Made by a program: the position numbers and the translations under genes
In this document: piece after piece, positions 1 to 64,000 of the stretch
How the letters are laid out: the number at the start of each line of letters is the position of its first letter
Numbering within the stretch: position 1 is the stretch's first letter
The notes under the pieces: generated by a model
Told to the model about the DNA's origin: nothing
What the model saw: the letters and a program-made list of their open reading frames with translations, nothing else
Database searches by the model: none
Source of the DNA: Ruminococcaceae bacterium Marseille-P2935
Lineage (GTDB): Bacteria > Bacillota > Clostridia > Oscillospirales > Ruminococcaceae
Direction: 5' to 3'
Assembly: GCA_900104565.1 (NCBI GenBank)
Contig: LT629952.1
Span: forward strand, 1,301,604-1,365,603
DNA: 64,000 nucleotides

Positions 1-210
1 TTCCTGTTCAGCAATTTTTTCTGCAGTTTTTTGTGCTAATTTTGTACTAACTTTGTACTGCTGCTTATTTTTGAGCGAAACCCAGTCTTCATCCTTCGCT
101 TTTCTTCGAAGAGTGGCAAACGAAACTCCATATTTTTCTGCCAATTTTCGGTAGCTCCCGCCGCCGTTAATGTATTCATTTTTAATTTTTAGCCAATCAA
201 CGGCTGCCAT
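1..210 (-). CDS. Phage terminase small subunit-like protein (partial, runs off the left edge)
   Basis: Seventy codons are open from an ATG at 208-210 to the window edge with no stop, so the C-terminus lies outside. A well-spaced AGAGGTGG-type ribosome binding site precedes the start. The N-terminus (MAAVDWLKIKNEYI, then a GGGSYRKLAEKYGVS helix-turn-helix and a RRRAKDEDW segment) matches the DNA-binding head of Firmicute phage terminase small subunits, which recognise the packaging site and recruit the large subunit. It is read leftward, away from the early genes to its right, as expected for the first gene of a packaging module. A generic phage HTH protein is the main alternative. Confidence 0.6.
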   Translation of the reverse strand, partial: MAAVDWLKIKNEYINGGGSYRKLAEKYGVSFATLRRKAKDEDWVSLKNKQQYKVSTKLAQKTAEKIAEQE

Positions 211-469
211 GGTCACCACCTCTCTTCTTTTGGGTATAAAAAACCGCCCGGGTTGGGGCGGTTGTATTTCTGCTTATTGTTGGGGTTTTCTGTATCCGGC
301 GGTACAAAATTTGGATTCGGGTTTTCTGGCTTAAGTTCACTAGGCTTAATCCTACCCCTTTGTTAAGGTCTTGATTACACAATAAAAGCCCCAAACATTA
401 TTGAAAATATAATGTTATAGCAATATAATTCAAATATAGACATAATAAACAGTGAAAGGAGTATGCAAA

Positions 470-670
470 ATGGAAAAGAACCCTTTTGACGGCCTAATTG
501 GCTCTCAAGAAGCTTGTAGTCTTTGGGGATTAGACGGAAGCACACTTCGCAAGGCTATTTCTTATGGAAAATTTAAAGAAAACATTGATATTAAAAAGTT
601 TGGTAAACAGTGGGTAGTAACAATAGACGCTATGATAAGAGAATACGGCGAACCAAAAGCAGGGGATTAA
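470..670 (+). CDS. Small helix-turn-helix DNA-binding protein
   Basis: A 66-residue protein. I chose the ATG at 470 over the GTG at 452 because an AAAGGAG site sits about 6 bases upstream. The segment IGSQEACSLWGLDGSTLRKAI is a MerR/excisionase-like helix-turn-helix, and the FGKQWVVTIDAMIREYGEP tail is typical of a widespread family of short Firmicute HTH proteins found in prophages and beside toxin genes. It is a lone rightward gene between leftward phage genes, with its own terminator. No toxin partner is visible, so its target is unknown. Confidence 0.6.
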   Translation: MEKNPFDGLIGSQEACSLWGLDGSTLRKAISYGKFKENIDIKKFGKQWVVTIDAMIREYGEPKAGD

Positions 671-687
671 CCCCCCTGCTTTTTTAA
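657..687 (+). terminator. Rho-independent terminator of the small HTH gene
   Basis: A GCAGGGG / CCCCTGC stem overlaps the stop codon of the HTH gene and is followed by a run of T. It isolates this one-gene unit from the leftward genes. Confidence 0.8.
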
Positions 688-789
688 TTGCAGTATTGTT
701 TTACATTGCGGCCCCCACCCCAGCCCTTTATCGCAATGTCGTCCCAAACGAAAAAGCCCCACCTATGGCAGAGCTTTTATCTAATTTCC

Positions 790-1239
790 TCAGTCTAACA
801 ATAACATAAGATTATGGTGTAATTCAGTGTCCATTTTCATCTGCTCAATTGCTTTTCCGTGCATCTTATATACGTTTTTTCCATCCACATCATAATGCAT
901 GGCAACCGAAACCCGGTCCCATGTTTTTCCGTTTATGTATTTGTATCGCAAAAGGGTCTGCAGTGTTCGGTCTGGTACGGTACCTATTGCCTTTTCAATC
1001 AGCTTTTTAGCCTTATAAAGCTTATCCACATCTGCATTAATCTGCTTATCCAGTTCACATATTTTATCTACCGCCAACTGTATGCGGTCTTCAACGCCGC
1101 CTTTTGGAGTATCGCTGAATGACGGCGTAATTTTGGTAGCCTTTGCCCGCCACAAGGTTAATTCTTCTATCTTCTGGTTAATTTCTTCATCCAACTGCCT
1201 ATACCGTTTCAGGCAGTTTATCTTTTCCCGGTTGGTCAT
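790..1239 (-). CDS. DUF1492/ArpU-type phage regulator-like protein
   Basis: A 149-residue protein, started at the ATG at 1239 because a TGGGGGC ribosome binding site lies just upstream; an earlier in-frame start lacks one. The N-terminal half is a charged coiled coil (EEINQKIEELTLWRAKATKI). The C-terminal half contains PDRTLQTLLRYKYINGKTW and a following helix, resembling the sigma-70 region 4-like end of the DUF1492/ArpU family. Members lie at the end of phage early regions and are thought to switch on late transcription. Position next to the terminase gene agrees. The family call is from motif recall only. Confidence 0.6.
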   Translation of the reverse strand: MTNREKINCLKRYRQLDEEINQKIEELTLWRAKATKITPSFSDTPKGGVEDRIQLAVDKICELDKQINADVDKLYKAKKLIEKAIGTVPDRTLQTLLRYKYINGKTWDRVSVAMHYDVDGKNVYKMHGKAIEQMKMDTELHHNLMLLLD

Positions 1240-1312
1240 GATAGTGCCCCCATTATCCACCACATACCCGCTATGGGTATTATTTTATATTCCTATCCCA
1301 TTGGTTATACTC

Positions 1313-1507
1313 TTACAACTTGTCAAACCCTACGTTTTTTAATTTCTTGCCGTCTTTATCCTCATATTCCAAACACAAAAAATCTGCCCTTACCTCCATT
1401 TTGTGTTTTTCACAGTACAATATTGGCATACTATCTTTGAATCGCCTATACCGGTCATAGCCAACCATAGCGCCTGAAAACCTGCATGTATCGCATATCT
1501 CAACCAC
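1313..1507 (-). CDS. Small Cys-containing phage protein, probable metal-binding
   Basis: A 64-residue protein starting at GTG 1507 behind GGGGTGAT. It contains CDTC near the N-terminus, then CEKH and a later single Cys, a spacing compatible with a small zinc knuckle. It lies in the same leftward block as the VRR-NUC and Rep genes. Function unknown. Confidence 0.5.
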   Translation of the reverse strand: MVEICDTCRFSGAMVGYDRYRRFKDSMPILYCEKHKMEVRADFLCLEYEDKDGKKLKNVGFDKL

Positions 1508-1554
1508 TTATCATCACCCCATATTAGGGTGTACGGCAAATGATCCGTTATACC

Positions 1555-1947
1555 TTATTTCCCCATTCTCAAGTATTCAATCAGCACCCTGGCGGCTTTT
1601 TCCCACCCATTGCACACAGCGGTAAAGTACCCCTGTTTTTTTAACTCATCCAGCCATTTTTCCTGGCGTTCACTCGTCTTGCCGTGTTTTATCCGTTTCA
1701 GTTCTATGTATAGGCCATGGTAGTTCCCCCTGGCAACCGGCAGGCATAAATCAGGTACTCCCGATTTTACCCCAGCCGCTTTAAAACGGCCCGCCTCGGA
1801 TTTGTTCCGTTTTCCGCCGTTCGGAATGTGATACAGCATCCCCAATTCTGGGTATTTGCTCTGCTGCCACTCTACCCAACGGAACAGGCATTGTTGTTCT
1901 TCTTCCTCAGTAGGGGGCGGTATCAGAGCACAATTCCCTGTATTCAT
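1555..1947 (-). CDS. VRR-NUC domain nuclease
   Basis: A 130-residue single-domain protein. The series HIPNGGKRN, then GVKSGVPDLCLPVARG, then YIELKRIKHGKTSERQEKWLDELKKQGY is the VRR-NUC fold signature of the PD-(D/E)XK superfamily: the Asp of GVPD and the Glu-Lys of the IELK strand would coordinate metal, and a Gln follows in the next helix. Stand-alone VRR-NUC proteins are common in phage replication modules, where they are thought to process branched DNA. The gene sits between small early genes read in the same direction. The catalytic residues appear intact. Confidence 0.85.
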   Translation of the reverse strand: MNTGNCALIPPPTEEEEQQCLFRWVEWQQSKYPELGMLYHIPNGGKRNKSEAGRFKAAGVKSGVPDLCLPVARGNYHGLYIELKRIKHGKTSERQEKWLDELKKQGYFTAVCNGWEKAARVLIEYLRMGK

Positions 1948-1963
1948 TTGTCTTCCTCCCTTG

Positions 1964-2197
1964 CTACTCCGTTTTTTCCTTATTTAACCATGCAAACGCG
2001 CATCTTACACAGTTCTGCTGTCTTTCCCCTGGCAAACACAGAACTGTTTTTTCAAAGAACAGCGGACAAATCCCGTCATAATCAGCCGCATCTGTAATGG
2101 AAAGGCAGTCAAAATTTCGAACAAATTCCGAATCCTCCCCCAGGTACGCGATCCGTTCCTCTACGCTCATTTTCTTTAGTGCCTCAAAATTGGTCAT
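1964..2197 (-). CDS. Hypothetical phage early protein
   Basis: A 77-residue acidic protein with four Cys (CLSI, CPLF, VLCLPG, NCVRCAF). It overlaps the upstream gene by 14 bases, which suggests translational coupling. I do not recognise a family. The Cys may bind metal. Confidence 0.5.
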   Translation of the reverse strand: MTNFEALKKMSVEERIAYLGEDSEFVRNFDCLSITDAADYDGICPLFFEKTVLCLPGERQQNCVRCAFAWLNKEKTE

Positions 2198-2408
2198 TGT
2201 TTTTTACCTCCGTTAAATATTCCAGCCATTGTCTGGCCTTTGCTTCTATCGCCTTTTGGTTGACTGTATTTCCAAATGTCGCCTGTTTTGCCCATTTCTC
2301 TACGCTTCTTAAAATACGTTCTTTTTCATACCCCAATTTCACACTGTTTTGAATCATTCGGAACAGGTATTCCATATCACATAAAACAGCCAGTTTTGCA
2401 TAAGTCAT
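2184..2408 (-). CDS. Hypothetical phage early protein
   Basis: A 74-residue, mostly helical protein starting one base after the stop of the Rep gene and overlapping the next gene. The tight packing supports a real coding sequence in the replication block. No recognisable domain. Confidence 0.5.
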   Translation of the reverse strand: MTYAKLAVLCDMEYLFRMIQNSVKLGYEKERILRSVEKWAKQATFGNTVNQKAIEAKARQWLEYLTEVKNNDQF

Positions 2409-2409
2409 G

Positions 2410-3120
2410 TTATCCCGCCCTCGCCATAATATAACTTTGGTGCCGAAATCCTTTTTGATCTTCCCATTCTTCCAAACTATACGGAAAGATGTAATAACCC
2501 TTTTGGGGCTTTGGCTGGCTGCTCCACCGCTCGGATTTTAATACCTTTACCTTTGGTTTTGGGTGATACAGGTTTTTGCTCTCATTCCAGCGTTTGCGGC
2601 TGGGCGCGTTTTCGCTGCGGAAGGTTTCGGATGTTTCTTTTACCAAATACTCCGCCAGCTTGGAATAATCCCCGCTGTCGTCCAATAAGGTAATCTTTGG
2701 CCTGCCGTATGGCCACAGGGATTTTAATACCGCCGTATCCATCTGCTCAATTACTAAATGATGATGGATCGCCTTTTTTCTGTATTCGGTTACCGCTATG
2801 TATTTCAGTTCCCGCCCTTGCCGTTTGGCAGCCTCCCGCATCTTCCTTAAAAACAGTTCCAACCGCTTTTTTGCACCGGTCTCATCCGGGCGCTCCTCCT
2901 TCCGATAGGTCAGCACCAGGTGGAAATCCCCCGCTTTATAATTGGCATTGAGTAATATGGTCAATTTTTTCTGCGCCTTTCGCTCATTGACCCGACCCAT
3001 GGCTTCCGGTGTTGTGCAGCAATTATCTCCCCTCTTTATTTTCCTGCCATACCTGGCCGAATAATGTTTCTCTACCAATATTGTTTTACCGGCTTTTACG
3101 GTAGTTTTTATGTACGGCAT
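2410..3120 (-). CDS. HUH-type rolling-circle replication initiator (Rep-like)
   Basis: A 236-residue protein with three motifs in the order used by HUH endonucleases: a hydrophobic strand FHLVLTYRK (about residue 66), the metal-binding HHHLVIE motif (about residue 119), and a helix YSKLAEYLVKET (about residue 152) holding the candidate nucleophilic Tyr and a following Lys. The layout recalls Rep proteins of single-stranded DNA phages and plasmids (the G2P/VP4-like group). Such a protein would nick an origin and prime rolling-circle replication. It is followed within 1-2 bases by the next early gene, and a strong inverted-repeat cluster lies 50-145 bp upstream of its start. Finding it in a tailed-phage-like module is unusual. 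It could instead act as a relaxase-like factor. Confidence 0.7.
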   Translation of the reverse strand: MPYIKTTVKAGKTILVEKHYSARYGRKIKRGDNCCTTPEAMGRVNERKAQKKLTILLNANYKAGDFHLVLTYRKEERPDETGAKKRLELFLRKMREAAKRQGRELKYIAVTEYRKKAIHHHLVIEQMDTAVLKSLWPYGRPKITLLDDSGDYSKLAEYLVKETSETFRSENAPSRKRWNESKNLYHPKPKVKVLKSERWSSQPKPQKGYYIFPYSLEEWEDQKGFRHQSYIMARAG

Positions 3121-3171
3121 TTTCCCGCCCTCCGCTTTAGTTTTGGTCGGTAAGATAATACTTTGATCAAG

Positions 3172-3264
3172 CCTGAAAGGCCTTTTTACAGGCCGCTTTC
3201 AGGTTGACAAAACGCCGCACTTTTGATATATTTAAGTCACAGGTAAATATATCTGTGCAGCGTT
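3172..3264. repeat. Paired hairpins upstream of the Rep gene, candidate replication origin or terminator
   Basis: Two hairpins lie back to back. The first pairs CCTGAAAGGCC (3172-3182) with 3191-3203, with one bulged base. The second is nested: 3211-3220 pairs with 3255-3264 (9 of 10) and GATATATTTA (3225-3234) pairs perfectly with 3244-3253. HUH initiators usually nick at such hairpins next to their own gene. The second hairpin could alternatively end transcription of the gene at 3275-3559, since short T runs flank it. Confidence 0.45.
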
Positions 3265-3274
3265 TTTGCTTGCT

Positions 3275-3559
3275 TTAGACACCTTCACTTTGGTCGGTAG
3301 GGGTGTCTATTTTTTTATGTAGAATTAAATCTTTCAACCGTGCTGTCACCTCACTGTTGAAAATAGAAAGTTCAAACTCCACCCGTGTTACATCATCCGG
3401 CGGGAACCCTGTCTGCATCCCCCGTCCCAATAAAAAACTGCGGTAAAAGTGCCCGATTACCGGATGATTAATGTTGCAAAGGTAGTACCCGTATTTTCTG
3501 GGGCTTTTCCCATTCATCAGCCTTACAATTTCCTCTGCAAGTTGGCGGTTCTCGGTCAT
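3275..3559 (-). CDS. Hypothetical phage protein
   Basis: A 94-residue protein whose ATG overlaps the end of the preceding gene by 4 bases (ATGA arrangement), implying translational coupling. It has a helical N-terminus, a YYLCNINHPVIGHFY segment and a polar C-terminus. No family recognised. Confidence 0.5.
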   Translation of the reverse strand: MTENRQLAEEIVRLMNGKSPRKYGYYLCNINHPVIGHFYRSFLLGRGMQTGFPPDDVTRVEFELSIFNSEVTARLKDLILHKKIDTPTDQSEGV

Positions 3560-3735
3560 TTTCCATTCCCCCGTTCTTCTATCAGCAGTTCCAGCGCTAT
3601 AGCCCGCTCCTTAAACCGTGCGTGTTCTTCTTCCATTCCTTTTTTGGGTATAGTCATCAGGTAGTTCCCGCTAGCTGCAAAAACCTTATCCATGGTCTCT
3701 TCATAAATTTCCTTTAATATTTCCTGTATTGTCAC
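3556..3735 (-). CDS. Hypothetical phage protein
   Basis: A 59-residue, predominantly helical charged protein. I placed the start at GTG 3735 because GAAAGGAGG lies directly upstream; longer in-frame starts run into the previous gene and lack such a site. Function unknown. Confidence 0.5.
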   Translation of the reverse strand: MTIQEILKEIYEETMDKVFAASGNYLMTIPKKGMEEEHARFKERAIALELLIEERGNGK

Positions 3736-3736
3736 T

Positions 3737-4018
3737 TTAACGTCCTCCTTTCTCCTGTGCCTGCAGCCTTGCGGTAACACTTGCTGTCAGCCGCTGCGCC
3801 AGCTTGTCCAATGGTTTTTTCGCACCGATTAACACAATCGTAACCGCCGCCAAAATCTGCACGGTATAAACCGCAAGGACCCGGTCAATTACAATCCTCA
3901 TTTTTTCACATTCCCCCGCTATGCGTTCAAAATTATCACTGAGCCATGCAGCTGCGGCAAATACCGTTAATACCGGCAGCATAAAACAAATCCATACAAA
4001 AACCTGTTCTGCTCTCAT
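3737..4018 (-). CDS. Small membrane protein of the prophage
   Basis: A 93-residue protein starting at ATG 4018 behind AAAAAGGAGC. Two hydrophobic segments (FVWICFMLPVLTVFAAAAW and a second around TVQILAAVTIVLIG) flank a charged loop, and the tail is basic. This is a two-helix membrane topology with no recognised family. It stops one base before the next gene's start. Confidence 0.5.
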   Translation of the reverse strand: MRAEQVFVWICFMLPVLTVFAAAAWLSDNFERIAGECEKMRIVIDRVLAVYTVQILAAVTIVLIGAKKPLDKLAQRLTASVTARLQAQEKGGR

Positions 4019-4221
4019 GTTTTCAGCTCCTTTTTCATTAAGTATACCCATTTCAAAATGGCTCTGCCTACCTCCGCACAAACGGTTTCTTCCTTGGGTG
4101 AGCAATCCAAAACGCTGGGGTCATCTGTTTTTCTTAGGGAAAGCTGCAGTTTAGCCCCTTCCATCACACAATCTGCCTTTTTACAGGCAAAGCAGTTGTC
4201 TCCATATCTACAGTCGCTCAT
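4015..4221 (-). CDS. Cys-rich small phage protein
   Basis: A 68-residue protein started at ATG 4221, where GGAGGAAGCAG gives a good ribosome binding site. The first 20 residues hold a CX5CXXCXXXXC series (CRYGDNCFACKKADC), a likely metal-binding knuckle, followed by a hydrophilic region. It overlaps both neighbours by a few bases. Confidence 0.5.
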   Translation of the reverse strand: MSDCRYGDNCFACKKADCVMEGAKLQLSLRKTDDPSVLDCSPKEETVCAEVGRAILKWVYLMKKELKT

Positions 4222-4510
4222 CTGCTTCCTCCAAAGCCTTTTGCGCAATCCAGTCAACCGCCCGGAAAATAAATTCCTTCGTTTTCTGGTTTTCCGCGCC
4301 GCTTGCCGCTATCGATATCCGCACTGCACGCTCTACACTGCGCCATGTCACACCAAATTTACCGGCTACCAAAACGTATACGTCGCCCATCCTGCTCAGG
4401 CTCGACCGATCCTGCAGCCCCATTTCAATCATCTCCAGTATGTACTGGTACCCTTTTAAGCTGTGCAAAAAACAAAGCTTGTCCAAATAATCGGCAATCT
4501 CTTTTTCCAT
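4208..4510 (-). CDS. Spo0A C-terminal-domain protein encoded by the prophage
   Basis: About 100 residues. The stretch LKGYQYILEMIEMGL, then MGDVYVLVAGKFGVTWRSVERAVRISI matches the sigma-A-contacting, DNA-binding effector domain of Spo0A, with helix-turn-helix residues VTWRSVERAVR preserved. The receiver domain of Spo0A is missing entirely, so the protein would not need phosphorylation. It is a phage early gene preceded by a hypothetical gene. I prefer ATG 4510 (MEKEIADYL) but a start at 4549, directly after the upstream stop codon, is possible. It may reprogram sporulation genes or serve as a phage regulator. Confidence 0.75.
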   Translation of the reverse strand: MEKEIADYLDKLCFLHSLKGYQYILEMIEMGLQDRSSLSRMGDVYVLVAGKFGVTWRSVERAVRISIAASGAENQKTKEFIFRAVDWIAQKALEEADERL

Positions 4511-4549
4511 GCAATACACCTGCCTGTCCTGTTTATTTTCAGCAAGCAT

Positions 4550-4849
4550 TTACGCCTGCTCGTCAGCTATCCGCTGGCAAATTTCCCCCAGACGGTCCAG
4601 TGTTCTTTCCCATTCTTCCGGGGTTGGCTTTATTTTCCGCCCGATCACCACCGAACCAAGAGAGGTCAAAAAGAACTCCCTCTCATCATCTATGGGAATA
4701 GAATCTTTATTAATCAGCGTGGCTTTTCGTTCCGGCGGTATCTCCCACGGCTTAGGAAGTTTCGTAAAATCCCCCCTAAGTGGGTCAAACTTCAAATAAT
4801 GTTCGCCATTGTTGTCAACAAAAATTCCTCCCGGCCTGTCGTCCTTCAT
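4550..4849 (-). CDS. Hypothetical phage protein
   Basis: A 99-residue acidic protein, first of the leftward early block. Starts at ATG 4849 behind a GGGAGGTG site. It has a Gly/Pro-rich N-terminus (RPGGIFVDNNGEHYLKFDP) and a helical C-terminus. No family recognised. Confidence 0.5.
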   Translation of the reverse strand: MKDDRPGGIFVDNNGEHYLKFDPLRGDFTKLPKPWEIPPERKATLINKDSIPIDDEREFFLTSLGSVVIGRKIKPTPEEWERTLDRLGEICQRIADEQA

Positions 4850-5032
4850 TGCCGTTCACCTCCCGCTAATCCTTATGTTGTTTTCCGGTTGTCCTATGCA
4901 ATACTAACTTTTTTTCATTTCTTGACGGTTGTACACCCCTGTGATATGCTAAAAGAGTTAAAAACACTTGAAATAGTTTTTCAACAGTATGAAAAGTACC
5001 CTGTAGTTTTCAGCATTATTTCAACAATGGCA

Positions 5033-5227
5033 CTACTCTTCCTCTTCCACCAAATATTCAATTGGCTTGTCAAATATTTCAGACAAGCGTTTTAATACAA
5101 GATAGGGTGGTAAGCTAATACCATGTTCCCAGTTGCTGACCGATTGTTTATTTCTGTTTACCAGCTTTCCTAAGTTGCTTTGGGTAAGTCCTTTCTTTAA
5201 TCTTTCTTGTTTTAAATTTATAGGCAT
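5033..5227 (-). CDS. XRE/Cro-type repressor of the first switch
   Basis: A 64-residue single helix-turn-helix protein (KQERLKKGLTQSNLGKLVNRNKQ). I use ATG 5227, preceded by GGGGTGA, rather than the longer start at 5248 that would begin inside the operator. Small size and lack of a dimerisation or protease domain make it Cro-like. It is divergent from the larger repressor at 5323, and its promoter (TTGACA at 5305-5300, 17-base gap, TTAGAA at 5282-5277) encloses an operator, so it is probably repressed by its partner or itself. Confidence 0.8.
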   Translation of the reverse strand: MPINLKQERLKKGLTQSNLGKLVNRNKQSVSNWEHGISLPPYLVLKRLSEIFDKPIEYLVEEEE

Positions 5228-5243
5228 CTTGTCACCCCAATCG

Positions 5244-5305
5244 TACAAATTATTTGGACTTTCCCTCGCATCCCTATTCTAATCCAAATCATTTGGACTT
5301 GTCAA
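5244..5305. promoter_or_regulatory. Operator pair and leftward promoter of the first repressor switch
   Basis: Two 15-bp sites, TACAAATTATTTGGA (5244-5258) and TCCAAATCATTTGGA (5283-5297), agree at 13 of 15 positions; the second is a perfect 7-bp inverted repeat around a central C. The second fills the 17-base spacer of a leftward promoter. The rightward promoter for the gene at 5323 is less clear (TTGGAC at 5254-5259 with a weak -10). Confidence 0.75.
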
Positions 5306-5322
5306 GTGAACGGAGGAAAAAA

Positions 5323-5763
5323 ATGGACAAAATTAAAACTTGCTTCGGAAGATCAATTTATAAACTCAGAAAAGAATTGGGTTTAACCCAAAAAGCGCTT
5401 GGAGAAAAGTTGGAAACAACTAAGCAAAATATAAATAATTGGGAAAAATGTATATCAACCCCTTCTGCTGATACATTGGTGAAAATTTCAGAATTTTTTC
5501 ATGTTCCCATAGACTTTCTTTTGGGCCAAGGCATATTTGAAAACTGGGAGCAAATTGAAGAAAATAAGGAAGCAGTAATTCAATACATTGCCCCTCTTTT
5601 AAAAGAACGCGCTGGTTTTACCCCTGAACAAATCAACATGCTTTATACAAACGATCAGTTTTTCAAAGGTATTTTAAATGCCCTTGTGTGGAAAATAGAA
5701 TTCTTCAGCCCTAGTACAGGCGACCCAAACGACATTACCGTCAACATCACCTTAAAAATTTAA
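5323..5763 (+). CDS. CI-like XRE repressor of the first switch
   Basis: A 146-residue protein started at ATG 5323 behind CGGAGGAAAA. Residues about 8-65 form an XRE helix-turn-helix (LRKELGLTQKALGEKLETTKQNI) ending in the VPIDFLLGQG segment typical of these repressors. The rest is an uncharacterised C-terminal domain without an obvious LexA-type Ser/Lys protease motif, so induction by self-cleavage is not supported. It is divergent from the Cro-like gene at 5227 with two shared operators and ends at a strong terminator. Confidence 0.8.
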   Translation: MDKIKTCFGRSIYKLRKELGLTQKALGEKLETTKQNINNWEKCISTPSADTLVKISEFFHVPIDFLLGQGIFENWEQIEENKEAVIQYIAPLLKERAGFTPEQINMLYTNDQFFKGILNALVWKIEFFSPSTGDPNDITVNITLKI

Positions 5764-5781
5764 TACCTTTTTATCCACTTC

Positions 5782-5806
5782 GCCCCGCTATGCCGGGGCT
5801 TTTTTA
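5782..5806 (+). terminator. Terminator after the first repressor
   Basis: GCCCCG / CGGGGC stem with a short loop followed by TTTTTT. It separates the rightward repressor from the convergent leftward gene at 5804. Confidence 0.8.
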
Positions 5807-6004
5807 TGCCGTTTTATCTTCCTCAAAAAATTGTGTCCATTCGAAACCTAGCTCTTCCGCAATTTTTTTTGCTAACTCTGGTGATGGTCGGCGTCTTCCA
5901 TTTTCAATGAAATTAAACATTTGTGCTGAAATTCCAATCTTGTTTGCAACTTCTAATTGTGTTTTTCCAGCTATTTCTCGAATTTCTCTTAACCAAACTC
6001 TCAT
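5804..6004 (-). CDS. XRE/Cro-type repressor of the second switch
   Basis: A 66-residue single-domain helix-turn-helix protein (REIAGKTQLEVANKIGISAQMFNFIENGRRRPS). It is divergent from the repressor gene at 6149 and its promoter (TTGACA at 6073-6068, 17-base gap, TATTAT at 6050-6045) is followed by an ACAAC-N5-GTTGT operator over the start of transcription. The same Cro-like/CI-like layout occurs at 5.0-5.8 kb, but its operator sequence is entirely different. Confidence 0.8.
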   Translation of the reverse strand: MRVWLREIREIAGKTQLEVANKIGISAQMFNFIENGRRRPSPELAKKIAEELGFEWTQFFEEDKTA

Positions 6005-6025
6005 TTATTAATCCCCTTTCTAATT

Positions 6026-6128
6026 ACAACATATCGTTGTTTATATAATAATCTACGTTCTGTTGTTTGTCAATAGCAAATTTACTTTTTGTTGTTTCAA
6101 TTGATTTACAACTTATTGTTGTTATAAT
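6026..6128. promoter_or_regulatory. Operators and divergent promoters of the second repressor switch
   Basis: Two identical-format operators, ACAAC-ATATC-GTTGT (6026-6040) and ACAAC-TTATT-GTTGT (6108-6122). The right one lies in the spacer of a rightward promoter (TTGATT 6101-6106, TATAAT 6123-6128). The left one lies just downstream of a leftward promoter (TTGACA 6073-6068, TATTAT 6050-6045). This is a textbook two-way repression layout. Confidence 0.8.
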
Positions 6129-6148
6129 AAGGGTAGGGGGTGACTGAT

Positions 6149-6535
6149 TTGAATCTGATTCGTCTTAAAAACTTAATTGAACAAACCGGAAAAACCCAAA
6201 AAGATATTGCTGCCGACTTAGGCATTTCTCAACAGCGTTTTAATTTTTACGTGAATGGAAAACGTGAACCTGACAATGAAATGCTTACTATATTTGCTAA
6301 TTACTTTCATGTCACAACCGACTACCTTCTTGGAATAGACGCAAAAAACGGGCCCGCTACCCAATCAGGCAGCGAACCCGCTAATAATTTTACCGAAGAG
6401 GATATTCAGCTTTTAGAAGCGCTTAAGGCTCTTTCACCCCGCGACAAATCTGCCCTTCTGGCTCAGATTGCTGCTTTAAACGCTTTGCAAGATCAAGAAA
6501 GTAAGCCTTCTCCGAATCAGAAAGGCCATGAATAA
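6149..6535 (+). CDS. XRE repressor of the second switch
   Basis: A 128-residue protein. I chose TTG 6149 because AGGGGGTG is correctly spaced for it and not for the GTG at 6140. The first 65 residues are an XRE helix-turn-helix (IEQTGKTQKDIAADLGISQQRFNFYVNGKREPD) with the YFHVTTDYLLG ending; the remainder is a linker and a short helical C-terminal region (SPRDKSALLAQIAALNAL) that could dimerise. It lies just upstream of the integrase and may set lysogeny together with the divergent 66-aa protein. Its 3' end is overlapped on the other strand by a small candidate gene. Confidence 0.75.
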   Translation: MNLIRLKNLIEQTGKTQKDIAADLGISQQRFNFYVNGKREPDNEMLTIFANYFHVTTDYLLGIDAKNGPATQSGSEPANNFTEEDIQLLEALKALSPRDKSALLAQIAALNALQDQESKPSPNQKGHE

Positions 6536-6596
6536 GCTGCAGTATCTCCATTTCCTCGGGTGAAAAACTACGGTTTTTGTTTTGTTGTCTACTCAT
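6423..6596 (-). CDS. Candidate 57-aa small protein antisense to the repressor 3' end
   Basis: On the minus strand, ATG 6596 follows AAAAAGGAG by 10 bases and opens a 57-codon frame: MSRQQNKNRSFSPEEMEILQ at the start, then a helical LSDSEKAYFLDLAKRLKQQ segment. The first half lies outside the repressor gene, where conserved coding would otherwise be unexpected. The composition is protein-like and the ribosome binding site is good. Function unknown; it may be spurious. Confidence 0.4.
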   Translation of the reverse strand: MSRQQNKNRSFSPEEMEILQLIHGLSDSEKAYFLDLAKRLKQQSEPEGQICRGVKEP

Positions 6597-6619
6597 GTCG
6601 TCAAAACTCCTTTTTAATC

Positions 6620-6651
6620 AAAAGAAGCTTCTTTTTGTCAATTGTCGACAA
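6620..6651. promoter_or_regulatory. Two palindromes upstream of the integrase
   Basis: A perfect 16-bp palindrome (AAAAGAAG/CTTCTTTT, 6620-6635) and a perfect 10-bp palindrome TTGTCGACAA (6642-6651) lie about 100 bp upstream of the integrase and just upstream of the small minus-strand gene. They are candidate binding sites for the switch proteins or for recombination-direction control. A TCGACA half-site recurs nearer the integrase. Confidence 0.4.
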
Positions 6652-6741
6652 AATAATTTTAACACGATATTAAAATTTTTACTAATGTTTTAAATTGCTA
6701 ATTTTCGACATATTTTTACAAACTAAGGGCGAGGTGATTTT

Positions 6742-8247
6742 ATGGGAAATAGTTTAGATATTTACATCTACCTGCGAAAATCACGTGCCGATAACGCCTC
6801 GGACCCCATAGACGTCACCCTGCGGCGGCACCGCAAAACATTAGAGCAGTATGCAGAAGAACAGGGTTATAATGTTTTGGGCGTTTATGAAGAAGTCGTT
6901 TCAGGCGACACCCTGTACGCCCGCCCCGAAATGCTCCACCTGCTGGATCAGGTGGAGGCCGGGGCCTGCGACGCTGTGCTGGTGATGGACCTTGACCGTC
7001 TGTCCCGTGGTTCCATGCGTGACCAGGGTACCATTTTAGATGCCTTCCGGCTGTCCGGTACCCTCATTATCACCCCTGAAAAAACTTATGACCTAAGCGA
7101 CGAAACCGACGAAGAACTCACTGAATTTAAAGCATTTTTCGCCCGGCGTGAATATAAAATCATCACCAAACGCATGCAGCGCGGCGTCCGCCGCACCATT
7201 CAGGATGGCGGGTATATTGCCAATGCTCCTTTCGGATATAAAAAAGTTCGTAAAGGTAAACTCCCGACTTTGGAGGTTGACGAAACCGAAGCCCCCTATG
7301 TCCGTATGATTTTTGATTTATACACCCAGGGCATTGGCACCACCACCATTGCCGACACCTTAAATTCCCTGGGCATTAAACCCCACCGGGCTGAACAGTT
7401 CGGGCGCACCTCGGTGATGCATATTTTAAAGAACCCTGTTTTTACTGGCAAAATTGTATGGGACCGCAAAAAGCATGTTCGAAAAGGCGCACAGGGCAAC
7501 GCGGTACATGTTACCATCTACCAGCCAGAAGACCGGTGGACCGTTACAGAAGGCAAGCATGAGGCCATTATCTCTGAAGAACAGTTCCAGCTTGCCCAGC
7601 AAATCATGAAAAACCGCTACATCCCCTCTAAGCGAAAAACCGGGGTAATTAAAAACCCATTGGTTGGTTTGGTGTACTGCAGCGGGTGCGGCAAGCTGAT
7701 GCAGCGTATGGGCGAAGCAAATGGTGTCCCCTACCTGTTATGCAATACCAAAGGCTGCGTAGCCGGCGCTCAGTTCCGTTTTGTCGAAGAATCGGTACTG
7801 CAATTTCTGCGGCAAACCTTGTCAGACCTGCAAGCCCGCATTGCCAGCAAAAAGAAGCCGGATATTAAACCTTTAGAGTCCGTCATTCAAATGGCGCAAA
7901 AAACCGAAGAAGAACTGATAAAACAAAAAAACAGCCTGCATGACCTTTTAGAGCAGGGAGTCTATGATGTATCAACATTCAAGGAACGTACTGCGCTACT
8001 AAACCAACGGATGGCTGAAAACGCTAACCGGCAGGCAGAGGCGCAAAAGCGTATACAACAGCTTACCAAACAATACGACAAAGAGCTTGCCAAACGCATT
8101 AAAAATGTACTGGATGCTTACCAGCCATCCGATCCGGCCAAACGAAACCAACTGTTAAAATCGGTCATTGACCGGATTGATTATTATAAGAAAAAGAAGA
8201 CCTCACCCACCGATTTCACCTTATCCATCACCTTAAAGATGGCATAA
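6742..8247 (+). CDS. Large serine recombinase (prophage integrase)
   Basis: A 501-residue protein, ATG 6742 behind GAGGTGA. The N-terminal resolvase catalytic domain has YLRKSR with the nucleophile Ser at residue 14 and the MDLDRLSRGSMRDQG motif near 80-95. It is followed by a Recombinase domain (APFGYKK, then the NPVFTGKIVW segment), a zinc ribbon (CSGCGKLM ... CNTKGC, about residues 313-338) and a long C-terminal coiled coil (about 370-455). This is the full architecture of phiC31/TP901-type integrases, which recombine short attP and attB sites. It is the last gene of the element and faces the chromosome junction only about 50 bp away. All catalytic motifs look intact. Confidence 0.95.
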   Translation: MGNSLDIYIYLRKSRADNASDPIDVTLRRHRKTLEQYAEEQGYNVLGVYEEVVSGDTLYARPEMLHLLDQVEAGACDAVLVMDLDRLSRGSMRDQGTILDAFRLSGTLIITPEKTYDLSDETDEELTEFKAFFARREYKIITKRMQRGVRRTIQDGGYIANAPFGYKKVRKGKLPTLEVDETEAPYVRMIFDLYTQGIGTTTIADTLNSLGIKPHRAEQFGRTSVMHILKNPVFTGKIVWDRKKHVRKGAQGNAVHVTIYQPEDRWTVTEGKHEAIISEEQFQLAQQIMKNRYIPSKRKTGVIKNPLVGLVYCSGCGKLMQRMGEANGVPYLLCNTKGCVAGAQFRFVEESVLQFLRQTLSDLQARIASKKKPDIKPLESVIQMAQKTEEELIKQKNSLHDLLEQGVYDVSTFKERTALLNQRMAENANRQAEAQKRIQQLTKQYDKELAKRIKNVLDAYQPSDPAKRNQLLKSVIDRIDYYKKKKTSPTDFTLSITLKMA

Positions 8248-8269
8248 ACAAGCCATATTTTTTATTGTT

Positions 8270-8389
8270 CTAACGTGAATAGTATTCTTCACTGCAGGAG
8301 TCGAATATCCTGCCGGCATCAATACAAACAGCTTCTTTAAAGCAGTTGGCACCAGCGGCCGGAGTCGGGTTGCATTTTAACTCTGCCAT
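8270..8389 (-). pseudogene. 5' stump of a conserved clostridial gene cut by prophage integration (attachment junction)
   Basis: Minus-strand ATG 8389 follows a perfect AGGAGG site. The first 33 residues (CNPTPAAGANCFKEAVCIDA, GRIFDSCS) match, as I recall it, the N-terminus of a protein of several hundred residues found in many Clostridia, in which the DSCS segment continues in frame. Here only six unrelated residues follow before a stop at 8270, 23 bp from the end of the integrase gene. The switch point at about 8290-8300 is therefore the likely attachment core, and the rest of the host gene should lie at the far end of the element, left of the window. Confidence 0.6.
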
Positions 8390-9283
8390 AGTAATCCTCC
8401 TATAACTGTTATTGAGGTGTTCTCATTTACAGTTTATGAGGGATTCACTTTTTTGTGCCTAATCTTCCAGCAAAAAATCTGTCCTAACGCTAAAAAATAA
8501 GAAAAGTATGATATTTATCTACAGGACTTGCTTTTTAATCTGTCGGACAAACCTGTACTTCTATGAAAAAGACAGAAAAATATCGTTTTCAGCACAAATG
8601 AATCACCAAAACAGATAACTTTTTCAGATTAACCCCATCCTGGCAGTAATTCCCCATTAAACTGGTTCTGTTCACCAGCCCTAAAAGTCATATGACCGGC
8701 TTGCTGATTAAGCTGCACCGGATAAAATACCAATCGAGCCTTATGCCTTACCACCGCTTGATCAACCAGAACCTTCCGAGTTTTCTCACTGATGGCCGCC
8801 TTGCTTATCACTCAAACTTTCCACCTATTTTATGGCGTATGTTGAAATAAGTTCCTTTACAAAATCAAACTGATAAAATTAAAAACCGTACCGCTTACCA
8901 TAAATCAAAAGCTTAATACTTGATTAAAAGTTGCGCGTAGGCGGCCTGCCTATCGGCTCCCGGCCTAAGTCGTAATTAAAACTATCTGCAACAAATAAAG
9001 CAGGGGTAATCTTCCCCTGCTTTTGGTTTACCATATTCTCTTTCTATGGCTTCTATTGCTATTTCCGCTTACCAAACATTTTAATATCAATACCTTCTTA
9101 AAGCTTTCCATAAGATGCCGCTTTTCTCATGGTACTTTGCCACAAATACGGCAGGGTTCTCTTGAGAATCAATCAGGCTGTCAAAATGAGGGGACACCCA
9201 TTATTTTCCCACTTTTCCGTACCCTTCGGCTATTCTTTGGCTTTCGCGGTTCACCCTACAAAGTACGAACCATTTTCGTTCCT
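8390..9283. other. Noncoding stretch right of the prophage junction, with one terminator
   Basis: No convincing gene. The left end holds the promoter region of the interrupted host gene. A bidirectional terminator-like hairpin (AAGCAGGGG 8998-9006 / CCCCTGCTT 9014-9022) lies in the middle. A 60-codon minus-strand frame at 8629-8811 has no ribosome binding site or recognisable motif. Confidence 0.5.
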
Positions 9284-9817
9284 TTACAGGTGTTTTTCTG
9301 CCGAGAATTCTTTAAATAAATGGGCAGAATGATCGAATACAAACCAACCTTTAATACTATAATCCATTTCAGACGGGCAGTGAAATGTTACAAGAACATG
9401 ATTGCGGTCCAGAACCGCAGCAATCGTAATTCTCGCTGCTTTTAATACGTCTGGATTGGTAATTTTCAAATCTCCAAGGTTTTCGTTAATCGTTTCCATC
9501 GTTGGAATATTACGGGAGGATGATGTGCTGATACAGTTAATTTCTGCACCGTTTCCATAATTAATAGCAAGCTGGTCGCCGTCATCAGACCAAAAGAAAG
9601 CAGGCTCCGACTCATATTTAGACAGCCATTTCAGATCAGAACCGACCTGTTGGACTGTCAATACCTTTGTAAAGCGATTATAAACCGCATAATATTCCCC
9701 CGTTGGCGAATATGCCCGGTTGGAGTACATATTCTGATAAAGAAGCAGTCCTGCACCGAAGAGCAAAGCAACTGCCACAACTATGGCTGCGGTCTTTTTC
9801 CCAATAGATAACCTCAT
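9284..9817 (-). CDS. Membrane-anchored extracellular protein of unknown function
   Basis: A 177-residue protein started at ATG 9817 behind TGGAGGAAAG. One N-terminal transmembrane or signal-anchor helix (KKTAAIVVAVALLFGAGLLLY) is followed by an extracellular domain with YSPTGEYYAVYN, FFWSDDGDQLAINY and GWFVFDHSAHLF segments. These WSDDG-type blades resemble single strands of beta-propeller proteins, but one blade pair is not enough to call a propeller. It follows pcrA on the same strand with a 58-bp gap and may be co-transcribed. I do not recognise the family. Confidence 0.6.
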   Translation of the reverse strand: MRLSIGKKTAAIVVAVALLFGAGLLLYQNMYSNRAYSPTGEYYAVYNRFTKVLTVQQVGSDLKWLSKYESEPAFFWSDDGDQLAINYGNGAEINCISTSSSRNIPTMETINENLGDLKITNPDVLKAARITIAAVLDRNHVLVTFHCPSEMDYSIKGWFVFDHSAHLFKEFSAEKHL

Positions 9818-9875
9818 GCGCTTTCCTCCACAAAGCAATAAATCTTTACTCTTCCAATTTTGGTCAAACAAACCG

Positions 9876-12275
9876 CTACTCCACTGCTTTTATCATGCGT
9901 GCAGCAAAGTTCAGCATAATCTTTTTGGTGCCCACCTTGTCAAAGGCCACCTCCATCATCACATCACCGGCCATAGGGGTCATCGAAACGATCATGCCCT
10001 CTCCAAAGCTTTTGTGCACGATACGTTTGCCCGGTGCAAAGGTCTGCTGTGAGAAGGCCGCTTCGTCCGGGTTTTTCTTCTGCACCCGGGCAAAGCCAAT
10101 ACCAATTTGGGTGGCCGAAGCACTGTATGCAGGCCGCTGGGGCTGCAACAGGGAAGAAGATGCCTTCTTTAATGTCACCGTACGGTCATCCATCTGGTAC
10201 AAATCTTTTGGAATTTCACCCGCAAAACGGGAGATACGATTCCGGGTGGTTTGCCCAAACAGCATACGGGACGCCGCCGTGGTAATAAACAGCCGCTTTT
10301 TGGCTCGGGTAATGCCAACATAAGCCAGGCGGCGCTCCTCCTCCACCTGGGCAGGGTCAAACATGGACTGGTTTCCGGGGAAAATCCCCTCCTCCACGCC
10401 CGCTATAAACACATAGGGGAATTCCAGCCCCTTGGCCGAATGCAAGGTCATCATAATCACATTGTCGGCATCCGGGTCCAGATTGTCCAGATCGGTATAC
10501 AGGCTGATCTCTTCCAAAAAGCCCGACAGGGTGGGCTCTTCATTTTCCTGGCTGTATTTAATCAGGTTGGACTTCAGCTCTTCAATATTTTCCAGCCGTC
10601 CTTTGCCCTCGTCCCCCAGGGCCAGCATGCTTTTTTCATAACCGGTCTTTTCTAAAATATGATCCACCAGTTCTTCCAAATGCGCCTCGTCAATTTCCTC
10701 CTGCAGTTCCTTCATCATAGCGGTAAACGCCATCACGGGGCCGGCCTTGCGGCTAAGAGGCGCATATTGGTCGGCTGTAGCAAAGGTTTCAAACAGGCTG
10801 ATGCCAAGGTGGTCGGCAATTTCTTCTGCCGCGGCTACGGTGGCATCACCAATGCCACGCTTGGGTTCGTTGATAATACGCTTTAACCGCACCCGGTCGG
10901 CCGGGTTGTTCAGCACATGCAAATATGCCAGAATATCTTTGATTTCTTTCCGTTCATAAAAGCGCAGCCCGCCAATAATCCGGTAGGGAATCCCCGATTT
11001 TACCAGGCTTCGCTCGATCATGTTGGATTGCGCATTCATACGGTACAGCACCGCATGGTCAGAAAATTTGGCGCCATCCGCCACATTGCTTAAAATGGTA
11101 TCGGCAATAAAGCCGCCCTCCTGCTCCTCGTCTGCTCCACGGAAGATTAAAATAGGCTCTCCGGTTTCGTTTTGGGTCCAAAGGTTTTTTCCCTTCCGCT
11201 CGGTGTTGTGGGCGATGACGGCATTGGCAGCATCCAAAATCGTAGACGTGCTGCGGTAGTTTTGCTCCAGGCGAATGACCATGGCACCAGGAAACTGCTG
11301 CTCAAAGCTTAATATGTTTTCAATGGTAGCACCGCGGAATTTATAAATACTCTGGTCGTCATCGCCCACCACACACAAATTCTTGTGCCCCTGCGCCAGC
11401 ATGCTCACCAACAGGTACTGGGCGTGGTTGGTGTCCTGGTATTCGTCTACCATAATGTATTGCCAGCGGCGCTGGTATTTTTCCAAAATCTCAGGGTTCT
11501 CCTGAAACAGCCGCACCGTCAATGCAATAATATCGTCAAAGTCCACTGCGCCGGAACTTTTCAGCCGTTTTTGGTATGCTTCATACACCTTGGCCTGGGA
11601 CGAGACTCTAAAATCATTGCCGCTTTGTTTCATAAGAGCCTGGGGGCTTATCATGGAATCTTTCGCACGGCTGATTGCCCCCAGCATAGAACGAGGCGGG
11701 AAGGTTTTATCGCTGATATTCAGCGATTTCATGCACTCCTTTACCACCCGCAGCGAATCATCGCTATCATAGATGGTAAAACTGGAAGGATACCCCAGCG
11801 CCTCAATCTCCCGCCTTAAAATGCGTACACAGGCCGAATGGAAGGTGGAAGCCTGAATCTCTCTGGCGTCCTCCCCCAGCATGCTTTCCAGCCGCTGTTT
11901 CAGTTCTCCTGCCGCCTTATTGGTAAAAGTGATGGCCAAAATCTGCCAAGGCTGAGCCGGCCGGTCGCTGATCAGTTGGGTCAGCCGCTCTTCGTCAGCG
12001 TCCCAACCTTCCAGATAATCCTGCATCATGGCAAGATCGTCCTTGGTGATAAAAGGCGGCATATATTCGCTGTGGTAGCCGTTGCCGTATTTTACCAGGT
12101 TTGCAATGCGGTTTACTACTACGGTAGTTTTGCCGCTTCCCGCTCCTGCCAGAATCAGCACCGGCCCTTTTGCCTGGAACACTGCCTGGCGCTGGCTTTC
12201 GTTCATCCGGTTAAATTTTTGTTCTAATACCGCCCGTTTTAATTGTAAAAAGCGGTGAAAAAGTTCTTCACTCAT
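9876..12275 (-). CDS. pcrA: ATP-dependent DNA helicase PcrA/UvrD
   Basis: A 799-residue superfamily 1A helicase, ATG 12275 behind TTGGAG. Motifs are in order: Q-motif FNRMNESQRQAV, Walker A GAGSGKT (residues 44-50), motif Ia ITFTNKAAGEL, motif II VDEYQDTN, motif III VGDDDQSIYKFRGA, motif IV LEQNYRS, motif V MTLHSAKGLEFPYVF and motif VI EERRLAYVGITRAKK. The C-terminal tail (KRIVHKSFGEGMIVSM) is the RNA-polymerase-contacting PcrA Tudor-like domain. PcrA unwinds DNA in repair, backtracks polymerase and helps plasmid rolling-circle replication. Compared with typical PcrA of about 730-750 residues, there is an insert of about 40-50 residues after motif I (NGYHSEYMPPFITKDDLAMM). Confidence 0.95.
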   Translation of the reverse strand: MSEELFHRFLQLKRAVLEQKFNRMNESQRQAVFQAKGPVLILAGAGSGKTTVVVNRIANLVKYGNGYHSEYMPPFITKDDLAMMQDYLEGWDADEERLTQLISDRPAQPWQILAITFTNKAAGELKQRLESMLGEDAREIQASTFHSACVRILRREIEALGYPSSFTIYDSDDSLRVVKECMKSLNISDKTFPPRSMLGAISRAKDSMISPQALMKQSGNDFRVSSQAKVYEAYQKRLKSSGAVDFDDIIALTVRLFQENPEILEKYQRRWQYIMVDEYQDTNHAQYLLVSMLAQGHKNLCVVGDDDQSIYKFRGATIENILSFEQQFPGAMVIRLEQNYRSTSTILDAANAVIAHNTERKGKNLWTQNETGEPILIFRGADEEQEGGFIADTILSNVADGAKFSDHAVLYRMNAQSNMIERSLVKSGIPYRIIGGLRFYERKEIKDILAYLHVLNNPADRVRLKRIINEPKRGIGDATVAAAEEIADHLGISLFETFATADQYAPLSRKAGPVMAFTAMMKELQEEIDEAHLEELVDHILEKTGYEKSMLALGDEGKGRLENIEELKSNLIKYSQENEEPTLSGFLEEISLYTDLDNLDPDADNVIMMTLHSAKGLEFPYVFIAGVEEGIFPGNQSMFDPAQVEEERRLAYVGITRAKKRLFITTAASRMLFGQTTRNRISRFAGEIPKDLYQMDDRTVTLKKASSSLLQPQRPAYSASATQIGIGFARVQKKNPDEAAFSQQTFAPGKRIVHKSFGEGMIVSMTPMAGDVMMEVAFDKVGTKKIMLNFAARMIKAVE

Positions 12276-12420
12276 GCGAAACTCCAATCTTAACATCCAG
12301 AAATCTGCCCATCCGCATAGGTGGGTCTAGCTGCTCGTTACTCACGAGGGCTCAAGTGCAGCACCTAACATCTTGCCCATGTGTCCTAGCATATAATGTC
12401 ACCAGTCAATTGTTCCTGTG

Positions 12421-13335
12421 TTATAAAGACTGATACACCTGCTGGGTGATAGGTGTGGCAATGCCGTGCTTTTTACCCAAATCTAAAATCACCTGGCCAA
12501 AAAGTTCCCGTTCGTCGGGCTTTTGCTGTTCATAGTCCCGCTGAAACGAGGTCTTCCCATCGTAGGGAAAGTTTTTACCCTTTTCATAAGCAGTTTCAAT
12601 AATATTCTCTGGCAGCCAAATGCCTTCTGCCGCGGCAATTGCTTTAATCTCTGCCATAATTCCTTTCACCAGGCTGGTGGCGTGCTTATTTTCCAACACC
12701 TGCCCAAAGGTCAGGTTCTGGCTGGCAGTTACCAGACCGTAAGGGGCAATAAACATAAATTTGCTCCAAATCTCGATCAGGTTTTGGTCGGTCCATCTGT
12801 AGCCAATACCCGCCTGGTCCATCACCTGCATCAGTTCATCCGGTTTTACATCAGGGTGTTCAGGGTCCTTGCCAAACAGAATAATTCCATTCCCGCCAGA
12901 CTGCTGCACCACGCCAGGTGCTGTAATCTGCGTGCCAATATATTCACACGCCGGAAAAATAACCGCATCCGGAATATTTTTTCGAATGCGCTGGCAAACA
13001 TCCACACCGTTTAATAACGGAATCATCTGTGTATTCGGAGTAATTTTCTCCCGCAGTTTTTCCATGGCGTCATTCAGGCTAAACTGCTTAATGCATACAT
13101 AGCAGGCATCCAGCACCGGAAGCGCCGAAAAATCATCGGTTACAAGGGTTGGATGCACAGTAATATCCCCGCCGTCTGCCGTAATAAGACGCAGGCCTTT
13201 CTGCTCAATCGCTTGTTTATGGGCCCCGCGGGCAACAAAATACACCTGTAAAGCTTTATTGCTTTCCATTGCTTTTGCCAGTTTTCCGCCATAATAGCCG
13301 CCGATTCCGCCAATACCAATTACTGCAATTTTCAT
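12421..13335 (-). CDS. 2-dehydropantoate 2-reductase family protein
   Basis: A 304-residue protein with the N-terminal NADPH-binding motif IGIGGIGGYYGGKLA (GxGxxG) and the family segments CIKQFSLNDA, PLLNGVD, GGNGIILFGK and IWSKFMFIAPYG, where the Lys of WSKF is the expected catalytic residue. PanE reduces ketopantoate to pantoate for coenzyme A synthesis. The gene stands alone, without other pantothenate genes, and the family also contains reductases of other 2-oxo acids, so I leave out the gene symbol. A GAGGAGGACAG-like site precedes ATG 13335. Confidence 0.85.
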   Translation of the reverse strand: MKIAVIGIGGIGGYYGGKLAKAMESNKALQVYFVARGAHKQAIEQKGLRLITADGGDITVHPTLVTDDFSALPVLDACYVCIKQFSLNDAMEKLREKITPNTQMIPLLNGVDVCQRIRKNIPDAVIFPACEYIGTQITAPGVVQQSGGNGIILFGKDPEHPDVKPDELMQVMDQAGIGYRWTDQNLIEIWSKFMFIAPYGLVTASQNLTFGQVLENKHATSLVKGIMAEIKAIAAAEGIWLPENIIETAYEKGKNFPYDGKTSFQRDYEQQKPDERELFGQVILDLGKKHGIATPITQQVYQSL

Positions 13336-13641
13336 GTTTCTGTCCTCCTCGTATTCTGTTAAGGTTAAACGCTACAGCCTGTCCGTTTTTTACAAAAGAA
13401 AAGTCTATCAAAGAATCTACCACATCAAATAAAAACAGAGCTTGTCCGGCTTTTTCCTGTAAAAAAACCGGTGCTTTTAAAAGGGCCCCTCTTAAAATAA
13501 GAATCGCTGTTTCCGCTGCCATTAATTGATGCATACTTGGTGCATACAAAGTACCTTTAGAAAAGCGCTAAAAAATGATAAAATCATCCGCCACAGCAGT
13601 CCAGGTGGCAAACCTCAGCAAAAAACTGCATCATATAAAAC

Positions 13642-13676
13642 TGTTGATACAAACTTCTTACCTGTTTGTATCAACA
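13642..13676. repeat. 13-bp perfect inverted repeat
   Basis: TGTTGATACAAAC (13642-13654) pairs perfectly with 13664-13676 around a 9-base loop. No T run follows on either strand, so it is more likely an operator or a mobile-element remnant than a terminator. Confidence 0.5.
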
Positions 13677-13967
13677 ACGGCATTCGCATACCAATAGCAG
13701 GTTTTTTCCGCCTTTTTACAAAAAACTCTGCAAAAATACCGATCTTTTCTTTCCTAGACGATTTCACTTTTCTATTGACTCTTTTTGCTAAAAATCTCAT
13801 TTTTTGTATATTAACAAACATATTATACTAATTGTTTTCAAAAAACTGCAAAATTAAGGCGTTTGCACACTTTATTGCTGTCACTTTTTCTTTTTCAATG
13901 TAGCTGGCACCTAGCCGTCGGGACAGCACCGCTTTTACTTCTTACAGCATGTTGCACGCGGTGATTC

Positions 13968-14129
13968 ATATACTTCGTATATCAATGTTCTCGGATACCC
14001 ACTCAAAATCGAAGATTTTGAGTGGGTGAGGTTCATGATATCTGCAACTCATTTTGCTAGTACCATTGGCCATCGCCATATGGCCGGCCGTAAAGATTAA
14101 GTATAATAACTGCTTCGCAGTTATTATAC
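13968..14129. repeat. Cluster of three perfect hairpins with GAA/TTC loops
   Basis: Three perfect palindromes share a 3-base loop that reads TTC or GAA: ATATAC-TTC-GTATAT (13968-13982), a 14-bp stem around GAA (13997-14027) and a 13-bp stem around TTC (14101-14129). None carries a T run. Small GAA-loop hairpins are exceptionally stable in single-stranded DNA and are typical of ends recognised by HUH transposases, so this may be a decayed REP- or IS200/605-like element. The surrounding 13,336-14,611 region has no convincing gene. Confidence 0.5.
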
Positions 14130-14179
14130 CACACCACCGCTTATGCCACAAACCCGAAAAAATAATACTGCAGTGGTAC

Positions 14180-14208
14180 TTGACAATCCACCATGCATAT
14201 ACTAGACT
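14180..14208 (+). promoter_or_regulatory. SigA-type promoter of the leader RNA
   Basis: TTGACA (14180-14185), a 17-base spacer, and TAGACT (14203-14208). It points at the structured leader upstream of the P-type ATPase, with transcription expected from about 14,214. Confidence 0.65.
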
Positions 14209-14213
14209 ATAAG

Positions 14214-14470
14214 CAATCTCTTTGCACTGCATATAACTACAGTACAAACTGAGCAGGCGATGGGCCTTTGTGCCCGTGGGGCCGGGCCGTATTAACGGCA
14301 GCAGATGAAATGTGACACATCTGTGGGACAGTGGTATGTTCCGCGGGTGTGTTTTTTGTTAATAAAAAATTGGTACCGTTCTATTAGCGGCACCTAATCA
14401 CCCGCAAATAAAATTCACGCTGCAAAGAGCATTCCCCTTTCTTTGGGGTGCCTTTGGGCGTGATTTTTTT
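14214..14470 (+). ncRNA. Candidate structured leader RNA upstream of the P-type ATPase
   Basis: About 257 bases between a good promoter and a strong terminator (TCACGC 14415-14420 paired with GCGTGA 14458-14463, an internal CCCC/GGGG hairpin, then seven T). Further hairpins occur at GGGC-N6-GCCC, GCCGT-ATTA-ACGGC and AGATG...CATCT. Position 140 bp upstream of an ion pump suggests a metal- or stress-responsive attenuator, or an independent small RNA. I compared it from memory with the Mn (yybP-ykoY), Mg (M-box) and c-di-AMP classes and saw no match. Confidence 0.45.
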
Positions 14471-14611
14471 AGGCAAAGCAAAGGAAGACTGCAGGCCGGC
14501 GTATTCTCAAAATCCACCCGCCTGCCCCTTTGCTATAACGGAACATACTCTGTAAAGCGCGGTGTTATAGAGCTATCTTAACTTTGCCAAAAGCAAGAGG
14601 AGGTAACTTTT

Positions 14612-17122
14612 ATGACCAGCGAAAAAATCATTTATTCGGGATTAAGCTCCGAAGAGGCAAAAAACCGGCAGCAGCAATATGGCAAAAATCGGCTGACCGC
14701 ACAAAAAAAGCAGAACTTCTTTCAAAAGGTGCTGCATGTGCTGTCCGAACCCATGTTTTTGCTGCTGATTGCCGCGGCCATCATCTACTTTTTACTGGGG
14801 GAACCCCGGGACGGACTCATCATGCTGGTCTTTGTGCTGGGGGTCATCAGCATTGACGTCATTCAGGAATGGAAAACCGATAAAACCCTGAATGCCCTGC
14901 GGGAACTTTCCGCCCCTCACTGTAAGGTGCTGCGTGACGGCACCGAGCAGGTGATTCCCAGCGAAGACCTGGTACCCGGAGATGTGATGATCATTTGCGA
15001 AGGGGTAAAAATTCCCGCAGACGGCAGGGTGCTGGAATGCAGCGACCTTTGCGTGGACGAATCCTCCCTCACCGGGGAATCGGTAGGTGTGTGGAAGATG
15101 CCCGAATCCGAGCCCCAGCCCGGGGAATACTGGCGCAAAGATTTCTGCTATGCCGGAACACTGGTTACCCAGGGCAGCGGGCTGATTCTGGTGGAGCAGA
15201 TCGGCGCTTTTACCGAATACGGAAAGATCGGCCAGCATGTGGCGGCCGCGCCCGAACAGCCCACTCCGCTGCAAAAGCAGACCCGAAAATTGGTCAAATA
15301 CTGCGCCATGATTGCCGCAGTGCTGTTTTTGCTGGTGGGCATCTTCACCTGGTTCAATCTGCCGGGCATGGCCCCCGTCCAGCGTTTTGTCCAAAGCATT
15401 CTGTCCGGCATCACCCTTGCCATGGCCATGATTCCCGAAGAATTTCCGGTCATTCTTACGGTGTTTCTTTCTATGGGGGCCTGGCGGCTGGCCAAAAAGC
15501 ATTCGCTGGTGCGGCGGCTACCTTCGGTGGAAACCTTGGGTGCCATCACGGTGCTTTGTGTGGATAAAACCGGAACCATCACCCAAAACCGCATGACGGT
15601 GCAGCAGGTGTGGTGTCTGAATGACAAGAGCGAAGCTTTGATCGAAACCATGGGCCTTGGCTGCGAAACCAACGCTTACGACCCCATGGAGCAGGCCATG
15701 CTCTCTTATTGCCGCCAGTACGGAATCTCTGACGAGCATCTGTTTCAGGGGGAGCTGATTACCGAATACCCCTTTACCAACGAACAAAAAATGATGGGTC
15801 ATGTCTGGCGGCATGACGGGCAGTTGATCATTGCAGCCAAAGGCTCGCCCGAACGGCTGCTTCCCCTGTGCCATCTTTCTGCCGGGCAGCAGCAGCAGGC
15901 TAACGCCATACTGGAAGAGATGTCCGGCCGGGGACTGCGGGTCATTGCGGTGGCCTGCGCTTATCCACAAAGCGAGGATGATATTCCCGCAGAGCTTGCC
16001 GACTGCTCCCTCACCTTCTGCGGCCTGATCGGGCTTGCCGATCCCCCCAGAGAAGGGGTAAAAGAAGACATTCAGCTTTGCCGCAAAGCAGGCATCCGGG
16101 TAGTGATGATTACCGGGGATAACGGAGCTACCGCAGCAAGCATTGCAAAACAGGTGGGTATGCCGGAGGATGGCGAAGTTCTAACCGGCGACATGCTGGA
16201 TCAGCTGAGCGAAGAAGAACTTCGGGAGCATGTCAAAAAGGTGAGCATCTTCTCCCGAGTGGTGCCCGAGCATAAAATGCGCATTGTAAAGGCCTTTCAG
16301 CAAAATGGCGAGATTGTCGCCATGACCGGGGACGGCGTCAATGATGCCCCCGCCTTAAAATATGCCGATATTGGCATTGCCATGGGCGGCCGGGGCAGCG
16401 AGGTATCCCGCGAGGCTGCCGACCTAATTTTGTTGGACGATAACTTTTCTACCATTGTGGATACCGTGCGGGACGGCCGTCGGATCTATGATAATATTCG
16501 CAAAGCGGTGGGTTATGTCTTTTCCATTCATATTCCCATTGCACTTTCTTCCCTGTTGGCACCCATGCTAGGAGTAAACCCCGCAAGCCTGTTTTTGCTG
16601 CCGCTGCATGTGGTGCTGCTGGAACTGATTATTGACCCCACCTGCTCCATTGTGCTGGAGCGCCAGCCGGCAGAGCCCAACATTATGCAGCGTCCTCCCC
16701 GCAAGCCGGATGAAACGCTGCTGAACCCCCAAACCCTGTTTAAAAGCATTCTGCAGGGGCTTGCCATCTTTGCGGCATCCTTTGCCAGCTATTATCTGCT
16801 TCTTGGGCAGAGCGCAGAACTGGCCCGCAGCATGGGGCTTGCAGTGCTTATGCTTTCCAACCTCTTTTTGGTGCTGGAAAACAGCTTAGAAAACAGCTTT
16901 GTCTTCCAGTCCTTCCGGCTTCTGGCCAATGACCGGGTTATGTGGCTGGTTGCCCTGGGCACCATCGGGGGGCTGCTGATTATTTTATATACTCCTCTGG
17001 CAGGCTTTTTACGGCTGGCACCTCTGCCGGCACTTCAGCTGCTAAATGCCTTTGCAGTCGCCGCCCTGTCGGTATTCTGGTATGAGCTTGTCAAGCTGAT
17101 CAAGCGTAAAAGGAGCAGATAA
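14612..17122 (+). CDS. P-type cation-transporting ATPase
   Basis: An 836-residue P2-type ATPase, ATG 14612 behind AAGAGGAGG. It has an N-terminal cation ATPase domain, actuator motif TGES (154-157), membrane helix 4 with IPEEFP (about 274-279), the phosphorylated Asp in DKTGT (318-322), the TGDN motif and hinge TGDGVNDAPALK, and about ten membrane helices. SERCA-type calcium pumps carry PEGLP in helix 4; here a second Glu replaces Gly and Phe replaces Leu, a variant seen in a bacterial subgroup of uncertain ion choice. It likely exports Ca2+ or another cation. It stands alone behind a leader RNA. Confidence 0.9.
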   Translation: MTSEKIIYSGLSSEEAKNRQQQYGKNRLTAQKKQNFFQKVLHVLSEPMFLLLIAAAIIYFLLGEPRDGLIMLVFVLGVISIDVIQEWKTDKTLNALRELSAPHCKVLRDGTEQVIPSEDLVPGDVMIICEGVKIPADGRVLECSDLCVDESSLTGESVGVWKMPESEPQPGEYWRKDFCYAGTLVTQGSGLILVEQIGAFTEYGKIGQHVAAAPEQPTPLQKQTRKLVKYCAMIAAVLFLLVGIFTWFNLPGMAPVQRFVQSILSGITLAMAMIPEEFPVILTVFLSMGAWRLAKKHSLVRRLPSVETLGAITVLCVDKTGTITQNRMTVQQVWCLNDKSEALIETMGLGCETNAYDPMEQAMLSYCRQYGISDEHLFQGELITEYPFTNEQKMMGHVWRHDGQLIIAAKGSPERLLPLCHLSAGQQQQANAILEEMSGRGLRVIAVACAYPQSEDDIPAELADCSLTFCGLIGLADPPREGVKEDIQLCRKAGIRVVMITGDNGATAASIAKQVGMPEDGEVLTGDMLDQLSEEELREHVKKVSIFSRVVPEHKMRIVKAFQQNGEIVAMTGDGVNDAPALKYADIGIAMGGRGSEVSREAADLILLDDNFSTIVDTVRDGRRIYDNIRKAVGYVFSIHIPIALSSLLAPMLGVNPASLFLLPLHVVLLELIIDPTCSIVLERQPAEPNIMQRPPRKPDETLLNPQTLFKSILQGLAIFAASFASYYLLLGQSAELARSMGLAVLMLSNLFLVLENSLENSFVFQSFRLLANDRVMWLVALGTIGGLLIILYTPLAGFLRLAPLPALQLLNAFAVAALSVFWYELVKLIKRKRSR

Positions 17123-17489
17123 GCAATAAAAAAAGGACACGGAAGATACCGCGTAACAGCATGCATTTCCGTACCCTTTTCAAAGTCAAATTATTATTAT
17201 TCTGCACTGCTGGCTGAAGGTGTGGCTATTATATAGAGAACTCCCCCGAAAGGACACGTGCAGATACAGTTCCCTCTTCCGCCCAAGCTTGTATTCTTTG
17301 TTTTAATATATGAAGAAGTCAACCTCCCCGATGGCAGAAGTATCACATCTTTCCTCTTTTATTATAAGCCTCTGTCCATCAAAAAAATAGAAGCAGCATA
17401 AAAACAAGGGCGTCACCACTTGTGTGACGCCCTTAACCCATTTTATATAAACAAACCCTCTTCGCAGCGGTTAGTCTTTTACCGGTTGG
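17123..17489. other. Convergent intergenic region with a terminator for the nucleotidase gene
   Basis: A perfect stem AAGGGCGTCAC (17406-17416) / 17424-17434 serves as terminator for the leftward gene at 17490. A weaker GGACACGGAA...TTCCGT pairing just after 17123 may end the ATPase transcript. Nothing else is seen. Confidence 0.6.
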
Positions 17490-19301
17490 CTATTTTCTCT
17501 TTTTGCCTGCATAAACTGCTGTTGCTGTCAGAACTACGCCAAAACATACTGCCATAGAAACCATATTGTTTCCGCCGGAATAGGGGTTTTCCTTGTCGGT
17601 AGAAGTACTTGGTTTAGTTCCGTTGTCATACCAATCGGTGGTACCAGCTGTTGATGTTGGTTTTTCCTGAATGGTAAACCGCTCGCCCATAGTGAGAACC
17701 AGTGGGTTTTCAGAACTTGTATTAAGCTGTTTCAAATACCGTACAATCCAATCGCGGGTGCTAATGCCTACACCATCTTCATAAGTTTCTACATAATTGT
17801 GATCCCTCATCTCCGGGTAACCATCTACAGTTCCAAAGATTACGTCCACACCTGCTACAGTATAAGTGGCATTCAGGTCAAATTTTTTGCCGTTGTCCAG
17901 CTTAATATCCCAGTATTCGCCGGTATTGGGGTCATATTTAAAGGTAATTCCGCTGAATTCGCATCCATGGCTAATAAAACTTAAATATTCCGCACCGGTC
18001 ATGGTCACAGTTGCACCAAGGTTATGATCAAAGGGGAAGCTACTATACATGTGACCCATATTAATTTCTCCAGCTGGAATATCAGCACGCAGGCCTCCCG
18101 GTAGATAAACACTCAAATCGGTACCCAGCATCTCACGCATGGCATCTGCTGCCAACAGTCCAAGCTGGCTTTCAGTTGCAGGAACAGGGTTTACTCCCTC
18201 CCCATCGTAAGGGTCTTTTCTCTTGGTGACGTTTCTGAAGATATCTTCGTTGCTGTAGCCAACTACTACCGCTACCTTATCGGCAATCAACTGCTGAGCG
18301 TCCTTGGTAATCTGAACAACCTCTGCATCAAGGTTGTCACTATCAGCTACTTCATTCTTTGAAGTAATTCTTACCTGTTTGGCGTTTGTAGCCATAACAG
18401 AATCGTCGTCAAAAACTAACTCGGCATAAGAATAGCCCTGCGCATTGGCACCGCCGCTAAGACAAACAATACCGTTAACTTTCTGGTCGCCGTCACTCTG
18501 ATTAGACCAGCTGTGGTCATGCCCGCCTAAAATCACTTGTACTTTGCTGCTGTCCAGCTTACCGGCAAGCTCTTTGACCTCATTGAATTCCATATGAGCT
18601 ACAACAATGCAGGCATCAGCAGCCTGCACCTCAGGCTCTTGCAACACTGCTTGAATCGCCACCGCCGGGTCACTGATCTGCACATGGTCCATCATGGAGG
18701 GGTGCAGCGCCGAAATCCAATTGCCCACCGCACCGATTATTGCAATGTTTTTCCCCTGTTTTGTTACAATTTTATACAAGTCGGTCCGAGCGTCCTGTAC
18801 AAAGGTACCGGTCTCAGCCAAATCTGTTTTAAGGTTGCATGCCAGGGGCCGCACACCCGCTTCGCTCATTACGTCCAGAATATCTTTTCCATCTACTGTT
18901 TGAAAATTCGCATCGAATTCATGATTTCCCACAGCAATGGCATCCAGTCCCATTGCCTGAAGAGCCTCTAACACCGGGAATCCGGCAGGGTCATTTTGAA
19001 AGTTCAGACTTGAAATTGGAGTACCCTGAAAAATATCGCCGCCGTTGGTGTGAATTCCCTCTCCCTTATCGGCTTCAATATTGCTGAACACTTTGGCAAG
19101 GTAAGCCAGGCGGTAGTCATAATCCCCAGTGGCCTGGTTAAATTCGCCCACAATCCAGCCGTGGGTGTCGGATGTATGCATAATGGGAATTGTAATTTCT
19201 CCGGCTGCGAAGACAGTCATACTGCCAAAAGTCATTACTGTCATCAGCATGCTTAGCAAAAGTGCCAGTAATTTTTTGCCCAATTTGTTTTCTTTCTTCA
19301 T
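17490..19301 (-). CDS. Secreted 5'-nucleotidase/UshA-like metallophosphoesterase with sortase-like tail
   Basis: A 603-residue exported enzyme. A signal peptide (KKLLALLLSMLMTVMTFG, cleavage near VFAAG) precedes a calcineurin-like phosphoesterase domain with MHTSDTHG, GGDIFQG, VGNHEFD and GGHDHSW metal-binding motifs. A 5'-nucleotidase C-terminal domain follows (PATESQLGLLAADAMRE and ITFKYDPNTGEYWD). The last 32 residues are NPYSGG, a hydrophobic span and KKRK, the layout of a cell-wall sorting signal resembling the NPQTG class with Ser for Thr; a plain membrane anchor is the alternative. It likely dephosphorylates nucleotides outside the cell for salvage, fitting udp and psuG/psuK elsewhere in the window. 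Confidence 0.9.
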   Translation of the reverse strand: MKKENKLGKKLLALLLSMLMTVMTFGSMTVFAAGEITIPIMHTSDTHGWIVGEFNQATGDYDYRLAYLAKVFSNIEADKGEGIHTNGGDIFQGTPISSLNFQNDPAGFPVLEALQAMGLDAIAVGNHEFDANFQTVDGKDILDVMSEAGVRPLACNLKTDLAETGTFVQDARTDLYKIVTKQGKNIAIIGAVGNWISALHPSMMDHVQISDPAVAIQAVLQEPEVQAADACIVVAHMEFNEVKELAGKLDSSKVQVILGGHDHSWSNQSDGDQKVNGIVCLSGGANAQGYSYAELVFDDDSVMATNAKQVRITSKNEVADSDNLDAEVVQITKDAQQLIADKVAVVVGYSNEDIFRNVTKRKDPYDGEGVNPVPATESQLGLLAADAMREMLGTDLSVYLPGGLRADIPAGEINMGHMYSSFPFDHNLGATVTMTGAEYLSFISHGCEFSGITFKYDPNTGEYWDIKLDNGKKFDLNATYTVAGVDVIFGTVDGYPEMRDHNYVETYEDGVGISTRDWIVRYLKQLNTSSENPLVLTMGERFTIQEKPTSTAGTTDWYDNGTKPSTSTDKENPYSGGNNMVSMAVCFGVVLTATAVYAGKKRK

Positions 19302-20115
19302 TTTTCACTCATCCTTCCATTGCTTTTATTTTAGCCTTTTGGCTATTGAAACATTGAGGTTTCAAACAGCATTTGAAATCAACCACTATTTGAGAACGCC
19401 TGCACTCTCCGCCGTCGGACCATTTTTATTTTTAATCAGGCACATCACACCTGCTATAGGGCAAACATCCATGCTGCGCGCTAAAATGAATTTTTATCTA
19501 TTCTGTAACTCCATTTAAATTAGTTTAAATAAAAATATGGCAAGACAGCTCAATAGCCATTCCAACGTATTTGCCATGCTTTTTCAACGATTATTTTGTT
19601 TTAAATGGCTATGCTAGGTTTTCATCTGTTATTAGTATAAACCGGACATCCTGCCATTTATTGTCGTTCTTTATAAGACAATTTGCATAATATGTGGTTA
19701 TTCTATATGATAGTAACAGCTTATATCATCTTTTAAGGTCGTATATAGAACGCAACCTATATTTTAAATTAAATCAACAATATTTATTAACAATAATAAC
19801 ATTTTTTAATCAAATTGCAATAATGATTTCCCTTTTAACAAATTTTTATACCATTTTAATAATAATTATTTTTGATACAATACAAAATAGCCAAAACCTT
19901 TTACCAAAAATTCATCATCTTACCATAACGAAATAATTAGAACTATTTTTTTAACAGAGCGAACAAATTAGAGCTGCATGCTCAGAAATTTGCTTATCAT
20001 GAAATAATTATTCTTATAAACAAATTAGAATCATGTTGATTTTCTGAACTTATACACAACAACGGCAGGGCATCGTTTAAGCGATGCCCTGCCGTCAACC
20101 AGTATCCTGAAACTA
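19302..20115. other. AT-rich intergenic region with the V-ATPase operon terminator
   Basis: About 0.8 kb without a gene. The 19.67-20.04 kb part is strikingly AT-rich compared with its neighbours. A hairpin AACGGCAGGGCATCG / CGATGCCCTGCCGT (20061-20095) is the likely end of the V-ATPase transcript. An ATGGCAA/TTGCCAT pairing lies near 19,547-19,580. Confidence 0.5.
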
Positions 20116-20763
20116 TTACATCACAGGCGGCATTTTATTCACTTCGTCCAAAAGCTTTTCTTTGGTACTTTTTATCACCTTCAGGCGTGAGAACTCTTCC
20201 CGTTCCTTTTCTTCCAGAGAATCGGTAATAAATTTTGTCGTATCTTCAAACCGAGGAATCACCACATTACGCAAAGCGTTGGCGCGGCGCTGGGTTTTGC
20301 GAATGGCATTGGCCAGACGGCAAACGCTGCTTTCTACCTCTGCCAGCACTACCGTCATCTGTTTCACTTTATCAAAGCATTGATAGGCATGATCCAGATA
20401 AGAATTGGTCCGAAACAGCCCATAGCATAACCCATGGTCATTTTCTGTATGGGTAAGGGTGGGTATTTCTACTCCCATCACGCTGCGAAAGGAAATTTCC
20501 AGCCCATCTTCCACCGGCACAGCTTCGGTAAGATTAGAAATGACCCCCAGCGTCACATTAGCCTGCTGCAGGGCCAAATATGCCTCGTGATAAAGCCGGC
20601 CTACCTCCCGGCGAAGCATTTTGGCTTTATCGACATAGGCCATCATTTCACGAATTAAAATATTCCGTTTACGGTCTAACAGCTCAAAGCCCATACTGGA
20701 AAGTTCCAGCGACTTTTTGGTACTGATTAAATTACCCTTGGTCGGGAATACCTGCTGGTTCAT
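20116..20763 (-). CDS. atpD: V-type ATPase subunit D
   Basis: A 215-residue all-helical protein beginning MNQQVFPTKGNLISTKKSL, with the family's long antiparallel coiled coil at both ends (SLELSSMGFELLDRKRNILIREM and KTQRRANALRNVVIPRFEDT). Subunit D is the central rotor shaft inside the A3B3 ring. It is the last gene of the operon, separated from subunit B by 723 bp, and is followed by a terminator. Length is normal for the family. Confidence 0.95.
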   Translation of the reverse strand: MNQQVFPTKGNLISTKKSLELSSMGFELLDRKRNILIREMMAYVDKAKMLRREVGRLYHEAYLALQQANVTLGVISNLTEAVPVEDGLEISFRSVMGVEIPTLTHTENDHGLCYGLFRTNSYLDHAYQCFDKVKQMTVVLAEVESSVCRLANAIRKTQRRANALRNVVIPRFEDTTKFITDSLEEKEREEFSRLKVIKSTKEKLLDEVNKMPPVM

Positions 20764-21486
20764 CCTTCTGCTCCCTTTCTAACGGGTTTTGCAATTCCTC
20801 TCAGCTGCAGTGCAGCTGATATACAATTTCGAAAATATGGTTTTTCTTCTATGATGATACGTTAAGTGGTGAGTACATGCCCTATGGGGAAAACGGGTTA
20901 TGCTCTTAGTTATGCCCCTTGCACTTTTTATGTTATGTGTCTCACTCTCTATTCGGAGTACTGACTGACTCGGCCGCTGCAAGGCTTTATGCAGCAGCGG
21001 CATTGGGGTATTTTTTGGCAAAAAAGAGCCGCAGCAGTGGGGCCCAGCTGCTCATTTTATTCACAGAGGCCCTGCCCTTCGGCTTTGCCGTCCTTACTCA
21101 TTCACTCACAAAAGCTTTTGCTTCCCCTGCCCTGTGCCACTGACAGCCAGCCGGAATCATACTCATATGCCCAAAGATCAGGCCCGCGGGCATACCCGAA
21201 GGCGCAACGACTTCTCGCATTGTTGGCTAGCTGAATTTACTTTGGGTTTCTCTTGTGTTGTGGCGTAGGCGAACGTAGTATCTTTTGCTATTGCCTGCAC
21301 CTGGGGCAGTGGGTTCCCAGCGCCACCTCCACCCGGAGCTATTCGCAGCGGGAGTAAAACACCGAGCTAGCCGCAGCAAGCTTTTTAAAAAGCTGCCAAA
21401 GGCAGCCATTCACCTGAATTGCCCTTTGGTATTTAGCTTGCCGCAAAAGTACCTGCCGCAAACACAGGTCCTTATTTCCCCAAATT
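20764..21486. other. 723-bp noncoding spacer inside the V-ATPase operon
   Basis: No supported gene on either strand; open frames lack ribosome binding sites and family motifs. Several hairpins are present (TCAGCTGCAGTGCAGCTGA, a GCTGC..GCAGC cluster, and AGCTGCCAAAGGCAGC). A short CAGTGGGGCC segment near 21,035 recurs in the 26.0-26.7 kb spacer. In most operons B and D are adjacent. Confidence 0.5.
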
Positions 21487-22914
21487 TTACTTGGGCTCTT
21501 CCTTAGTCTCTTCCGCTACCGGTTCCAGGCTTTGTGCACCTGCAGGGTCATAATGCTTATTCAGCAGCTCTGGGTCCACACGGTCCAACTCTTCCCGTGG
21601 CAGAAGCGAAAGCAGCTTCCAGCCGAGGTTTAGGGTCTGGTCAATGGTGCGGTTTTCGGTAAAGCGCTGGGCGATAAAATGTTCCTCAAACTTGCGTCCA
21701 AACTTCATATACTGCTGGTCAGTGGGCGAAAGCTCCTCCTCGCCAATGACCGAGGCCAGGGCCCTTGCGTCCTGCACCTTGGCATAGCTTGCAAACAGCT
21801 GGTTAGCCACTGCCGAGTGATCCACCCGGGTATACCCTTCGCCAATACCGTCCTTCATTAAGCGGGACAGGGAGGGCAATACCGAAATAGGGGGGTAAAC
21901 TCCCTTTTGGTCCAAATCGCGGTCCAGTACAATCTGACCCTCGGTGATGTAGCCGGTCAGGTCGGGTACCGGGTGGGTAATATCGTCGTTAGGCATGGTC
22001 AAAATGGGCAGCTGGGTCACCGAACCCTTGCAGCCTTTTATAATGCCCGCCCGCTCGTAAAGGGAAGCCAGGTCAGAATACAAATACCCGGGGAAACCTT
22101 TTCTGCCGGGGATCTCACCCTTGGAGGAGCTGAACTCACGCAGCGCTTCACAATAGGAGGTAATGTCGGTCATAATGACCAGAATATGCATATGCTGCTC
22201 AAAGGCCAAATACTCCGCCGCAGTCAGCGCACAGCGGGGGGTCAGAATACGCTCGATAATTGGGTCGTTGGAAAGATTTAAAAACATGACAACCTTTTCC
22301 ATAACACCCGCCTCTTCAAAAGAGCGCTTAAAATAATCGGCCACGTCGTTTTTTACACCGATTGCCGCAAAAACAATGCCAAACCCGGCGCCGTCTTCCT
22401 CTGCAATTTTAGCCTGCTTTGCAATCTGCACCGCCAACTTGTTGTGCTGCATGCCCGACCCCGAAAAGATGGGCAGCTTCTGGCCGCGGATTAATGTCAT
22501 CAGGCAGTCGATAGACGAAATTCCTGTGCTGATAAAGTTACGCGGGTATTGGCGGGATACCGGGTTTAACGGCTTGCCGTTAATATCGGCGTATTTTTCA
22601 GCAAACACCTCACCCAAGCCATCAATAGGTTTGCCCGCGCCACTGAAGGTTCTGCCCAAAATTTCGGGAGAAAGGGCAAGCTCCATAGGCCGGCCGGTAA
22701 ACTTGGTGCGGGTGTTGGTCAGGGACATGCCGGTGGTGCCTTCAAACACCTGCAGCACCACACGCTCCCCTTCCACCTGAACCACACGCCCCAGCCTGGT
22801 GGTGCCGTTTTGCAGCTGCAGCTCAACCATTTCGTCATAGCCTGCCGACGGCACCTGGTCCAGCGCAACCAGCGGGCCGTTTATTTCACTCAGTCCAATT
22901 AACTGAAGGCTCAT
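21487..22914 (-). CDS. atpB: V-type ATPase subunit B
   Basis: A 475-residue noncatalytic nucleotide-binding subunit, started at ATG 22914, 8 bases after AAAGGAG; the GTG two codons earlier is too close. The family segments ELQLQNGTTRLGRVVQV, PVSRQYPRNFISTGISSIDC, GQKLPIFSGSGMQHN (degenerate P-loop), GRKGFPGYLYSDLASLYERAG and LPSLSRLMKDGIG are all present. It alternates with subunit A in the catalytic hexamer. It lies 52 bp downstream of atpA. Confidence 0.95.
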   Translation of the reverse strand: MSLQLIGLSEINGPLVALDQVPSAGYDEMVELQLQNGTTRLGRVVQVEGERVVLQVFEGTTGMSLTNTRTKFTGRPMELALSPEILGRTFSGAGKPIDGLGEVFAEKYADINGKPLNPVSRQYPRNFISTGISSIDCLMTLIRGQKLPIFSGSGMQHNKLAVQIAKQAKIAEEDGAGFGIVFAAIGVKNDVADYFKRSFEEAGVMEKVVMFLNLSNDPIIERILTPRCALTAAEYLAFEQHMHILVIMTDITSYCEALREFSSSKGEIPGRKGFPGYLYSDLASLYERAGIIKGCKGSVTQLPILTMPNDDITHPVPDLTGYITEGQIVLDRDLDQKGVYPPISVLPSLSRLMKDGIGEGYTRVDHSAVANQLFASYAKVQDARALASVIGEEELSPTDQQYMKFGRKFEEHFIAQRFTENRTIDQTLNLGWKLLSLLPREELDRVDPELLNKHYDPAGAQSLEPVAEETKEEPK

Positions 22915-22966
22915 TGTCACATCTCCTTTTCCGGAAGGGAACCCCCCTTCCCAAAATGGCTGCGGG

Positions 22967-24718
22967 CTATTTCAGCGCGCCCAGCTTCTGATCAATCTCT
23001 TTATAATACTCATTAAACCGCTCCAGCTGATCATTGGGAATATCATACTTCATTTTGACAACCGAATCAAACAGCCCTGTCTCGGTAATGGAGGACACGG
23101 GAATTCCCTTAATCACCAACGACCTTGCCTGGAAATAGAGGTACAAAATAACCTCCATCATCTTCAGCTGTTTTAATAGCGGCACATAGGTATCGTCCTT
23201 GTGGTATGCGTTCTGCTGCAAAAAACCTACCCGAATCACCCGGGCAATCTCTATAATCAGCTTTTGATCATCGGGTAAAACGTCCGAGCCAATCAGCTTT
23301 ACAATTTCCATTAGCTTGTTTTCTTCCAGCAGCAGGGCGGCAATCTCCTGCCGGCGCTTGAAGAAGTTGCGGTCCACATTTTTGGAATACCATTTTTCCA
23401 AATCGTCCAAATACTCGGAATAGCTGGTATTCCAGTTAATGGCCGGGTAATGCCGTGCATAGGCAAGGGATTTGTCCAGCGCCCAAAAGCAGCGTACAAA
23501 ACGCTTGGTGTTTTGGGTAACAGGCTCGGAAAAATCGGCGCCCTGGGGGGAAACCGCACCGATAATGGAGACCGAACCCTCTTTGCCGCAGTTTGTAACC
23601 ATATCTCCTGCACGCTCGTAAAACTGCGAGATACGGGAGGGCAGATAAGCCGGGAAGCCTTCTTCGGCAGGCATTTCTTCCAAACGGCCGGAGATCTCTC
23701 GGAGCGCTTCGGCCCAGCGGGAGGTTGAGTCGGCCATGATTGCTACATGGTACCCCATGTCGCGGTAATATTCCGCCAGCGTGATGCCAGTATAAATGGA
23801 AGCCTCACGGGCGGCCACCGGCATGTTAGAGGTATTGGCAATCAGTACGGTACGTGCTGTCAGCGGTTTGCCTGACTTAGGGTCAATCAGCTCCGAGAAC
23901 TCCTCCAAAACCTGGGTCATCTCGTTGCCGCGCTCGCCGCAGCCCACATAGACAATAATATCCGCATCACACCATTTGGCCAGCTGATGCTGGGTCATGG
24001 TTTTGCCGGTGCCAAAGCCCCCGGGAATGGCAGCCGTACCCCCCTTGGCGATGGGGAACAGTGCGTCAATTACCCTTTGACCGGTAATCAGGGGCTTTGT
24101 GATAGGCAGGCGCTGCTTCACCGGCCGTGGAATTCGAATAGGCCATTTTTGGCAAAGGGTCAGGTTATGCACTTGGCCATTCGCATCCCGCAGCTTTACC
24201 AGCACCCCGTTTAAATTGTACTGCCCGTTTTCGGCTGCATAAATCACTTCGCCAGTAAGGTCTGGTGGCACCATAGCCCGGTGCTCGATCAACGCTGTTT
24301 CGGGGCAGGTGGCATAAATTTCGCCCCCCGAAAGCGTTTGTCCTACCTGTGCGGTGACGGTAACATCCCACAGCTTCTGTTCGTCCAGCATAGGAATATT
24401 CAGCCCTTCGCCAATAAACGCTCCCGAGGCCTTTTCAATATCCAGCAGCGGGCGTTCGATGCCGTCAAATATATTAGAAAGAATACCCGGGCCCAGCAGC
24501 GCACAAAGCGGGCCGCCGGTGGGTTGGACTGGCTCTCCGGGCTTTAACCCGGTGGTTGTTTCGTAAACCTGAATGGTGGTGGCCTCTTTATGAATAGAAA
24601 TAACCTCTCCAATCAGGCGTTTATGCCCCACATATACCATTTCCATCATGGAAAATGCGTTGGTGTCACGCACTGTAACAACCGGGCCGTTGATGGAATA
24701 AATTATATTCTCGTTCAT
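22967..24718 (-). CDS. atpA: V-type ATPase subunit A (catalytic)
   Basis: A 583-residue catalytic subunit. N-terminal barrel ([15 protein letters not shown]), the long non-homologous insert typical of V-type A subunits, Walker A GGFGTGKT near residue 233, the GERGNEM loop with the catalytic Glu, and Walker B region [26 protein letters not shown] are present. It hydrolyses ATP to drive ion pumping, or makes ATP in reverse. It starts 15 bp after atpE. Ion specificity (H+ or Na+) is set by the K subunit, not here. Confidence 0.97.
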
Positions 24719-24733
24719 TGTTTTCCCTCCCGG

Positions 24734-25333
24734 CTAAAGTGTTACGACAAGGCCGGAATTTCGGCGGAACCATTCCTTCTGGTCCTCCAGCTTCTGGTCC
24801 AATGTTTCGTTCACAATATATCCTTTTGCAGCGTTTTCCAAAATGGCCCCGCCAATTTTAACTTCGTCGGTGCAAATCACTTCACATGGCAGGCCAAAGG
24901 CAGCCATAACAGCTTCTTTCTTCTCCTCGTCGCTTTTTGCCAGTTTGATAATACTGTTTGGAAAAGGGTAGCTGATGCGAAAGCCCTCTACCAGTTTGAT
25001 GATATACCGGGCATATTCTTCGGTTTTGCAATAACCGGCAAGCTGTTCTTTCACCTCGGAAAAAATTTCGGTTACCGCCTTATCACGAACCTCAATCAGT
25101 TTTTTCCGGTACTTTAATGTTTTTTCAGACGCCTCTTTTTTTGCCTGTACGCTAAGCTCCGATACTTCGCTTTGAATCAAGTGGTAAGCGTCTTCCAGCA
25201 CATCATCCTGTGCCTTATCAATTTCATCAGCCTTGTATTTTTTCATTTCAGCATAAATCTGCTCCGCCTGTGCATGGGCGGTTTTCATCAGCTCCAGCTC
25301 AAACCGGTTTAGCTTATCTGTCGTTCCTGGCAT
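24734..25333 (-). CDS. atpE: V-type ATPase subunit E (peripheral stalk)
   Basis: A 199-residue protein with a long N-terminal coiled coil (NRFELELMKTAHAQAEQIYAEM onward to about residue 90) and a globular C-terminal domain with ICTDEVKIGGAILENAAKGYIVNETLD, the conserved E-subunit ending (VNETLDQKLE). With the H/G subunit it forms the peripheral stalk that holds the hexamer still. It is tightly linked to atpA (15 bp) and separated from atpF by 373 bp. Confidence 0.93.
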   Translation of the reverse strand: MPGTTDKLNRFELELMKTAHAQAEQIYAEMKKYKADEIDKAQDDVLEDAYHLIQSEVSELSVQAKKEASEKTLKYRKKLIEVRDKAVTEIFSEVKEQLAGYCKTEEYARYIIKLVEGFRISYPFPNSIIKLAKSDEEKKEAVMAAFGLPCEVICTDEVKIGGAILENAAKGYIVNETLDQKLEDQKEWFRRNSGLVVTL

Positions 25334-25706
25334 AAGGTGCTCCTTTCCACCGCCCCCTGCGGCAAAAATTTTCTTTTTTGCTGTTTTTTCTCTTTTTATA
25401 CAGCCTGTCGCTGCAACGAAACAGGCCGCCCAGTGGGAATCGGGGCCTTGCCTGCCTGCTCTATTTTAGCTTGCATCTAATCACAGTCATCAAAGACCTT
25501 CCTCTGCTGCGCCGGCTAAAGCGGGCAAAACCCAGCAGCCTGGTAACAAAATACATGGCAGCAAGGATAGATTTTGCAAAAGACAAATCCTTTTGAGTTC
25601 CCTGGCAGAGTATAACGGCAATACCCTACAAACTGATTTCTCGTCTTATCTGCAAATTTCCCCTGGTCTTGCAAGAAACTCCTGACCGGGTGTCAGCCCG
25701 GCCTGC
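25334..25706. other. Noncoding spacer between V-ATPase F and E
   Basis: 373 bp with no supported gene. One plus-strand frame (25378-25596) lacks a ribosome binding site. No clear promoter or terminator was seen. Confidence 0.4.
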
Positions 25707-26015
25707 CTATATCTGTATTCCTATTGCCTCGCTGACATAGCGGTCAATCGACTGCCCAATCTGATCACAGGAATGCCGGTCGGGCACTTCGGCAATCAGC
25801 GGTTTTTTTCTTGTCAGCTGAATTTCGTTGATATAATCGGAGCATAAGCGCATCAGCTTTGTAGTCACCAAAAGCACACCTACATCTTCGCGGGCAGTTG
25901 CTTCTTCCACCGCTTTTATTACTTCCTCACGCTCATGAACCACTATGCCTTCAATACCCGCAAGGCGCATGCCCATTTGGGTATCAATATTATCACTGAT
26001 TAAATAAAATTTCAT
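25707..26015 (-). CDS. atpF: V-type ATPase subunit F
   Basis: A 102-residue protein, ATG 26015 behind ATGGAG. KFYLISDNIDTQMGMRLAGIEG, a GVLLVTT strand and the PLIAEVPDRHS motif give the Rossmann-like fold of subunit F, which binds the D shaft and modulates activity. The gene is set off by long spacers on both sides (723 and 373 bp), yet its direction and place fit the operon. Confidence 0.93.
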   Translation of the reverse strand: MKFYLISDNIDTQMGMRLAGIEGIVVHEREEVIKAVEEATAREDVGVLLVTTKLMRLCSDYINEIQLTRKKPLIAEVPDRHSCDQIGQSIDRYVSEAIGIQI

Positions 26016-26738
26016 ACTGTGCTCCATTCTGCCGCGGGCAAAAATGTTTCAACCGGCTCTTATGGCGCCCGGCGGGAAGATAAGAGCCTTACTTTTCAGC
26101 TGCCTCTATATGGGTCGCTGTGGTGAGCCACCCCCATAAAGGGCTGGCATGCTGCTGCAGCAATATTTTCCAGAAGCTTTTGCTGTTGCCGCCCTGTGCG
26201 TGGAACAGTGGGGCCTAACTGCCCAATTCTTCCCAGAGGCTCATTGCGTGGGTGTCGTTCTCCATTCTCTATGCTCACGGACTCCGCCGCAAACGGGTAG
26301 CCGGAGATGTGGGCTGATACAAAAAGAAAAACCAGAAGGCCGGCTGTAGGCCGCTGTACCGCAACGTACTGTCGGTTAGCTAAGGAAGTGCCGCCACAGC
26401 AGCGGCCTCCTAGAGGCAACCGAACACAGTTAAGGCGCTTAGCCGTCAGGACTTGCAGTGCAGCCTAGGGCAACAGTGTAAGGCATAAAACCAGGCGTAA
26501 GGCCGCCTCTGGCACAACACATGCCCTGCGCAGCGGTACCCTTTTAGGTACTTTTTCGGCAAGGGAAAGGTACCTGCCCCCGCATAGGGGGAAGGCAAAA
26601 AACTGCCACCAAAAGAGCGGCCAAACCGTTCTCTGGCTAACAGCGTGGTTCAGCACCACCTCAAATGGGTTTTATGGGCAACCCTCTACGACAGCACCCC
26701 CACGACCATAGATGGTTAGGGTGCAGGGCAAGGCCTGT
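26016..26738. other. Noncoding spacer between V-ATPase K and F
   Basis: No supported gene. Contains several hairpin-forming segments, including CCCCCGCATAGGGGG near 26,579 and a GGTACC-type pair around 26,537-26,573. A CAGTGGGGCC segment near 26,207 resembles one in the B-D spacer. It may hold processing sites or RNA structures that set subunit ratios. Confidence 0.45.
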
Positions 26739-27188
26739 TTATACCTTATTCAAAATCAAGATGGAGATCAACAGGCCGTAAAGGGCAACGCCTTCACCCA
26801 GCGCAACAAAAATCAGTGCCTTACCAAATGCCTTTGGGTCCTCAGAAAACGCCCCGATGGCGGCAGGCGCAGCAGCGGCAACCGCAATACCCGCGCCAAT
26901 GCAGGAAAGTCCGGTTACCAGGGCAGCAGCCAAATAAGCCATACCGGCAGCAAAACCGGGGTTCCCTACGCCTTGGGCAACAGTTTCACCAGCGGGGGCC
27001 GCCAAGGCTACCATGTCGCCAACCGGCAGAATCAGGCAGAGTGCACATACACCAAAAAAAGCGCAGAGGTTAAAAATCATCCGGCGTTTTACCTGTTTGC
27101 CAGTGGTGATTCCTTTATAAATGGGGAACAGGGGCGCCATAATCAGCAGCAGTGCAATTGCGGGTAGAATCCAAAATAAAATATTCAT
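26739..27188 (-). CDS. atpK: V-type ATPase subunit K (membrane rotor c-subunit)
   Basis: A 149-residue proteolipid, ATG 27188 (the ATG two codons earlier overlaps the GGAG site). An N-terminal membrane helix and basic loop precede a GxGxG-type hairpin (AYLAAALVTGLSCIGAGIAVAAAAPAAIG) and a last helix with ALIFVALGEGVALYGLLISILIL, whose Glu is the ion carrier. There is only one ion-binding hairpin plus an extra N-terminal helix, unlike the duplicated 16-kDa form of Enterococcus. In Na+-dependent rings a Gln and Ser/Thr line the site; LTGLSC and LGEGVALYG leave H+ or Na+ use undecided. Confidence 0.93.
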   Translation of the reverse strand: MNILFWILPAIALLLIMAPLFPIYKGITTGKQVKRRMIFNLCAFFGVCALCLILPVGDMVALAAPAGETVAQGVGNPGFAAGMAYLAAALVTGLSCIGAGIAVAAAAPAAIGAFSEDPKAFGKALIFVALGEGVALYGLLISILILNKV

Positions 27189-27424
27189 CTTCATGCTCCA
27201 TTCCGCCGCTCTGCGTCGGCATCAATTTTTATTCAATACGTTACTCTTACCACGCAGAGCCTGGGAATGATAAGAGTATTTTTACATGGGGTTGATGTTG
27301 ATTAAAGAGATATCTGACTGGGCCAGGTGCATCCTTTTAACCACATGGTGAATAGCAAGCTTCCAGTATACGCTTTGTGTGTTTAAAACCGTATACCTTT
27401 GGGTATCCCAGCTGCAAACCTGCA

Positions 27425-29380
27425 CTATTCGGCAGCATCAGGAGCAGCAATGGGAACAAAAGGTTTTCCTTCCCCGTCGTAATAGCGGCTGAACATCTCA
27501 TAGAATTCCAGACGAAGCACCTGGATTCCCACAATTAAGCCCTCCATTCCCATTACGAACAGGTTGCCGATTATCAGCACCAAAATGCTGCCGGAACCAC
27601 CGATCATTTCGGTAAGGGTCATAACCACCAGCATCATACCGGCGTGAGAAAGAATAAATCCGCCCACACGCAAAAAGGACATGGTGTTGGTGACAAAACT
27701 TAAAAGCACCTCAAACATTTCAAAGAAGCTTTCAATAATAAATGAACCGATCCCATCATGGGGTTTAATATCTTTACGACCTTTTGCCAGCTTGCCAAGA
27801 GGCTCTTTTAAGAAAATCACCAGCAGCGGAACCGCAATAAAAATGATAATAAACGGAGCGGTGAGCAGGTTGATATCAGTGGTAAAGGTTAGCGCGGCAG
27901 CTACCAGCACAAAGCCATAGAATATCAGTCCCGCAATTCCATTGTTTGAAAAGATCGCCCGTTCATAATTTTTGCTTTTAAACCCTAAAATAATATTAAA
28001 CAGCATAGACATTACAATAATAACCGCACCTATGGCGATGGCGCCAATCAGTATCATATTGGTGGTTTCGTTGGCCATCACATGAATCGGCTTGCCCTCT
28101 AACCCCAACACATTGATGTAAAATGGGTCTAACAGGTTTTCCATACCAAACACCGAGCCGTACAAAAAACCAAACACTGCAGACGAAACGCCTATGCGCA
28201 TCATAATGCGGCCCAGGATCATCTTTTTCCATTTCCACATGAGCCAGCCCAACAGTACAATCACCAGCCCCTGCCCAAGGTCACCAAACATCAGGCCAAA
28301 CAGCAAAGTGTAGGTAATGGCAAAAAAACTGGTGGGGTCAATGTCGTTATAGCCGGGCAGGCCATACATTTCGACAAACATTTCAAAGGGTTTGGCAAAA
28401 CGGTTGTTTTTCAGCTTGGTGGGGGGCGTCAGCCGTTTGTCCGAATCAGGCGGCAGCAGCTCTACGTTTACACCGTCAATCATAGAAAGCCCTTCGGCAA
28501 AATCCTTTTCCTCTTTTTGAGGTACAAACCCGGTAATATGGAACGTTTGTGTCTGGGCACCGCGGTAAGCCATGACATATTTACGCATATCAAAGGTATC
28601 GTTTAATGACTGTACCCAGCTGTAAATATATAAAAATCGTTCTTTGTTTTGCTGTACCAGATTGTTTAGCTGAACATTCACTTCATTCAGCTGCTGTCTT
28701 TCTTCCTTTAGCTGGTTTTCAATGCTTTGCTTGGCAAAACCAGGTACTCCGTGGACATATTCGGGAATGCGGATACGCTCAAAGTATAAGGAAGCGAAAA
28801 TGTTGTCCACCTCCGGTGCAGCATCCTGGGTGGTAAAGTAAACGCACCAGCTGTATAAATCGTCTTTGTCAAAGGGCACAAAAATAAATAAATTATCCTG
28901 GTAATATTCCAGCTTCGGCAGGCTGTCCAAAGGTAGGCGTCCAAAACGCACCTTCAGGTATTGGCAGGAAAAAATATCGTCCAGGCTGATATCCAGGCTT
29001 TCCAAATGCTCCAGCTGAACCAGCACATTTTCATGCTGCTGCACTGCATCCGCCACGGCACGGCGTTTTTCATTATAATCTAAAATATCCTTTTGGAAGC
29101 TGCGCAGAAAATCATCTGCTTCCTGGTGGTTCAACTGCAGCTTACTTTTTACAATATGTTCCAGATCAATGCCTGCGTTTACGCCAATATCATGAATTTT
29201 ATTTAACAGCGTTGCATATGGATTTTCTTCGGTAAGCGGCGCAAAACCGTTCACCTTATCTGCAAACTGGCTGAGCAGCTCGGGGTGGAAGTTGCCCTTT
29301 TCCGAACATTTTAGCAACACCTGATCCAGTGATTTTAAATCGCCCGTAATATTTACCAGCGTCATTTTGCATATCGACAT
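27425..29380 (-). CDS. atpI: V-type ATPase subunit I (stator membrane subunit a)
   Basis: A 651-residue protein, ATG 29380. The N-terminal half (to about residue 310) is soluble and coiled-coil-rich. The C-terminal half has about seven to eight membrane helices with the family's DPTSFFAITYTLLFGLMFGDLGQG motif and the RVGGFILSHAGMMLVV helix, whose Arg is the one that discharges the rotor carboxylate. It provides the ion half-channels. It lies 314 bp after subunit C and 236 bp before subunit K. Confidence 0.95.
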   Translation of the reverse strand: MSICKMTLVNITGDLKSLDQVLLKCSEKGNFHPELLSQFADKVNGFAPLTEENPYATLLNKIHDIGVNAGIDLEHIVKSKLQLNHQEADDFLRSFQKDILDYNEKRRAVADAVQQHENVLVQLEHLESLDISLDDIFSCQYLKVRFGRLPLDSLPKLEYYQDNLFIFVPFDKDDLYSWCVYFTTQDAAPEVDNIFASLYFERIRIPEYVHGVPGFAKQSIENQLKEERQQLNEVNVQLNNLVQQNKERFLYIYSWVQSLNDTFDMRKYVMAYRGAQTQTFHITGFVPQKEEKDFAEGLSMIDGVNVELLPPDSDKRLTPPTKLKNNRFAKPFEMFVEMYGLPGYNDIDPTSFFAITYTLLFGLMFGDLGQGLVIVLLGWLMWKWKKMILGRIMMRIGVSSAVFGFLYGSVFGMENLLDPFYINVLGLEGKPIHVMANETTNMILIGAIAIGAVIIVMSMLFNIILGFKSKNYERAIFSNNGIAGLIFYGFVLVAAALTFTTDINLLTAPFIIIFIAVPLLVIFLKEPLGKLAKGRKDIKPHDGIGSFIIESFFEMFEVLLSFVTNTMSFLRVGGFILSHAGMMLVVMTLTEMIGGSGSILVLIIGNLFVMGMEGLIVGIQVLRLEFYEMFSRYYDGEGKPFVPIAAPDAAE

Positions 29381-29694
29381 TCTCTGGTCACCGCCTTTCT
29401 TGGTTGGAGTTTTGATCACAGCCGAAACCGGATCTTAGATAAATCAAGGGTGGCTTGGGGCAAAAACCCTGCGCCTGATGAGCGCCTGCACCCGGTAAGA
29501 GGATTTTTAATCCTTGGGGCTCCCCGCAATACTAAAAAATAAATCGTACAGCCTTTAGGACTTAAAACTGGCTGTTTTGATGGCAGCGGGGGCTTTATCA
29601 ACATACGGCTGGCTCTGCCCTTAAAAACGGAACAGGCCATACCGTGCCGGCTGTCATTGTATCAAAAAGGGAAAACAAGCCCGGCAATCGGCCG
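29381..29694. other. Short noncoding spacer between V-ATPase C and I
   Basis: 314 bp with no supported gene; a GCCTGCACCCGG / CCGGG-type pairing lies near 29,470-29,500. No clear regulatory element. Confidence 0.35.
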
Positions 29695-30741
29695 TTATGA
29701 TTCGGTAAAAACCAACAGTTGCTGTATATTTTCTGGAGAGATTCCATACCGCACCCCTTCAATGATGCTGATGATATTCTCCAATTCAATTTCGCTCAGC
29801 ACCATGTAGGCGGCCAAAACCGTGGGGGCGCAGATTGAAAAACGAATAAACCGCTTGTTCAGGTAATAGCGAATCTGCTGGGAGGTATATTCAATAAACA
29901 AAAAATCACCCTGAACATATTTTGCATAGCCGGAACTGCTGAGTGCCGTCAATATTTCGTGAGAATCCTTTGCTTCCAGCAGTTGATTCATGGTTTTTTT
30001 ACCAATCCGCTCGCGTTGAGGCATTAAATGCTCTTCAACCGTTTTGCGGTCGGCATGGTAATACACCTTTAACCGGTAAATGGTAGAAATATTCAGCAGC
30101 TCGGCTTTTGTGTCAAATATCACCTTCAGCTCGTCCCTGCGTTTGCCCTTAAACTGCTTGTCAATTAACGCGTCAATCCGATTGTAATAATGCCGCCGAA
30201 GAGCAACCTCGCTGGCTGTAAAGTCTATAGGCTTTCCGTCGTGGCGCAAAAAAGGGATTAAAACCTGCTGGTAGGAGGTACCTTTTAATGTGTCAATCAA
30301 TTGAGGGAACGTACGAACCTGTGCCAGCTTCATTAAATCAAAACTGGCATAATGATTTAAAAAACCCGGTATGCTGGTAATCATATCTTCACTGTTGCCA
30401 GCATTTAAATGCTGAATACATTCCAGGATTTGTTCGATTTCCATACGCATAATGGCATAACTGTAAAACCCAAATCCCCGGGAGCTATCGTAGCGGATTA
30501 ACCGCAGGTAACGCTGAAACAAATCACGGCGCAATACGTTTTCCAACTGGCCGCGGTGAATTGCCGTTTCCTGAATGGACTTTAAGCATTCTCCATAACC
30601 AGTTTCATTTTTTAAATAGGCTGCAAGATCAGCCACTGTACGTTTGCGCAGCATCTGGCTATAATCATCAGGTGTTAATCTGCGGCCGTACATAGCCTTA
30701 GCTTTGGCCATAATTGCCTTGCCGGAAAAGGACTCAAACAT
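29695..30741 (-). CDS. atpC: V-type ATPase subunit C
   Basis: A 348-residue protein, started at ATG 30741 behind AAAGGAGGG rather than the upstream in-frame ATG. The opening (ESFSGKAIMAKAKAMYGRRL) and ending (ENIISIIEGVRYGISPENIQ) match the archaeal/bacterial C (AC39-like) family. It caps the membrane ring and connects it to the D/F shaft. It is the second gene of the operon. Confidence 0.92.
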   Translation of the reverse strand: MFESFSGKAIMAKAKAMYGRRLTPDDYSQMLRKRTVADLAAYLKNETGYGECLKSIQETAIHRGQLENVLRRDLFQRYLRLIRYDSSRGFGFYSYAIMRMEIEQILECIQHLNAGNSEDMITSIPGFLNHYASFDLMKLAQVRTFPQLIDTLKGTSYQQVLIPFLRHDGKPIDFTASEVALRRHYYNRIDALIDKQFKGKRRDELKVIFDTKAELLNISTIYRLKVYYHADRKTVEEHLMPQRERIGKKTMNQLLEAKDSHEILTALSSSGYAKYVQGDFLFIEYTSQQIRYYLNKRFIRFSICAPTVLAAYMVLSEIELENIISIIEGVRYGISPENIQQLLVFTES

Positions 30742-30927
30742 CGCTAACCCTCCTTTAGGCGTCCAAAACCCTTGGTGTTCATCCTTACCCAGAACCGTTC
30801 CTGAAAACACGTGAAAACTTTATCCTTCTGCAAAATACATTTCTTGCATGAAAGCGATTAAAGCCAGTATAAATTCCTGTCGGTTTGCGTTGCATTTTCA
30901 GAATTTTCTAGGTTTTGTTTTACCTGT

Positions 30928-31242
30928 TCAAAACTGTTCTAAGCATCGCGCCGTAATCTGCTGTACCCAGGCAGCCCGGTTTTGTTCTACTGCAGTGTTT
31001 ATTTCTTCCAGCGCTTTTTGATACCGCTGTTCAATGCTTACTGCAATACGATCAGCCGCCTGTTCGTTTTCAGCCTTCAGTTTTTCAATGCGGCCTTGAG
31101 CCTTTTGCAGATACTCTTCCGTCATTTTGCTTTTATCGTCACCTAAAGACTGTTTAGCTAAATCAAACTCAGCCTTAGCTTGTTCGACCACAGCGCTGGC
31201 TTTACGGTCAATTGCAATAAGCTGCTTAATTACCTTCTCCAT
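30928..31242 (-). CDS. V-type ATPase subunit H/G (peripheral stalk)
   Basis: A 104-residue, almost wholly helical, charged protein (IDRKASAVVEQAKAEFDLAK, KAQGRIEKLKAENEQAADRI) with the heptad pattern of the peripheral-stalk partner of subunit E, called G or H in different species. It is the first gene of the V-ATPase operon. The call rests on size, coiled-coil pattern and position. Confidence 0.8.
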   Translation of the reverse strand: MEKVIKQLIAIDRKASAVVEQAKAEFDLAKQSLGDDKSKMTEEYLQKAQGRIEKLKAENEQAADRIAVSIEQRYQKALEEINTAVEQNRAAWVQQITARCLEQF

Positions 31243-31343
31243 CCCTTTTGCCTCCCCTTTTGGGTAATGGCGGTACAGCCCGTACCATAAGTGTTAAAGG
31301 GCATACTGCCGTCAAATTTGCTTTGAGATATTAGCATATTCCT

Positions 31344-31352
31344 ATTATATCA
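31344..31352 (-). promoter_or_regulatory. Extended -10 promoter of the V-ATPase operon
   Basis: On the minus strand TGATATAAT (31352-31344), an extended -10 element with a perfect TATAAT, lies about 100 bp upstream of the first V-ATPase gene. The -35 region is poor (TTTACG or TATTTT). Confidence 0.55.
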
Positions 31353-31805
31353 GAAAATCAATACGTAAAATAGCAAATAAAAATCGTTTCCGGGGTTGGC
31401 TTTTCAAGCAATATGTCAAAAAGCAAAAAAAGCGAAAAGTCCTCTTGACAATTTTATTTTGCTGTTTTTGTTTTTCCACATAAAATCACTTTCATACCAG
31501 ATTTTATAGACATTTTCCCTTATTGCTTCAAGCCAGTACATTTGCAGCAAAACAGTTGCAACCACGCAGGCAGGGGAAAACGCTTTCTTGACAATATAGA
31601 ACAGAACTGTTGCCGCGCCATAAGCAAAACTTTTACCTATCTCAGAACAAATGAAACCTTTTCCGCATAACGCATAAAAAACGTTAGACCATAAAGATAA
31701 GGACAATACAGCCTGCATGTACCTCTGGCACGGCAGCAGCTGCAGATGAATACAAAATACAGAACAATATTATTTTGCTTTTACATACCATATTTGTTGC
31801 AAGCA

Positions 31806-31834
31806 AAAAGCCGCCTCGTTATGAGACGGCTTTT
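31806..31834 (-). terminator. Terminator of the oadB unit
   Basis: AAAAGCCGTCTC / GAGGCGGCTTTT stem (one wobble) with A and T runs on both sides, 12 bp after the oadB stop codon. Works on the minus strand. Confidence 0.8.
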
Positions 31835-31845
31835 ATCAGTTTAGT

Positions 31846-32985
31846 TTATGAAACAAACGGCCTTAAAATATTGATTAAAACACCGGCCGCAATTGCCGAA
31901 CCAATAACGCCGGCAACGTTGGGGCCCATGGCATGCATCAGCAGGAAGTTGGTCGGGTTTTCTTTTTGTCCAACCTTTTGAGAAACACGGGCAGCCATTG
32001 GCACTGCAGATACACCGGCCGAACCGATCAGCGGGTTAATCTTGCCACCCGAAAGCACATTCATCAGCTTGCCCAGCAGCACGCCGCATGCAGTGCCAAA
32101 GCAGAAGGCAATCAGGCCTAAGGCGATAATTTTTAACGTGTTAAGATCTAAGAACTTTTCAGCTGTAGCGGTTGCACCAACCGAAACACCCAGGAAGATG
32201 GTGATGATATTCATCAGCTCGTTTTGTGCGGTCTTTACCAAACGGTCTACTACGCCGGACTCTTTCATCAGGTTGCCCAGCATTAACATACCAACCAACG
32301 GAGCGGCGTCAGGCACAAGCAGCGATACCACCAGGGTTACCAAAACCGGGAACACAATCCGCTCCAGTTTAGAAACCGGGCGAAGAGTCTCCATTACAAT
32401 GGAGCGCTCTTTTTTGGTGGTCAGCAGCCTCATAATAGGAGGCTGAATAATTGGTACCAGCGCCATGTAAGAGTAAGCGGCAACTGCAATTGGCCCCAAC
32501 AGGTCAGGAGCCAAAATGCTGGTGGTGAGAATAGCGGTCGGTCCGTCTGCACCACCAATAATACCAATAGAACCAGCCTGCGGCCCGGTAAAGCCCAGTG
32601 CCAACGCACCCATAAAGGTAAAGAAAATACCGCCCTGTGCAGCAGCGCCTAAAAGCAGGCTTTTGGGGTTTGCAATCAGAGGGGAGAAGTCGGTCATACA
32701 GCCGATTCCCAAAAAGATTAACGGTGGGTAAATGCCCATCTTAACGCCCTGATATAAGTAGTAGATTAAACTACCTTCGTTATATGAAGACAGGTTTGCC
32801 AATGGAATATTGGCTAAAAACATACCAAATGCGATGGGTAAAAGCAGCAGCGGCTCAAAGCCTTTTTTGATAGCCAGGTACATCAATACAAACGAAATCA
32901 ACATCATAACAATCTGCTGCCAAGTAATGTTAGCAAAACCAGACCCTGACAGGATGCTAGAGATTGTATCAAAGAAAATGCTCAT
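31846..32985 (-). CDS. Sodium-pumping decarboxylase beta subunit (OadB/GcdB/MmdB family)
   Basis: A 379-residue membrane protein with about ten hydrophobic segments. The conserved [44 protein letters not shown] and [18 protein letters not shown] motifs belong to the beta subunits that couple carboxybiotin decarboxylation to Na+ export; the Asp of GGADGPT is the key Na+-site residue. It follows a gamma-subunit gene by about 50 bp. No carboxyltransferase alpha subunit or biotin carrier is in the window, so the substrate (oxaloacetate, methylmalonyl-CoA, glutaconyl-CoA or malonate) cannot be set. Confidence 0.93.
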
Positions 32986-33032
32986 CCGTGTTTCATCCTT
33001 TCCTAATTCATAGATAAGTCGGCTCTTTTAAA

Positions 33033-33419
33033 CTAAAAAGGTCTAGTGTTCTGCTGCAAGCCGGCAAGTCCCCAAACAGGTCTGGATTCTTTTGCCCGGC
33101 GCACACTGCGCAGTGCAAACTTTTTACCGCTTTTGCTGCCCATAGCAGCCACAGCAGCCGCAATTACCGCAACAATTTCATCACTGACGCCCTTTTCTAC
33201 TGCCATGGTAGCTTTTGGTGCCTGTGTTGCCGCAGCAGCTTTCTTTGCAGCTTTTTCAGTTCTTTTCTGCTTGCCGCCTTTACCGGTCAGCGAGCTTAGC
33301 AGTTTTCCAAATATAGCTACAATCAGCCATAATGCTACTAGAGCTAAAAACACTATGGCAATACCGGTAACCATAACCGCAACATTAAATCCCCAATCAT
33401 TCACCCATGTTGATGGCAT
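33033..33419 (-). CDS. OadG-like gamma subunit of a sodium-pumping decarboxylase
   Basis: A 128-residue protein: one N-terminal membrane helix (FNVAVMVTGIAIVFLALVAL), then a Lys/Ala-rich linker and a small C-terminal segment with SDEIVAVIAAAVAAM, SGKKFALRSVRRA and RPVWGLAGLQQNTRPF. The DEIVAVIAAAVAAM helix and RPVW...GR/QxN ending are hallmarks of the OadG family, which assembles alpha and beta subunits. It lies directly upstream of the beta-subunit gene. Confidence 0.88.
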   Translation of the reverse strand: MPSTWVNDWGFNVAVMVTGIAIVFLALVALWLIVAIFGKLLSSLTGKGGKQKRTEKAAKKAAAATQAPKATMAVEKGVSDEIVAVIAAAVAAMGSKSGKKFALRSVRRAKESRPVWGLAGLQQNTRPF

Positions 33420-33584
33420 ATTCCTTTCCCTACCTTCATACTAAATTATTTAACTTCAGTTGTTAACAAAGTAACAACCATACCCAAACATTATACATGA
33501 TGTTCATAATGATTTCAATTGTTCCGGCAGAATTTTTCAAAACTTTCTCCGGTTTGGTTTTTCAGAAAGGTTGTGGTATAATGA

Positions 33585-34116
33585 CTGCAAAACGAATTTT
33601 TCATATAATGCTGCCTTTTTTAAATAACGTTACCAAGCCAGGCAGTCATGATACCCTTATGCGCAGGACGATCCGCCGCATGGCTCCCGTCCCTATGCGC
33701 TATGAACCCATACCGGCCTGCAGCCGGTGGTTCATCCCTGCAAAACGAATTATTCATATAATGCTGCCTTTTTTAAATAACGTTACCAAGCCAGGCAGTC
33801 ATTATACCCTTATGCGCAGGACGATCCGCCACATGGCTCCCGTCCCTATGCGCTATGAACCCATACCGGCCTGCAGCCGGTGGTTCATCCCTGCAAAACG
33901 AATTATTCATATAATGCTGCCTTTTTTAAATAACGTTACCAAGTCAGGCAGTCATTATACCCTTATGCGCAGGACGATCCGCCGCATGGCTCCCGTCCCT
34001 ATGCGCTATGAACCAATACCGGCCTGCAGCCGGTGGTTCATCCCTGCAAAACGAATTATTCATATAATGCTGCCTTTTTTAAATAACGTTACCAAGCCAG
34101 GCAGTCATGATACCCT
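33585..34116. repeat. 153-bp tandem repeat, three full copies and a partial fourth
   Basis: Copies begin at 33585, 33738, 33891 and 34044 with an exact 153-bp period and only scattered substitutions; the fourth breaks off near 34116. Each full unit contains an interrupted hairpin pairing ATGAACC...ACCGGC with GCCGGT...GGTTCAT (33702-33734 in copy 1). As 153 is divisible by 3 and the unit has no stop, an uninterrupted frame runs through all copies into the MscS gene, but the repeat lacks protein-like features. Near-identity of the copies implies recent amplification. Confidence 0.9.
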
Positions 34117-34336
34117 CATAACGAATTTGGTACCCACCACACAAAGCTTCGGATTGAAACACCTGAAGGCTATGCCTGCCCTTTTGAGGAGGTGGGTGTC
34201 TTACTGTGGCATGACCCACTGTCCGGGCAAATTTCCTTTCAAAATACTACTGGCTGCTGCACCTATTTATGGAACTGGGCACCTTGCTATGGAAAATTCC
34301 CATGGGCTTTCTTTTATTGAAACGGAGTTGAAGACG

Positions 34337-35182
34337 TTGAACAAATTCTTTGATCAATTTATGGATTGGATTTCTAAAATGGGGCCCCGCCTTTTATCGG
34401 CCGTAATCATTTTGGCAATAGGCCTGGTTTTAATCAAATTTATTATCAAGCTGTTTAACCGCTTTTTAAACAAAAGCCGAATTGAAAAAAGCGTTCATGC
34501 CTTTGCCCGGTCGGTCGTGAAAATTGCGCTTTACACCCTATTATTCGTCATTATATTGGAAACACTCAACATCCCGGTCGCGCCTCTTATTACCATGCTG
34601 GGTGCCGCCGGATTGGCAGTTTCGCTGGTGTTAAAAGATTCGGTGGCAAACCCGGCCGGCGGAATTTTGGTACTGGTGTCGAAACCATTTGCAGTCGGTG
34701 ATTACATCGAAATGGATGGTTTCTCTGGTACGGTGGCCGAAATTGGTATTTTTTATACTATTTTAAAAACAATCGACAACAAACGCATTTATCTTCCTAA
34801 CGCCGACGTAGCAAAAGCAAAAATCATAAATTTTTCGGCCGAACCCATGCGTCGGCTGGATTTGACCTTTTCCATTGGCTATCAGGATAGTATTCCCCAA
34901 GCGAAGGAAATTTTACGTAACTTAGTCGAAGCTTCTCCGCTTGTTTTAAAAGAGCCCGAACCGGTCATTGGCGTCTGCGCCCACGGAAGCAATGCAATTC
35001 AAATTACCTGCCGTGTCTGGGTGCCCAGCGAGCATTACTGGGATTTAAATTTTGATTTGCTGGAAAAATCGAAACAGGCGTTTGACCAGGCGGGAATCAG
35101 CATTCCATATAACCAAATGGATCTGCACATCATCCCCGCCGATGCTACCGCCCCGCAAACAGACTCAATGGAAAAAAATTAA
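34337..35182 (+). CDS. MscS-family mechanosensitive channel
   Basis: A 281-residue protein if started at TTG 34337, which has GGAG nine bases upstream; ATG candidates further up lack such a site. Three N-terminal membrane helices end in the pore helix APLITMLGAAGLAVSLVLKDSVANPAGG. The beta domain (GDYIEMDGFSGTVAEIGIFYT, DNKRIYLPNADVAKAKIINFS) and the C-terminal alpha/beta domain follow, as in E. coli MscS (286 residues). It releases solutes on osmotic downshock. The frame extends upstream through a 153-bp tandem repeat; I treat that as noncoding. Confidence 0.9.
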   Translation: MNKFFDQFMDWISKMGPRLLSAVIILAIGLVLIKFIIKLFNRFLNKSRIEKSVHAFARSVVKIALYTLLFVIILETLNIPVAPLITMLGAAGLAVSLVLKDSVANPAGGILVLVSKPFAVGDYIEMDGFSGTVAEIGIFYTILKTIDNKRIYLPNADVAKAKIINFSAEPMRRLDLTFSIGYQDSIPQAKEILRNLVEASPLVLKEPEPVIGVCAHGSNAIQITCRVWVPSEHYWDLNFDLLEKSKQAFDQAGISIPYNQMDLHIIPADATAPQTDSMEKN

Positions 35183-35365
35183 AACGTCTGTTGGCTTATT
35201 GATAACGATAGAAATGATACAAAATTACCGGCCACATAATGATTGTATAGGATAATACTGTTCTGAAATTGCAAAACCGGTAGCCTTGTTTCATTGGTTT
35301 GCAGACTGCTGTTCCTACCATTCAAAGTCTCTTGCAAACCACCCTCTCATGTGTCATATTCCATC

Positions 35366-35405
35366 AAAAAGGAGCAGATAACCAAATTGGTTATCTGCTC
35401 CTTTT
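35366..35405. terminator. Bidirectional terminator between the MscS and hydrolase genes
   Basis: A nearly loop-free perfect inverted repeat, with arms of about 20 bases beginning AAAAAGGAGCAGATAACC, has A/T runs at both ends. It sits between two convergent genes and should terminate both. Confidence 0.9.
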
Positions 35406-35411
35406 TATACG

Positions 35412-36701
35412 TTATACACCATAGGGATATATCCCATCCGGGCTATAAATCACATAGCTTTCTACGCCGCCTTCTTTAGCTGCGCGAATCTGGTCGGCAA
35501 CCTCCTGCCAGGAATAAGTCTTGCCATTGACAAGGCCCGAAGCCGTATAGCCCTGCACAAAGGCCAGTAACTTGCGTTCACTGCCCAGCAAAAGCTGATC
35601 CTGTTCCAGAGCAGCTTTCACCGTACCATAAGGGTTCTGCACAGGTGCATTTACCGTGTAGGCACTGCTTTCAAAATTGTCGCCAAACTGGGCCGGCATC
35701 AGTGACAGCGCTACATTCTCGCCTAAAAAAGCAGCAGGCGCACCGGCATAACGGTCCGTATTTACCCCAAACAGGCTGGTAGAAGTCATATAGGTATACA
35801 GCTTTCCTCCTGCTGCCTGCACTTTATCGGACACCTCGGTTACAAACCGTTTTAACGCATCGGTTTTGGTAACTGACCCGGAATCATAGCCGAATCTGGC
35901 CAGATCCAGACCAACGCCTTCGGGGAATTGCACCGAATCCATAATGACAATCTCGGCTCCCATATTGGTCACCTCGGCCGCAATGTCGCCAAGATAAGCC
36001 CGGGCTTCGGTCGAATAGGGGTTCAACCAGGTTTTTCCACCCAGCTCCTTCGAATTATCTAACCAAAGCCAATTGTTATCAACATATTTTATCGCCAAAT
36101 CCGGCAGCACCGCTCCGGCCAGCGGGTCACGGAACGCCTGCATGCGCACAGCAACCTTCAGGCCCCTGGCGTTTATCTCACCAATTACGGCCTTTAAATC
36201 AATGGGGTTTGCGGTCATGCTGCCCGCCATTGCCACCTGTTCCAGTGCAGACTGGTACAAAATGCGGCCGTCACTGGTTTTAACGTCTAGCACCACCGTG
36301 TTTACCTCAACCCCACTGGCGGCATCCAGCAGTGAAACGCCTTCTTTCACATTGGTGGGCCCGGCTATCCGGTCAAGCCACTCTGTTCTGGCGGCAGCGT
36401 CCAGCATCACCTGCGGCGGCATATAAATGCCTTTTACCTGCTGCGGATGTTCGGGTATTACCACTGGTTCAGACTGTTCCGGCACGCTTTGAGAAATGGG
36501 CGCCGGGCTGGAGCCAGATGGAATGGTACTGGAATACCCACCGGTTAGTAAATTGTAAACCGGCTGATACAAACTATACCCTAAAAATGCCAGCGCTCCA
36601 ATGCCCACCACGGTCAAAAGCAGGGTTGCCGGGGTAATTCTTGAACTGCGGTTTTTTCGATAGATTCGATTGTAACGTTTTATTTTGTATTTTTTAGCCA
36701 C
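35412..36701 (-). CDS. Membrane-anchored putative glycoside hydrolase (DUF4015)
   Basis: A 429-residue protein. A basic N-terminus and one membrane helix (TPATLLLTVVGIGALAFLGYSLY) are followed by a Ser/Pro linker and a TIM-barrel-like domain with KGIYMPP, NTVVLDVKTSDGRILY, GLKVAVRMQAFRDP, WLNPYSTEARAYLGDIAAE and IVIMDSVQFPEG segments, the pattern of the DUF4015 glycoside-hydrolase-like family (VLDVK near the first strand end, W(L/V)NPY, and D..QFP). It faces the outside and may act on cell-wall or exopolysaccharide glycans. It starts 50 bp after rnfA and could be part of that transcript. Confidence 0.85.
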   Translation of the reverse strand: MAKKYKIKRYNRIYRKNRSSRITPATLLLTVVGIGALAFLGYSLYQPVYNLLTGGYSSTIPSGSSPAPISQSVPEQSEPVVIPEHPQQVKGIYMPPQVMLDAAARTEWLDRIAGPTNVKEGVSLLDAASGVEVNTVVLDVKTSDGRILYQSALEQVAMAGSMTANPIDLKAVIGEINARGLKVAVRMQAFRDPLAGAVLPDLAIKYVDNNWLWLDNSKELGGKTWLNPYSTEARAYLGDIAAEVTNMGAEIVIMDSVQFPEGVGLDLARFGYDSGSVTKTDALKRFVTEVSDKVQAAGGKLYTYMTSTSLFGVNTDRYAGAPAAFLGENVALSLMPAQFGDNFESSAYTVNAPVQNPYGTVKAALEQDQLLLGSERKLLAFVQGYTASGLVNGKTYSWQEVADQIRAAKEGGVESYVIYSPDGIYPYGV

Positions 36702-36751
36702 AAGTTCACCTCCGCGCCTGCAAAGCAGGGGGTTTTACCAATAATCTCTTG

Positions 36752-37342
36752 TTATGAGGGAAGCTGGTGCCCCACCAAGCCATAAATAGCCAAGGAAAGC
36801 AGTCCAATATAAATCAATGTAATGGGCAGCCCCTTAAATGATTTTGGAATATTGCTTAAAGTAAGTTTTCGCCTGCCTACATAAACAAGCAGCAGTGCTG
36901 CCATAAATCCCATACCGGTACCGATACCAAAACTCCAGGACTCGATTAATGACAGCCTCTTGCTTGAAATAAGAAGCAATGTTCCGATGCTCAGGCAGTT
37001 ATAAGTGGCGTATGGTAAAATTCCCCCTACAAAACTAAGCAGCTTTGGAAAAAAGAAATGCAGAATAAGATACGCCGCAACATAAATAATGGTAATGCAA
37101 ATAATGAATAAAATGGGCCGGAACAGATATGCATTCTGCACCTCTGCCAGTGCCAGGTTAATGAATACTGTAAGCACCGAACTTAAGGTGGTTACCACAA
37201 TCAACACCGCGCTGAACAGCAAAATCTGCTTGGGCCTGCGGTAATTTAGAATTTCTCCCGCACCTAACGAACGGGCAAACAATGCGTTTTCTGCCACCAG
37301 GGCTGTGACAAATACCACCAAAATCTGATACAGAAAATCCAT
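36752..37342 (-). CDS. rnfA: Electron transport complex subunit RnfA
   Basis: A 196-residue protein with six membrane helices and the family segments ALVAENALFARSLG near the N-terminus and GGILPYATYNCLSIG, GIGTGMGFMAALLLVY in the middle. RnfA pairs with RnfE to form the membrane heart that holds an iron-sulfur centre between them; one Cys lies in the NCLSIG segment. Its start codon overlaps the rnfE stop (TAATG), implying coupled translation. It is normally followed by rnfB; here a hydrolase-like gene follows. Confidence 0.92.
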   Translation of the reverse strand: MDFLYQILVVFVTALVAENALFARSLGAGEILNYRRPKQILLFSAVLIVVTTLSSVLTVFINLALAEVQNAYLFRPILFIICITIIYVAAYLILHFFFPKLLSFVGGILPYATYNCLSIGTLLLISSKRLSLIESWSFGIGTGMGFMAALLLVYVGRRKLTLSNIPKSFKGLPITLIYIGLLSLAIYGLVGHQLPS

Positions 37343-38019
37343 TATTCCACCTCCCCTTCCGGCAGCTTTGCAGCGGTCCTAGGCGGGTTATCTTTACGAA
37401 GGTTGTACCGAATCACAAGCCGGCGGAAAAACTTTGCCCAGGCCGCCAGCAATCCAACCAGAATAAACCCAAATGCCGGCAGCAGCGCACCCGGAAGTTT
37501 AATTGGGAAGTTTATTGCATCTCCCCACAGGGTATTATTGCCCACCAATTCCCTGCATAACGAAACCACAAACATTACTATGCCAAAACTTACGGTGGTT
37601 ACCACACCGTCTAAAGCGGCACGGTAAAAATTATATTGTGGAATTACCTGCTTGCCGCGCACCAATAGAATGGTGTTTACGGCCAGTAGAGTAAGGTAAA
37701 TGCCAAGGGAGTCAAAAATGTTTGGCGCAATCCACGAGACTGCAAACCGGGAAACCACCACTAAGGCAGACGCCAGCAATACATAACAGGGCAGACGCAG
37801 CCACTGGGGAATCTTTTTGCCCAGCAGGGAAGCAAAAATCATGGTGGGAATATTCACAATTCCAATGGCAATAGTCAGGGCCAGCGCATTATTCATACTG
37901 GTGGAAGCACCTATTACAAACGGCAGCGCCAAACCGGCCGACAGTACTACATTGTTGCCCAGGATTGGGCGGATATACCGAGTAGCGTACCGGTATCTTC
38001 TTACTCGTTTCAGTTTCAT
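37342..38019 (-). CDS. rnfE: Electron transport complex subunit RnfE
   Basis: A 225-residue membrane protein of the NqrD/RnfE type with about six helices (GLALPFVIGASTSMNNALALTIA, CRELVGNNTLWG, LLPAFGFILVGLLAAW) and a basic C-terminal tail longer than usual. It overlaps rnfD by 4 bases (ATGA) and rnfA by one. In standard Rnf operons rnfG lies between rnfD and rnfE; here there is no room for it. Cys residues occur at CYVLLAS and SLCREL. Confidence 0.9.
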   Translation of the reverse strand: MKLKRVRRYRYATRYIRPILGNNVVLSAGLALPFVIGASTSMNNALALTIAIGIVNIPTMIFASLLGKKIPQWLRLPCYVLLASALVVVSRFAVSWIAPNIFDSLGIYLTLLAVNTILLVRGKQVIPQYNFYRAALDGVVTTVSFGIVMFVVSLCRELVGNNTLWGDAINFPIKLPGALLPAFGFILVGLLAAWAKFFRRLVIRYNLRKDNPPRTAAKLPEGEVE

Positions 38020-38990
38020 ACCGCACGCCCCCCTTTCCGCACTGCCTTATGAATATACTCCGAAATCAAGTCGATCAGCGGGGCAAAGGCATTCATCAGC
38101 AGCACCGCAAAAATAGAGGAATCCTCAAAGCCTCCATACTGCCGGAAAAGCATTGCCATAAGACCGGCAACTATTCCATAAAGCAGTTTGGAAGAATCCC
38201 GCTTGGGGCTGGTAACAGGGTCAGTAATGACAAACACCCCTACAAACAGCACCATGCCGCTCATTAATTCGTAAGCGACCGATTGCAGCGGAGAAAGAGA
38301 AATTCTTGGAAAGAAAAATGCATACAACGCAGCGGTACCTAAAAATGAAACCGGCAGCTGCCAGCGAACAGTTTTACGGAAAATCAGGAATAACAGACAA
38401 GCAAGGATTACTAAGATGTTAGTAGCGCCCATAGGCCCGGCAAAGTTGCCCAAAAGCATATCCACCAAATCGTTGGTGGGAATACTGCCGAACTTTAAGG
38501 CGTACGCAGGCCCACGAACCAACTTGGACGCAGTCTCGGTCAGGATCGGAAGCCGGTCAAATGGCATAGGATAAGAAAACATCTGTCCCGGAAAACACAG
38601 CGCTGTAAACGCAAAGCCTGCAGCCGCCGGATTAAAGATATTCTGGCCTACGCCGCCAAACACCTGTTTTGCAATAACTATGGCAAACAACCCTGCTGAA
38701 ATGATTGCTACCATATGAATGCCCGCTGGCATTAACAGCGGCAAAATCATACCGGTTACAATGGCGCTGTGGTCCCTAAAGTTAATCTTCTGCCCACGCA
38801 GTTTGGTACAGATGCAATCGGCCAGATAACAGGTCAAAATAGACACCAGTCCAGCATGCAATGCTACAACACCATAATAAAAGAAGGCCATCACGTACAG
38901 TACTGCTAATACAATAACCGTATCATCCATTAAAGTCTGAGCGTTTTCACTGTAACGGATATGCGGTGCATAACTAGCTTTTAACTTCAC
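38016..38990 (-). CDS. rnfD: Electron transport complex subunit RnfD
   Basis: A 324-residue protein with about ten membrane helices and the RnfD/NqrB signatures HIRYSENAQTLMDDTVIVL, DHSAIVTGMILPLLMPAG, QNIFNPAAAGFAF and a PMGATNILVIL segment. The last is where RnfD proteins carry covalent FMN on a Thr (the S/TGAT motif). Start overlaps the rnfC stop by 4 bases. RnfD normally passes electrons between flavin of RnfG and the rest of the complex, but rnfG is not present here. Confidence 0.92.
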   Translation of the reverse strand: MKLKASYAPHIRYSENAQTLMDDTVIVLAVLYVMAFFYYGVVALHAGLVSILTCYLADCICTKLRGQKINFRDHSAIVTGMILPLLMPAGIHMVAIISAGLFAIVIAKQVFGGVGQNIFNPAAAGFAFTALCFPGQMFSYPMPFDRLPILTETASKLVRGPAYALKFGSIPTNDLVDMLLGNFAGPMGATNILVILACLLFLIFRKTVRWQLPVSFLGTAALYAFFFPRISLSPLQSVAYELMSGMVLFVGVFVITDPVTSPKRDSSKLLYGIVAGLMAMLFRQYGGFEDSSIFAVLLMNAFAPLIDLISEYIHKAVRKGGRAV

Positions 38991-40042
38991 CTGTCAGCAC
39001 CCCCCTGCCGCTCTGCCCGCACATATTGTTTGGCGCGCTTTACCGCGCCGGAAACGTCCAGCCTGCTGGGGCAGACATAACTGCAGGTACCGCAGCCAAT
39101 ACACTGCTGCGGATCATACAGGGAAAGACGGAACATCTGCTTTTTTTCGGTTAGATGATAAATCATATAAGGAGTGAGCATTTCGGGGCATACCTGCACA
39201 CATTTTCCGCAGCCTACACAGGAATAATGAAATTCCTTTTCGTCATCCTTATAGGCCAAAATAGCCCGGGTGGTTGTGGTAATGATGGTTTGGTCGGTGT
39301 TCTTTACGGCAATACCGGTCATTGGCCCGCCTACCAGCACACGGGTGGGGTCGTCTATCAGCCCGCAGTGCTCCAAAATTTGTGTAACCGTCATCCCAAT
39401 CGAAACTTCTATGTTAGCGGGGTTGCCCACACAGTTGCCAGCCACCGTAATAAAACAGGTGGTAGCGATGCGGTTCTCACGCACTGCACGGCATAGGTGA
39501 ATCAGCGCACAAACGCCAATGAGCAAAACCCCTTTTTCCTTATTGAACGATTCGGCAATCCTAAACTCCACCGGGTACTTGCCGCGTATGCGCTTCACCG
39601 GCACGTTTAAAACACTGGTTGGAATTTTCATCTCTAAATCAATCAGGTTTTTATACACCGCCACATAGGTACTGGAAACCCCCAGTACCTTTGCGGCTAA
39701 CTTCAAACCGCCAATCGCATCCTCTTTCAGCTGAAGCAACGGGTTCAGCTGACTAGAAATGTACGGTTCGTCATCGATAGCATCGGCCACCACTGCGGTG
39801 ATCGACCCTTTCTTTACCGTACGCAGCTTTTCATAAAGCAAAACCCCATCCCGCTCGTCCACAATTTCTGCCTTGCGGGCAATTTCTATAATATCCTCCC
39901 CGGTTAAGGACTGAACATCCTCTACCAGCGGGCCGTTAAAGGTACTGTCAACGGTTGCGGCATTTGTAAACTGCCGCAGGTCCCGCGAAAGCGCCGGTTC
40001 TTTATATTGCTCTAAAATGATGCCCTTGCTGATCATACCCAT
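38987..40042 (-). CDS. rnfC: RnfC-like NADH-side subunit with two [4Fe-4S] clusters (short form)
   Basis: A 351-residue protein. Residues about 75-200 hold an NqrF/RnfC-type FMN/NADH domain (ITAVVADAIDDEPYISSQLNPL, GKYPVEFRIAE), then an SLBB-like region, and two ferredoxin clusters CVGCGKCVQVCP and CIGCGTCSYVCP. The usual RnfC opening GGIHPP-containing barrel domain is absent, making it about 80-90 residues shorter than typical. It is first in the cluster, divergent from mecA. The first two in-frame ATGs are two codons apart; I keep the longer. Confidence 0.85.
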   Translation of the reverse strand: MGMISKGIILEQYKEPALSRDLRQFTNAATVDSTFNGPLVEDVQSLTGEDIIEIARKAEIVDERDGVLLYEKLRTVKKGSITAVVADAIDDEPYISSQLNPLLQLKEDAIGGLKLAAKVLGVSSTYVAVYKNLIDLEMKIPTSVLNVPVKRIRGKYPVEFRIAESFNKEKGVLLIGVCALIHLCRAVRENRIATTCFITVAGNCVGNPANIEVSIGMTVTQILEHCGLIDDPTRVLVGGPMTGIAVKNTDQTIITTTTRAILAYKDDEKEFHYSCVGCGKCVQVCPEMLTPYMIYHLTEKKQMFRLSLYDPQQCIGCGTCSYVCPSRLDVSGAVKRAKQYVRAERQGGADR

Positions 40043-40300
40043 TGGCCGCCATCAACCCCTTTCCTAATTTTCACTCCAACTGGGTTGTCCCTGCCCTTTA
40101 AAGGCGAAAGAGCCGTCTGCTTTTGACTACTGCGGTGGCAAACCCCGCTGACAGCTCTTTGCTAAGAACAAACATCCCAATTCTTTTTACCACTTACTGT
40201 TCCGGCAGAACCACCCCTGTAATGAGACTAGCCGGCAGCTAATGGTTTAGATAAATTATAATTTCCGCAATCCTCCGCCCCGCGGAGGGGGAGGTCTGAT

Positions 40301-40873
40301 ATGATATTCAAGCTGATTGCTCCCAACAAACTAAAAATACTCCTAAGCAGTCTGGATATGCAGATGCTGGGTGTCACCTATGATTCGCTCGACTATAAAA
40401 ACCCGGAAACGAAAGCCCTGCTAATAGAACTGCTTGCCCAAGGCCGGGCACAAACGGGCTTTTCTCCAGGCAAAACCAAGCTGTTTATTGAAGCATACCC
40501 CGAACCCGATGGAGGATGTTCTATTCTTTTCACCGCACTTACCCCTGCCGAAAGTGACAGCTTTGCACCTAAATACGCCACCGGGCCAGTCGTGTTTGCT
40601 TTTACCGATATCGATCTCGTCATTCAGGCAGCAGTCAAGCTGTTCCAACAATACGGCCACCGCATTTATAAAAGCTCCCTCTACCGGCTGGACCACGAGT
40701 ACCGTTTAATCATTCACCCACTTGACCGGGCCGATCAGGTTACCCTCAATTTTTTGCAGGAATACGCCCCAATTGTGGGAGAAGGTGAGATCGCGGCGGC
40801 TTTTGTTTGCGAACATGGCATCCCGATTGTAGAAGACAGTGCAATTGATGTAATGTCGGCCTATCTTTCATAA
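40301..40873 (+). CDS. MecA-family adaptor protein
   Basis: A 190-residue protein, ATG 40301 behind GGGGGAGG. The N-terminal domain (MIFKLIAPNKLKILLSSLDM, QMLGVTYDSLDYKN) and C-terminal domain (PVVFAFTDIDLVIQAAVKLF, SSLYRLDHEYRLIIHP, LNFLQEYAPIVGEGEIAAAFVCEHG) match MecA, which feeds substrates to the ClpC protease, such as ComK in Bacillus. In Clostridia the targets are unknown. It is divergent from the Rnf cluster and stands alone. Confidence 0.88.
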   Translation: MIFKLIAPNKLKILLSSLDMQMLGVTYDSLDYKNPETKALLIELLAQGRAQTGFSPGKTKLFIEAYPEPDGGCSILFTALTPAESDSFAPKYATGPVVFAFTDIDLVIQAAVKLFQQYGHRIYKSSLYRLDHEYRLIIHPLDRADQVTLNFLQEYAPIVGEGEIAAAFVCEHGIPIVEDSAIDVMSAYLS

Positions 40874-41177
40874 AATCCGCCGGATCAGACGGATAAAGAC
40901 AGGAAAAATTCCTGCCTGACAGTACAAAATCCACCACTGATATCAGGAATGCAATTGGGTACATTTTATGCTGTATGCGGAAAAATTACTGCCGTACTCC
41001 CTTTTGCCACTGGCACTTTGAGGGCAGATGAACCCTGCGCCACAAAGCACACACGTATTTTAGGAAAGCCGGCTGCCAACGCCGATATGCGCCAGTATAA
41101 AACCCGCCAGAAACCAACCTGCAGCTGCCCATCCGCCTTGCGGATATTTCAAAATATTTTCAGCTAAAGTTTAGGAA

Positions 41178-41840
41178 CTATAACCCCAGCGCTGCGGCTT
41201 CCCGCAGCTGTGACACCGCTGCGGTGTAATCGGGCTTGGAAAAAAGCGCCGAGCCGGCAACCAATACATTGGCGCCTGCCTTCACTGCGACCGCGGCCGT
41301 ACTGTTGTCAATACCGCCGTCCACCTCAATATCCAGCTTTAAGCCCAGGCGGTCTCGCTCTTTGCGAATCGCCGACACCTTGTCCATCATATCCGCCATA
41401 AATTTCTGGCCGCCAAAACCCGGTTCCACCGTCATGACCAGCACCATATCCACCAAGGGCAGGTAGGGAAAAACCTCTTCAGCCGGAGTTGCGGGTTTTA
41501 ACACCACGCCGGCGTGAATTCCATGAGATTTTATTTTTTTAATGGTCTCCCTGATATCAGACTGGGATTCAATATGAAAAGTGATCATGTCTGCCCCGGC
41601 CTTAGCAAATGCATCAATATACCGGATCGGATCGATAATCATCAGGTGTACGTCAAAATAATTTTGGGTTGCTTTGCGCAGCGAGGCAACCACGGGAACC
41701 CCGATGGAAAGATTGGGAACAAACACGCCGTCCATCACATCGATGTGCAGCATCTCTACCCCGGCCCTGTCCATTGCCACAGCTTCGCTGCCCAGATTGG
41801 CAAAATCTGCCGCTAAAATAGATGGAGAAATTTTTATCAT
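41178..41840 (-). CDS. rpe: Ribulose-phosphate 3-epimerase
   Basis: A 220-residue TIM barrel starting MIKISPSILAADFANLG. Metal- and substrate-binding motifs are present: HIDVMDGVFVPNLSIG, DVHLMI, the DMVLVMTVEPGFGGQKF loop and EVDGGID with the second catalytic Asp, then AGSALF. It interconverts ribulose 5-phosphate and xylulose 5-phosphate in the pentose phosphate pathway. It is a stand-alone gene here rather than in the usual rsgA/prkC neighbourhood. Length is normal. Confidence 0.97.
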   Translation of the reverse strand: MIKISPSILAADFANLGSEAVAMDRAGVEMLHIDVMDGVFVPNLSIGVPVVASLRKATQNYFDVHLMIIDPIRYIDAFAKAGADMITFHIESQSDIRETIKKIKSHGIHAGVVLKPATPAEEVFPYLPLVDMVLVMTVEPGFGGQKFMADMMDKVSAIRKERDRLGLKLDIEVDGGIDNSTAAVAVKAGANVLVAGSALFSKPDYTAAVSQLREAAALGL

Positions 41841-42783
41841 TATTTATGCCGCCTTTTCTGCAATTTACTTCGGGCCGCCTAAAAAATACGCCCTCTTTTT
41901 AAAGCCCTCAAAATACCGGGGGCTTTTCTTTTTTCGCCTTGGAAGTGCTGATTCTCAGTAAAAAACGCTTTCAGCTTTTAAAAAGTGCTACGAACCCATT
42001 CGTAAGTTATGCCTGCTTCAGACGCCATTATTGGCTGACAAACCATATTCCGGCAGTCCGAACATTTGCCATGCCGCTTCATGTTTTGCCCATAAAAACC
42101 AGCTGCTGTATAAAAACTGAATTTTTCAGGATACCCTAAAATGCGCCTCTTCTAAGCAGCTTGAAAAATACAAAAGACTTGCGCCGATTGCTGAAATATT
42201 TTACCGGGCATAAAGTACGCATAACAATACATATAACATTCTAAACGATACCAGCCCAAAGGTCAACATTTCTGCCATTTTGTAAACATTGCTTCATAAA
42301 ATATTAACAGTTTGTGTCCTAAAAATTTAATTCAATGTTTTTTGGCTTTTTCCCTAGCTTTTTGCGGGCTGTGTGCTGTTTTCTTTCATTTTTGCCCAAT
42401 TGAACCCACTATTGCTTTGTGATAAAATAATTACGTAGTTATTTTATTTGTGACAAACGGCACCTGCACCATGCAGTCCACCCTTTTCAACTAATGCTCC
42501 GCCCTTTGGCTGTGGTTTTCTGCTTGTTCCTGCAAATTGTATTCGCCGGAAAATCGCCCTTGGGGGGTATCAGCAACCATATGTTTCTACCCTTATATGC
42601 AAATCAGTTAATCGTTTATAATCAACTATACCCGGCAACATCAAAGTGTTTTGCCGTTTTGCGCCAGGCTGTTTGCGTTATTGCTTAGAAAAAGCCTGGA
42701 CAAGCCGGCTTACCAGGGCATCTGGCAAATATTAGAATTTGTCTGCCCGGCTATTCAAATCTGAACAAAGGACGGTGCAACCC
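41841..42783. other. Intergenic region with one large palindrome
   Basis: About 0.94 kb without a supported gene. The only clear structure is a 26-bp near-perfect palindrome centred on TACGTA (42422-42447; arms match 9 of 10), inside an AT-rich patch 340 bp upstream of the reductase gene, a possible operator. Confidence 0.45.
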
Positions 42784-43926
42784 ATGATTCGCTCGGAATT
42801 TAAAAAACTGGGAATATCCACTTCGCTTTTGGGGTTTGGCTGCATGCGCTTGCCAACCATTGGCGGGGATGAAACAAAAATTGACCAAGCAGCAGCCGAA
42901 GCCATGGTGGACTATGCCTATGCGCAGGGGCTGAATTATTTTGACACTGCATACCCTTATCACGGCGGTACCTCCGAAACCTTTATGGGCCGGGCGTTAA
43001 AAAAATACCCGCGGGAAAGCTTTTATCTGGCCGACAAAATGCCCCTTTGGGACCTTTCTACGGCTGACGAACTGGAAAGCATTTTTAACGAACAGCTGCA
43101 AAAATGCCAGGTTGAATATTTTGATTTTTATCTACTTCACTCTATGGACCGTGAAAAACTGGAGAAGGTCAAAAAAATAAATGCTGTAGAATTTTTACGG
43201 CAAAAGCGGGCCGAGGGAAAAATTCGTAACATTGGTTTTTCTTTTCACGACGATGCAGCCTGTTTAAAAGATATTCTTAAACTTTTTGATTGGGACTTTG
43301 TCCAGATTCAGCTGAACTATGCCGACTGGAGCATGCTGGATGCCAAAGAACTTTATCAGATATTAGCCAGCCAGGACATTCCCTGTATTGTTATGGAACC
43401 GGTTCGGGGTGGGTTTTTGGCAAATCTTCCTGAAAAAATCTCCGGCATTTTAAACGAAAGCGGCAGCCAGCGCACTCAGGCCGCCTGGGCTTTGGGCTGG
43501 GTGGCAAGCCTGCCCAATGTCAAAGTTATTTTAAGCGGCATGTCCAACATGGATCAGCTGAAAGAAAATATACAGCTTTTTTCAAGCGAATCGGTTCGCC
43601 TCAGTGAAGAAGAAAAATTTTATGTGCACAAAGCAGTATCTGCTTTACAAGAGATTAAAACCGTACCATGTACCGGCTGCCGGTATTGTATGGAGTGCAA
43701 TTTTGGAGTGGATATCCCCACAATCTTTAAACTGTATAACAGTTATAAGCTGTTTGGCAATACCTACGCGTTTAAAGATGGCTACCGCAAGCTGGGCAAT
43801 ATGCATCAGGGCCATAATTGTCAGGCCTGCGGGGCTTGCCGTTCAGTCTGCCCCCAGCAAATTTCGATTCCTGACTGGCTGGAGACCATTCAGCAGGAGT
43901 TTGAAAAACTAACAAAAAAGGATTAA
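42784..43926 (+). CDS. Aldo/keto reductase with C-terminal ferredoxin domain
   Basis: A 380-residue protein started at ATG 42784 behind AAAGGACGG. The aldo/keto reductase barrel has LGFGCMRLPT, the catalytic FDTAYPYHGGTSE (Asp, Tyr), KMPLWDL (Lys) and LLHSMD motifs. The tail holds CTGCRYCMECNFGVDIP and CQACGACRSVCPQQ, which would bind two [4Fe-4S] clusters. The fusion is common in anaerobes and probably lets ferredoxin or another carrier exchange electrons with the active site; the substrate is unknown. It ends at a strong terminator. Confidence 0.92.
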   Translation: MIRSEFKKLGISTSLLGFGCMRLPTIGGDETKIDQAAAEAMVDYAYAQGLNYFDTAYPYHGGTSETFMGRALKKYPRESFYLADKMPLWDLSTADELESIFNEQLQKCQVEYFDFYLLHSMDREKLEKVKKINAVEFLRQKRAEGKIRNIGFSFHDDAACLKDILKLFDWDFVQIQLNYADWSMLDAKELYQILASQDIPCIVMEPVRGGFLANLPEKISGILNESGSQRTQAAWALGWVASLPNVKVILSGMSNMDQLKENIQLFSSESVRLSEEEKFYVHKAVSALQEIKTVPCTGCRYCMECNFGVDIPTIFKLYNSYKLFGNTYAFKDGYRKLGNMHQGHNCQACGACRSVCPQQISIPDWLETIQQEFEKLTKKD

Positions 43927-43967
43927 AACACCTTATAAAAGACGCAAATACACAGCATTATAAAAAC

Positions 43968-44008
43968 AAAAAGCCGGTATCACCCTAAAAAGTGTTACCG
44001 GCTTTTTT
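43968..44008 (+). terminator. Terminator of the aldo/keto reductase gene
   Basis: AAAAAGCCGGTA pairs with TACCGGCTTTTTT, with an inner CAC/GTG pair, followed by T. It lies about 45 bp after the stop codon. Confidence 0.85.
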
Positions 44009-44090
44009 ACTGTAAAATAGCTTCAGGGTATTGCCAATAAATTTTCTGTCTTTACCTTCTGATCGTCAGCATATTCCCTAATATATAATA

Positions 44091-44119
44091 TTGACTTCCT
44101 ATAAGGCTAGTGGTATATT
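44091..44119 (+). promoter_or_regulatory. SigA promoter of the DUF3796/XRE pair
   Basis: TTGACT (44091-44096), 17-base spacer, TATATT (44114-44119), about 45 bp upstream of the first gene. Confidence 0.7.
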
Positions 44120-44165
44120 TTTAACATAAAGAGCGAAATACATCACTTTTAAAGGAGGGCATTTT

Positions 44166-44525
44166 ATGAAATGCAAAATTAACTACTTAGGATTTTTATC
44201 ACTTTTAGCATTGATAGCGATTCTGGGGTGGACAACTGAAAATACAGGTCTATACGGTTTTTTGGGGTTTGCCTATTATCTTCGCTATTTCTGGGTTATA
44301 CCAGATGAATTTTTCCAGCTTAATGTTCAAAAAGCAGCGACATTTGCATTTATGTCAGAAATGATTTCACTTGTCCCGTTCATGTTTGTGTGTTCATGCA
44401 TTTATGGTGCTACTAAAGCCGTTCCGGTAGCTTTTGGGCTAAGTTTTACGGTTACTATTTTTGCCTTTACCATAGCTCTCATTGTTTTGGAAGCGAAAGA
44501 ACGAAAGGGGGCAGAGAATGATTAA
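44166..44525 (+). CDS. DUF3796-type small membrane protein
   Basis: A 119-residue protein, ATG 44166 behind AAAGGAGGG. Three to four hydrophobic segments with GLYGFLGFAYYLRYFWVIPDEFF, followed by VQKAATFAFMSEMISLVPFM, match the DUF3796 family. These are regularly paired with a small XRE regulator, as here: the next gene starts 8 bases before this one's stop. Function unknown; an envelope stress or immunity role is only a guess. Confidence 0.8.
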   Translation: MKCKINYLGFLSLLALIAILGWTTENTGLYGFLGFAYYLRYFWVIPDEFFQLNVQKAATFAFMSEMISLVPFMFVCSCIYGATKAVPVAFGLSFTVTIFAFTIALIVLEAKERKGAEND

Positions 44526-44715
44526 AAACCACATAAAAGAATATCGGGCAAAGTACGATATGAAACAAGAGGATTTAGCAAAATTGGTAGGCGTTCGTAG
44601 AGAAACTATCGGAAACCTTGAAAAAGGGAAATACAATCCCTCATTGGTTTTGGCATGGAATATAGCAAAAGTATTTAATGTTTCAATCGAAGAAATTTTT
44701 ACCGTAGAAGAATAA
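44518..44715 (+). CDS. Small XRE-family transcriptional regulator
   Basis: A 65-residue single helix-turn-helix protein (IKEYRAKYDMKQEDLAKLVGVRRETIGNLEKGKYNPSL) ending VFNVSIEEIFTVEE, the YozG-like type. ATG 44518 lies inside the end of the DUF3796 gene with AAGGGGG upstream, so the two are translationally coupled. It probably controls the pair's own promoter. Confidence 0.88.
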   Translation: MIKNHIKEYRAKYDMKQEDLAKLVGVRRETIGNLEKGKYNPSLVLAWNIAKVFNVSIEEIFTVEE

Positions 44716-44875
44716 GCAGCAAACCCTGCCGGGCCAGTCAAAGGTCAAGAGGAACGGGCTCCGCTCCCTTTTTACATCTGGACTGATGGGTTTTAGCTCT
44801 GTCAATTTCACCATGCATTGAATAGAGCAGAAAAATATAATAAGGTAAATAGGAAAAAATTTGAGGTGTGGGCTG

Positions 44876-45247
44876 ATGAATGTAAATGTTTCCGGAACAA
44901 AGGCTTTTTATAATTCTATAACAGGATCTTCATTGTGTGATTGCGGTTATTGTCGTAATTATAGATTACAGATCAAATCCGCAGTTCCCAATGTTGCTAT
45001 GTACTTAGATTTTTGGGGAATTGACATTGAGAAACCTCTTGAAACATCACCTCTTGAATCCGATGAAAATGGAATATTGGAATACTGCTGTTGCCAGTAT
45101 ATCGTATTGGGTAATTGCGAACCCGAATACCATCACAAAATTGCCGATATAGAATTTCGTGTTGCAAAATCCTACCCGAGTACAGGCATTGAGCAGGAGC
45201 ATTTTGTATTGGAGTTTTCCCCAATAAAACTAAAGTATATTTGTTAA
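44876..45247 (+). CDS. Conserved hypothetical protein with Cys motifs
   Basis: A 123-residue protein started at ATG 44876 behind GAGGTG. It begins MNVNVSGTKAFYNSITGSSL, contains CDCGYC (two closely spaced Cys pairs, probably metal-binding) and IDIEKPLETSPLESDENGILEY. I recall similar small proteins across Firmicutes, never characterised. A hairpin at about 45,288-45,315 may terminate it. Confidence 0.6.
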   Translation: MNVNVSGTKAFYNSITGSSLCDCGYCRNYRLQIKSAVPNVAMYLDFWGIDIEKPLETSPLESDENGILEYCCCQYIVLGNCEPEYHHKIADIEFRVAKSYPSTGIEQEHFVLEFSPIKLKYIC

Positions 45248-45612
45248 ATTCCAATCTATCGGCCTGTATTGATCAAGGAATACCTCCTCCGTCATTTCGA
45301 CGAAGGGAGGTTGTTTATATCCTGAATCAGTCCAAATGGTAAAAAGGAGGGGCTCCGCCCGTCATTGACAAATGCGTCTGCCCCTGCTTATGTGGCAGAC
45401 ACGAGCGCGAAAGGAACGAACACTTTCGCTCTCGAATAGTATGATATCAGCCTGTATTATTTTATATTCCATAGGAAATCAGGGCGCCATTTGGGTACCA
45501 AAACAGGAAAAACAATTGCTGCTTTGAGTGCCTTAATCAGCGAAAAAGTCAGTGTTTACAAGGACTTTTTCAGTTTGAGGTATTTTGATACCATAAATTT
45601 GAATACTATTTT

Positions 45613-45768
45613 TCACTTCAATAGCTCCTCCTGTATCAGGCCATCAACTTGCTGAAGAGGCATCGGCCTGGAAAATAAGCAGCCTTGTATATAATTGTAC
45701 CCCATACAACGCAGAACCTCTATATTCCGTTAGATTTCAAGACCTGCTGCCACTGCTTTGATCTTCTT
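45613..45768 (-). pseudogene. Remnant of an EAL-domain (c-di-GMP phosphodiesterase) gene
   Basis: On the minus strand one frame reads AAGLEI, stop, RNIEVLRCMGYNYIQGCLFS and RPMPLQQVDGLIQEE before a stop at 45613. This is the end of an EAL domain (the conserved AEGVET, LGCDYAQGYLFSRP and P region). An in-frame TAA and lack of the upstream catalytic domain show it is dead. The flanking 45.25-46.1 kb holds only hairpins, including a terminator-like stem AAGAGGCCCGG (45899-45929) and a GTCTGCC / GGCAGAC stem near 45,400. Confidence 0.7.
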
Positions 45769-46102
45769 TATTCAATTCAACACCAATGAAATCCCGTTTT
45801 AAAATATGTTTTATACAAACTATTAGACCAATTAATGATTGATTGAAGGTACCGGGCAGGCTTCACTGCCTCAGTTCGAAAAATTAAGGGAATATGGGAA
45901 GAGGCCCGGCGCATATGCACCGGGCCTCTTTTGGGGATAACGGGACTACCAGCCGTTAGAGCCAGTCCCCCGCCCCCCCATATACACGAACCCCCTATGT
46001 ACTTCCTTTTTTCCACCGAGACCGCCCTACCGGTTAAAAACCGGTAATGCCACGCGCATGCGGGCGGCCTTTTTATTCCATGAGACGGGATGTAAAAAAG
46101 GG

Positions 46103-46240
46103 CTATTTTGAGGCAAAATGCCACCCCTTAACCCCATCTCTTGCTTTCGGTGTAATATATCCTATGCCGCACACGCCAAACAGCCACAGTATTCCTGCTG
46201 TCACTCCATACCCGATTTTGCACTCAAACAGAAATTCCAT
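46103..46240 (-). CDS. Candidate small membrane protein
   Basis: A 45-residue frame from ATG 46240, with GGGGGTG seven bases upstream. It contains a hydrophobic segment (YGVTAGILWLFGVCGIGYI) and a basic tail. A bidirectional terminator (46262-46309) lies just upstream. It could be a small membrane peptide, but with no homologue recalled it may be chance. Confidence 0.3.
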   Translation of the reverse strand: MEFLFECKIGYGVTAGILWLFGVCGIGYITPKARDGVKGWHFASK

Positions 46241-46261
46241 ATAAAACACCCCCAGGGGAAA

Positions 46262-46309
46262 ACAAAAAATCCCGGGAACTGCAGAAAACAATTTTCCCGA
46301 GATTTTTTC
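46262..46309. terminator. Bidirectional terminator-like hairpin
   Basis: AATCCCGGGAA pairs with TTCCCGAGATT (one wobble), with A and T runs at both ends. It lies about 120 bp beyond the AEC transporter stop and probably ends that leftward transcript. Confidence 0.65.
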
Positions 46310-46430
46310 AATTCTAAAAATATATCCTATTTATCCTTTTCTGACAAATAAATCGTTCCCCAGCAAACTGCAATTTCTGCTTGAATAATAAGTTGCAGGA
46401 CTGTGCAGCAGGGTCGTCTTGTTTAAAAGG

Positions 46431-47387
46431 CTATAGTACCGAGGACAGCCAGCTGTTGAGCGCCATCATCAAAGGGATGGTAATCACACTGCCCAGGGTA
46501 GAAACCGCAATCAGAGTAGCACAGTATTTGGGGTCCTGCTTCATACGAACGCTCATCATACTCAGATTAATTGCTACCGGGCTGGCAACTGCCAGCAAAT
46601 TAAGGGTAATAATAAAATCCGAATCGGGAAAAAGGTGGTGCAACCCCAGCAAATTGTAGGTAAGCACGCAGATCAGAGGCACTACCAGCAGTTTTCCCAC
46701 CAAGGCAATCCAATAAGCACGCAGGTTGCCAAATAAGGACTTAAAATCAATTTGGGCTAAAAAGGTGCCCAGCACCAGCATGGATGTCGCCGTTGTCATA
46801 TTTCCTAAAAAAGTCATGGTCGATTTAATGGGTGCCGGAATACGAATTTGCAGCAGATAGATGCAAAGCGACACAATGGCCGAAATCATTCCCGGGTTTA
46901 AAAAGATTTTTTTTACCGACATTTTGGCATCTTTTCCAGCCAGCTGCTTTAATCCAATGGTCCAGGAATAAACATTAAATACTATGGAATAGGCCGAGGC
47001 AAAAAATACGCCTTCCGGCCCAAAAATTGCTGCAATAATTGGCACCGCCATATAACCTGAATTTGGAGACGCCATGGCAAAGCGCTCCTGCCCTTTTTCA
47101 GCGGTAAACTTACCACGAGAAAACACCATCTGCCCCATTACCATGCCAACCAGGGTGGCGAACGCCGCCAAAATGGCTGCAAACAGAAAGCCTTTCAGCT
47201 TAGTTGGGTCGAAGTCTACATCAAAAGCGGTAATCGTCAAACAAGGGAAAACCAACATTAACAGCAGGTTTGAAAGCTGCCGGGAGCCCTCTGCATCAAT
47301 CCATTTTACTTTAACTGCCACTATTCCAACCACTGCCAGCAGCATCATAATAATAATTTGGTTTCCGACAATTCCTGCAATTTCCAT
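46431..47387 (-). CDS. AEC (auxin efflux carrier) family transporter
   Basis: A 318-residue protein with about ten membrane helices, ATG 47387 behind CGGAGG. QIIIMMLLAVVGIVAVKVKWID, LSNLLLMLVFPCLTITAF and the central ASPNSGYMAVPIIAAIFG motif (conserved N-x-GF/Y-P region) and SPVAINLSMMSVRM are characteristic of the AEC/bile-acid-sodium-symporter fold. Bacterial members move small organic acids such as malate or malonate. The substrate here is unknown. It is a single-gene unit. Confidence 0.88.
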   Translation of the reverse strand: MEIAGIVGNQIIIMMLLAVVGIVAVKVKWIDAEGSRQLSNLLLMLVFPCLTITAFDVDFDPTKLKGFLFAAILAAFATLVGMVMGQMVFSRGKFTAEKGQERFAMASPNSGYMAVPIIAAIFGPEGVFFASAYSIVFNVYSWTIGLKQLAGKDAKMSVKKIFLNPGMISAIVSLCIYLLQIRIPAPIKSTMTFLGNMTTATSMLVLGTFLAQIDFKSLFGNLRAYWIALVGKLLVVPLICVLTYNLLGLHHLFPDSDFIITLNLLAVASPVAINLSMMSVRMKQDPKYCATLIAVSTLGSVITIPLMMALNSWLSSVL

Positions 47388-48031
47388 GGTGTTTCCTCCG
47401 TATTTTGCCGTGGGTTTTCTAAGAACTATGCAGAATCTGTTATGCTCTAAATAGCTGTTGCGAAAATAATCCCACATTTTTTCATCATTGGTTCAACAAG
47501 ATTCCCATTGGGCATTTGTTTTCTATAACCCAATACATCTGGCCAGAAAAGCCACTGGTCAGACCTATACTATCTTACACCATTTGATTTGCGAAAACAA
47601 CCCAAAAATATTTCTCCACAAACCAAATCGAATTATAAGCAAAACTAATGTTCCACAAACACACATTTTTGTCTGTAAAGCTTAAGCTGGTTTGGGGGAT
47701 GCTAAAAAGCTCCGGATTATTTTCTTTTGCATGGACTGCCAACCTCCCCTTTCGCCGCCGAACATTCAGCGCAAATGCTATGTGGTATTTGGTATTCCAA
47801 CACGTGTGCATGAAACTGTTTACATTGTGCATTTAATGTCCTCCTTTGCTTTTGGGTGCACCTGGCAAATTGCATCTCTATTTCAGCAAATGGAGTTTTT
47901 TATACATTACCGGCAGAGGCTTTTTTTAACTACCCGCCTAGCGAGTTGTTTTCTTCATACAAAAACAACTCCCGGCGGCAGCCCTTTGGCTGTCCACCGG
48001 GAGTTCAGGTTGTGTTATTGGCAGTTAATAT
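47388..48031. other. Intergenic region with the udp terminator
   Basis: About 0.64 kb with no supported gene. A perfect ACTCCCGG / CCGGGAGT stem with an inner CAGCC / GGCTG pair (47968-48007) is the terminator of the leftward udp gene. Confidence 0.6.
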
Positions 48032-48805
48032 TTATTTTGATGCCGCTTTGTCTTTGGCAATCATACTGCGCAAAGCCGCTACCGTTACCCTGGCAGCCTG
48101 CTCGGTATCAAAGGTTTGGCCGTTAGACATGTTCAGTTTTGCACGCTCCTGGTTCCAAACAGTGCAGAATACAGCGCCGGTGCGTAAACGCAGGTACTGT
48201 CCCAAAATAAACAGGGTCGAAGATTCCATCTCGCTGCACAGGCAACCACAGCGCTTCCATGCTTCCCATTTCTGCTCCAGCTCGTAGTAAATGGGCATCC
48301 GCTCAGGAGAATGCTGGCCATAGAACGAGTCTTTGGACTGGGATACACCCAGATGATATTTTGCGCCCTCTTTCATAGCTGCCTCTTTCAGCTCCATAAC
48401 AACATTAAAATCGGCTACCGCCGGGTATTCTATTGGAACATACTGGCAGGTGGTACCCTCCTGACGGATGGATGCCGTAGAGATTACTAAATCCCCTGAT
48501 TCAACATCCAGCTGAATCCCACCGCAGGTGCCCAGGCGGATCATGGTGTGCACCCCAACCGCAGCAAGCTCTTCCACACAAATGGCAGTAGAAGGGCCGC
48601 CCATGCCGGTTGATACTACCGAAACCAGCTCGCCGTCCAGCTCACCCACCCAAGTGGTATGCTCCCGGTTTGACATGACAAAACGGGGGTTATCCAAATA
48701 TTTCGCAATCTTTTCGCAGCGGCCGGGGTCGCCCGGAAGGATCGCATATTTTCCCGCTTCGCCTTCTTTTAATCGAATATGCATCTGTCTGTCGTCAACA
48801 ATCAT
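48032..48805 (-). CDS. udp: Uridine phosphorylase
   Basis: A 257-residue nucleoside phosphorylase. YAILPGDPGRCEKIA (phosphate-binding), VVSTGMGGPSTAICVEEL, MIRLGTCGGIQ and the CLCSEMESSTLFILG motif (purine/uridine phosphorylase family signature with ribose-binding Glu-Met-Glu) are present. The QSKDSFYGQH segment suits uridine phosphorylases, which cleave uridine to uracil and ribose 1-phosphate. AAGGAGGA precedes ATG 48805. It complements the extracellular nucleotidase and the pseudouridine genes. Confidence 0.93.
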   Translation of the reverse strand: MIVDDRQMHIRLKEGEAGKYAILPGDPGRCEKIAKYLDNPRFVMSNREHTTWVGELDGELVSVVSTGMGGPSTAICVEELAAVGVHTMIRLGTCGGIQLDVESGDLVISTASIRQEGTTCQYVPIEYPAVADFNVVMELKEAAMKEGAKYHLGVSQSKDSFYGQHSPERMPIYYELEQKWEAWKRCGCLCSEMESSTLFILGQYLRLRTGAVFCTVWNQERAKLNMSNGQTFDTEQAARVTVAALRSMIAKDKAASK

Positions 48806-49028
48806 GATTTTTCCTCCTTATTCCTTCATTCAGCCTGTACTGAATGCGTTTTTGCATGCTGTTTCAGCGGACCTTTTTAACCGTCCGCCCAGTATAAAAC
48901 AGTTTCATCTTCTCCCGCCGCCTTCCAGGCTGCGATACCCTTTTTAGCTAAGGCAGGGGGCAAAAAGCTACTGCTTCTCTGCACAATACCGCTGCCAAAT
49001 CAATCCCCCGCAAAGCTTTGGACAACCG

Positions 49029-49583
49029 CTATTCCAGGTTACGAATTAGTTTAGCCGGATTTCCGCCAACAATACAATTGGACGGCACATCTTTTACTAC
49101 AACGCTGCCGGCGGCAATGGTAACGTTATCCCCCACCGTAACTCCCGGGCAGATAATGCTTCCCCCGCCGATCCAAACGTTATTGCCAATTTTAACCGGC
49201 TTACCGTTTTCCAGACCCTGCAGGCGCAAAGCCGGGTCGGTTGGGTGGCAGGCCGCATAAATTTGCACGTTGGGGGCAATTAGCACATGGTCGCCAATCT
49301 CCACCCTGCAAACATCTAAAATGGTGCAGCCGTAGTTGATATATATATTTTCACCCATATAAATATTATAGCCTAAATCACAGTAGAAAGGAGCACGGAC
49401 GTCATTAATGCTTTTTACATGAACCAGCTGCTCAAATACTTTCAGCCGCTCGGGACGGTTGTAAGCGTAGTCGATGTTAATTTTTTTCATCAGCTGCTCA
49501 GCCCGTTCAAACTCCCTCAACAGCTGGGGGTCTTTTGCGTTGTAAAGCTCCCCCGCCAGCATTTTCTCTTTTTCGCTCTTCAT
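49029..49583 (-). CDS. Sugar O-acetyltransferase (maltose acetyltransferase type)
   Basis: A 184-residue protein of the left-handed beta-helix hexapeptide family. The N-terminal Mac domain (EKMLAGELYNAKDPQLLREF) and the repeats from GENIYINYGCTILDV through IGNNVWIGGGSIICPG and VTVGDNVTIAAGSVV are intact, with the catalytic His in IYAACHPTDP. It transfers acetyl from acetyl-CoA to maltose, glucose or related sugars, or to galactosides. Length is normal. It is followed leftward by udp after about 220 bp. Confidence 0.93.
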   Translation of the reverse strand: MKSEKEKMLAGELYNAKDPQLLREFERAEQLMKKINIDYAYNRPERLKVFEQLVHVKSINDVRAPFYCDLGYNIYMGENIYINYGCTILDVCRVEIGDHVLIAPNVQIYAACHPTDPALRLQGLENGKPVKIGNNVWIGGGSIICPGVTVGDNVTIAAGSVVVKDVPSNCIVGGNPAKLIRNLE

Positions 49584-49713
49584 CCGTCACGTTCCTTTCT
49601 GAAAAACTAATTTTCATCATACCCGAAACAGCTGCAAAAAACAATGCATTTTTTGATGGTATTTCATATCTTTTCTTGGCAAAAAAGGCAGTAAAATTTA
49701 CAACCTGCCCAAA

Positions 49714-50982
49714 TCACCCCCGAATACGGCGGCATTCCAGGTAAAACCGTTTGTCCTGAGCATGGCCCATAGAAAAGGTTTTTCGGGGCAGAACGCCATC
49801 CATAATTACCGTTTCAAACAGTTGGTTTTTCTCCATAGCCGGCAGTAAAAAGCCTATGTTGCCCGGCTGCTCAGCCAGCCGATGCACGGTATCTTCCCCA
49901 TGAATATAATCCACCCGGCCGCCGGCGGTTTTGATGTAATCGTCCAAAAAGCCTTGCAGCGTTCCAACCGCCAGGTTTGAGCTTGGGTTGGCTATGGTAA
50001 TGGTACCAGCGCCTTCGGCCCACTGGTAGTCAAAGCTTTGGCCCTTTTTCAAGTCGTCGGTCAGCTCAAAACATACCTTCAGCTGTTCCAGCAGGTCCTT
50101 AGCATCCACCCCAAAAACCACACGGTGAATCGGTTCAAACTCTAATGATGAGTCATGCAGGTTTACCACCTCGGCCAAAGCGTAACGGGCCGGGCAGCTT
50201 TCCCACTGGTCCTGCGGAAGGGTTTCCTTCACCTTTTCCCAGCAGGCCTTTGCGGTGGCAAGCGAATGGTTGCCGTCCCCCGAAGCAAACAAAAAAACAT
50301 GGCTGTCGGTTACACCGTATTTTTCGCGGTAAAGGGATGGGCTGGCCAGGTCAGAAAGGGCTGCTTCCAGCCGGTCGGCCAGTTGGTCAGGCAGCAGCCA
50401 ACCCGCTATACTTCCAGAGTTTTCCATAAGAGAAAAAGCATAAGCCTGCTCCATTTGCTCCTTGCAGCTGGCCAGCGGGCCAATCACCGCATCCTGCCGG
50501 TCGTCAATTAACATCATAACATGGGGGCACTCCAGCGGGGCTTCCTGCCGAACCTGCACACGGGGCGGAATACGCTCTAAAACGGTGCCTTCCGTCGCAC
50601 GGATCAGCGCCTTTGCGCCTGGGTGGTAATCATACTCTTCTAAATCCAGCATTCCAATTACCCCACGGCGAACCGAGCCGTTCTGCAAGGTTCGTTCCAC
50701 ATAAAGGTAACGGTTTTTATATTCGCAAAACAAACCGTCCTTCAGATACTGCCTCATTGTTGCATTAATCTTTTCGATGCGCTGCTCAACGCCCGGCTGC
50801 TCCAAATAAATTTCCGGCAGGGTGATACGCAGAGTGGAAGGCTCTTCCTCCACCAGTGCCTCTACCCGCTGCCAATAATCTGGCTGGGAGGTATATTGGT
50901 CACAAGCTACCACGCTCCATTTGGTCATATCCACCTGGTTTGGCAGCAAAATATCTGCCCGTTTCAAAGCCGTTTTATTCAT
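49714..50982 (-). CDS. DUF1015 family protein
   Basis: A 422-residue protein. The N-terminal segment ILLPNQVDMTKWSVVACDQYTSQ and the core VFLFASGDGNHSLATAKACWE, ARYALAEVVNLHDSSLEFEPIHRVVFG match the DUF1015 family (GDGNHS and E-[VI]-N-x-x-D signatures), which is widespread and lacks an established biochemical role. It stands alone, preceded by a TGGGAGTG-like ribosome binding site. The length is typical. Confidence 0.9.
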   Translation of the reverse strand: MNKTALKRADILLPNQVDMTKWSVVACDQYTSQPDYWQRVEALVEEEPSTLRITLPEIYLEQPGVEQRIEKINATMRQYLKDGLFCEYKNRYLYVERTLQNGSVRRGVIGMLDLEEYDYHPGAKALIRATEGTVLERIPPRVQVRQEAPLECPHVMMLIDDRQDAVIGPLASCKEQMEQAYAFSLMENSGSIAGWLLPDQLADRLEAALSDLASPSLYREKYGVTDSHVFLFASGDGNHSLATAKACWEKVKETLPQDQWESCPARYALAEVVNLHDSSLEFEPIHRVVFGVDAKDLLEQLKVCFELTDDLKKGQSFDYQWAEGAGTITIANPSSNLAVGTLQGFLDDYIKTAGGRVDYIHGEDTVHRLAEQPGNIGFLLPAMEKNQLFETVIMDGVLPRKTFSMGHAQDKRFYLECRRIRG

Positions 50983-51243
50983 AAGCCCACTCCTAAATCA
51001 GATTAGTTTTAGTATAACATAGGTTGAATCGTTTGAAAATGTTGGTTGGCAATTTGATCAAAAAGGAATTTCACAAACAAGAACATCTGTTCCAGTTTTC
51101 CGTTTTCTGTTGCAGCTATATGTTCTTTCGAGAACCAAGGAGGTATTTATTGAATCTCCTGCTCCAGCCCGCCAAACTACTTAGTAGAAAAAACTCCCCC
51201 AAGGTAATGCCAAACCCATCACAGAGCTTTTTAATGGTAACAA

Positions 51244-51471
51244 ATCAAATGCTTTGAGCAAATCGTAGCCAAGTCTGACAAAACGGTCTGTCTTTATCCC
51301 CATTATGCCAACGGCTGCATGTATCAGTGCAACCGGCACCTGGTGGAACAAAGCAGCTATTACATTAGCTATGTGACGCGGCCAACCGGCGGTGCCGCCT
51401 ATACCACCAGGCTGGCCAGGCGCCAAGGCCTTACTGTTATGAATTTATACCAGCCAAACAATGAAGATTAA
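51244..51471 (+). pseudogene. C-terminal remnant of a DUF1273/SLOG-family protein
   Basis: The plus-strand frame ending at TAA 51469-51471 reads FEQIVAKSDKTVCLYPHY, ANGCMYQCNRHLVEQSSYYI and SYVTRPTGGAAYTTRLARRQ. This matches the end of DUF1273 (YpsA-like SLOG) proteins: the NR-x-(M/L)V motif, then the TGGAAYTxxxAR segment. No start codon, ribosome binding site or N-terminal nucleotide-binding motif (GxR) can be found upstream, so only the last third survives. Confidence 0.7.
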
Positions 51472-51582
51472 AATTCTCTGAAAATCTAATAATAACCCAA
51501 AAAACAAAAACCACAGGCTCCTCACCATGGGCAACCTGTGGTCATTATTGTTTTACGGAGTGGTTTTCTACAAGGTGCAGTC

Positions 51583-52503
51583 TTATTTTTCACACAGGGC
51601 GCAGGCAATTTGCGCGCCCAGCTTTACATTGTTATATACTAACTGAATATTTGCTTCCAGGCTCTTGCCGGCAGTCAGCTTTTGAATTTTATCCAACAGG
51701 AAAGGCGTGGTCTCCTTTCCGGTAATTCCAAGCCGGTTGGCCTCCTGTACAGCATCTTCAATATTTTTGCTAATGTAATCATAATCCATGGCATACTGTG
51801 CCGGAATGGGGTTTGCCACCAGCATGCCGCCCTTCATGCCAAGGTCGTGCTTAGCTGCAAAGGCTGCAGCAATCTGCTCGGGGGTATCCATACGGTAATC
51901 AACCTTAAACCCGCTTTTGGTTGTATAAAAGGCCGGCAGTTCTTCGGTTTGGTACCCCAATACCGAAACGCCTTTGGTCTCCAAATATTCCATAGTCAGC
52001 CCAATATCTAAAATCGATTTTGCTCCTGCGCAAACTACCATTACCTCGGTGGAAGCCAGCTCCTCCAGGTCGGCCGAAATATCCATAGTGGTTTCTGCGC
52101 CGCGGTGCACACCGCCAATACCGCCGGTAGCAAATACCTTTACGCCTGCCATGGCGGCAATAATCATGGTAGCGGCAACCGTAGTCGCACCGTCCTCCCC
52201 GCGGGCCGCCAATACCGGAATATCCCTGCGGCTGGCTTTGGTCACGTTAAGTCCCTTTTTGCCCAGGTAATCAATCTGTTCTGGAGTAATCCCTACTGTG
52301 GGCTTTCCTTCTATAATTGCAATCGTTGCAGGTACCGCACCGTTTTGACGTACAATTTTTTCTACTTCTAAAGCTGTCTGAACATTTTTTGGGTAAGGCA
52401 TACCATGGGAAATAATGGTGGATTCCAACGCAACCACCGGTTCGCCCGCCTCTAACGCCGCTCGTACTTCCTCCGAAATTACCAGATATTTTTCTAAGTT
52501 CAT
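51583..52503 (-). CDS. psuG: Pseudouridine-5'-phosphate glycosidase
   Basis: A 306-residue enzyme with PVVALESTIISHGMPYP at the N-terminus, then IIEGKPTVGI, KASRRDIP (Lys that forms the ring-opened ribose adduct), GGIGGVHRGAETTMDISADL (metal and phosphate binding) and the NPIPAQYAMD motif. It splits pseudouridine 5'-phosphate to uracil and ribose 5-phosphate. It starts 12 bp after psuK, so the two are one operon. Confidence 0.96.
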   Translation of the reverse strand: MNLEKYLVISEEVRAALEAGEPVVALESTIISHGMPYPKNVQTALEVEKIVRQNGAVPATIAIIEGKPTVGITPEQIDYLGKKGLNVTKASRRDIPVLAARGEDGATTVAATMIIAAMAGVKVFATGGIGGVHRGAETTMDISADLEELASTEVMVVCAGAKSILDIGLTMEYLETKGVSVLGYQTEELPAFYTTKSGFKVDYRMDTPEQIAAAFAAKHDLGMKGGMLVANPIPAQYAMDYDYISKNIEDAVQEANRLGITGKETTPFLLDKIQKLTAGKSLEANIQLVYNNVKLGAQIACALCEK

Positions 52504-52515
52504 CCAAATAACCTC

Positions 52516-53595
52516 CTAAACATTCATACGGTGTTCAATCGCTTCTATATTTAATTTAGTGCTGACAGCCGCAGATGCTTCCAAGCACAGGGCAGAGGCA
52601 GCCAACCCCGCCCTGGCAGCCTGCTGTATCGGCCAGTCCTGGCTGAACGCCCAGGCTGCAGCCGCCAAAAATGCATCCCCACAACCGGTGGTATTAACAA
52701 TATTGGCAGGGCTGCAGGGCAACAGCCCCTGGTTTTGACTGTCGGCATAAAAAACCCCCTCCTGCCCCAGTGACAGAAAAATATTTTTTACCCCAATGCG
52801 CAAAAACTCGTTTGCTGCCTTGGTCAAGTCCGCTTTATTAAAAATCTTCACCCCAGTCAGTAACTCCGCCTCAATACGGTTGGGCTTTAGGGTATGGATT
52901 TTGCCCAAATGCTTTTTCAGCTTCACTGCCTTTTGGGTCGAAACCGGATCGGCAAAAATGGGTACCGTGCAGTTTTCGGCCAAAAAGCCAATGGCTTCTT
53001 CCGAAATATTGGTATCCATCACCACCAGCTGCGAGCGGTTTACTGCATCCAGCTTGCCCTGCAGGTAGTCGGGGGTAAGCCGGTCATACAGCCCCATGTC
53101 GGACACGGCCAGCTTCATTTCTCCGTCTGCATTATTTAAGCAAAGGTAGGTGGAAGTATTCTGCCCGGGTGCCCGCATGGCATGCCGCAGGCCAATACCC
53201 AGTTTGCCACAGCTGCTTCGAATCTCCTGGGCATGAAGATCATCCCCCAGCACGGTAATCAGTTCCACCGGAACCCCTAACCGGGTAAGGTTTTCGGCAA
53301 TATTGCGTCCAACTCCCCCGTAGGAAATTTCGACCCTGCCTGGGTTGGAATCCTGTTCGATCAGCGCCGCATAGGGGGTACCCACAATATCAACATTGAC
53401 TCCGCCAACTACAGTAATGGTGGTACTCTCCTGCAAGATATAACCTTTGCCTTTTATTTTACCCTTGCGCATCAGGTTTGAAATATGCACTGCGGCAGAG
53501 GAACGGGTGATTCCCGCCCGCCTGGCTATCTCTTGCTGGGAAATAAATGGGTCATCTGCAATCCATTTTAAAATTTGCGCTTCCCGTTCGGTCAT
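52516..53595 (-). CDS. psuK: Pseudouridine kinase with N-terminal HTH domain
   Basis: A 359-residue PfkB-family kinase fused to a winged helix-turn-helix. Residues 1-55 (EREAQILKWIADDPFISQQE, IARRAGITRSSAAVHISNLM) are a DNA-binding domain. The kinase part has VVGGVNVDIVG, the GGVGRNIAENLTRLG sugar-binding motif, and NTTGCGDAFLAAAAWAF with the catalytic Asp. It phosphorylates pseudouridine for PsuG. The HTH suggests it also senses the substrate and regulates its own operon, whose promoter overlaps a perfect 16-bp palindrome about 67 bp upstream. Confidence 0.93.
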   Translation of the reverse strand: MTEREAQILKWIADDPFISQQEIARRAGITRSSAAVHISNLMRKGKIKGKGYILQESTTITVVGGVNVDIVGTPYAALIEQDSNPGRVEISYGGVGRNIAENLTRLGVPVELITVLGDDLHAQEIRSSCGKLGIGLRHAMRAPGQNTSTYLCLNNADGEMKLAVSDMGLYDRLTPDYLQGKLDAVNRSQLVVMDTNISEEAIGFLAENCTVPIFADPVSTQKAVKLKKHLGKIHTLKPNRIEAELLTGVKIFNKADLTKAANEFLRIGVKNIFLSLGQEGVFYADSQNQGLLPCSPANIVNTTGCGDAFLAAAAWAFSQDWPIQQAARAGLAASALCLEASAAVSTKLNIEAIEHRMNV

Positions 53596-53661
53596 CGCTC
53601 ACTCCTCCTTTGGTTGCGCTAAAATTTGTTTTTTCAAAACCGTTGTAAAAAACAGCCAGAA

Positions 53662-53704
53662 ATAAGCATATGCTTATACTAATACACATACGCTTACTTG
53701 TCAA
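53662..53704 (-). promoter_or_regulatory. psuKG promoter with overlapping palindromic operator
   Basis: Minus-strand TTGACA (53704-53699), 17-base spacer, TAGTAT (53681-53676). A perfect 16-bp palindrome, ATAAGCAT/ATGCTTAT (53662-53677), covers the -10 and start site, and a related CATACGCTTA half-site lies in the spacer. It is the natural target for the PsuK HTH domain. Confidence 0.7.
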
Positions 53705-54462
53705 GTTTTTTTGTACCTTTGGAGATCGTATATTTTTTCCAACACATACCTGTAAACAGAAGGACCAACCTTTCTTGACAGTCATAACCATCTGTCAATG
53801 GGGGCGTGTACAAAGTCATAAAAGTATGAGCAGCCAGCAGCTAAAGGTTCTGACTCTCTAAGAATCCTGCGGTTCTAGGGTCAAACTCTTTTGAATATTA
53901 CTGATAATATTTTTTACGGTATCGCTGCTTATTCCATCGCTGAAAGAAATGGTAGAAGCTCCCCTGATTCTTTGTACAGGTTGCTAAATTTACGGAGCCT
54001 CTTCAACTTTTTAGGTAACTATAGCTCCGGCAATATTATTATCTCCGCTAATGTCTCCAGAGCTCCCTGTGGCATGCGGTAGCAAATTTCTGATTTCCTT
54101 GTTTAGTATGTACTCTGCGCAAGCTTGCCTGCCATTACCGTCAGGCCGGCAGCTTCATAGCCAGCGGGAAGGCTGGAGGGCATTTTAACAGAAACGCCAG
54201 CGGTGCTTTTTAAGAATCTCTGCAGCAGATACAAATGTTAGGAGCCGGGCTGATCCTTGGTGGCGCGGTATTGGGGGAATGCATGATACAGCGTAAAGAT
54301 CAGGTTGATTCCTTAAAAACCTAAAATAACAAGTTCACCTTATAAAAATTTATGATACACCTTTATAACTGGGCTAAATGCAATAAAACGTCCGGCAGTT
54401 CATTCTGGCCGGACGTTTTATTTGATAGGATGCCTCTTAAGCTTCCTTAAAATTTTAATCTG
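53705..54462. other. Intergenic region with the feo operon terminator
   Basis: No supported gene. Near 54,237-54,325 a short plus-strand frame reads MLGAGLILGGAVLGECMIQR before a stop, which looks like a fragment of a membrane protein. At 54,382-54,421 a perfect AAAACGTCCGGC / GCCGGACGTTTT stem ends the leftward iron operon. Confidence 0.5.
54382..54421 (-). terminator. Terminator of the feo operon
   Basis: AATAAAACGTCCGGC pairs with GCCGGACGTTTTATT, with A/T tails on both sides, 42 bp after the stop of the Cys-rich peptide gene. Confidence 0.85.
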
Positions 54463-54618
54463 TCAGGCGTCAGCATTGGTGTGCTGTGCCCGGTGGGCAC
54501 AGCCGCTGCACCCTGCACATCCTCCGGCACATTCGCCGTTTTTGCTCTGTCTGATCATTCTCCAGAGCGCTCCTGCTACCGCCAGAGCGACCAAACTTCC
54601 AACGATCCAAGTTGCCAT
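54463..54618 (-). CDS. FeoB-associated Cys-rich membrane protein
   Basis: A 51-residue protein. ATG 54618 has AAAGGGG eight bases upstream. One membrane helix (ATWIVGSLVALAVAGALWRM) is followed by a Cys-rich tail (GECAGGCAGCSGCAH) that ends in a hydrophilic stretch. This is the layout of the small proteins encoded directly after feoB in many Clostridia, thought to bind or pass iron at the membrane. It lies about 340 bp after feoB, and before the operon terminator. Confidence 0.85.
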   Translation of the reverse strand: MATWIVGSLVALAVAGALWRMIRQSKNGECAGGCAGCSGCAHRAQHTNADA

Positions 54619-54954
54619 ATCCGATTCCCCTTTCTGATGAATTCGTCGTTTTCCTGTTCTTTATACTTCTTTTTCGCCCAGCAGGCGCCTTTTCCTGCCA
54701 ATTAGCATAATTTATTTTTCAAAAAAGGACGCTCTTCCGAACGGTTAGTCGGTACTCGTTTGAGCTGAACACTTGGTTGAAAAACAGTTTCCAAAAACAT
54801 TCCTTTTGCTTTGAGCTGGGAATTTGACAGAAAAGCATGGTTACTTTGTGTTCTTACCCTTACCCTCTCGTTGTTTTCACTTTCAGTCTTACTGAATCGG
54901 CTTTCAAAGGGTTTTACTGGCTACTTAACCGCATTACATCTGTCCATATTCGCG

Positions 54955-57126
54955 TTATGCCTTTAAATTGGCCGCATCGACCGCACGCAGCCTGCTGCCT
55001 TCCCCCTGATACCCCTTGCGGAATAACAGATAAAGATACGCAGCCAATACAAAAACTGCCGCCAGCGTACCAATTCCCCAGCCCTCAGTGAAAACAAGGC
55101 CAAATTGATAAACCATAAATGCAACCGTATACGCAAACAGGGTTTGGTACCCAATTGCAAACCAGGTCCACTTTGCATGATTCATCTCGCGTTTGATCGC
55201 ACCAATCGCGGCAAAGCAGGGTGCGCACAGCAGATTAAACACCAAAAAGGAATAGGCCGACAGTGCTGTAAAGTGCTGTGCAATCGCACCCAGCTGGCTA
55301 AATGCGCCTTCCTCAACCAGCTGCAGGGCATCCCCCGAAACGCCATACAGTACCCCAAATACGCCGACTACTTCTTCTTTGGCAACCAGCCCAAGCACCG
55401 TAGCCACCGAAGACTGCCAGTTACCAAATCCAAGCGGTACGAAAATGGGCGCCAACAGCCCGCCAATCAGTGCCAGCAGCGAAGAATCCATATTCTCTAC
55501 CATGCCAAACGACCCATTGGCAAAGCCAAAACTCTTGGCAAACCAAACCACAATACTTGCCAACAGAATGACAGTACCGGCCTTTTTGATAAAAGACCAT
55601 CCACGTTCCCAGGTTCCCCTCAGCACATTGACAAGGGTAGGCAGATGATAAGGCGGAAGCTCCATCACAAAAGGCGCTGGATCCCCTGCAAACAACCTGG
55701 TCTTTTTTAAAATAATGCCCGAAACAACTATGGCTGCCACACCAATAAAATATGCAGACGGAGCCACCCACCAGGCGCCCCCGAACAACGCACCGGCAAT
55801 AAGGGCCACTATGGGCATTTTGGCTCCACAGGGTATAAAGGTTGTGGTCATAATAGTCATTTTGCGGTCCCTGTCCTGTTCAATGGTACGGGAAGCCATA
55901 ATACCCGGGACGCCGCACCCTGACCCAATCAGCATAGGAATAAACGATTTGCCCGACAGCCCAAACCGGCGGAAGATACGGTCCATAATAAAGGCTACCC
56001 TGGCCATATAGCCGCAATCCTCCAACAGGCACAGCAATAAAAACAAAATCAGCATCTGCGGCACAAAACCCAGCACTGCACCAACTCCGCCAATCATTCC
56101 TTCGGTAATTAATCCGACCAGCCAATCTGCGGTGCCAATGGTCACCAAAAAGCTCTCGGCTGCAGGAATAATCCACTCGCCAAAGAGTGTATCGTTCATA
56201 AAGCCGGTGACTAAATCCCCTACCGAGGAGATAGAAATATAATAAACCAGTACCATAATCACAGCAAAAATCGGCAGCGCCAGCCAACGGTTGGTTACAA
56301 TCCGGTCTATTTTGTCCGAAAGGGTCGTTCCGGTTTTGGATTTTTTCACACACTGTTTGACAACTCTGCCAATATATTCATACCGTTCGCTGGTAATAAT
56401 GCTTTCGCTGTCATCATCCAGCTGTGCCTCACAAGCGGTGATCAGCCGTTCTATCTGATCCTGCTGACCGGCCGAGAGCTGTACTTGCTCCATTGCTTTT
56501 TCGTCCCGTTCGAACAGCTTAATCGCCGTCCACCGCAGGTTGCATAGCGGCTGTTGCTGCTCTAAAATCTGCGCAATCCCCTGCAAGGCTTGTTCCACCC
56601 TGCTGCTGAAGGTATGCTGAGGAACCATTTTCCCTCCCGACTTTACAACTGCTGCCGCTTTTTCCGCAGCCTCCCTGCAGCCCTTCCCCCTGACCGCCGA
56701 GGTTTCTATAATTGGGCAGCCCAGTGTTTTCGAAAGCTTTTCCACATCAATCTGATCGCCGTTTTTATGTACCACATCCATCATATTCAGCGCAATTACG
56801 ACCGGAATTCCCATTTCGGTCAGCTGGGTTGTCAGGTAAAGGTTGCGCTCAATGTTGGATGCATCCACCAGATTTAATATAACGTCCGGCCTGTCTTTCA
56901 GCAGGTAATTTCTGGTTACTACCTCTTCCAACGTGTAGGGAGAAAGCGAATAAATTCCAGGAAGGTCGGTGATGACCACATCTTTTTGATTTTTCAGCTT
57001 TCCTTCCTTTTTTTCTACCGTTACCCCTGGCCAATTGCCCACAAACTGGTTCGACCCGGTCAGTTCGTTAAACATGGTTGTTTTTCCACAGTTTGGGTTG
57101 CCTGCAAGCGCTATTTTTATTGCCAT
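54955..57126 (-). CDS. feoB: Ferrous iron transporter FeoB
   Basis: A 723-residue transporter. The N-terminal G domain has GNPNCGKT (9-16), the G2/switch I Thr, DLPG (54-57) and NMMD (113-116). The following helical domain leads to about nine to ten membrane helices with two Gate motifs, including GSGCGVPGIMASRT and FIPCGAKMPIVALIAG, whose Cys residues line the pore. It imports Fe2+. A GTTAGC-type operator lies 55 bp upstream of its start, so it may also be controlled separately from the feoA genes. Length is normal. Confidence 0.97.
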   Translation of the reverse strand: MAIKIALAGNPNCGKTTMFNELTGSNQFVGNWPGVTVEKKEGKLKNQKDVVITDLPGIYSLSPYTLEEVVTRNYLLKDRPDVILNLVDASNIERNLYLTTQLTEMGIPVVIALNMMDVVHKNGDQIDVEKLSKTLGCPIIETSAVRGKGCREAAEKAAAVVKSGGKMVPQHTFSSRVEQALQGIAQILEQQQPLCNLRWTAIKLFERDEKAMEQVQLSAGQQDQIERLITACEAQLDDDSESIITSERYEYIGRVVKQCVKKSKTGTTLSDKIDRIVTNRWLALPIFAVIMVLVYYISISSVGDLVTGFMNDTLFGEWIIPAAESFLVTIGTADWLVGLITEGMIGGVGAVLGFVPQMLILFLLLCLLEDCGYMARVAFIMDRIFRRFGLSGKSFIPMLIGSGCGVPGIMASRTIEQDRDRKMTIMTTTFIPCGAKMPIVALIAGALFGGAWWVAPSAYFIGVAAIVVSGIILKKTRLFAGDPAPFVMELPPYHLPTLVNVLRGTWERGWSFIKKAGTVILLASIVVWFAKSFGFANGSFGMVENMDSSLLALIGGLLAPIFVPLGFGNWQSSVATVLGLVAKEEVVGVFGVLYGVSGDALQLVEEGAFSQLGAIAQHFTALSAYSFLVFNLLCAPCFAAIGAIKREMNHAKWTWFAIGYQTLFAYTVAFMVYQFGLVFTEGWGIGTLAAVFVLAAYLYLLFRKGYQGEGSRLRAVDAANLKA

Positions 57127-57180
57127 AAATATTCCTCCTCTGCGGGTGTTTCCCGCTGGCTTTCGCCTTTGAAGTCTAAA

Positions 57181-57198
57181 GGTTAGCTATCGCTAACC
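57181..57198. promoter_or_regulatory. DtxR-family operator upstream of feoB
   Basis: Perfect 18-bp dyad GGTTAGC-TATC-GCTAACC. It matches the sites next to the DtxR-family gene at 58.2 kb and lies between feoA and feoB, indicating an internal, iron-regulated control point. Confidence 0.8.
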
Positions 57199-57430
57199 TA
57201 CGGGTGCCATACTGGATGAAGTTTTGATACAAATCATAAATTGGGCACATAATTACCCTTTTGGTCCTGTTCTGCACAGAATAAACCGCGGCCAGCTGTT
57301 CTTAATGCAGGGGGGCTTTCCTCAAATTCTTTTTAAAAGCTTTTTACAACGGAACAATTTCATGCTGAACAAAACCACAACAAAGCCGGCCAGTAAAATC
57401 TAATCTGCTTTTAAACAGCCCTTTTCATGC

Positions 57431-57652
57431 TTATTCCACCAAAATTTTTTCTGCGTCATCTTTTCGTATGGTCAATTCATAGCCACGCACGGTAATCTCT
57501 ACCGGGTCGCCCAATGGCGCTACCTTACGCACAAAAATATCGACCCCTTTGGTTATTCCCATGTCCATAATCCGGCGTTTTACCACTCCTTCCCCCTGCA
57601 GCTTTGCAACAGTAATGGTTTCTCCGCATTTAATTTGCCGCAACGTTCTCAT
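57431..57652 (-). CDS. feoA: FeoA domain protein
   Basis: A 73-residue SH3-like FeoA protein (GETITVAKLQGEGVVKRRIM, DMGITKGVDIFVRKVAPLGD, PVEITVRGYELTIRKDDA). It is preceded by AGGAGGAG. FeoA is a small cytosolic partner required for Fe2+ uptake by FeoB. It lies about 300 bp upstream of feoB in the same direction. Confidence 0.95.
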   Translation of the reverse strand: MRTLRQIKCGETITVAKLQGEGVVKRRIMDMGITKGVDIFVRKVAPLGDPVEITVRGYELTIRKDDAEKILVE

Positions 57653-57944
57653 GTTCTCCTCCTTTATTTATTACAATATTTTTTGCCTTCTAACGGCTTT
57701 TTGTTAGGAATCCCTATCAGCCGCTTTGAAAAATGCCAGGAAAGCTATGACGGCCGGCCGCTCATAACAGCGAATAAGGCTAACATCCACAACAACAGTT
57801 CACCCGCAGTGCTGGCAAACAACTAAATAAACGCGCCATTCAGGCTGCGCTCTGTCTTTGAACGGATAATATCACCCAGCTTCGTTTTGCTCGTCAACCG
57901 CATTTGCCGGTTTTAGCATAATAGCCCTGCCTCCATTACCAGAG

Positions 57945-58160
57945 CTAAACCAGTATCCGGTTGGCCATGCTGCTGCTTAGGGCAACCCTTGTATCTTTTA
58001 TTCGAACGATCAGGCTGCCGCCAAGTCTGGATACGACAGTTACACTGGCACCTTCTAAAAAACCCATGCTTGCTAAAAAATGGCGGGTCTCGTCTTTCCC
58101 TCCAACCTTTTTTACGGTGTTGTTCTCCCCTTCACGGGCCATGGTCAGTGGCATTGGCAT
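57945..58160 (-). CDS. feoA: Second FeoA domain protein
   Basis: A 71-residue FeoA-like protein (TVKKVGGKDETRHFLASMGF, LEGASVTVVSRLGGSLIVRI, then ALSSSMANRILV). It differs strongly from the other FeoA in sequence, so the two are not a recent duplication. It is the first gene of the feo transcription unit, behind a promoter with three operators, and divergent from the DtxR-family regulator gene. Confidence 0.93.
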   Translation of the reverse strand: MPMPLTMAREGENNTVKKVGGKDETRHFLASMGFLEGASVTVVSRLGGSLIVRIKDTRVALSSSMANRILV

Positions 58161-58179
58161 AATCCCCTTTCCCCCAGTA

Positions 58180-58274
58180 GTTAGCCACTGCTAACCACAA
58201 GGTTAAAAATTTAGGTTAGCAATTGCTAACCTTTTTTCAAAATTGAGTTTACCACTGCTAACCATATTTGTCAA
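58180..58274. promoter_or_regulatory. feo promoter with three DtxR-type operators
   Basis: Leftward promoter TTGACA (58274-58269), 17-base gap, TAAACT (58251-58246). Three related dyads: GTTTACC-ACT-GCTAAC (58247-58262, inside the promoter), GGTTAGC-AATT-GCTAACC (58214-58231) and GTTAGC-CACT-GCTAAC (58180-58195). The divergent regulator gene starts at 58361, so both directions may be controlled. Confidence 0.8.
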
Positions 58275-58360
58275 CAATAATTTCAAAAGTTTTGCAACTT
58301 GCGGCAGGTAGGTGGTTATGCTACAATAAAAACAGTTCCATCGGTGGAAGGAGATGCGGC

Positions 58361-58750
58361 ATGAAAATTCAGGAATCTGCCGAAAATTATCTGGAAGCGA
58401 TCCTTATTTTAAAGCAGGAAAAAGGTGCTGTACGTTCTGTTGACGTGGCGCATTTTCTTAATTTTACCAAGCCCAGTGTCAGCAGGGCCATGAGCCTGCT
58501 GCGGGAGCGCGGCCAGGTTGCTATGGATGACGAGGGCTTTATTGAACTAACTCAGGCCGGATATGAAAAGGCTAAAAGCATTGATGAGCGGCATAGGCTG
58601 ATCACCAAATGGCTTACAGTTTTGGGGGTATCTCCGCAGATAGCTGCCGAAGATGCCTGCCGGATTGAGCACGACATCAGTGAGGAAACTTTTCAGCGCT
58701 TAAAAGAGCATATTGCCAAGAATACATCGAATAACGATTCACTAAAATAG
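58361..58750 (+). CDS. DtxR/MntR-family metal-dependent repressor
   Basis: A 129-residue protein, ATG 58361 behind GGAAGGAG. The N-terminal winged HTH (ESAENYLEAILILKQEKGAV, VDVAHFLNFTKPSVSRAMSL) and the metal-binding/dimerisation segment (HRLITKWLTVLGVSPQIAAE, DACRIEHDISEETFQRLKEH) match short DtxR/IdeR/MntR proteins that lack the SH3 domain. HRLI, E, C and EH residues form the expected metal site. Divergent from the feo operon and flanked by its likely operators, so it is the probable Fe2+ sensor of this locus. Confidence 0.92.
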   Translation: MKIQESAENYLEAILILKQEKGAVRSVDVAHFLNFTKPSVSRAMSLLRERGQVAMDDEGFIELTQAGYEKAKSIDERHRLITKWLTVLGVSPQIAAEDACRIEHDISEETFQRLKEHIAKNTSNNDSLK

Positions 58751-58778
58751 AATATTTTAAAGCTTACTCCACTGCATA

Positions 58779-58823
58779 AAACAGGGAACTGTACCCTATA
58801 CGGGCGCGGTTCACCTGTTTTTT
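58779..58823 (+). terminator. Terminator of the DtxR-family gene
   Basis: ACAGG-GAAC pairs with GTTC-ACCTGT across a loop containing a second small stem, then TTTTTT. Confidence 0.6.
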
Positions 58824-58992
58824 CTTTCATACAGTGCTTTTATGGCGCTTCCTTGTTTTTTTGCCAATGTCTTGCCTGAGCAATTCATTATAATAAAATC
58901 TGAATGGTAAAACCTCTTTTATTATGTATGATCGGGTAATTTTTCTTCATAGTAGTAACAGTACGATCTAAAAGAAATTTGGAGGAAGTCAA

Positions 58993-59613
58993 ATGAAGCA
59001 CCAAACCTATGGATACGTCCGGGTTTCTACTCGGGAGCAAAATGAAGACCGACAGCTAATTGCAATGAAGGAATTTCATGTACCGGAACACAATATTTTT
59101 ATAGACAAATTAAGCGGAAAGGATTTTTATCGCCCGCGTTACCTGGAACTGATCAAAAAGGTTCATAAGGGCGACCTAATTGTGGTAAAAAGTATTGACC
59201 GGCTGGGAAGAAACTACAACGACATTAAGGAACAATGGAGAATTCTGACACGGGAAAAAGAGGTAGACCTTGTAGTTTTGGACATGCCGTTATTAGATAC
59301 CCGCCAAGGCAAGGACCTGCTGGGTACATTAATCAGTGATATTGTTCTGCAGTTGCTTTCGTTTGTCGCACAAAGTGAAAGAGAAAATATTCGGCAGCGG
59401 CAGGCAGAAGGGATCAGGGCTGCCAAATTAAAAGGCGTTCGATTTGGAAGGCCACCCAAACCGCTGAAAAACTCCTTCACCTATGTAAAGCATCAATGGC
59501 AGGCCGGGCAGGTTACAGCAAAACAGGCTGCCGCCATGCTGGGGATTTGCGAGCGAACCTTTTTTCGCAAAATAAAAGCCGCCCATTCAGGCGGCGCTTC
59601 GCAAAATGTATAA
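58993..59613 (+). CDS. Small serine recombinase (resolvase/invertase), probable promoter invertase
   Basis: A 206-residue protein, ATG 58993 behind TTGGAGGAAG. Catalytic domain: YVRVSTREQ with the nucleophile Ser at residue 12, IDKLSGKDFYRPRY, VKSIDRLGRNYNDI (Arg residues) and the long E helix (LLSFVAQSERENIRQRQAEG). It ends in a Hin-type helix-turn-helix (QVTAKQAAAMLGICERTFFRKI). This is the size and layout of DNA invertases and Tn3-type resolvases. Its stop codon is 6 bases from one of two inverted 22-bp dyads that fit invertase crossover sites, so it most likely flips the adjacent promoter segment. Confidence 0.93.
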   Translation: MKHQTYGYVRVSTREQNEDRQLIAMKEFHVPEHNIFIDKLSGKDFYRPRYLELIKKVHKGDLIVVKSIDRLGRNYNDIKEQWRILTREKEVDLVVLDMPLLDTRQGKDLLGTLISDIVLQLLSFVAQSERENIRQRQAEGIRAAKLKGVRFGRPPKPLKNSFTYVKHQWQAGQVTAKQAAAMLGICERTFFRKIKAAHSGGASQNV

Positions 59614-59618
59614 TTGTA

Positions 59619-59640
59619 GACAAATGGTACACTTTTTGTC
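59619..59640. repeat. Left crossover-like inverted site
   Basis: Dyad of two 10-bp half-sites, GACAAATGGT and (reverse) GACAAAAAGT, around a central AC at 59629-59630. It is an inverted match to the site at 59765-59786, with a 15-bp identical core (59627-59641). Confidence 0.8.
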
Positions 59641-59691
59641 AAAAATCACCATCATACATAAAACCTGCTATCAACTGGTATTTTCTTAATA

Positions 59692-59720
59692 ATTATAAAC
59701 ATATAGCATTATTTTGTCAA
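59692..59720 (-). promoter_or_regulatory. Consensus SigA promoter inside the invertible segment, currently facing left
   Basis: Minus strand TTGACA (59720-59715), exactly 17 bases, TATAAT (59697-59692): a perfect consensus promoter. As sequenced it reads toward and antisense to the recombinase gene; inversion between the flanking sites would place it about 90 bases upstream of the ATG at 59809, reading right. Confidence 0.85.
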
Positions 59721-59764
59721 ATTAATAGCTATAAAATAATCCATTTACTGGAAGAAAAAGAGCT

Positions 59765-59786
59765 GACAAAAAGTGTACTTTATGTC
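59765..59786. repeat. Right crossover-like inverted site
   Basis: Dyad with half-sites GACAAAAAGT and (reverse) GACATAAAGT around a central GT at 59775-59776. Read from the other strand the centre is AC, identical to the left site, as required for productive inversion by a serine recombinase. It ends 22 bases before the next start codon. Confidence 0.8.
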
Positions 59787-59808
59787 ATATGAAGGAGGCA
59801 AATAAACC

Positions 59809-60060
59809 ATGCTAAAAACCAGTCTTTTAGAAGAATTGGCAAAAGAATGCGGCTGCATGTACCTTTCTGATCTGCCAAGGTTAGAACATTTTTCTATCAT
59901 GCTTCCTGTTATCCCCCACCTTTCGGGGTTTAGTTGCAGGGAATGGAGCGATGCTGCAACCTATATCTTTGGGGAGCCGGTTTCATTTGACCGGGAAGAA
60001 AGTGCAAAGTCCTTCTTTTATCAAACAATCCGGTATCGAAGTAAACTGCCGCAGCGGTAA
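59809..60060 (+). CDS. 83-aa protein of unknown function under the invertible promoter
   Basis: Starts at ATG 59809 behind GAAGGAGG. The sequence (SLLEELAKECGCMYLSDLPR, then a central HFSIMLPVIPHLSGFSCREW and a final SAKSFFYQTIRYRSKLPQR) shows no signal peptide or known motif; a mixed helical fold and a role as regulator or recombination-directionality factor are only guesses. The lack of its own promoter between the right site and the ribosome binding site argues that it depends on the flipped promoter. Two Cys lie near the start (CGC) and one in the middle. Confidence 0.65.
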   Translation: MLKTSLLEELAKECGCMYLSDLPRLEHFSIMLPVIPHLSGFSCREWSDAATYIFGEPVSFDREESAKSFFYQTIRYRSKLPQR

Positions 60061-60115
60061 AAACAGTTGCTTTATTCGGCACAATACCAAAAAGAAAATT
60101 TTCGCATAATTCTCA

Positions 60116-60144
60116 TTGACCTTTCATTAGAAAAAGAATAGAAT
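60116..60144 (+). promoter_or_regulatory. SigA promoter of the surface-protein leader
   Basis: TTGACC (60116-60121), 17-base spacer, TAGAAT (60139-60144). Transcription is expected from about 60,151. Confidence 0.75.
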
Positions 60145-60150
60145 GAAAGT

Positions 60151-60392
60151 GAAATGAATCATTGGCTGTCTTGGCAAATTAACATGCTTAATCGAAACCG
60201 ATGAAAAATAGGGCCCTGCCGGTAATTCCGGGGGTGGTATAGAATAAAATACCTTTTTAAAAATCCATTTATTCTGATCACCGGCCATATGGCAACAGCA
60301 AATAAAAACTGCCTTGGGCAGTTTTAAAAAATAAATTAGAAACGCTCGTTAAAGCCAATGAATCATTCATTGCTTTAGCGAGTTTTTTTATA
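60151..60392 (+). ncRNA. Candidate riboswitch-like attenuator leader upstream of the surface protein
   Basis: About 240 bases from a promoter to a strong terminator (stem 60345-60363 / 60365-60382, then seven T). The first bases of the transcript, 60153-60167, are complementary at 14 of 15 positions to 60353-60367, the left arm of that terminator. The two pairings exclude each other, as in a terminator/antiterminator switch. Internal hairpins include ATCG-AAAC-CGAT, CCGG-TAATT-CCGG and AAACTGCC-TTG-GGCAGTTT. I could not match it to a riboswitch class from memory. A standalone small RNA is the alternative. Confidence 0.5.
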
Positions 60393-60602
60393 GAGGCTTA
60401 TCTTGGTACATCTGTTATTTACAGTTGCACCATAGATTATTGACTTCAAATCAAAAAGGAAAAAACTCTTTTTGTTTTTAATTTTTTAAGGGGTACTTTT
60501 TCTCTCACCCTATCAAAATAATGAAAAATGAATGAAACCGTTTGAAACTGCACTTTAACAAAAACCAAACAGGAGTAACTTTATAATCAGGAGGTGGATT
60601 GA

Positions 60603-63185
60603 ATGAAACGGCCTATCATATGGTTGGCAGCGGCGTTGTGTACGGTACTGGCTACCGCTATGCTGCTGCCCCTTCCGGCTGCTGCACAGGAGGCGCCTGC
60701 CCCTGCGGCAGTTGCGGAAATCACCCTTCAGCCTGCTGCCGGAGACCCCTCCAGCCATGCTACGATTCAAGAAGCTGTAAACCATGCAGCGGATGGGGAT
60801 ACTATTTTACTTTCAGCCGGGGAGTATACCGAAAATATAACCATTCCCCATAACCTTACCATCACCGGTACAGGAAGCAGCAGCTGCAAGGTGACCGGCC
60901 AGTGGACAGTAAGCGAAAGCTGCTCCATTACCGGGCTTACATTGGAATATAACGAAGCCGACCCCAATATTACCGGCAGTACTGTGGTGCGGGTGTACGG
61001 AATGCAGAAAAAACTAACCCTTACCGACTGTATCATCAGCCAGCTTGGCAATGCCGGCGGTATTGCCTTGGGCGGCTCAGCCGATAACCCGTTGGCAGAA
61101 ACTTCCACTCAACCTATGCTGGAGCTGAAGCGCACCGGTATTTCTGCGGCAAACGGCTGCAGCGGTCTGCTTCTGCGTGATCTGAATTCCTCTGTCAGCC
61201 TGCAGGACTGCACCGTTTCTATTTGGGGCGGCACTGCCCCCCTCGTTCAATACTCTGCCGACGGAGGGCAGGTAATATTGGCTGGTAATAATCAATTTTT
61301 CCGCTCAGCTACCGGGCAAAAGGCTTATTTGGAAAATGCCGGGGACGGCAGTTTTCTTAACGTGTATTCACAGCTTACCGGTGCAGTAAACCTAGCCAGA
61401 GCAGGTTCCACCATCACACTCCCTGAGGGGACCCATACAGCCGATCTTACCATAAACCGTTCCCTGACAATAAAAGCTGAGCCGGCAGAAACCGGAAAAC
61501 CTGTACCGGTTGTTATTTTAGAAGGGCATCTGACAGGCGGCGAAGGGGAGGGGAACCTGACCTTATCGGGCATTACCCTTACCGGCACCAGGGGTGCTGC
61601 AATCACCCAGGCTTTAAACAGCAAAATTGGGTTTACCTTGCAAAACTGCAAGGTTTCCGGCTACGATCAGGCCATTCTGCTGCAAAGCAGCTTGCCTGCA
61701 GGTATTATGGTAAACAACACCCGATTTTCAGGAATCAAACAGGCAGCCATAGAAGGCCTGCAATTTGCAGGGCGTGCCGTAATGAGTGGTAACACCTTTC
61801 AAGACTGCGGAATTGGCATATCAACTGACGGAACTGCCAAAACCTCAGGTGTTCTGAATTTCGACACACTGTTCACAAGTAATCGGTTCAACGGCAACCA
61901 GGCAGATATCCGCTACCAGCAAAAGGTAGGCGGGGTGCTGATTCCTCCGGCAAATGTGCGGGCCGCCTCTTCCTCACCGGTTACTCTTTCCGGCAATTCT
62001 TTGGGCTTGGGCAATTCTGCCACAAACGCTAAAATTCTTCTGCTCTCCCCCTACCCTGACCCTGCCGCCGCATTGGTGGGAATTCAGCCCGGAGATACCA
62101 TCTTGCTGACAGAATCCTTTGTACTGTCCTCTCCCCTGGAGCTTGGCACCTCTGTTACGCTAAACGGCATGGGGAATACTCTTTCAGCCTCCAACAGTTT
62201 TTCAGGGCAAAGCCTTGTGCGCATTACGGCAGACAACACTTCCCTTCTTCAGCTTAGCCTGAATGCCCAGGGTATCAGCTACGCGGCAGAAGTTCACTCT
62301 GCTACTGGGGTGGCCTGCTCTGCAATCACATTAAAAAACAGCCGGAATTCCGGGCTGCTTTTGGACAGCGCTCAGCTTGCCATCAACAACATTACCCTAG
62401 AAAATAATTCCAAGGCTGGTGTTCGGGTTGTAAAGTATAGCGGGCTGTCGCCCTCCCTTTCCATAACCGGGACATTTACATTTGCAAAGCAGCCGGGTAC
62501 TATTCTTTTGATAGAACCCTCTGCTGCCGATACCCCTGTTGCCCTTCCGGCGGGAACAAACCTTTCCGTCCAAGCAGGCACTGATGGGTCTGTCCGATAT
62601 GTTAAGACGTCCGATGGTACACAGGGCTACACCGACTATGCTAATGAAGAATTTACTTTTTGGCGCGATGTTGAGCGTCAGGTTTGGGACGCCCAAAAGA
62701 AAGACGTCATCACTGTTAAGGCAAAGGACTATACAGAAGTTCCTGTTACGCTTTTAAAATCACTCAAGGGAAAAGACGTAACCCTTGTCATCACTGGCAA
62801 TAGCACCGACCCAATTACGATTCATGGCAGCCAGGTGCAGCCCATTGAACAAAATCGTATTTACTACCCTATTAAAGAATTGGCAAAGCTATATCAACAA
62901 GTTGTATCCTCCCAGGCACCGTCCGTTCCCGCTGTTTCTTCCAGGCCTACTATCTCATCCTCCAGCGCCGCCCCTCCTCCCCCCGTCTCATCTGCCCCTG
63001 CCGAGGCACAGCAGCCTGAAACGCCTCCCTCCAGCAGCGAAGCACCAGCCGATCCGGTGATTACCCCAGATCCGCCTCAGCGGGAATCTATGCCGCTTTG
63101 GCCGATTATTGCAGGGGCCGCTGCATTAGGCCTTTTTATTCTGGTTTTAATCATAAATCTGATCATACGCAAAAACAGGCCATAA
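60603..63185 (+). CDS. Large secreted beta-helix surface protein with C-terminal membrane anchor
   Basis: An 860-residue protein, ATG 60603 behind AGGAGGTGG. A signal peptide (RPIIWLAAALCTVLATAMLL, cleavage near AAAQ) is followed by about 700 residues of right-handed parallel beta-helix: ATIQEAVNHAADGDTILLSA, GEYTENITIPHNLTITGTGS and many repeats of the G-x-T-L-x-N-C type, as in pectate-lyase-like and adhesin proteins. A Pro/Ser-rich wall-spanning linker (about 780-830) and one membrane helix with RKNRP tail close it. It could be an adhesin or a polysaccharide-binding or -cleaving protein; no catalytic signature was seen. It is the likely output of the leader switch and perhaps of the invertible promoter. 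Confidence 0.85.
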   Translation: MKRPIIWLAAALCTVLATAMLLPLPAAAQEAPAPAAVAEITLQPAAGDPSSHATIQEAVNHAADGDTILLSAGEYTENITIPHNLTITGTGSSSCKVTGQWTVSESCSITGLTLEYNEADPNITGSTVVRVYGMQKKLTLTDCIISQLGNAGGIALGGSADNPLAETSTQPMLELKRTGISAANGCSGLLLRDLNSSVSLQDCTVSIWGGTAPLVQYSADGGQVILAGNNQFFRSATGQKAYLENAGDGSFLNVYSQLTGAVNLARAGSTITLPEGTHTADLTINRSLTIKAEPAETGKPVPVVILEGHLTGGEGEGNLTLSGITLTGTRGAAITQALNSKIGFTLQNCKVSGYDQAILLQSSLPAGIMVNNTRFSGIKQAAIEGLQFAGRAVMSGNTFQDCGIGISTDGTAKTSGVLNFDTLFTSNRFNGNQADIRYQQKVGGVLIPPANVRAASSSPVTLSGNSLGLGNSATNAKILLLSPYPDPAAALVGIQPGDTILLTESFVLSSPLELGTSVTLNGMGNTLSASNSFSGQSLVRITADNTSLLQLSLNAQGISYAAEVHSATGVACSAITLKNSRNSGLLLDSAQLAINNITLENNSKAGVRVVKYSGLSPSLSITGTFTFAKQPGTILLIEPSAADTPVALPAGTNLSVQAGTDGSVRYVKTSDGTQGYTDYANEEFTFWRDVERQVWDAQKKDVITVKAKDYTEVPVTLLKSLKGKDVTLVITGNSTDPITIHGSQVQPIEQNRIYYPIKELAKLYQQVVSSQAPSVPAVSSRPTISSSSAAPPPPVSSAPAEAQQPETPPSSSEAPADPVITPDPPQRESMPLWPIIAGAAALGLFILVLIINLIIRKNRP

Positions 63186-63276
63186 AATAAGTAAACTTAT
63201 AAAAAACTGGGATGATGCAGTTTTATCCAGCGATTCTATCAAAGATAAGTCTTCTCAATGAAAACTGTAACTTTCG

Positions 63277-63330
63277 CAATAAAGGCAAGCTGCCCTGGCT
63301 TATATAAGCCAGGGCAGCTTGCCTTTATTG
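63277..63330. repeat. Perfect 54-bp palindrome after the surface-protein gene
   Basis: Arms 63277-63303 and 63304-63330 are perfectly complementary with no spacer (centre TTAT/ATAA; outer ends CAATAAAGG). It lies about 90 bp after the surface-protein stop codon and may act as a terminator on both strands, although the T run is short. Confidence 0.8.
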
Positions 63331-63805
63331 ATAACATTCGCAAAACGAACCCAGCAGTTAAGCCGGTAAGAAAAGGGCACCAAAGCATACTGACAAATCT
63401 GATTGAACGGAGTAAAAGTAAGATAGCTGTTTAAACTGGTGGGTTTGCGGGTTCAAAGGCCGTAGGAATATTCCAAGCCCTAGGGAAACGCACTGGTATG
63501 CATGCCATTTCAGTCTCATGCATAATGGGCTCGCGGTTTTAATGTCAGGCCGGTCCGGTAAAAAACTCGGCGCTTATTTCTTTTATCTGGCATTTGCATA
63601 AGGCCAGCCTTATGCAAAGAGTACCGCATTTTACAGGCAATGGCATTGTTATTTTAAAATGACTGCCTTATTCTTTAGGGCGCCAATATGTTTTCCTCCA
63701 TTGTACTCCCCTTTTCTTATTCAATTCCCCCGGGACTGGCACCGGACAATCCGGCCGATGCATAAACTGTTTAGGGAGTTTAACAAAGAAAGGGGAAAGT
63801 TATCT
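63331..63805. other. Upstream region of the sigma factor gene
   Basis: No supported gene. A mother-cell type promoter would be expected here, but I could not fix one with confidence. The ribosome binding site AAAGGGG lies at about 63,790-63,796. Confidence 0.4.
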
Positions 63806-64000
63806 ATGTATTCCTTGCTTATCATCCTGGCCGCATGCAACCTGCTCTATTTTGCGCTGCACATCACCACCGGTGGTTCCTTTCCCAAGCCGCTTTCTGC
63901 CAGGGAAGAGCGGGAATGCCTGGAAAAAATTAAAACTGGCGACCAGCAGGCAAAAAACAAGCTGATTGAACATAACCTGCGATTGGTAGCACATATTATC
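63806..64000 (+). CDS. sigK: RNA polymerase sporulation sigma factor SigK (partial, runs off the right edge)
   Basis: Sixty-five codons are open from ATG 63806 to the window end. A hydrophobic pro-region ([19 protein letters not shown]) is followed by [20 protein letters not shown] and [12 protein letters not shown], the start of sigma-70 region 2. The TGGGSFP/PxPLSxxEE segment is diagnostic for SigK, the late mother-cell sigma factor made as an inactive precursor. The pro-region is present. No skin-like insertion is seen in the visible part. Confidence 0.92.

Follow-up and report, generated by a model that had tools for sequence, protein, structure and literature searches.

The window analysed here is a stretch of 64,000 nucleotides from Ruminococcaceae bacterium Marseille-P2935, and the locus of interest within it consists of a recombinase gene, two inverted repeats enclosing a promoter, and a short reading frame followed by terminator-like hairpins. 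The features are as follows.

58993-59613, plus strand: small serine recombinase of the DNA invertase type, 206 aa (Pfam Resolvase, PHROG and PDB matches)
59578-59595, minus strand: hairpin resembling a leftward intrinsic terminator in the 3' end of the recombinase gene, with a T-run running on leftward (-14 kcal/mol, z -1.6)
59642-59613, leftward: promoter-like TTGACA-18-TACAAT overlapping the left site (promoter scan)
59619-59640, plus strand: predicted left recombination site, centre AC at 59629-59630 (sequence, repeat search, genome pattern scan; kept in relatives)
59631-59774, no strand assigned: predicted invertible segment, 144 bases between the crossover dinucleotides (sequence, repeat search; its counterpart is inverted between the related loci L025 and L060)
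59692-59720, minus strand: sigma-70-type promoter TTGACA-17-TATAAT, pointing toward the recombinase (the presumed OFF state; 12/12 in the promoter scan)
59765-59786, minus strand: predicted right recombination site, inverted, centre GT at 59775-59776 (sequence, repeat search, genome pattern scan)
59792-59798, plus strand: ribosome-binding site AAGGAGG for the 83-aa gene (sequence)
59809-60060, plus strand: 83-aa protein of a four-helix family, the predicted switched gene (family alignment A1; model pLDDT 91)
60305-60325, no strand assigned: terminator-like hairpin (z -2.8)
60344-60383, plus strand: strong rightward terminator, a hairpin followed by T7, insulating the next gene at 60603 (fold 60335-60392, -24.3 kcal/mol, z -8.4)

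A repeat search found the two dyads to be 87% complementary over 23 bases and agrees with the initial annotation in placing the second one at 59765-59786 in inverted orientation. The perfect 15-base core common to both sites (59627-59641 and 59764-59778), the central dinucleotide reading AC at both once they are oriented alike and the 144 bases between the crossovers, all claimed before, were confirmed in the sequence, and so was the perfect leftward TTGACA-N17-TATAAT promoter between the sites; when the segment was shuffled 30 times, a promoter score this high came up 0 times. The left dyad does lie as close behind the recombinase gene as had been described, with five intervening bases instead of the six claimed, as it begins at 59619. 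Allowing three mismatches, the site pattern occurs in the 2.67-Mb genome (7 contigs) at the window's two sites and at one further place with three mismatches, and a backward control version of the pattern gave 0 matches in the same 2.67 Mb.

The recombinase itself is full length and matches Pfam Resolvase (5.7e-28), PHROG 125 (DNA invertase, 6e-51) and the PDB entry 2r0q of Tn552 bin3/Sin (8.5e-29), with VSxxxQ and SIDRLGRNYN aligned. With its Resolvase domain, the catalytic Ser12 and the arginine motif DRLGR (69-73) it has the characters of a small serine recombinase, and its score of 51.1 bits against the Mpi family NF009949 of NCBIfam falls below the cut-off of 272. Two inverted dyadic sites with an identical central dinucleotide are what is expected of a serine DNA invertase, and a promoter between inverted repeats that is aimed at a gene in one of the two orientations is what defines an inverton; the window shows both features. 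There is one copy of the recombinase in the genome, the sole other match being a remote stretch with an E value of 1e-3. A master invertase acting in trans in this genome was considered and rejected, since only two sites exist genome-wide.

Upstream of the switch, in the region 54955-58750 of the window, lie on the minus strand genes which by their sequences resemble feoB and, in two cases, feoA, and just before the switch a regulator of the iron-dependent-repressor type is found on the plus strand (58268-58750, Pfam). Downstream, separated from the switch by the terminators, follows at 60603-63185 a secreted-looking 860-aa beta-helix/NosD-like protein with a C-terminal hydrophobic segment.

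We consider it highly probable that the locus is a self-contained ON/OFF phase switch, and very probably it is the neighbouring recombinase that flips the promoter in this organism. The recombinase would bind both 22-bp sites, loop out the short segment, cut at the AC/GT dinucleotide common to both sites and re-join the segment in inverted orientation. In the sequenced state, the OFF state in this model, transcription from the left-facing promoter would probably end at the hairpin in the last codons of the recombinase gene. After inversion, in the predicted ON state, transcription would start near 59720, run through a leader of about 90 nt, as calculated before and in agreement with our arithmetic, yield the 83-aa protein only and end at the terminator near 60383. 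The resulting mixture of ON and OFF cells would then give cell-to-cell variety. As the rightward terminator at 60344-60383 (z -8.4, T-run) stands between the two genes, the 83-aa gene, and not that of the 860-aa protein, is the likely sole target of the switch.

Since one genome alone cannot tell whether such a locus is a switch, we compared relatives of the recombinase in a set of genomes in which the window's own is the single representative of its genus. From a contig scan 80 of 142 relatives were kept as a first set, and 73 of these, readable for 250 bases or more past the gene, gave together with the window 74 testable loci, while the other seven were left out because of a contig end or masked bases. 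Within 500 bases after the recombinase two sites were found at 41 of the 74 loci, one site at 11 and none at 22. A lack of conservation of the dyads beside homologous recombinases had been named beforehand as a refutation of the proposed switch. The switch passes this test, the 41 pairs comparing with 0 in 69 upstream regions and, on average, 0.04 loci in shuffles, although 33 of the 74 loci are without a recognised pair. The central bases, which were not scored in the search, agree in inverted orientation at 40 of the 41 pairs (35 times AC/GT, twice AG, twice AA and once AT, which is its own complement); at the sole exception, L065, a spurious middle site had been picked and the true partner matches.

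Matching centres of this sort are characteristic of sites between which recombination has to remain possible. They also bear on the idea that the dyads are operators for the recombinase-like protein or another factor and that no DNA inversion takes place. Each site is indeed dyadic, and the -10 element ends 18-21 bp before the exit site in 20 of the 34 segments with a called promoter direction (the window departs from this with 52 bp), so that binding could affect transcription. Nevertheless, the asymmetric centre of an operator need not be common to both partners, yet it is at nearly all pairs, and one pair of relatives described below differs by a real inversion, which leaves the operator explanation exceedingly improbable.

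A second set was drawn from the genomes of the order and the family, with 57 loci taken from many more matches and 54 of them long enough. Here site pairs were present at six of the 54 loci by the strict consensus, at 12 by a looser core rule and at 13 by either rule; the looser-rule pairs had no counterpart upstream or in shuffles (0 in both), and their centre agreement is not counted as evidence because that rule penalises differing centres. The two sets overlap in part, as L205 is a near copy of L005, and the recombinases L227, L235 and L243 belong to small-gene loci that had come up before (see below). The many loci at which no site pair was recognised, 33 of 74 in the first set and 41 of 54 by either rule in the second, indicate that many relatives of the recombinase act otherwise or use diverged sites.

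The distance between the two sites turned out to be regular. In the window it is 146 bp from centre to centre, about 14 helical turns, and among the relatives the distances cluster near 126, 136.5, 147 and 157.5 bp, with a best period of 10.5 bp (R 0.743, n = 36 with four near copies and one distance above 230 bp set aside, Rayleigh p ~2e-9) that was reached in strength by 0 of 5000 smoothed controls. The 12 looser-rule pairs of the second set show the same phasing (R 0.83, p 3e-4). All seven serine-type switches located before genes for homologues of the 83-aa protein, L126 and L156 among them, deviate from the phase by no more than 1.4 bp (R 0.91), and phasing is absent from nine tyrosine-recombinase switches before such genes (R 0.24); the arms and coordinates of these seven and nine spacings were compiled by hand. 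We read the phasing as a probable need for both sites to lie on the same side of the helix when the short segment is looped, and it offers a testable statement on how short-range synapsis constrains inversion.

Inversion itself could be followed among the relatives, a comparison which the initial annotation had proposed. An all-against-all alignment of 53 switch segments gave six pairs with an interior score of at least 65. Five of them, three within one trio, have the same orientation, and in the remaining one, L025/L060, the segment is held in opposite orientations: the interiors score 65 when inverted and -4.5 when direct (shuffles: mean -6.9, maximum 12), and the flanks are collinear and align directly, so that the segment only is inverted. 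Assembly traces were found as well. At six of the 80 loci the contig breaks off no more than 250 bp past the recombinase, 1.3 being expected (p 0.002); those of L048 and L072 end right at the left site, and three of the six (L037, L046 and L079) have no recognised site. The contig of L009 reads left flank, segment and reversed left flank at 4429-4975, as expected of an assembler facing both orientations. Taken together, the site pairs, their matching centres, the phasing and the one inversion among relatives lend support to the central claim that a promoter is flipped here and that the sequenced state is probably OFF.

With a simple score, the promoters of the 41 segments were directed toward the recombinase in 28 cases and toward the gene in six, seven being unclear. 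The best promoter score was reached by at most three of 30 shuffles in 22 of the 41 segments, and the promoter calls are weak in about half of the segments. A leftward terminator as in the window was recognised at six of the 41 switch loci (the window and five others) versus 9 of 820 shuffles. The direction bias, and the 35 of 41 loci at which the rule used gave no such terminator, would be in line with a feedback switch in which the leftward OFF transcript represses the recombinase as an antisense RNA and OFF is the stable state. An antisense RNA to the recombinase had indeed been suggested for the window, but this part of the earlier reading is weakened by the hairpin and T-run at 59595-59578, which would stop the transcript within about the last 15 codons; the stop is likely, not certain, as the hairpin folds only modestly better than its shuffles (z -1.6). 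Such a hairpin near the recombinase 3' end at five further loci also speaks against the feedback, and the bias in direction may just as well come from slow flipping or from selection. We therefore regard antisense feedback as unlikely and keep to the simple promoter flip.

For 33 of the 41 loci a first gene behind the switch was identified. A signal-peptide or membrane-like start is predicted for 15 of these 33 (three of the 15 being one near-identical trio) compared with 23 of 210 control ORFs, and a Pfam scan of 27 first genes revealed S-layer, leucine-rich, Listeria-Bacteroides repeat, SHIRT and collagen domains as well as TIR, protein kinase and SPFH domains. The preference for secreted or membrane-like products could suggest that in the window, too, the target is the 860-aa beta-helix surface protein further downstream and not the 83-aa protein. 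However, two hairpins including the strong terminator lie in between, the 83-aa gene has a strong ribosome site of its own and members of its family are found directly behind switches elsewhere, so that we give this alternative a slim chance and retain the 83-aa gene as the likely target. The small protein of the window is unlike these other first-gene products. At L025 (2334-4268) the switch precedes the gene of a TIR and TPR protein, with its relative L060 carrying the segment inverted, and it is possible that this gene serves signalling or defence in a phase-variable manner.

The locus is most unusual in its 83-aa gene, a point which, like the strong terminator on the right of this gene, the initial annotation had not brought out. 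Its product has no match in Pfam, NCBIfam or PHROGs, and each family listed in Pfam or NCBIfam hit just one of the other sequences among the 28 aligned, the best NCBIfam match being 'anti-sigma factor' with 1.7e-4. The family, whose members are about 80 aa in size with L19, S20, L22, W46 and Y52 (window numbering) invariant in the 28 sequences, was detected in 23 of 297 genomes of the taxonomic family and by profile search in 29 of 394 genomes of the order, the own genome being included in both counts. A structure model built from only four sequences predicts four helices (pLDDT 91, pTM 0.80). No convincing fold match to it was found (best E 4.2 with Foldseek, best Z 3.8 with VIA), and a profile search of solved structures with the small protein gave an E of 0.79 at best. 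We infer that the protein is a trans-acting regulator. A second family copy in the own genome (L162, at 185022-185252 on contig C6, in the locus 180000-190000) has no recombinase or repeat upstream; it is part of an operon in which a SpaA-repeat adhesin is encoded ahead of it, and the same neighbours recur in L182, L183 and L187. Pfam gave nothing for two proteins of this operon and the SpaA-repeat adhesin for a third, and we presume that the operon is part of an integrative conjugative element. Another copy, L127, adjoins a TraG-type ATPase. Conserved neighbours were considered as a clue to the role of the small protein and rejected: apart from the recombinases they recur only weakly across the small-gene loci, the operon just described being one of these recurrences.

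In order to see what precedes the small gene elsewhere we surveyed 54 distinct loci, to which L106, for example, does not belong though it does carry a serine recombinase; at L117, L132 and L146-L160 the upstream stretch covered was about 0.4-1.5 kb. A full serine recombinase is located upstream at nine of the 54 loci, a fragment of one at three (L119, L126, L164), serine-type sites with no enzyme in the stretch covered at two (L112, L132) and both enzymes at one (L165, which is identical to L040), thus 15 loci in all with a serine recombinase, its remnant or its sites. A tyrosine recombinase is found at 11 more loci, 12 with L165, these enzymes having been called by similarity to that of L113, for which the Phage_integrase domain was confirmed. 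Inverted repeats flank the segment before the small gene at nine of the 11 tyrosine loci, with scores from 14 to 26 unmatched in 100 shuffles each. Neither enzyme nor serine-type sites were found at 28 loci, among which the repeats of L157 and L150 were equalled in none and in one of 100 shuffles, respectively.

The broken recombinases and the sites without a nearby enzyme could also mean that the locus is a locked relic whose recombinase no longer inverts the segment and whose gene is permanently OFF, and one orientation only is known in this organism. On the other hand, the window's enzyme is full length with intact motifs, its sites share the perfect core and its promoter is perfect, all of which neutral drift would be expected to erode, and a relic is therefore quite improbable when compared with a working switch.

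By its position the small gene is linked to two unrelated classes of predicted invertases, which strongly hints that it matters whether the gene is ON or OFF. In a tree of the 54 small proteins the serine and tyrosine labels are interspersed (8 and 10 changes), which suggests that the gene came under such switches many times independently; with too few columns and 3 of 51 inner branches well supported, the tree does not prove independent captures. We tentatively propose, as a reading we hold with somewhat less than even confidence, that the four-helix protein of about 80 aa is a portable, dose-sensitive regulator that has repeatedly been put under phase control by two unrelated enzymes, in compact serine switches whose sites have to be spaced by whole helical turns and in tyrosine switches.

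Invertible promoters are a known route to diverse bacterial populations. Mpi of Bacteroides fragilis is a serine recombinase that flips promoter segments between inverted sites, the arrangement also proposed for the window. The sites of Hin and Gin are dyads with a common central dinucleotide, and these enzymes belong to the same recombinase superfamily and share the site logic of the window. Sin and Tn552 bin3, closest to the window recombinase among solved structures by sequence, act as resolvases with accessory sites, unlike the inverted single dyads found here. The layout differs from that of the other two as well: according to PMC5903667, Mpi is a master enzyme that acts on at least thirteen dispersed regions and Hin lies inside its own invertible segment, whereas the window enzyme adjoins its only site pair and lies outside the segment, with only 126 bases between the scored 20-base sites. 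Hin is further regulated by a Fis-bound enhancer (PMC3798978). Inversions are known in Clostridia (PMC5903667), among them the flagellar switch of C. difficile (PMC7446863) with RecV, given as a tyrosine-type enzyme in PMC5903667. In a survey based on sequencing reads, inverton group 139, mostly from Clostridia, was tied to a tyrosine recombinase (PMC11892184), and the word 'serine' is absent from its main text. RecV and group 139 resemble the switch described here as short-inversion phase switches in Clostridia and differ in relying on tyrosine recombinases. It may be that group 139 is the counterpart of the tyrosine switches that precede genes of the same small-protein family. Among the titles and abstract beginnings searched, none described such a serine switch from Clostridia or a helical phasing of invertible promoters.

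The locus very probably represents a known type of switch, the invertible promoter, here in compact form with helical phasing and with an output gene that is both unusual and recurrent. To this the analysis adds a minimal serine-recombinase switch that is widespread, mostly in Clostridia judging by the titles of the relatives, and a small protein now marked out behind two unrelated recombinase classes. The site pair, the matching centre and the whole helical turns form a readable signature by which a single assembled genome, even where reads are lacking, suffices for proposing switches of this type. At L040 (4001-5975) and L015 (494-2203) a serine switch precedes a gene whose tyrosine-recombinase domains score weakly in Pfam, and at L040 the small-protein gene follows this tyrosine-recombinase gene, so that the switches at L040/L165 are possibly nested.
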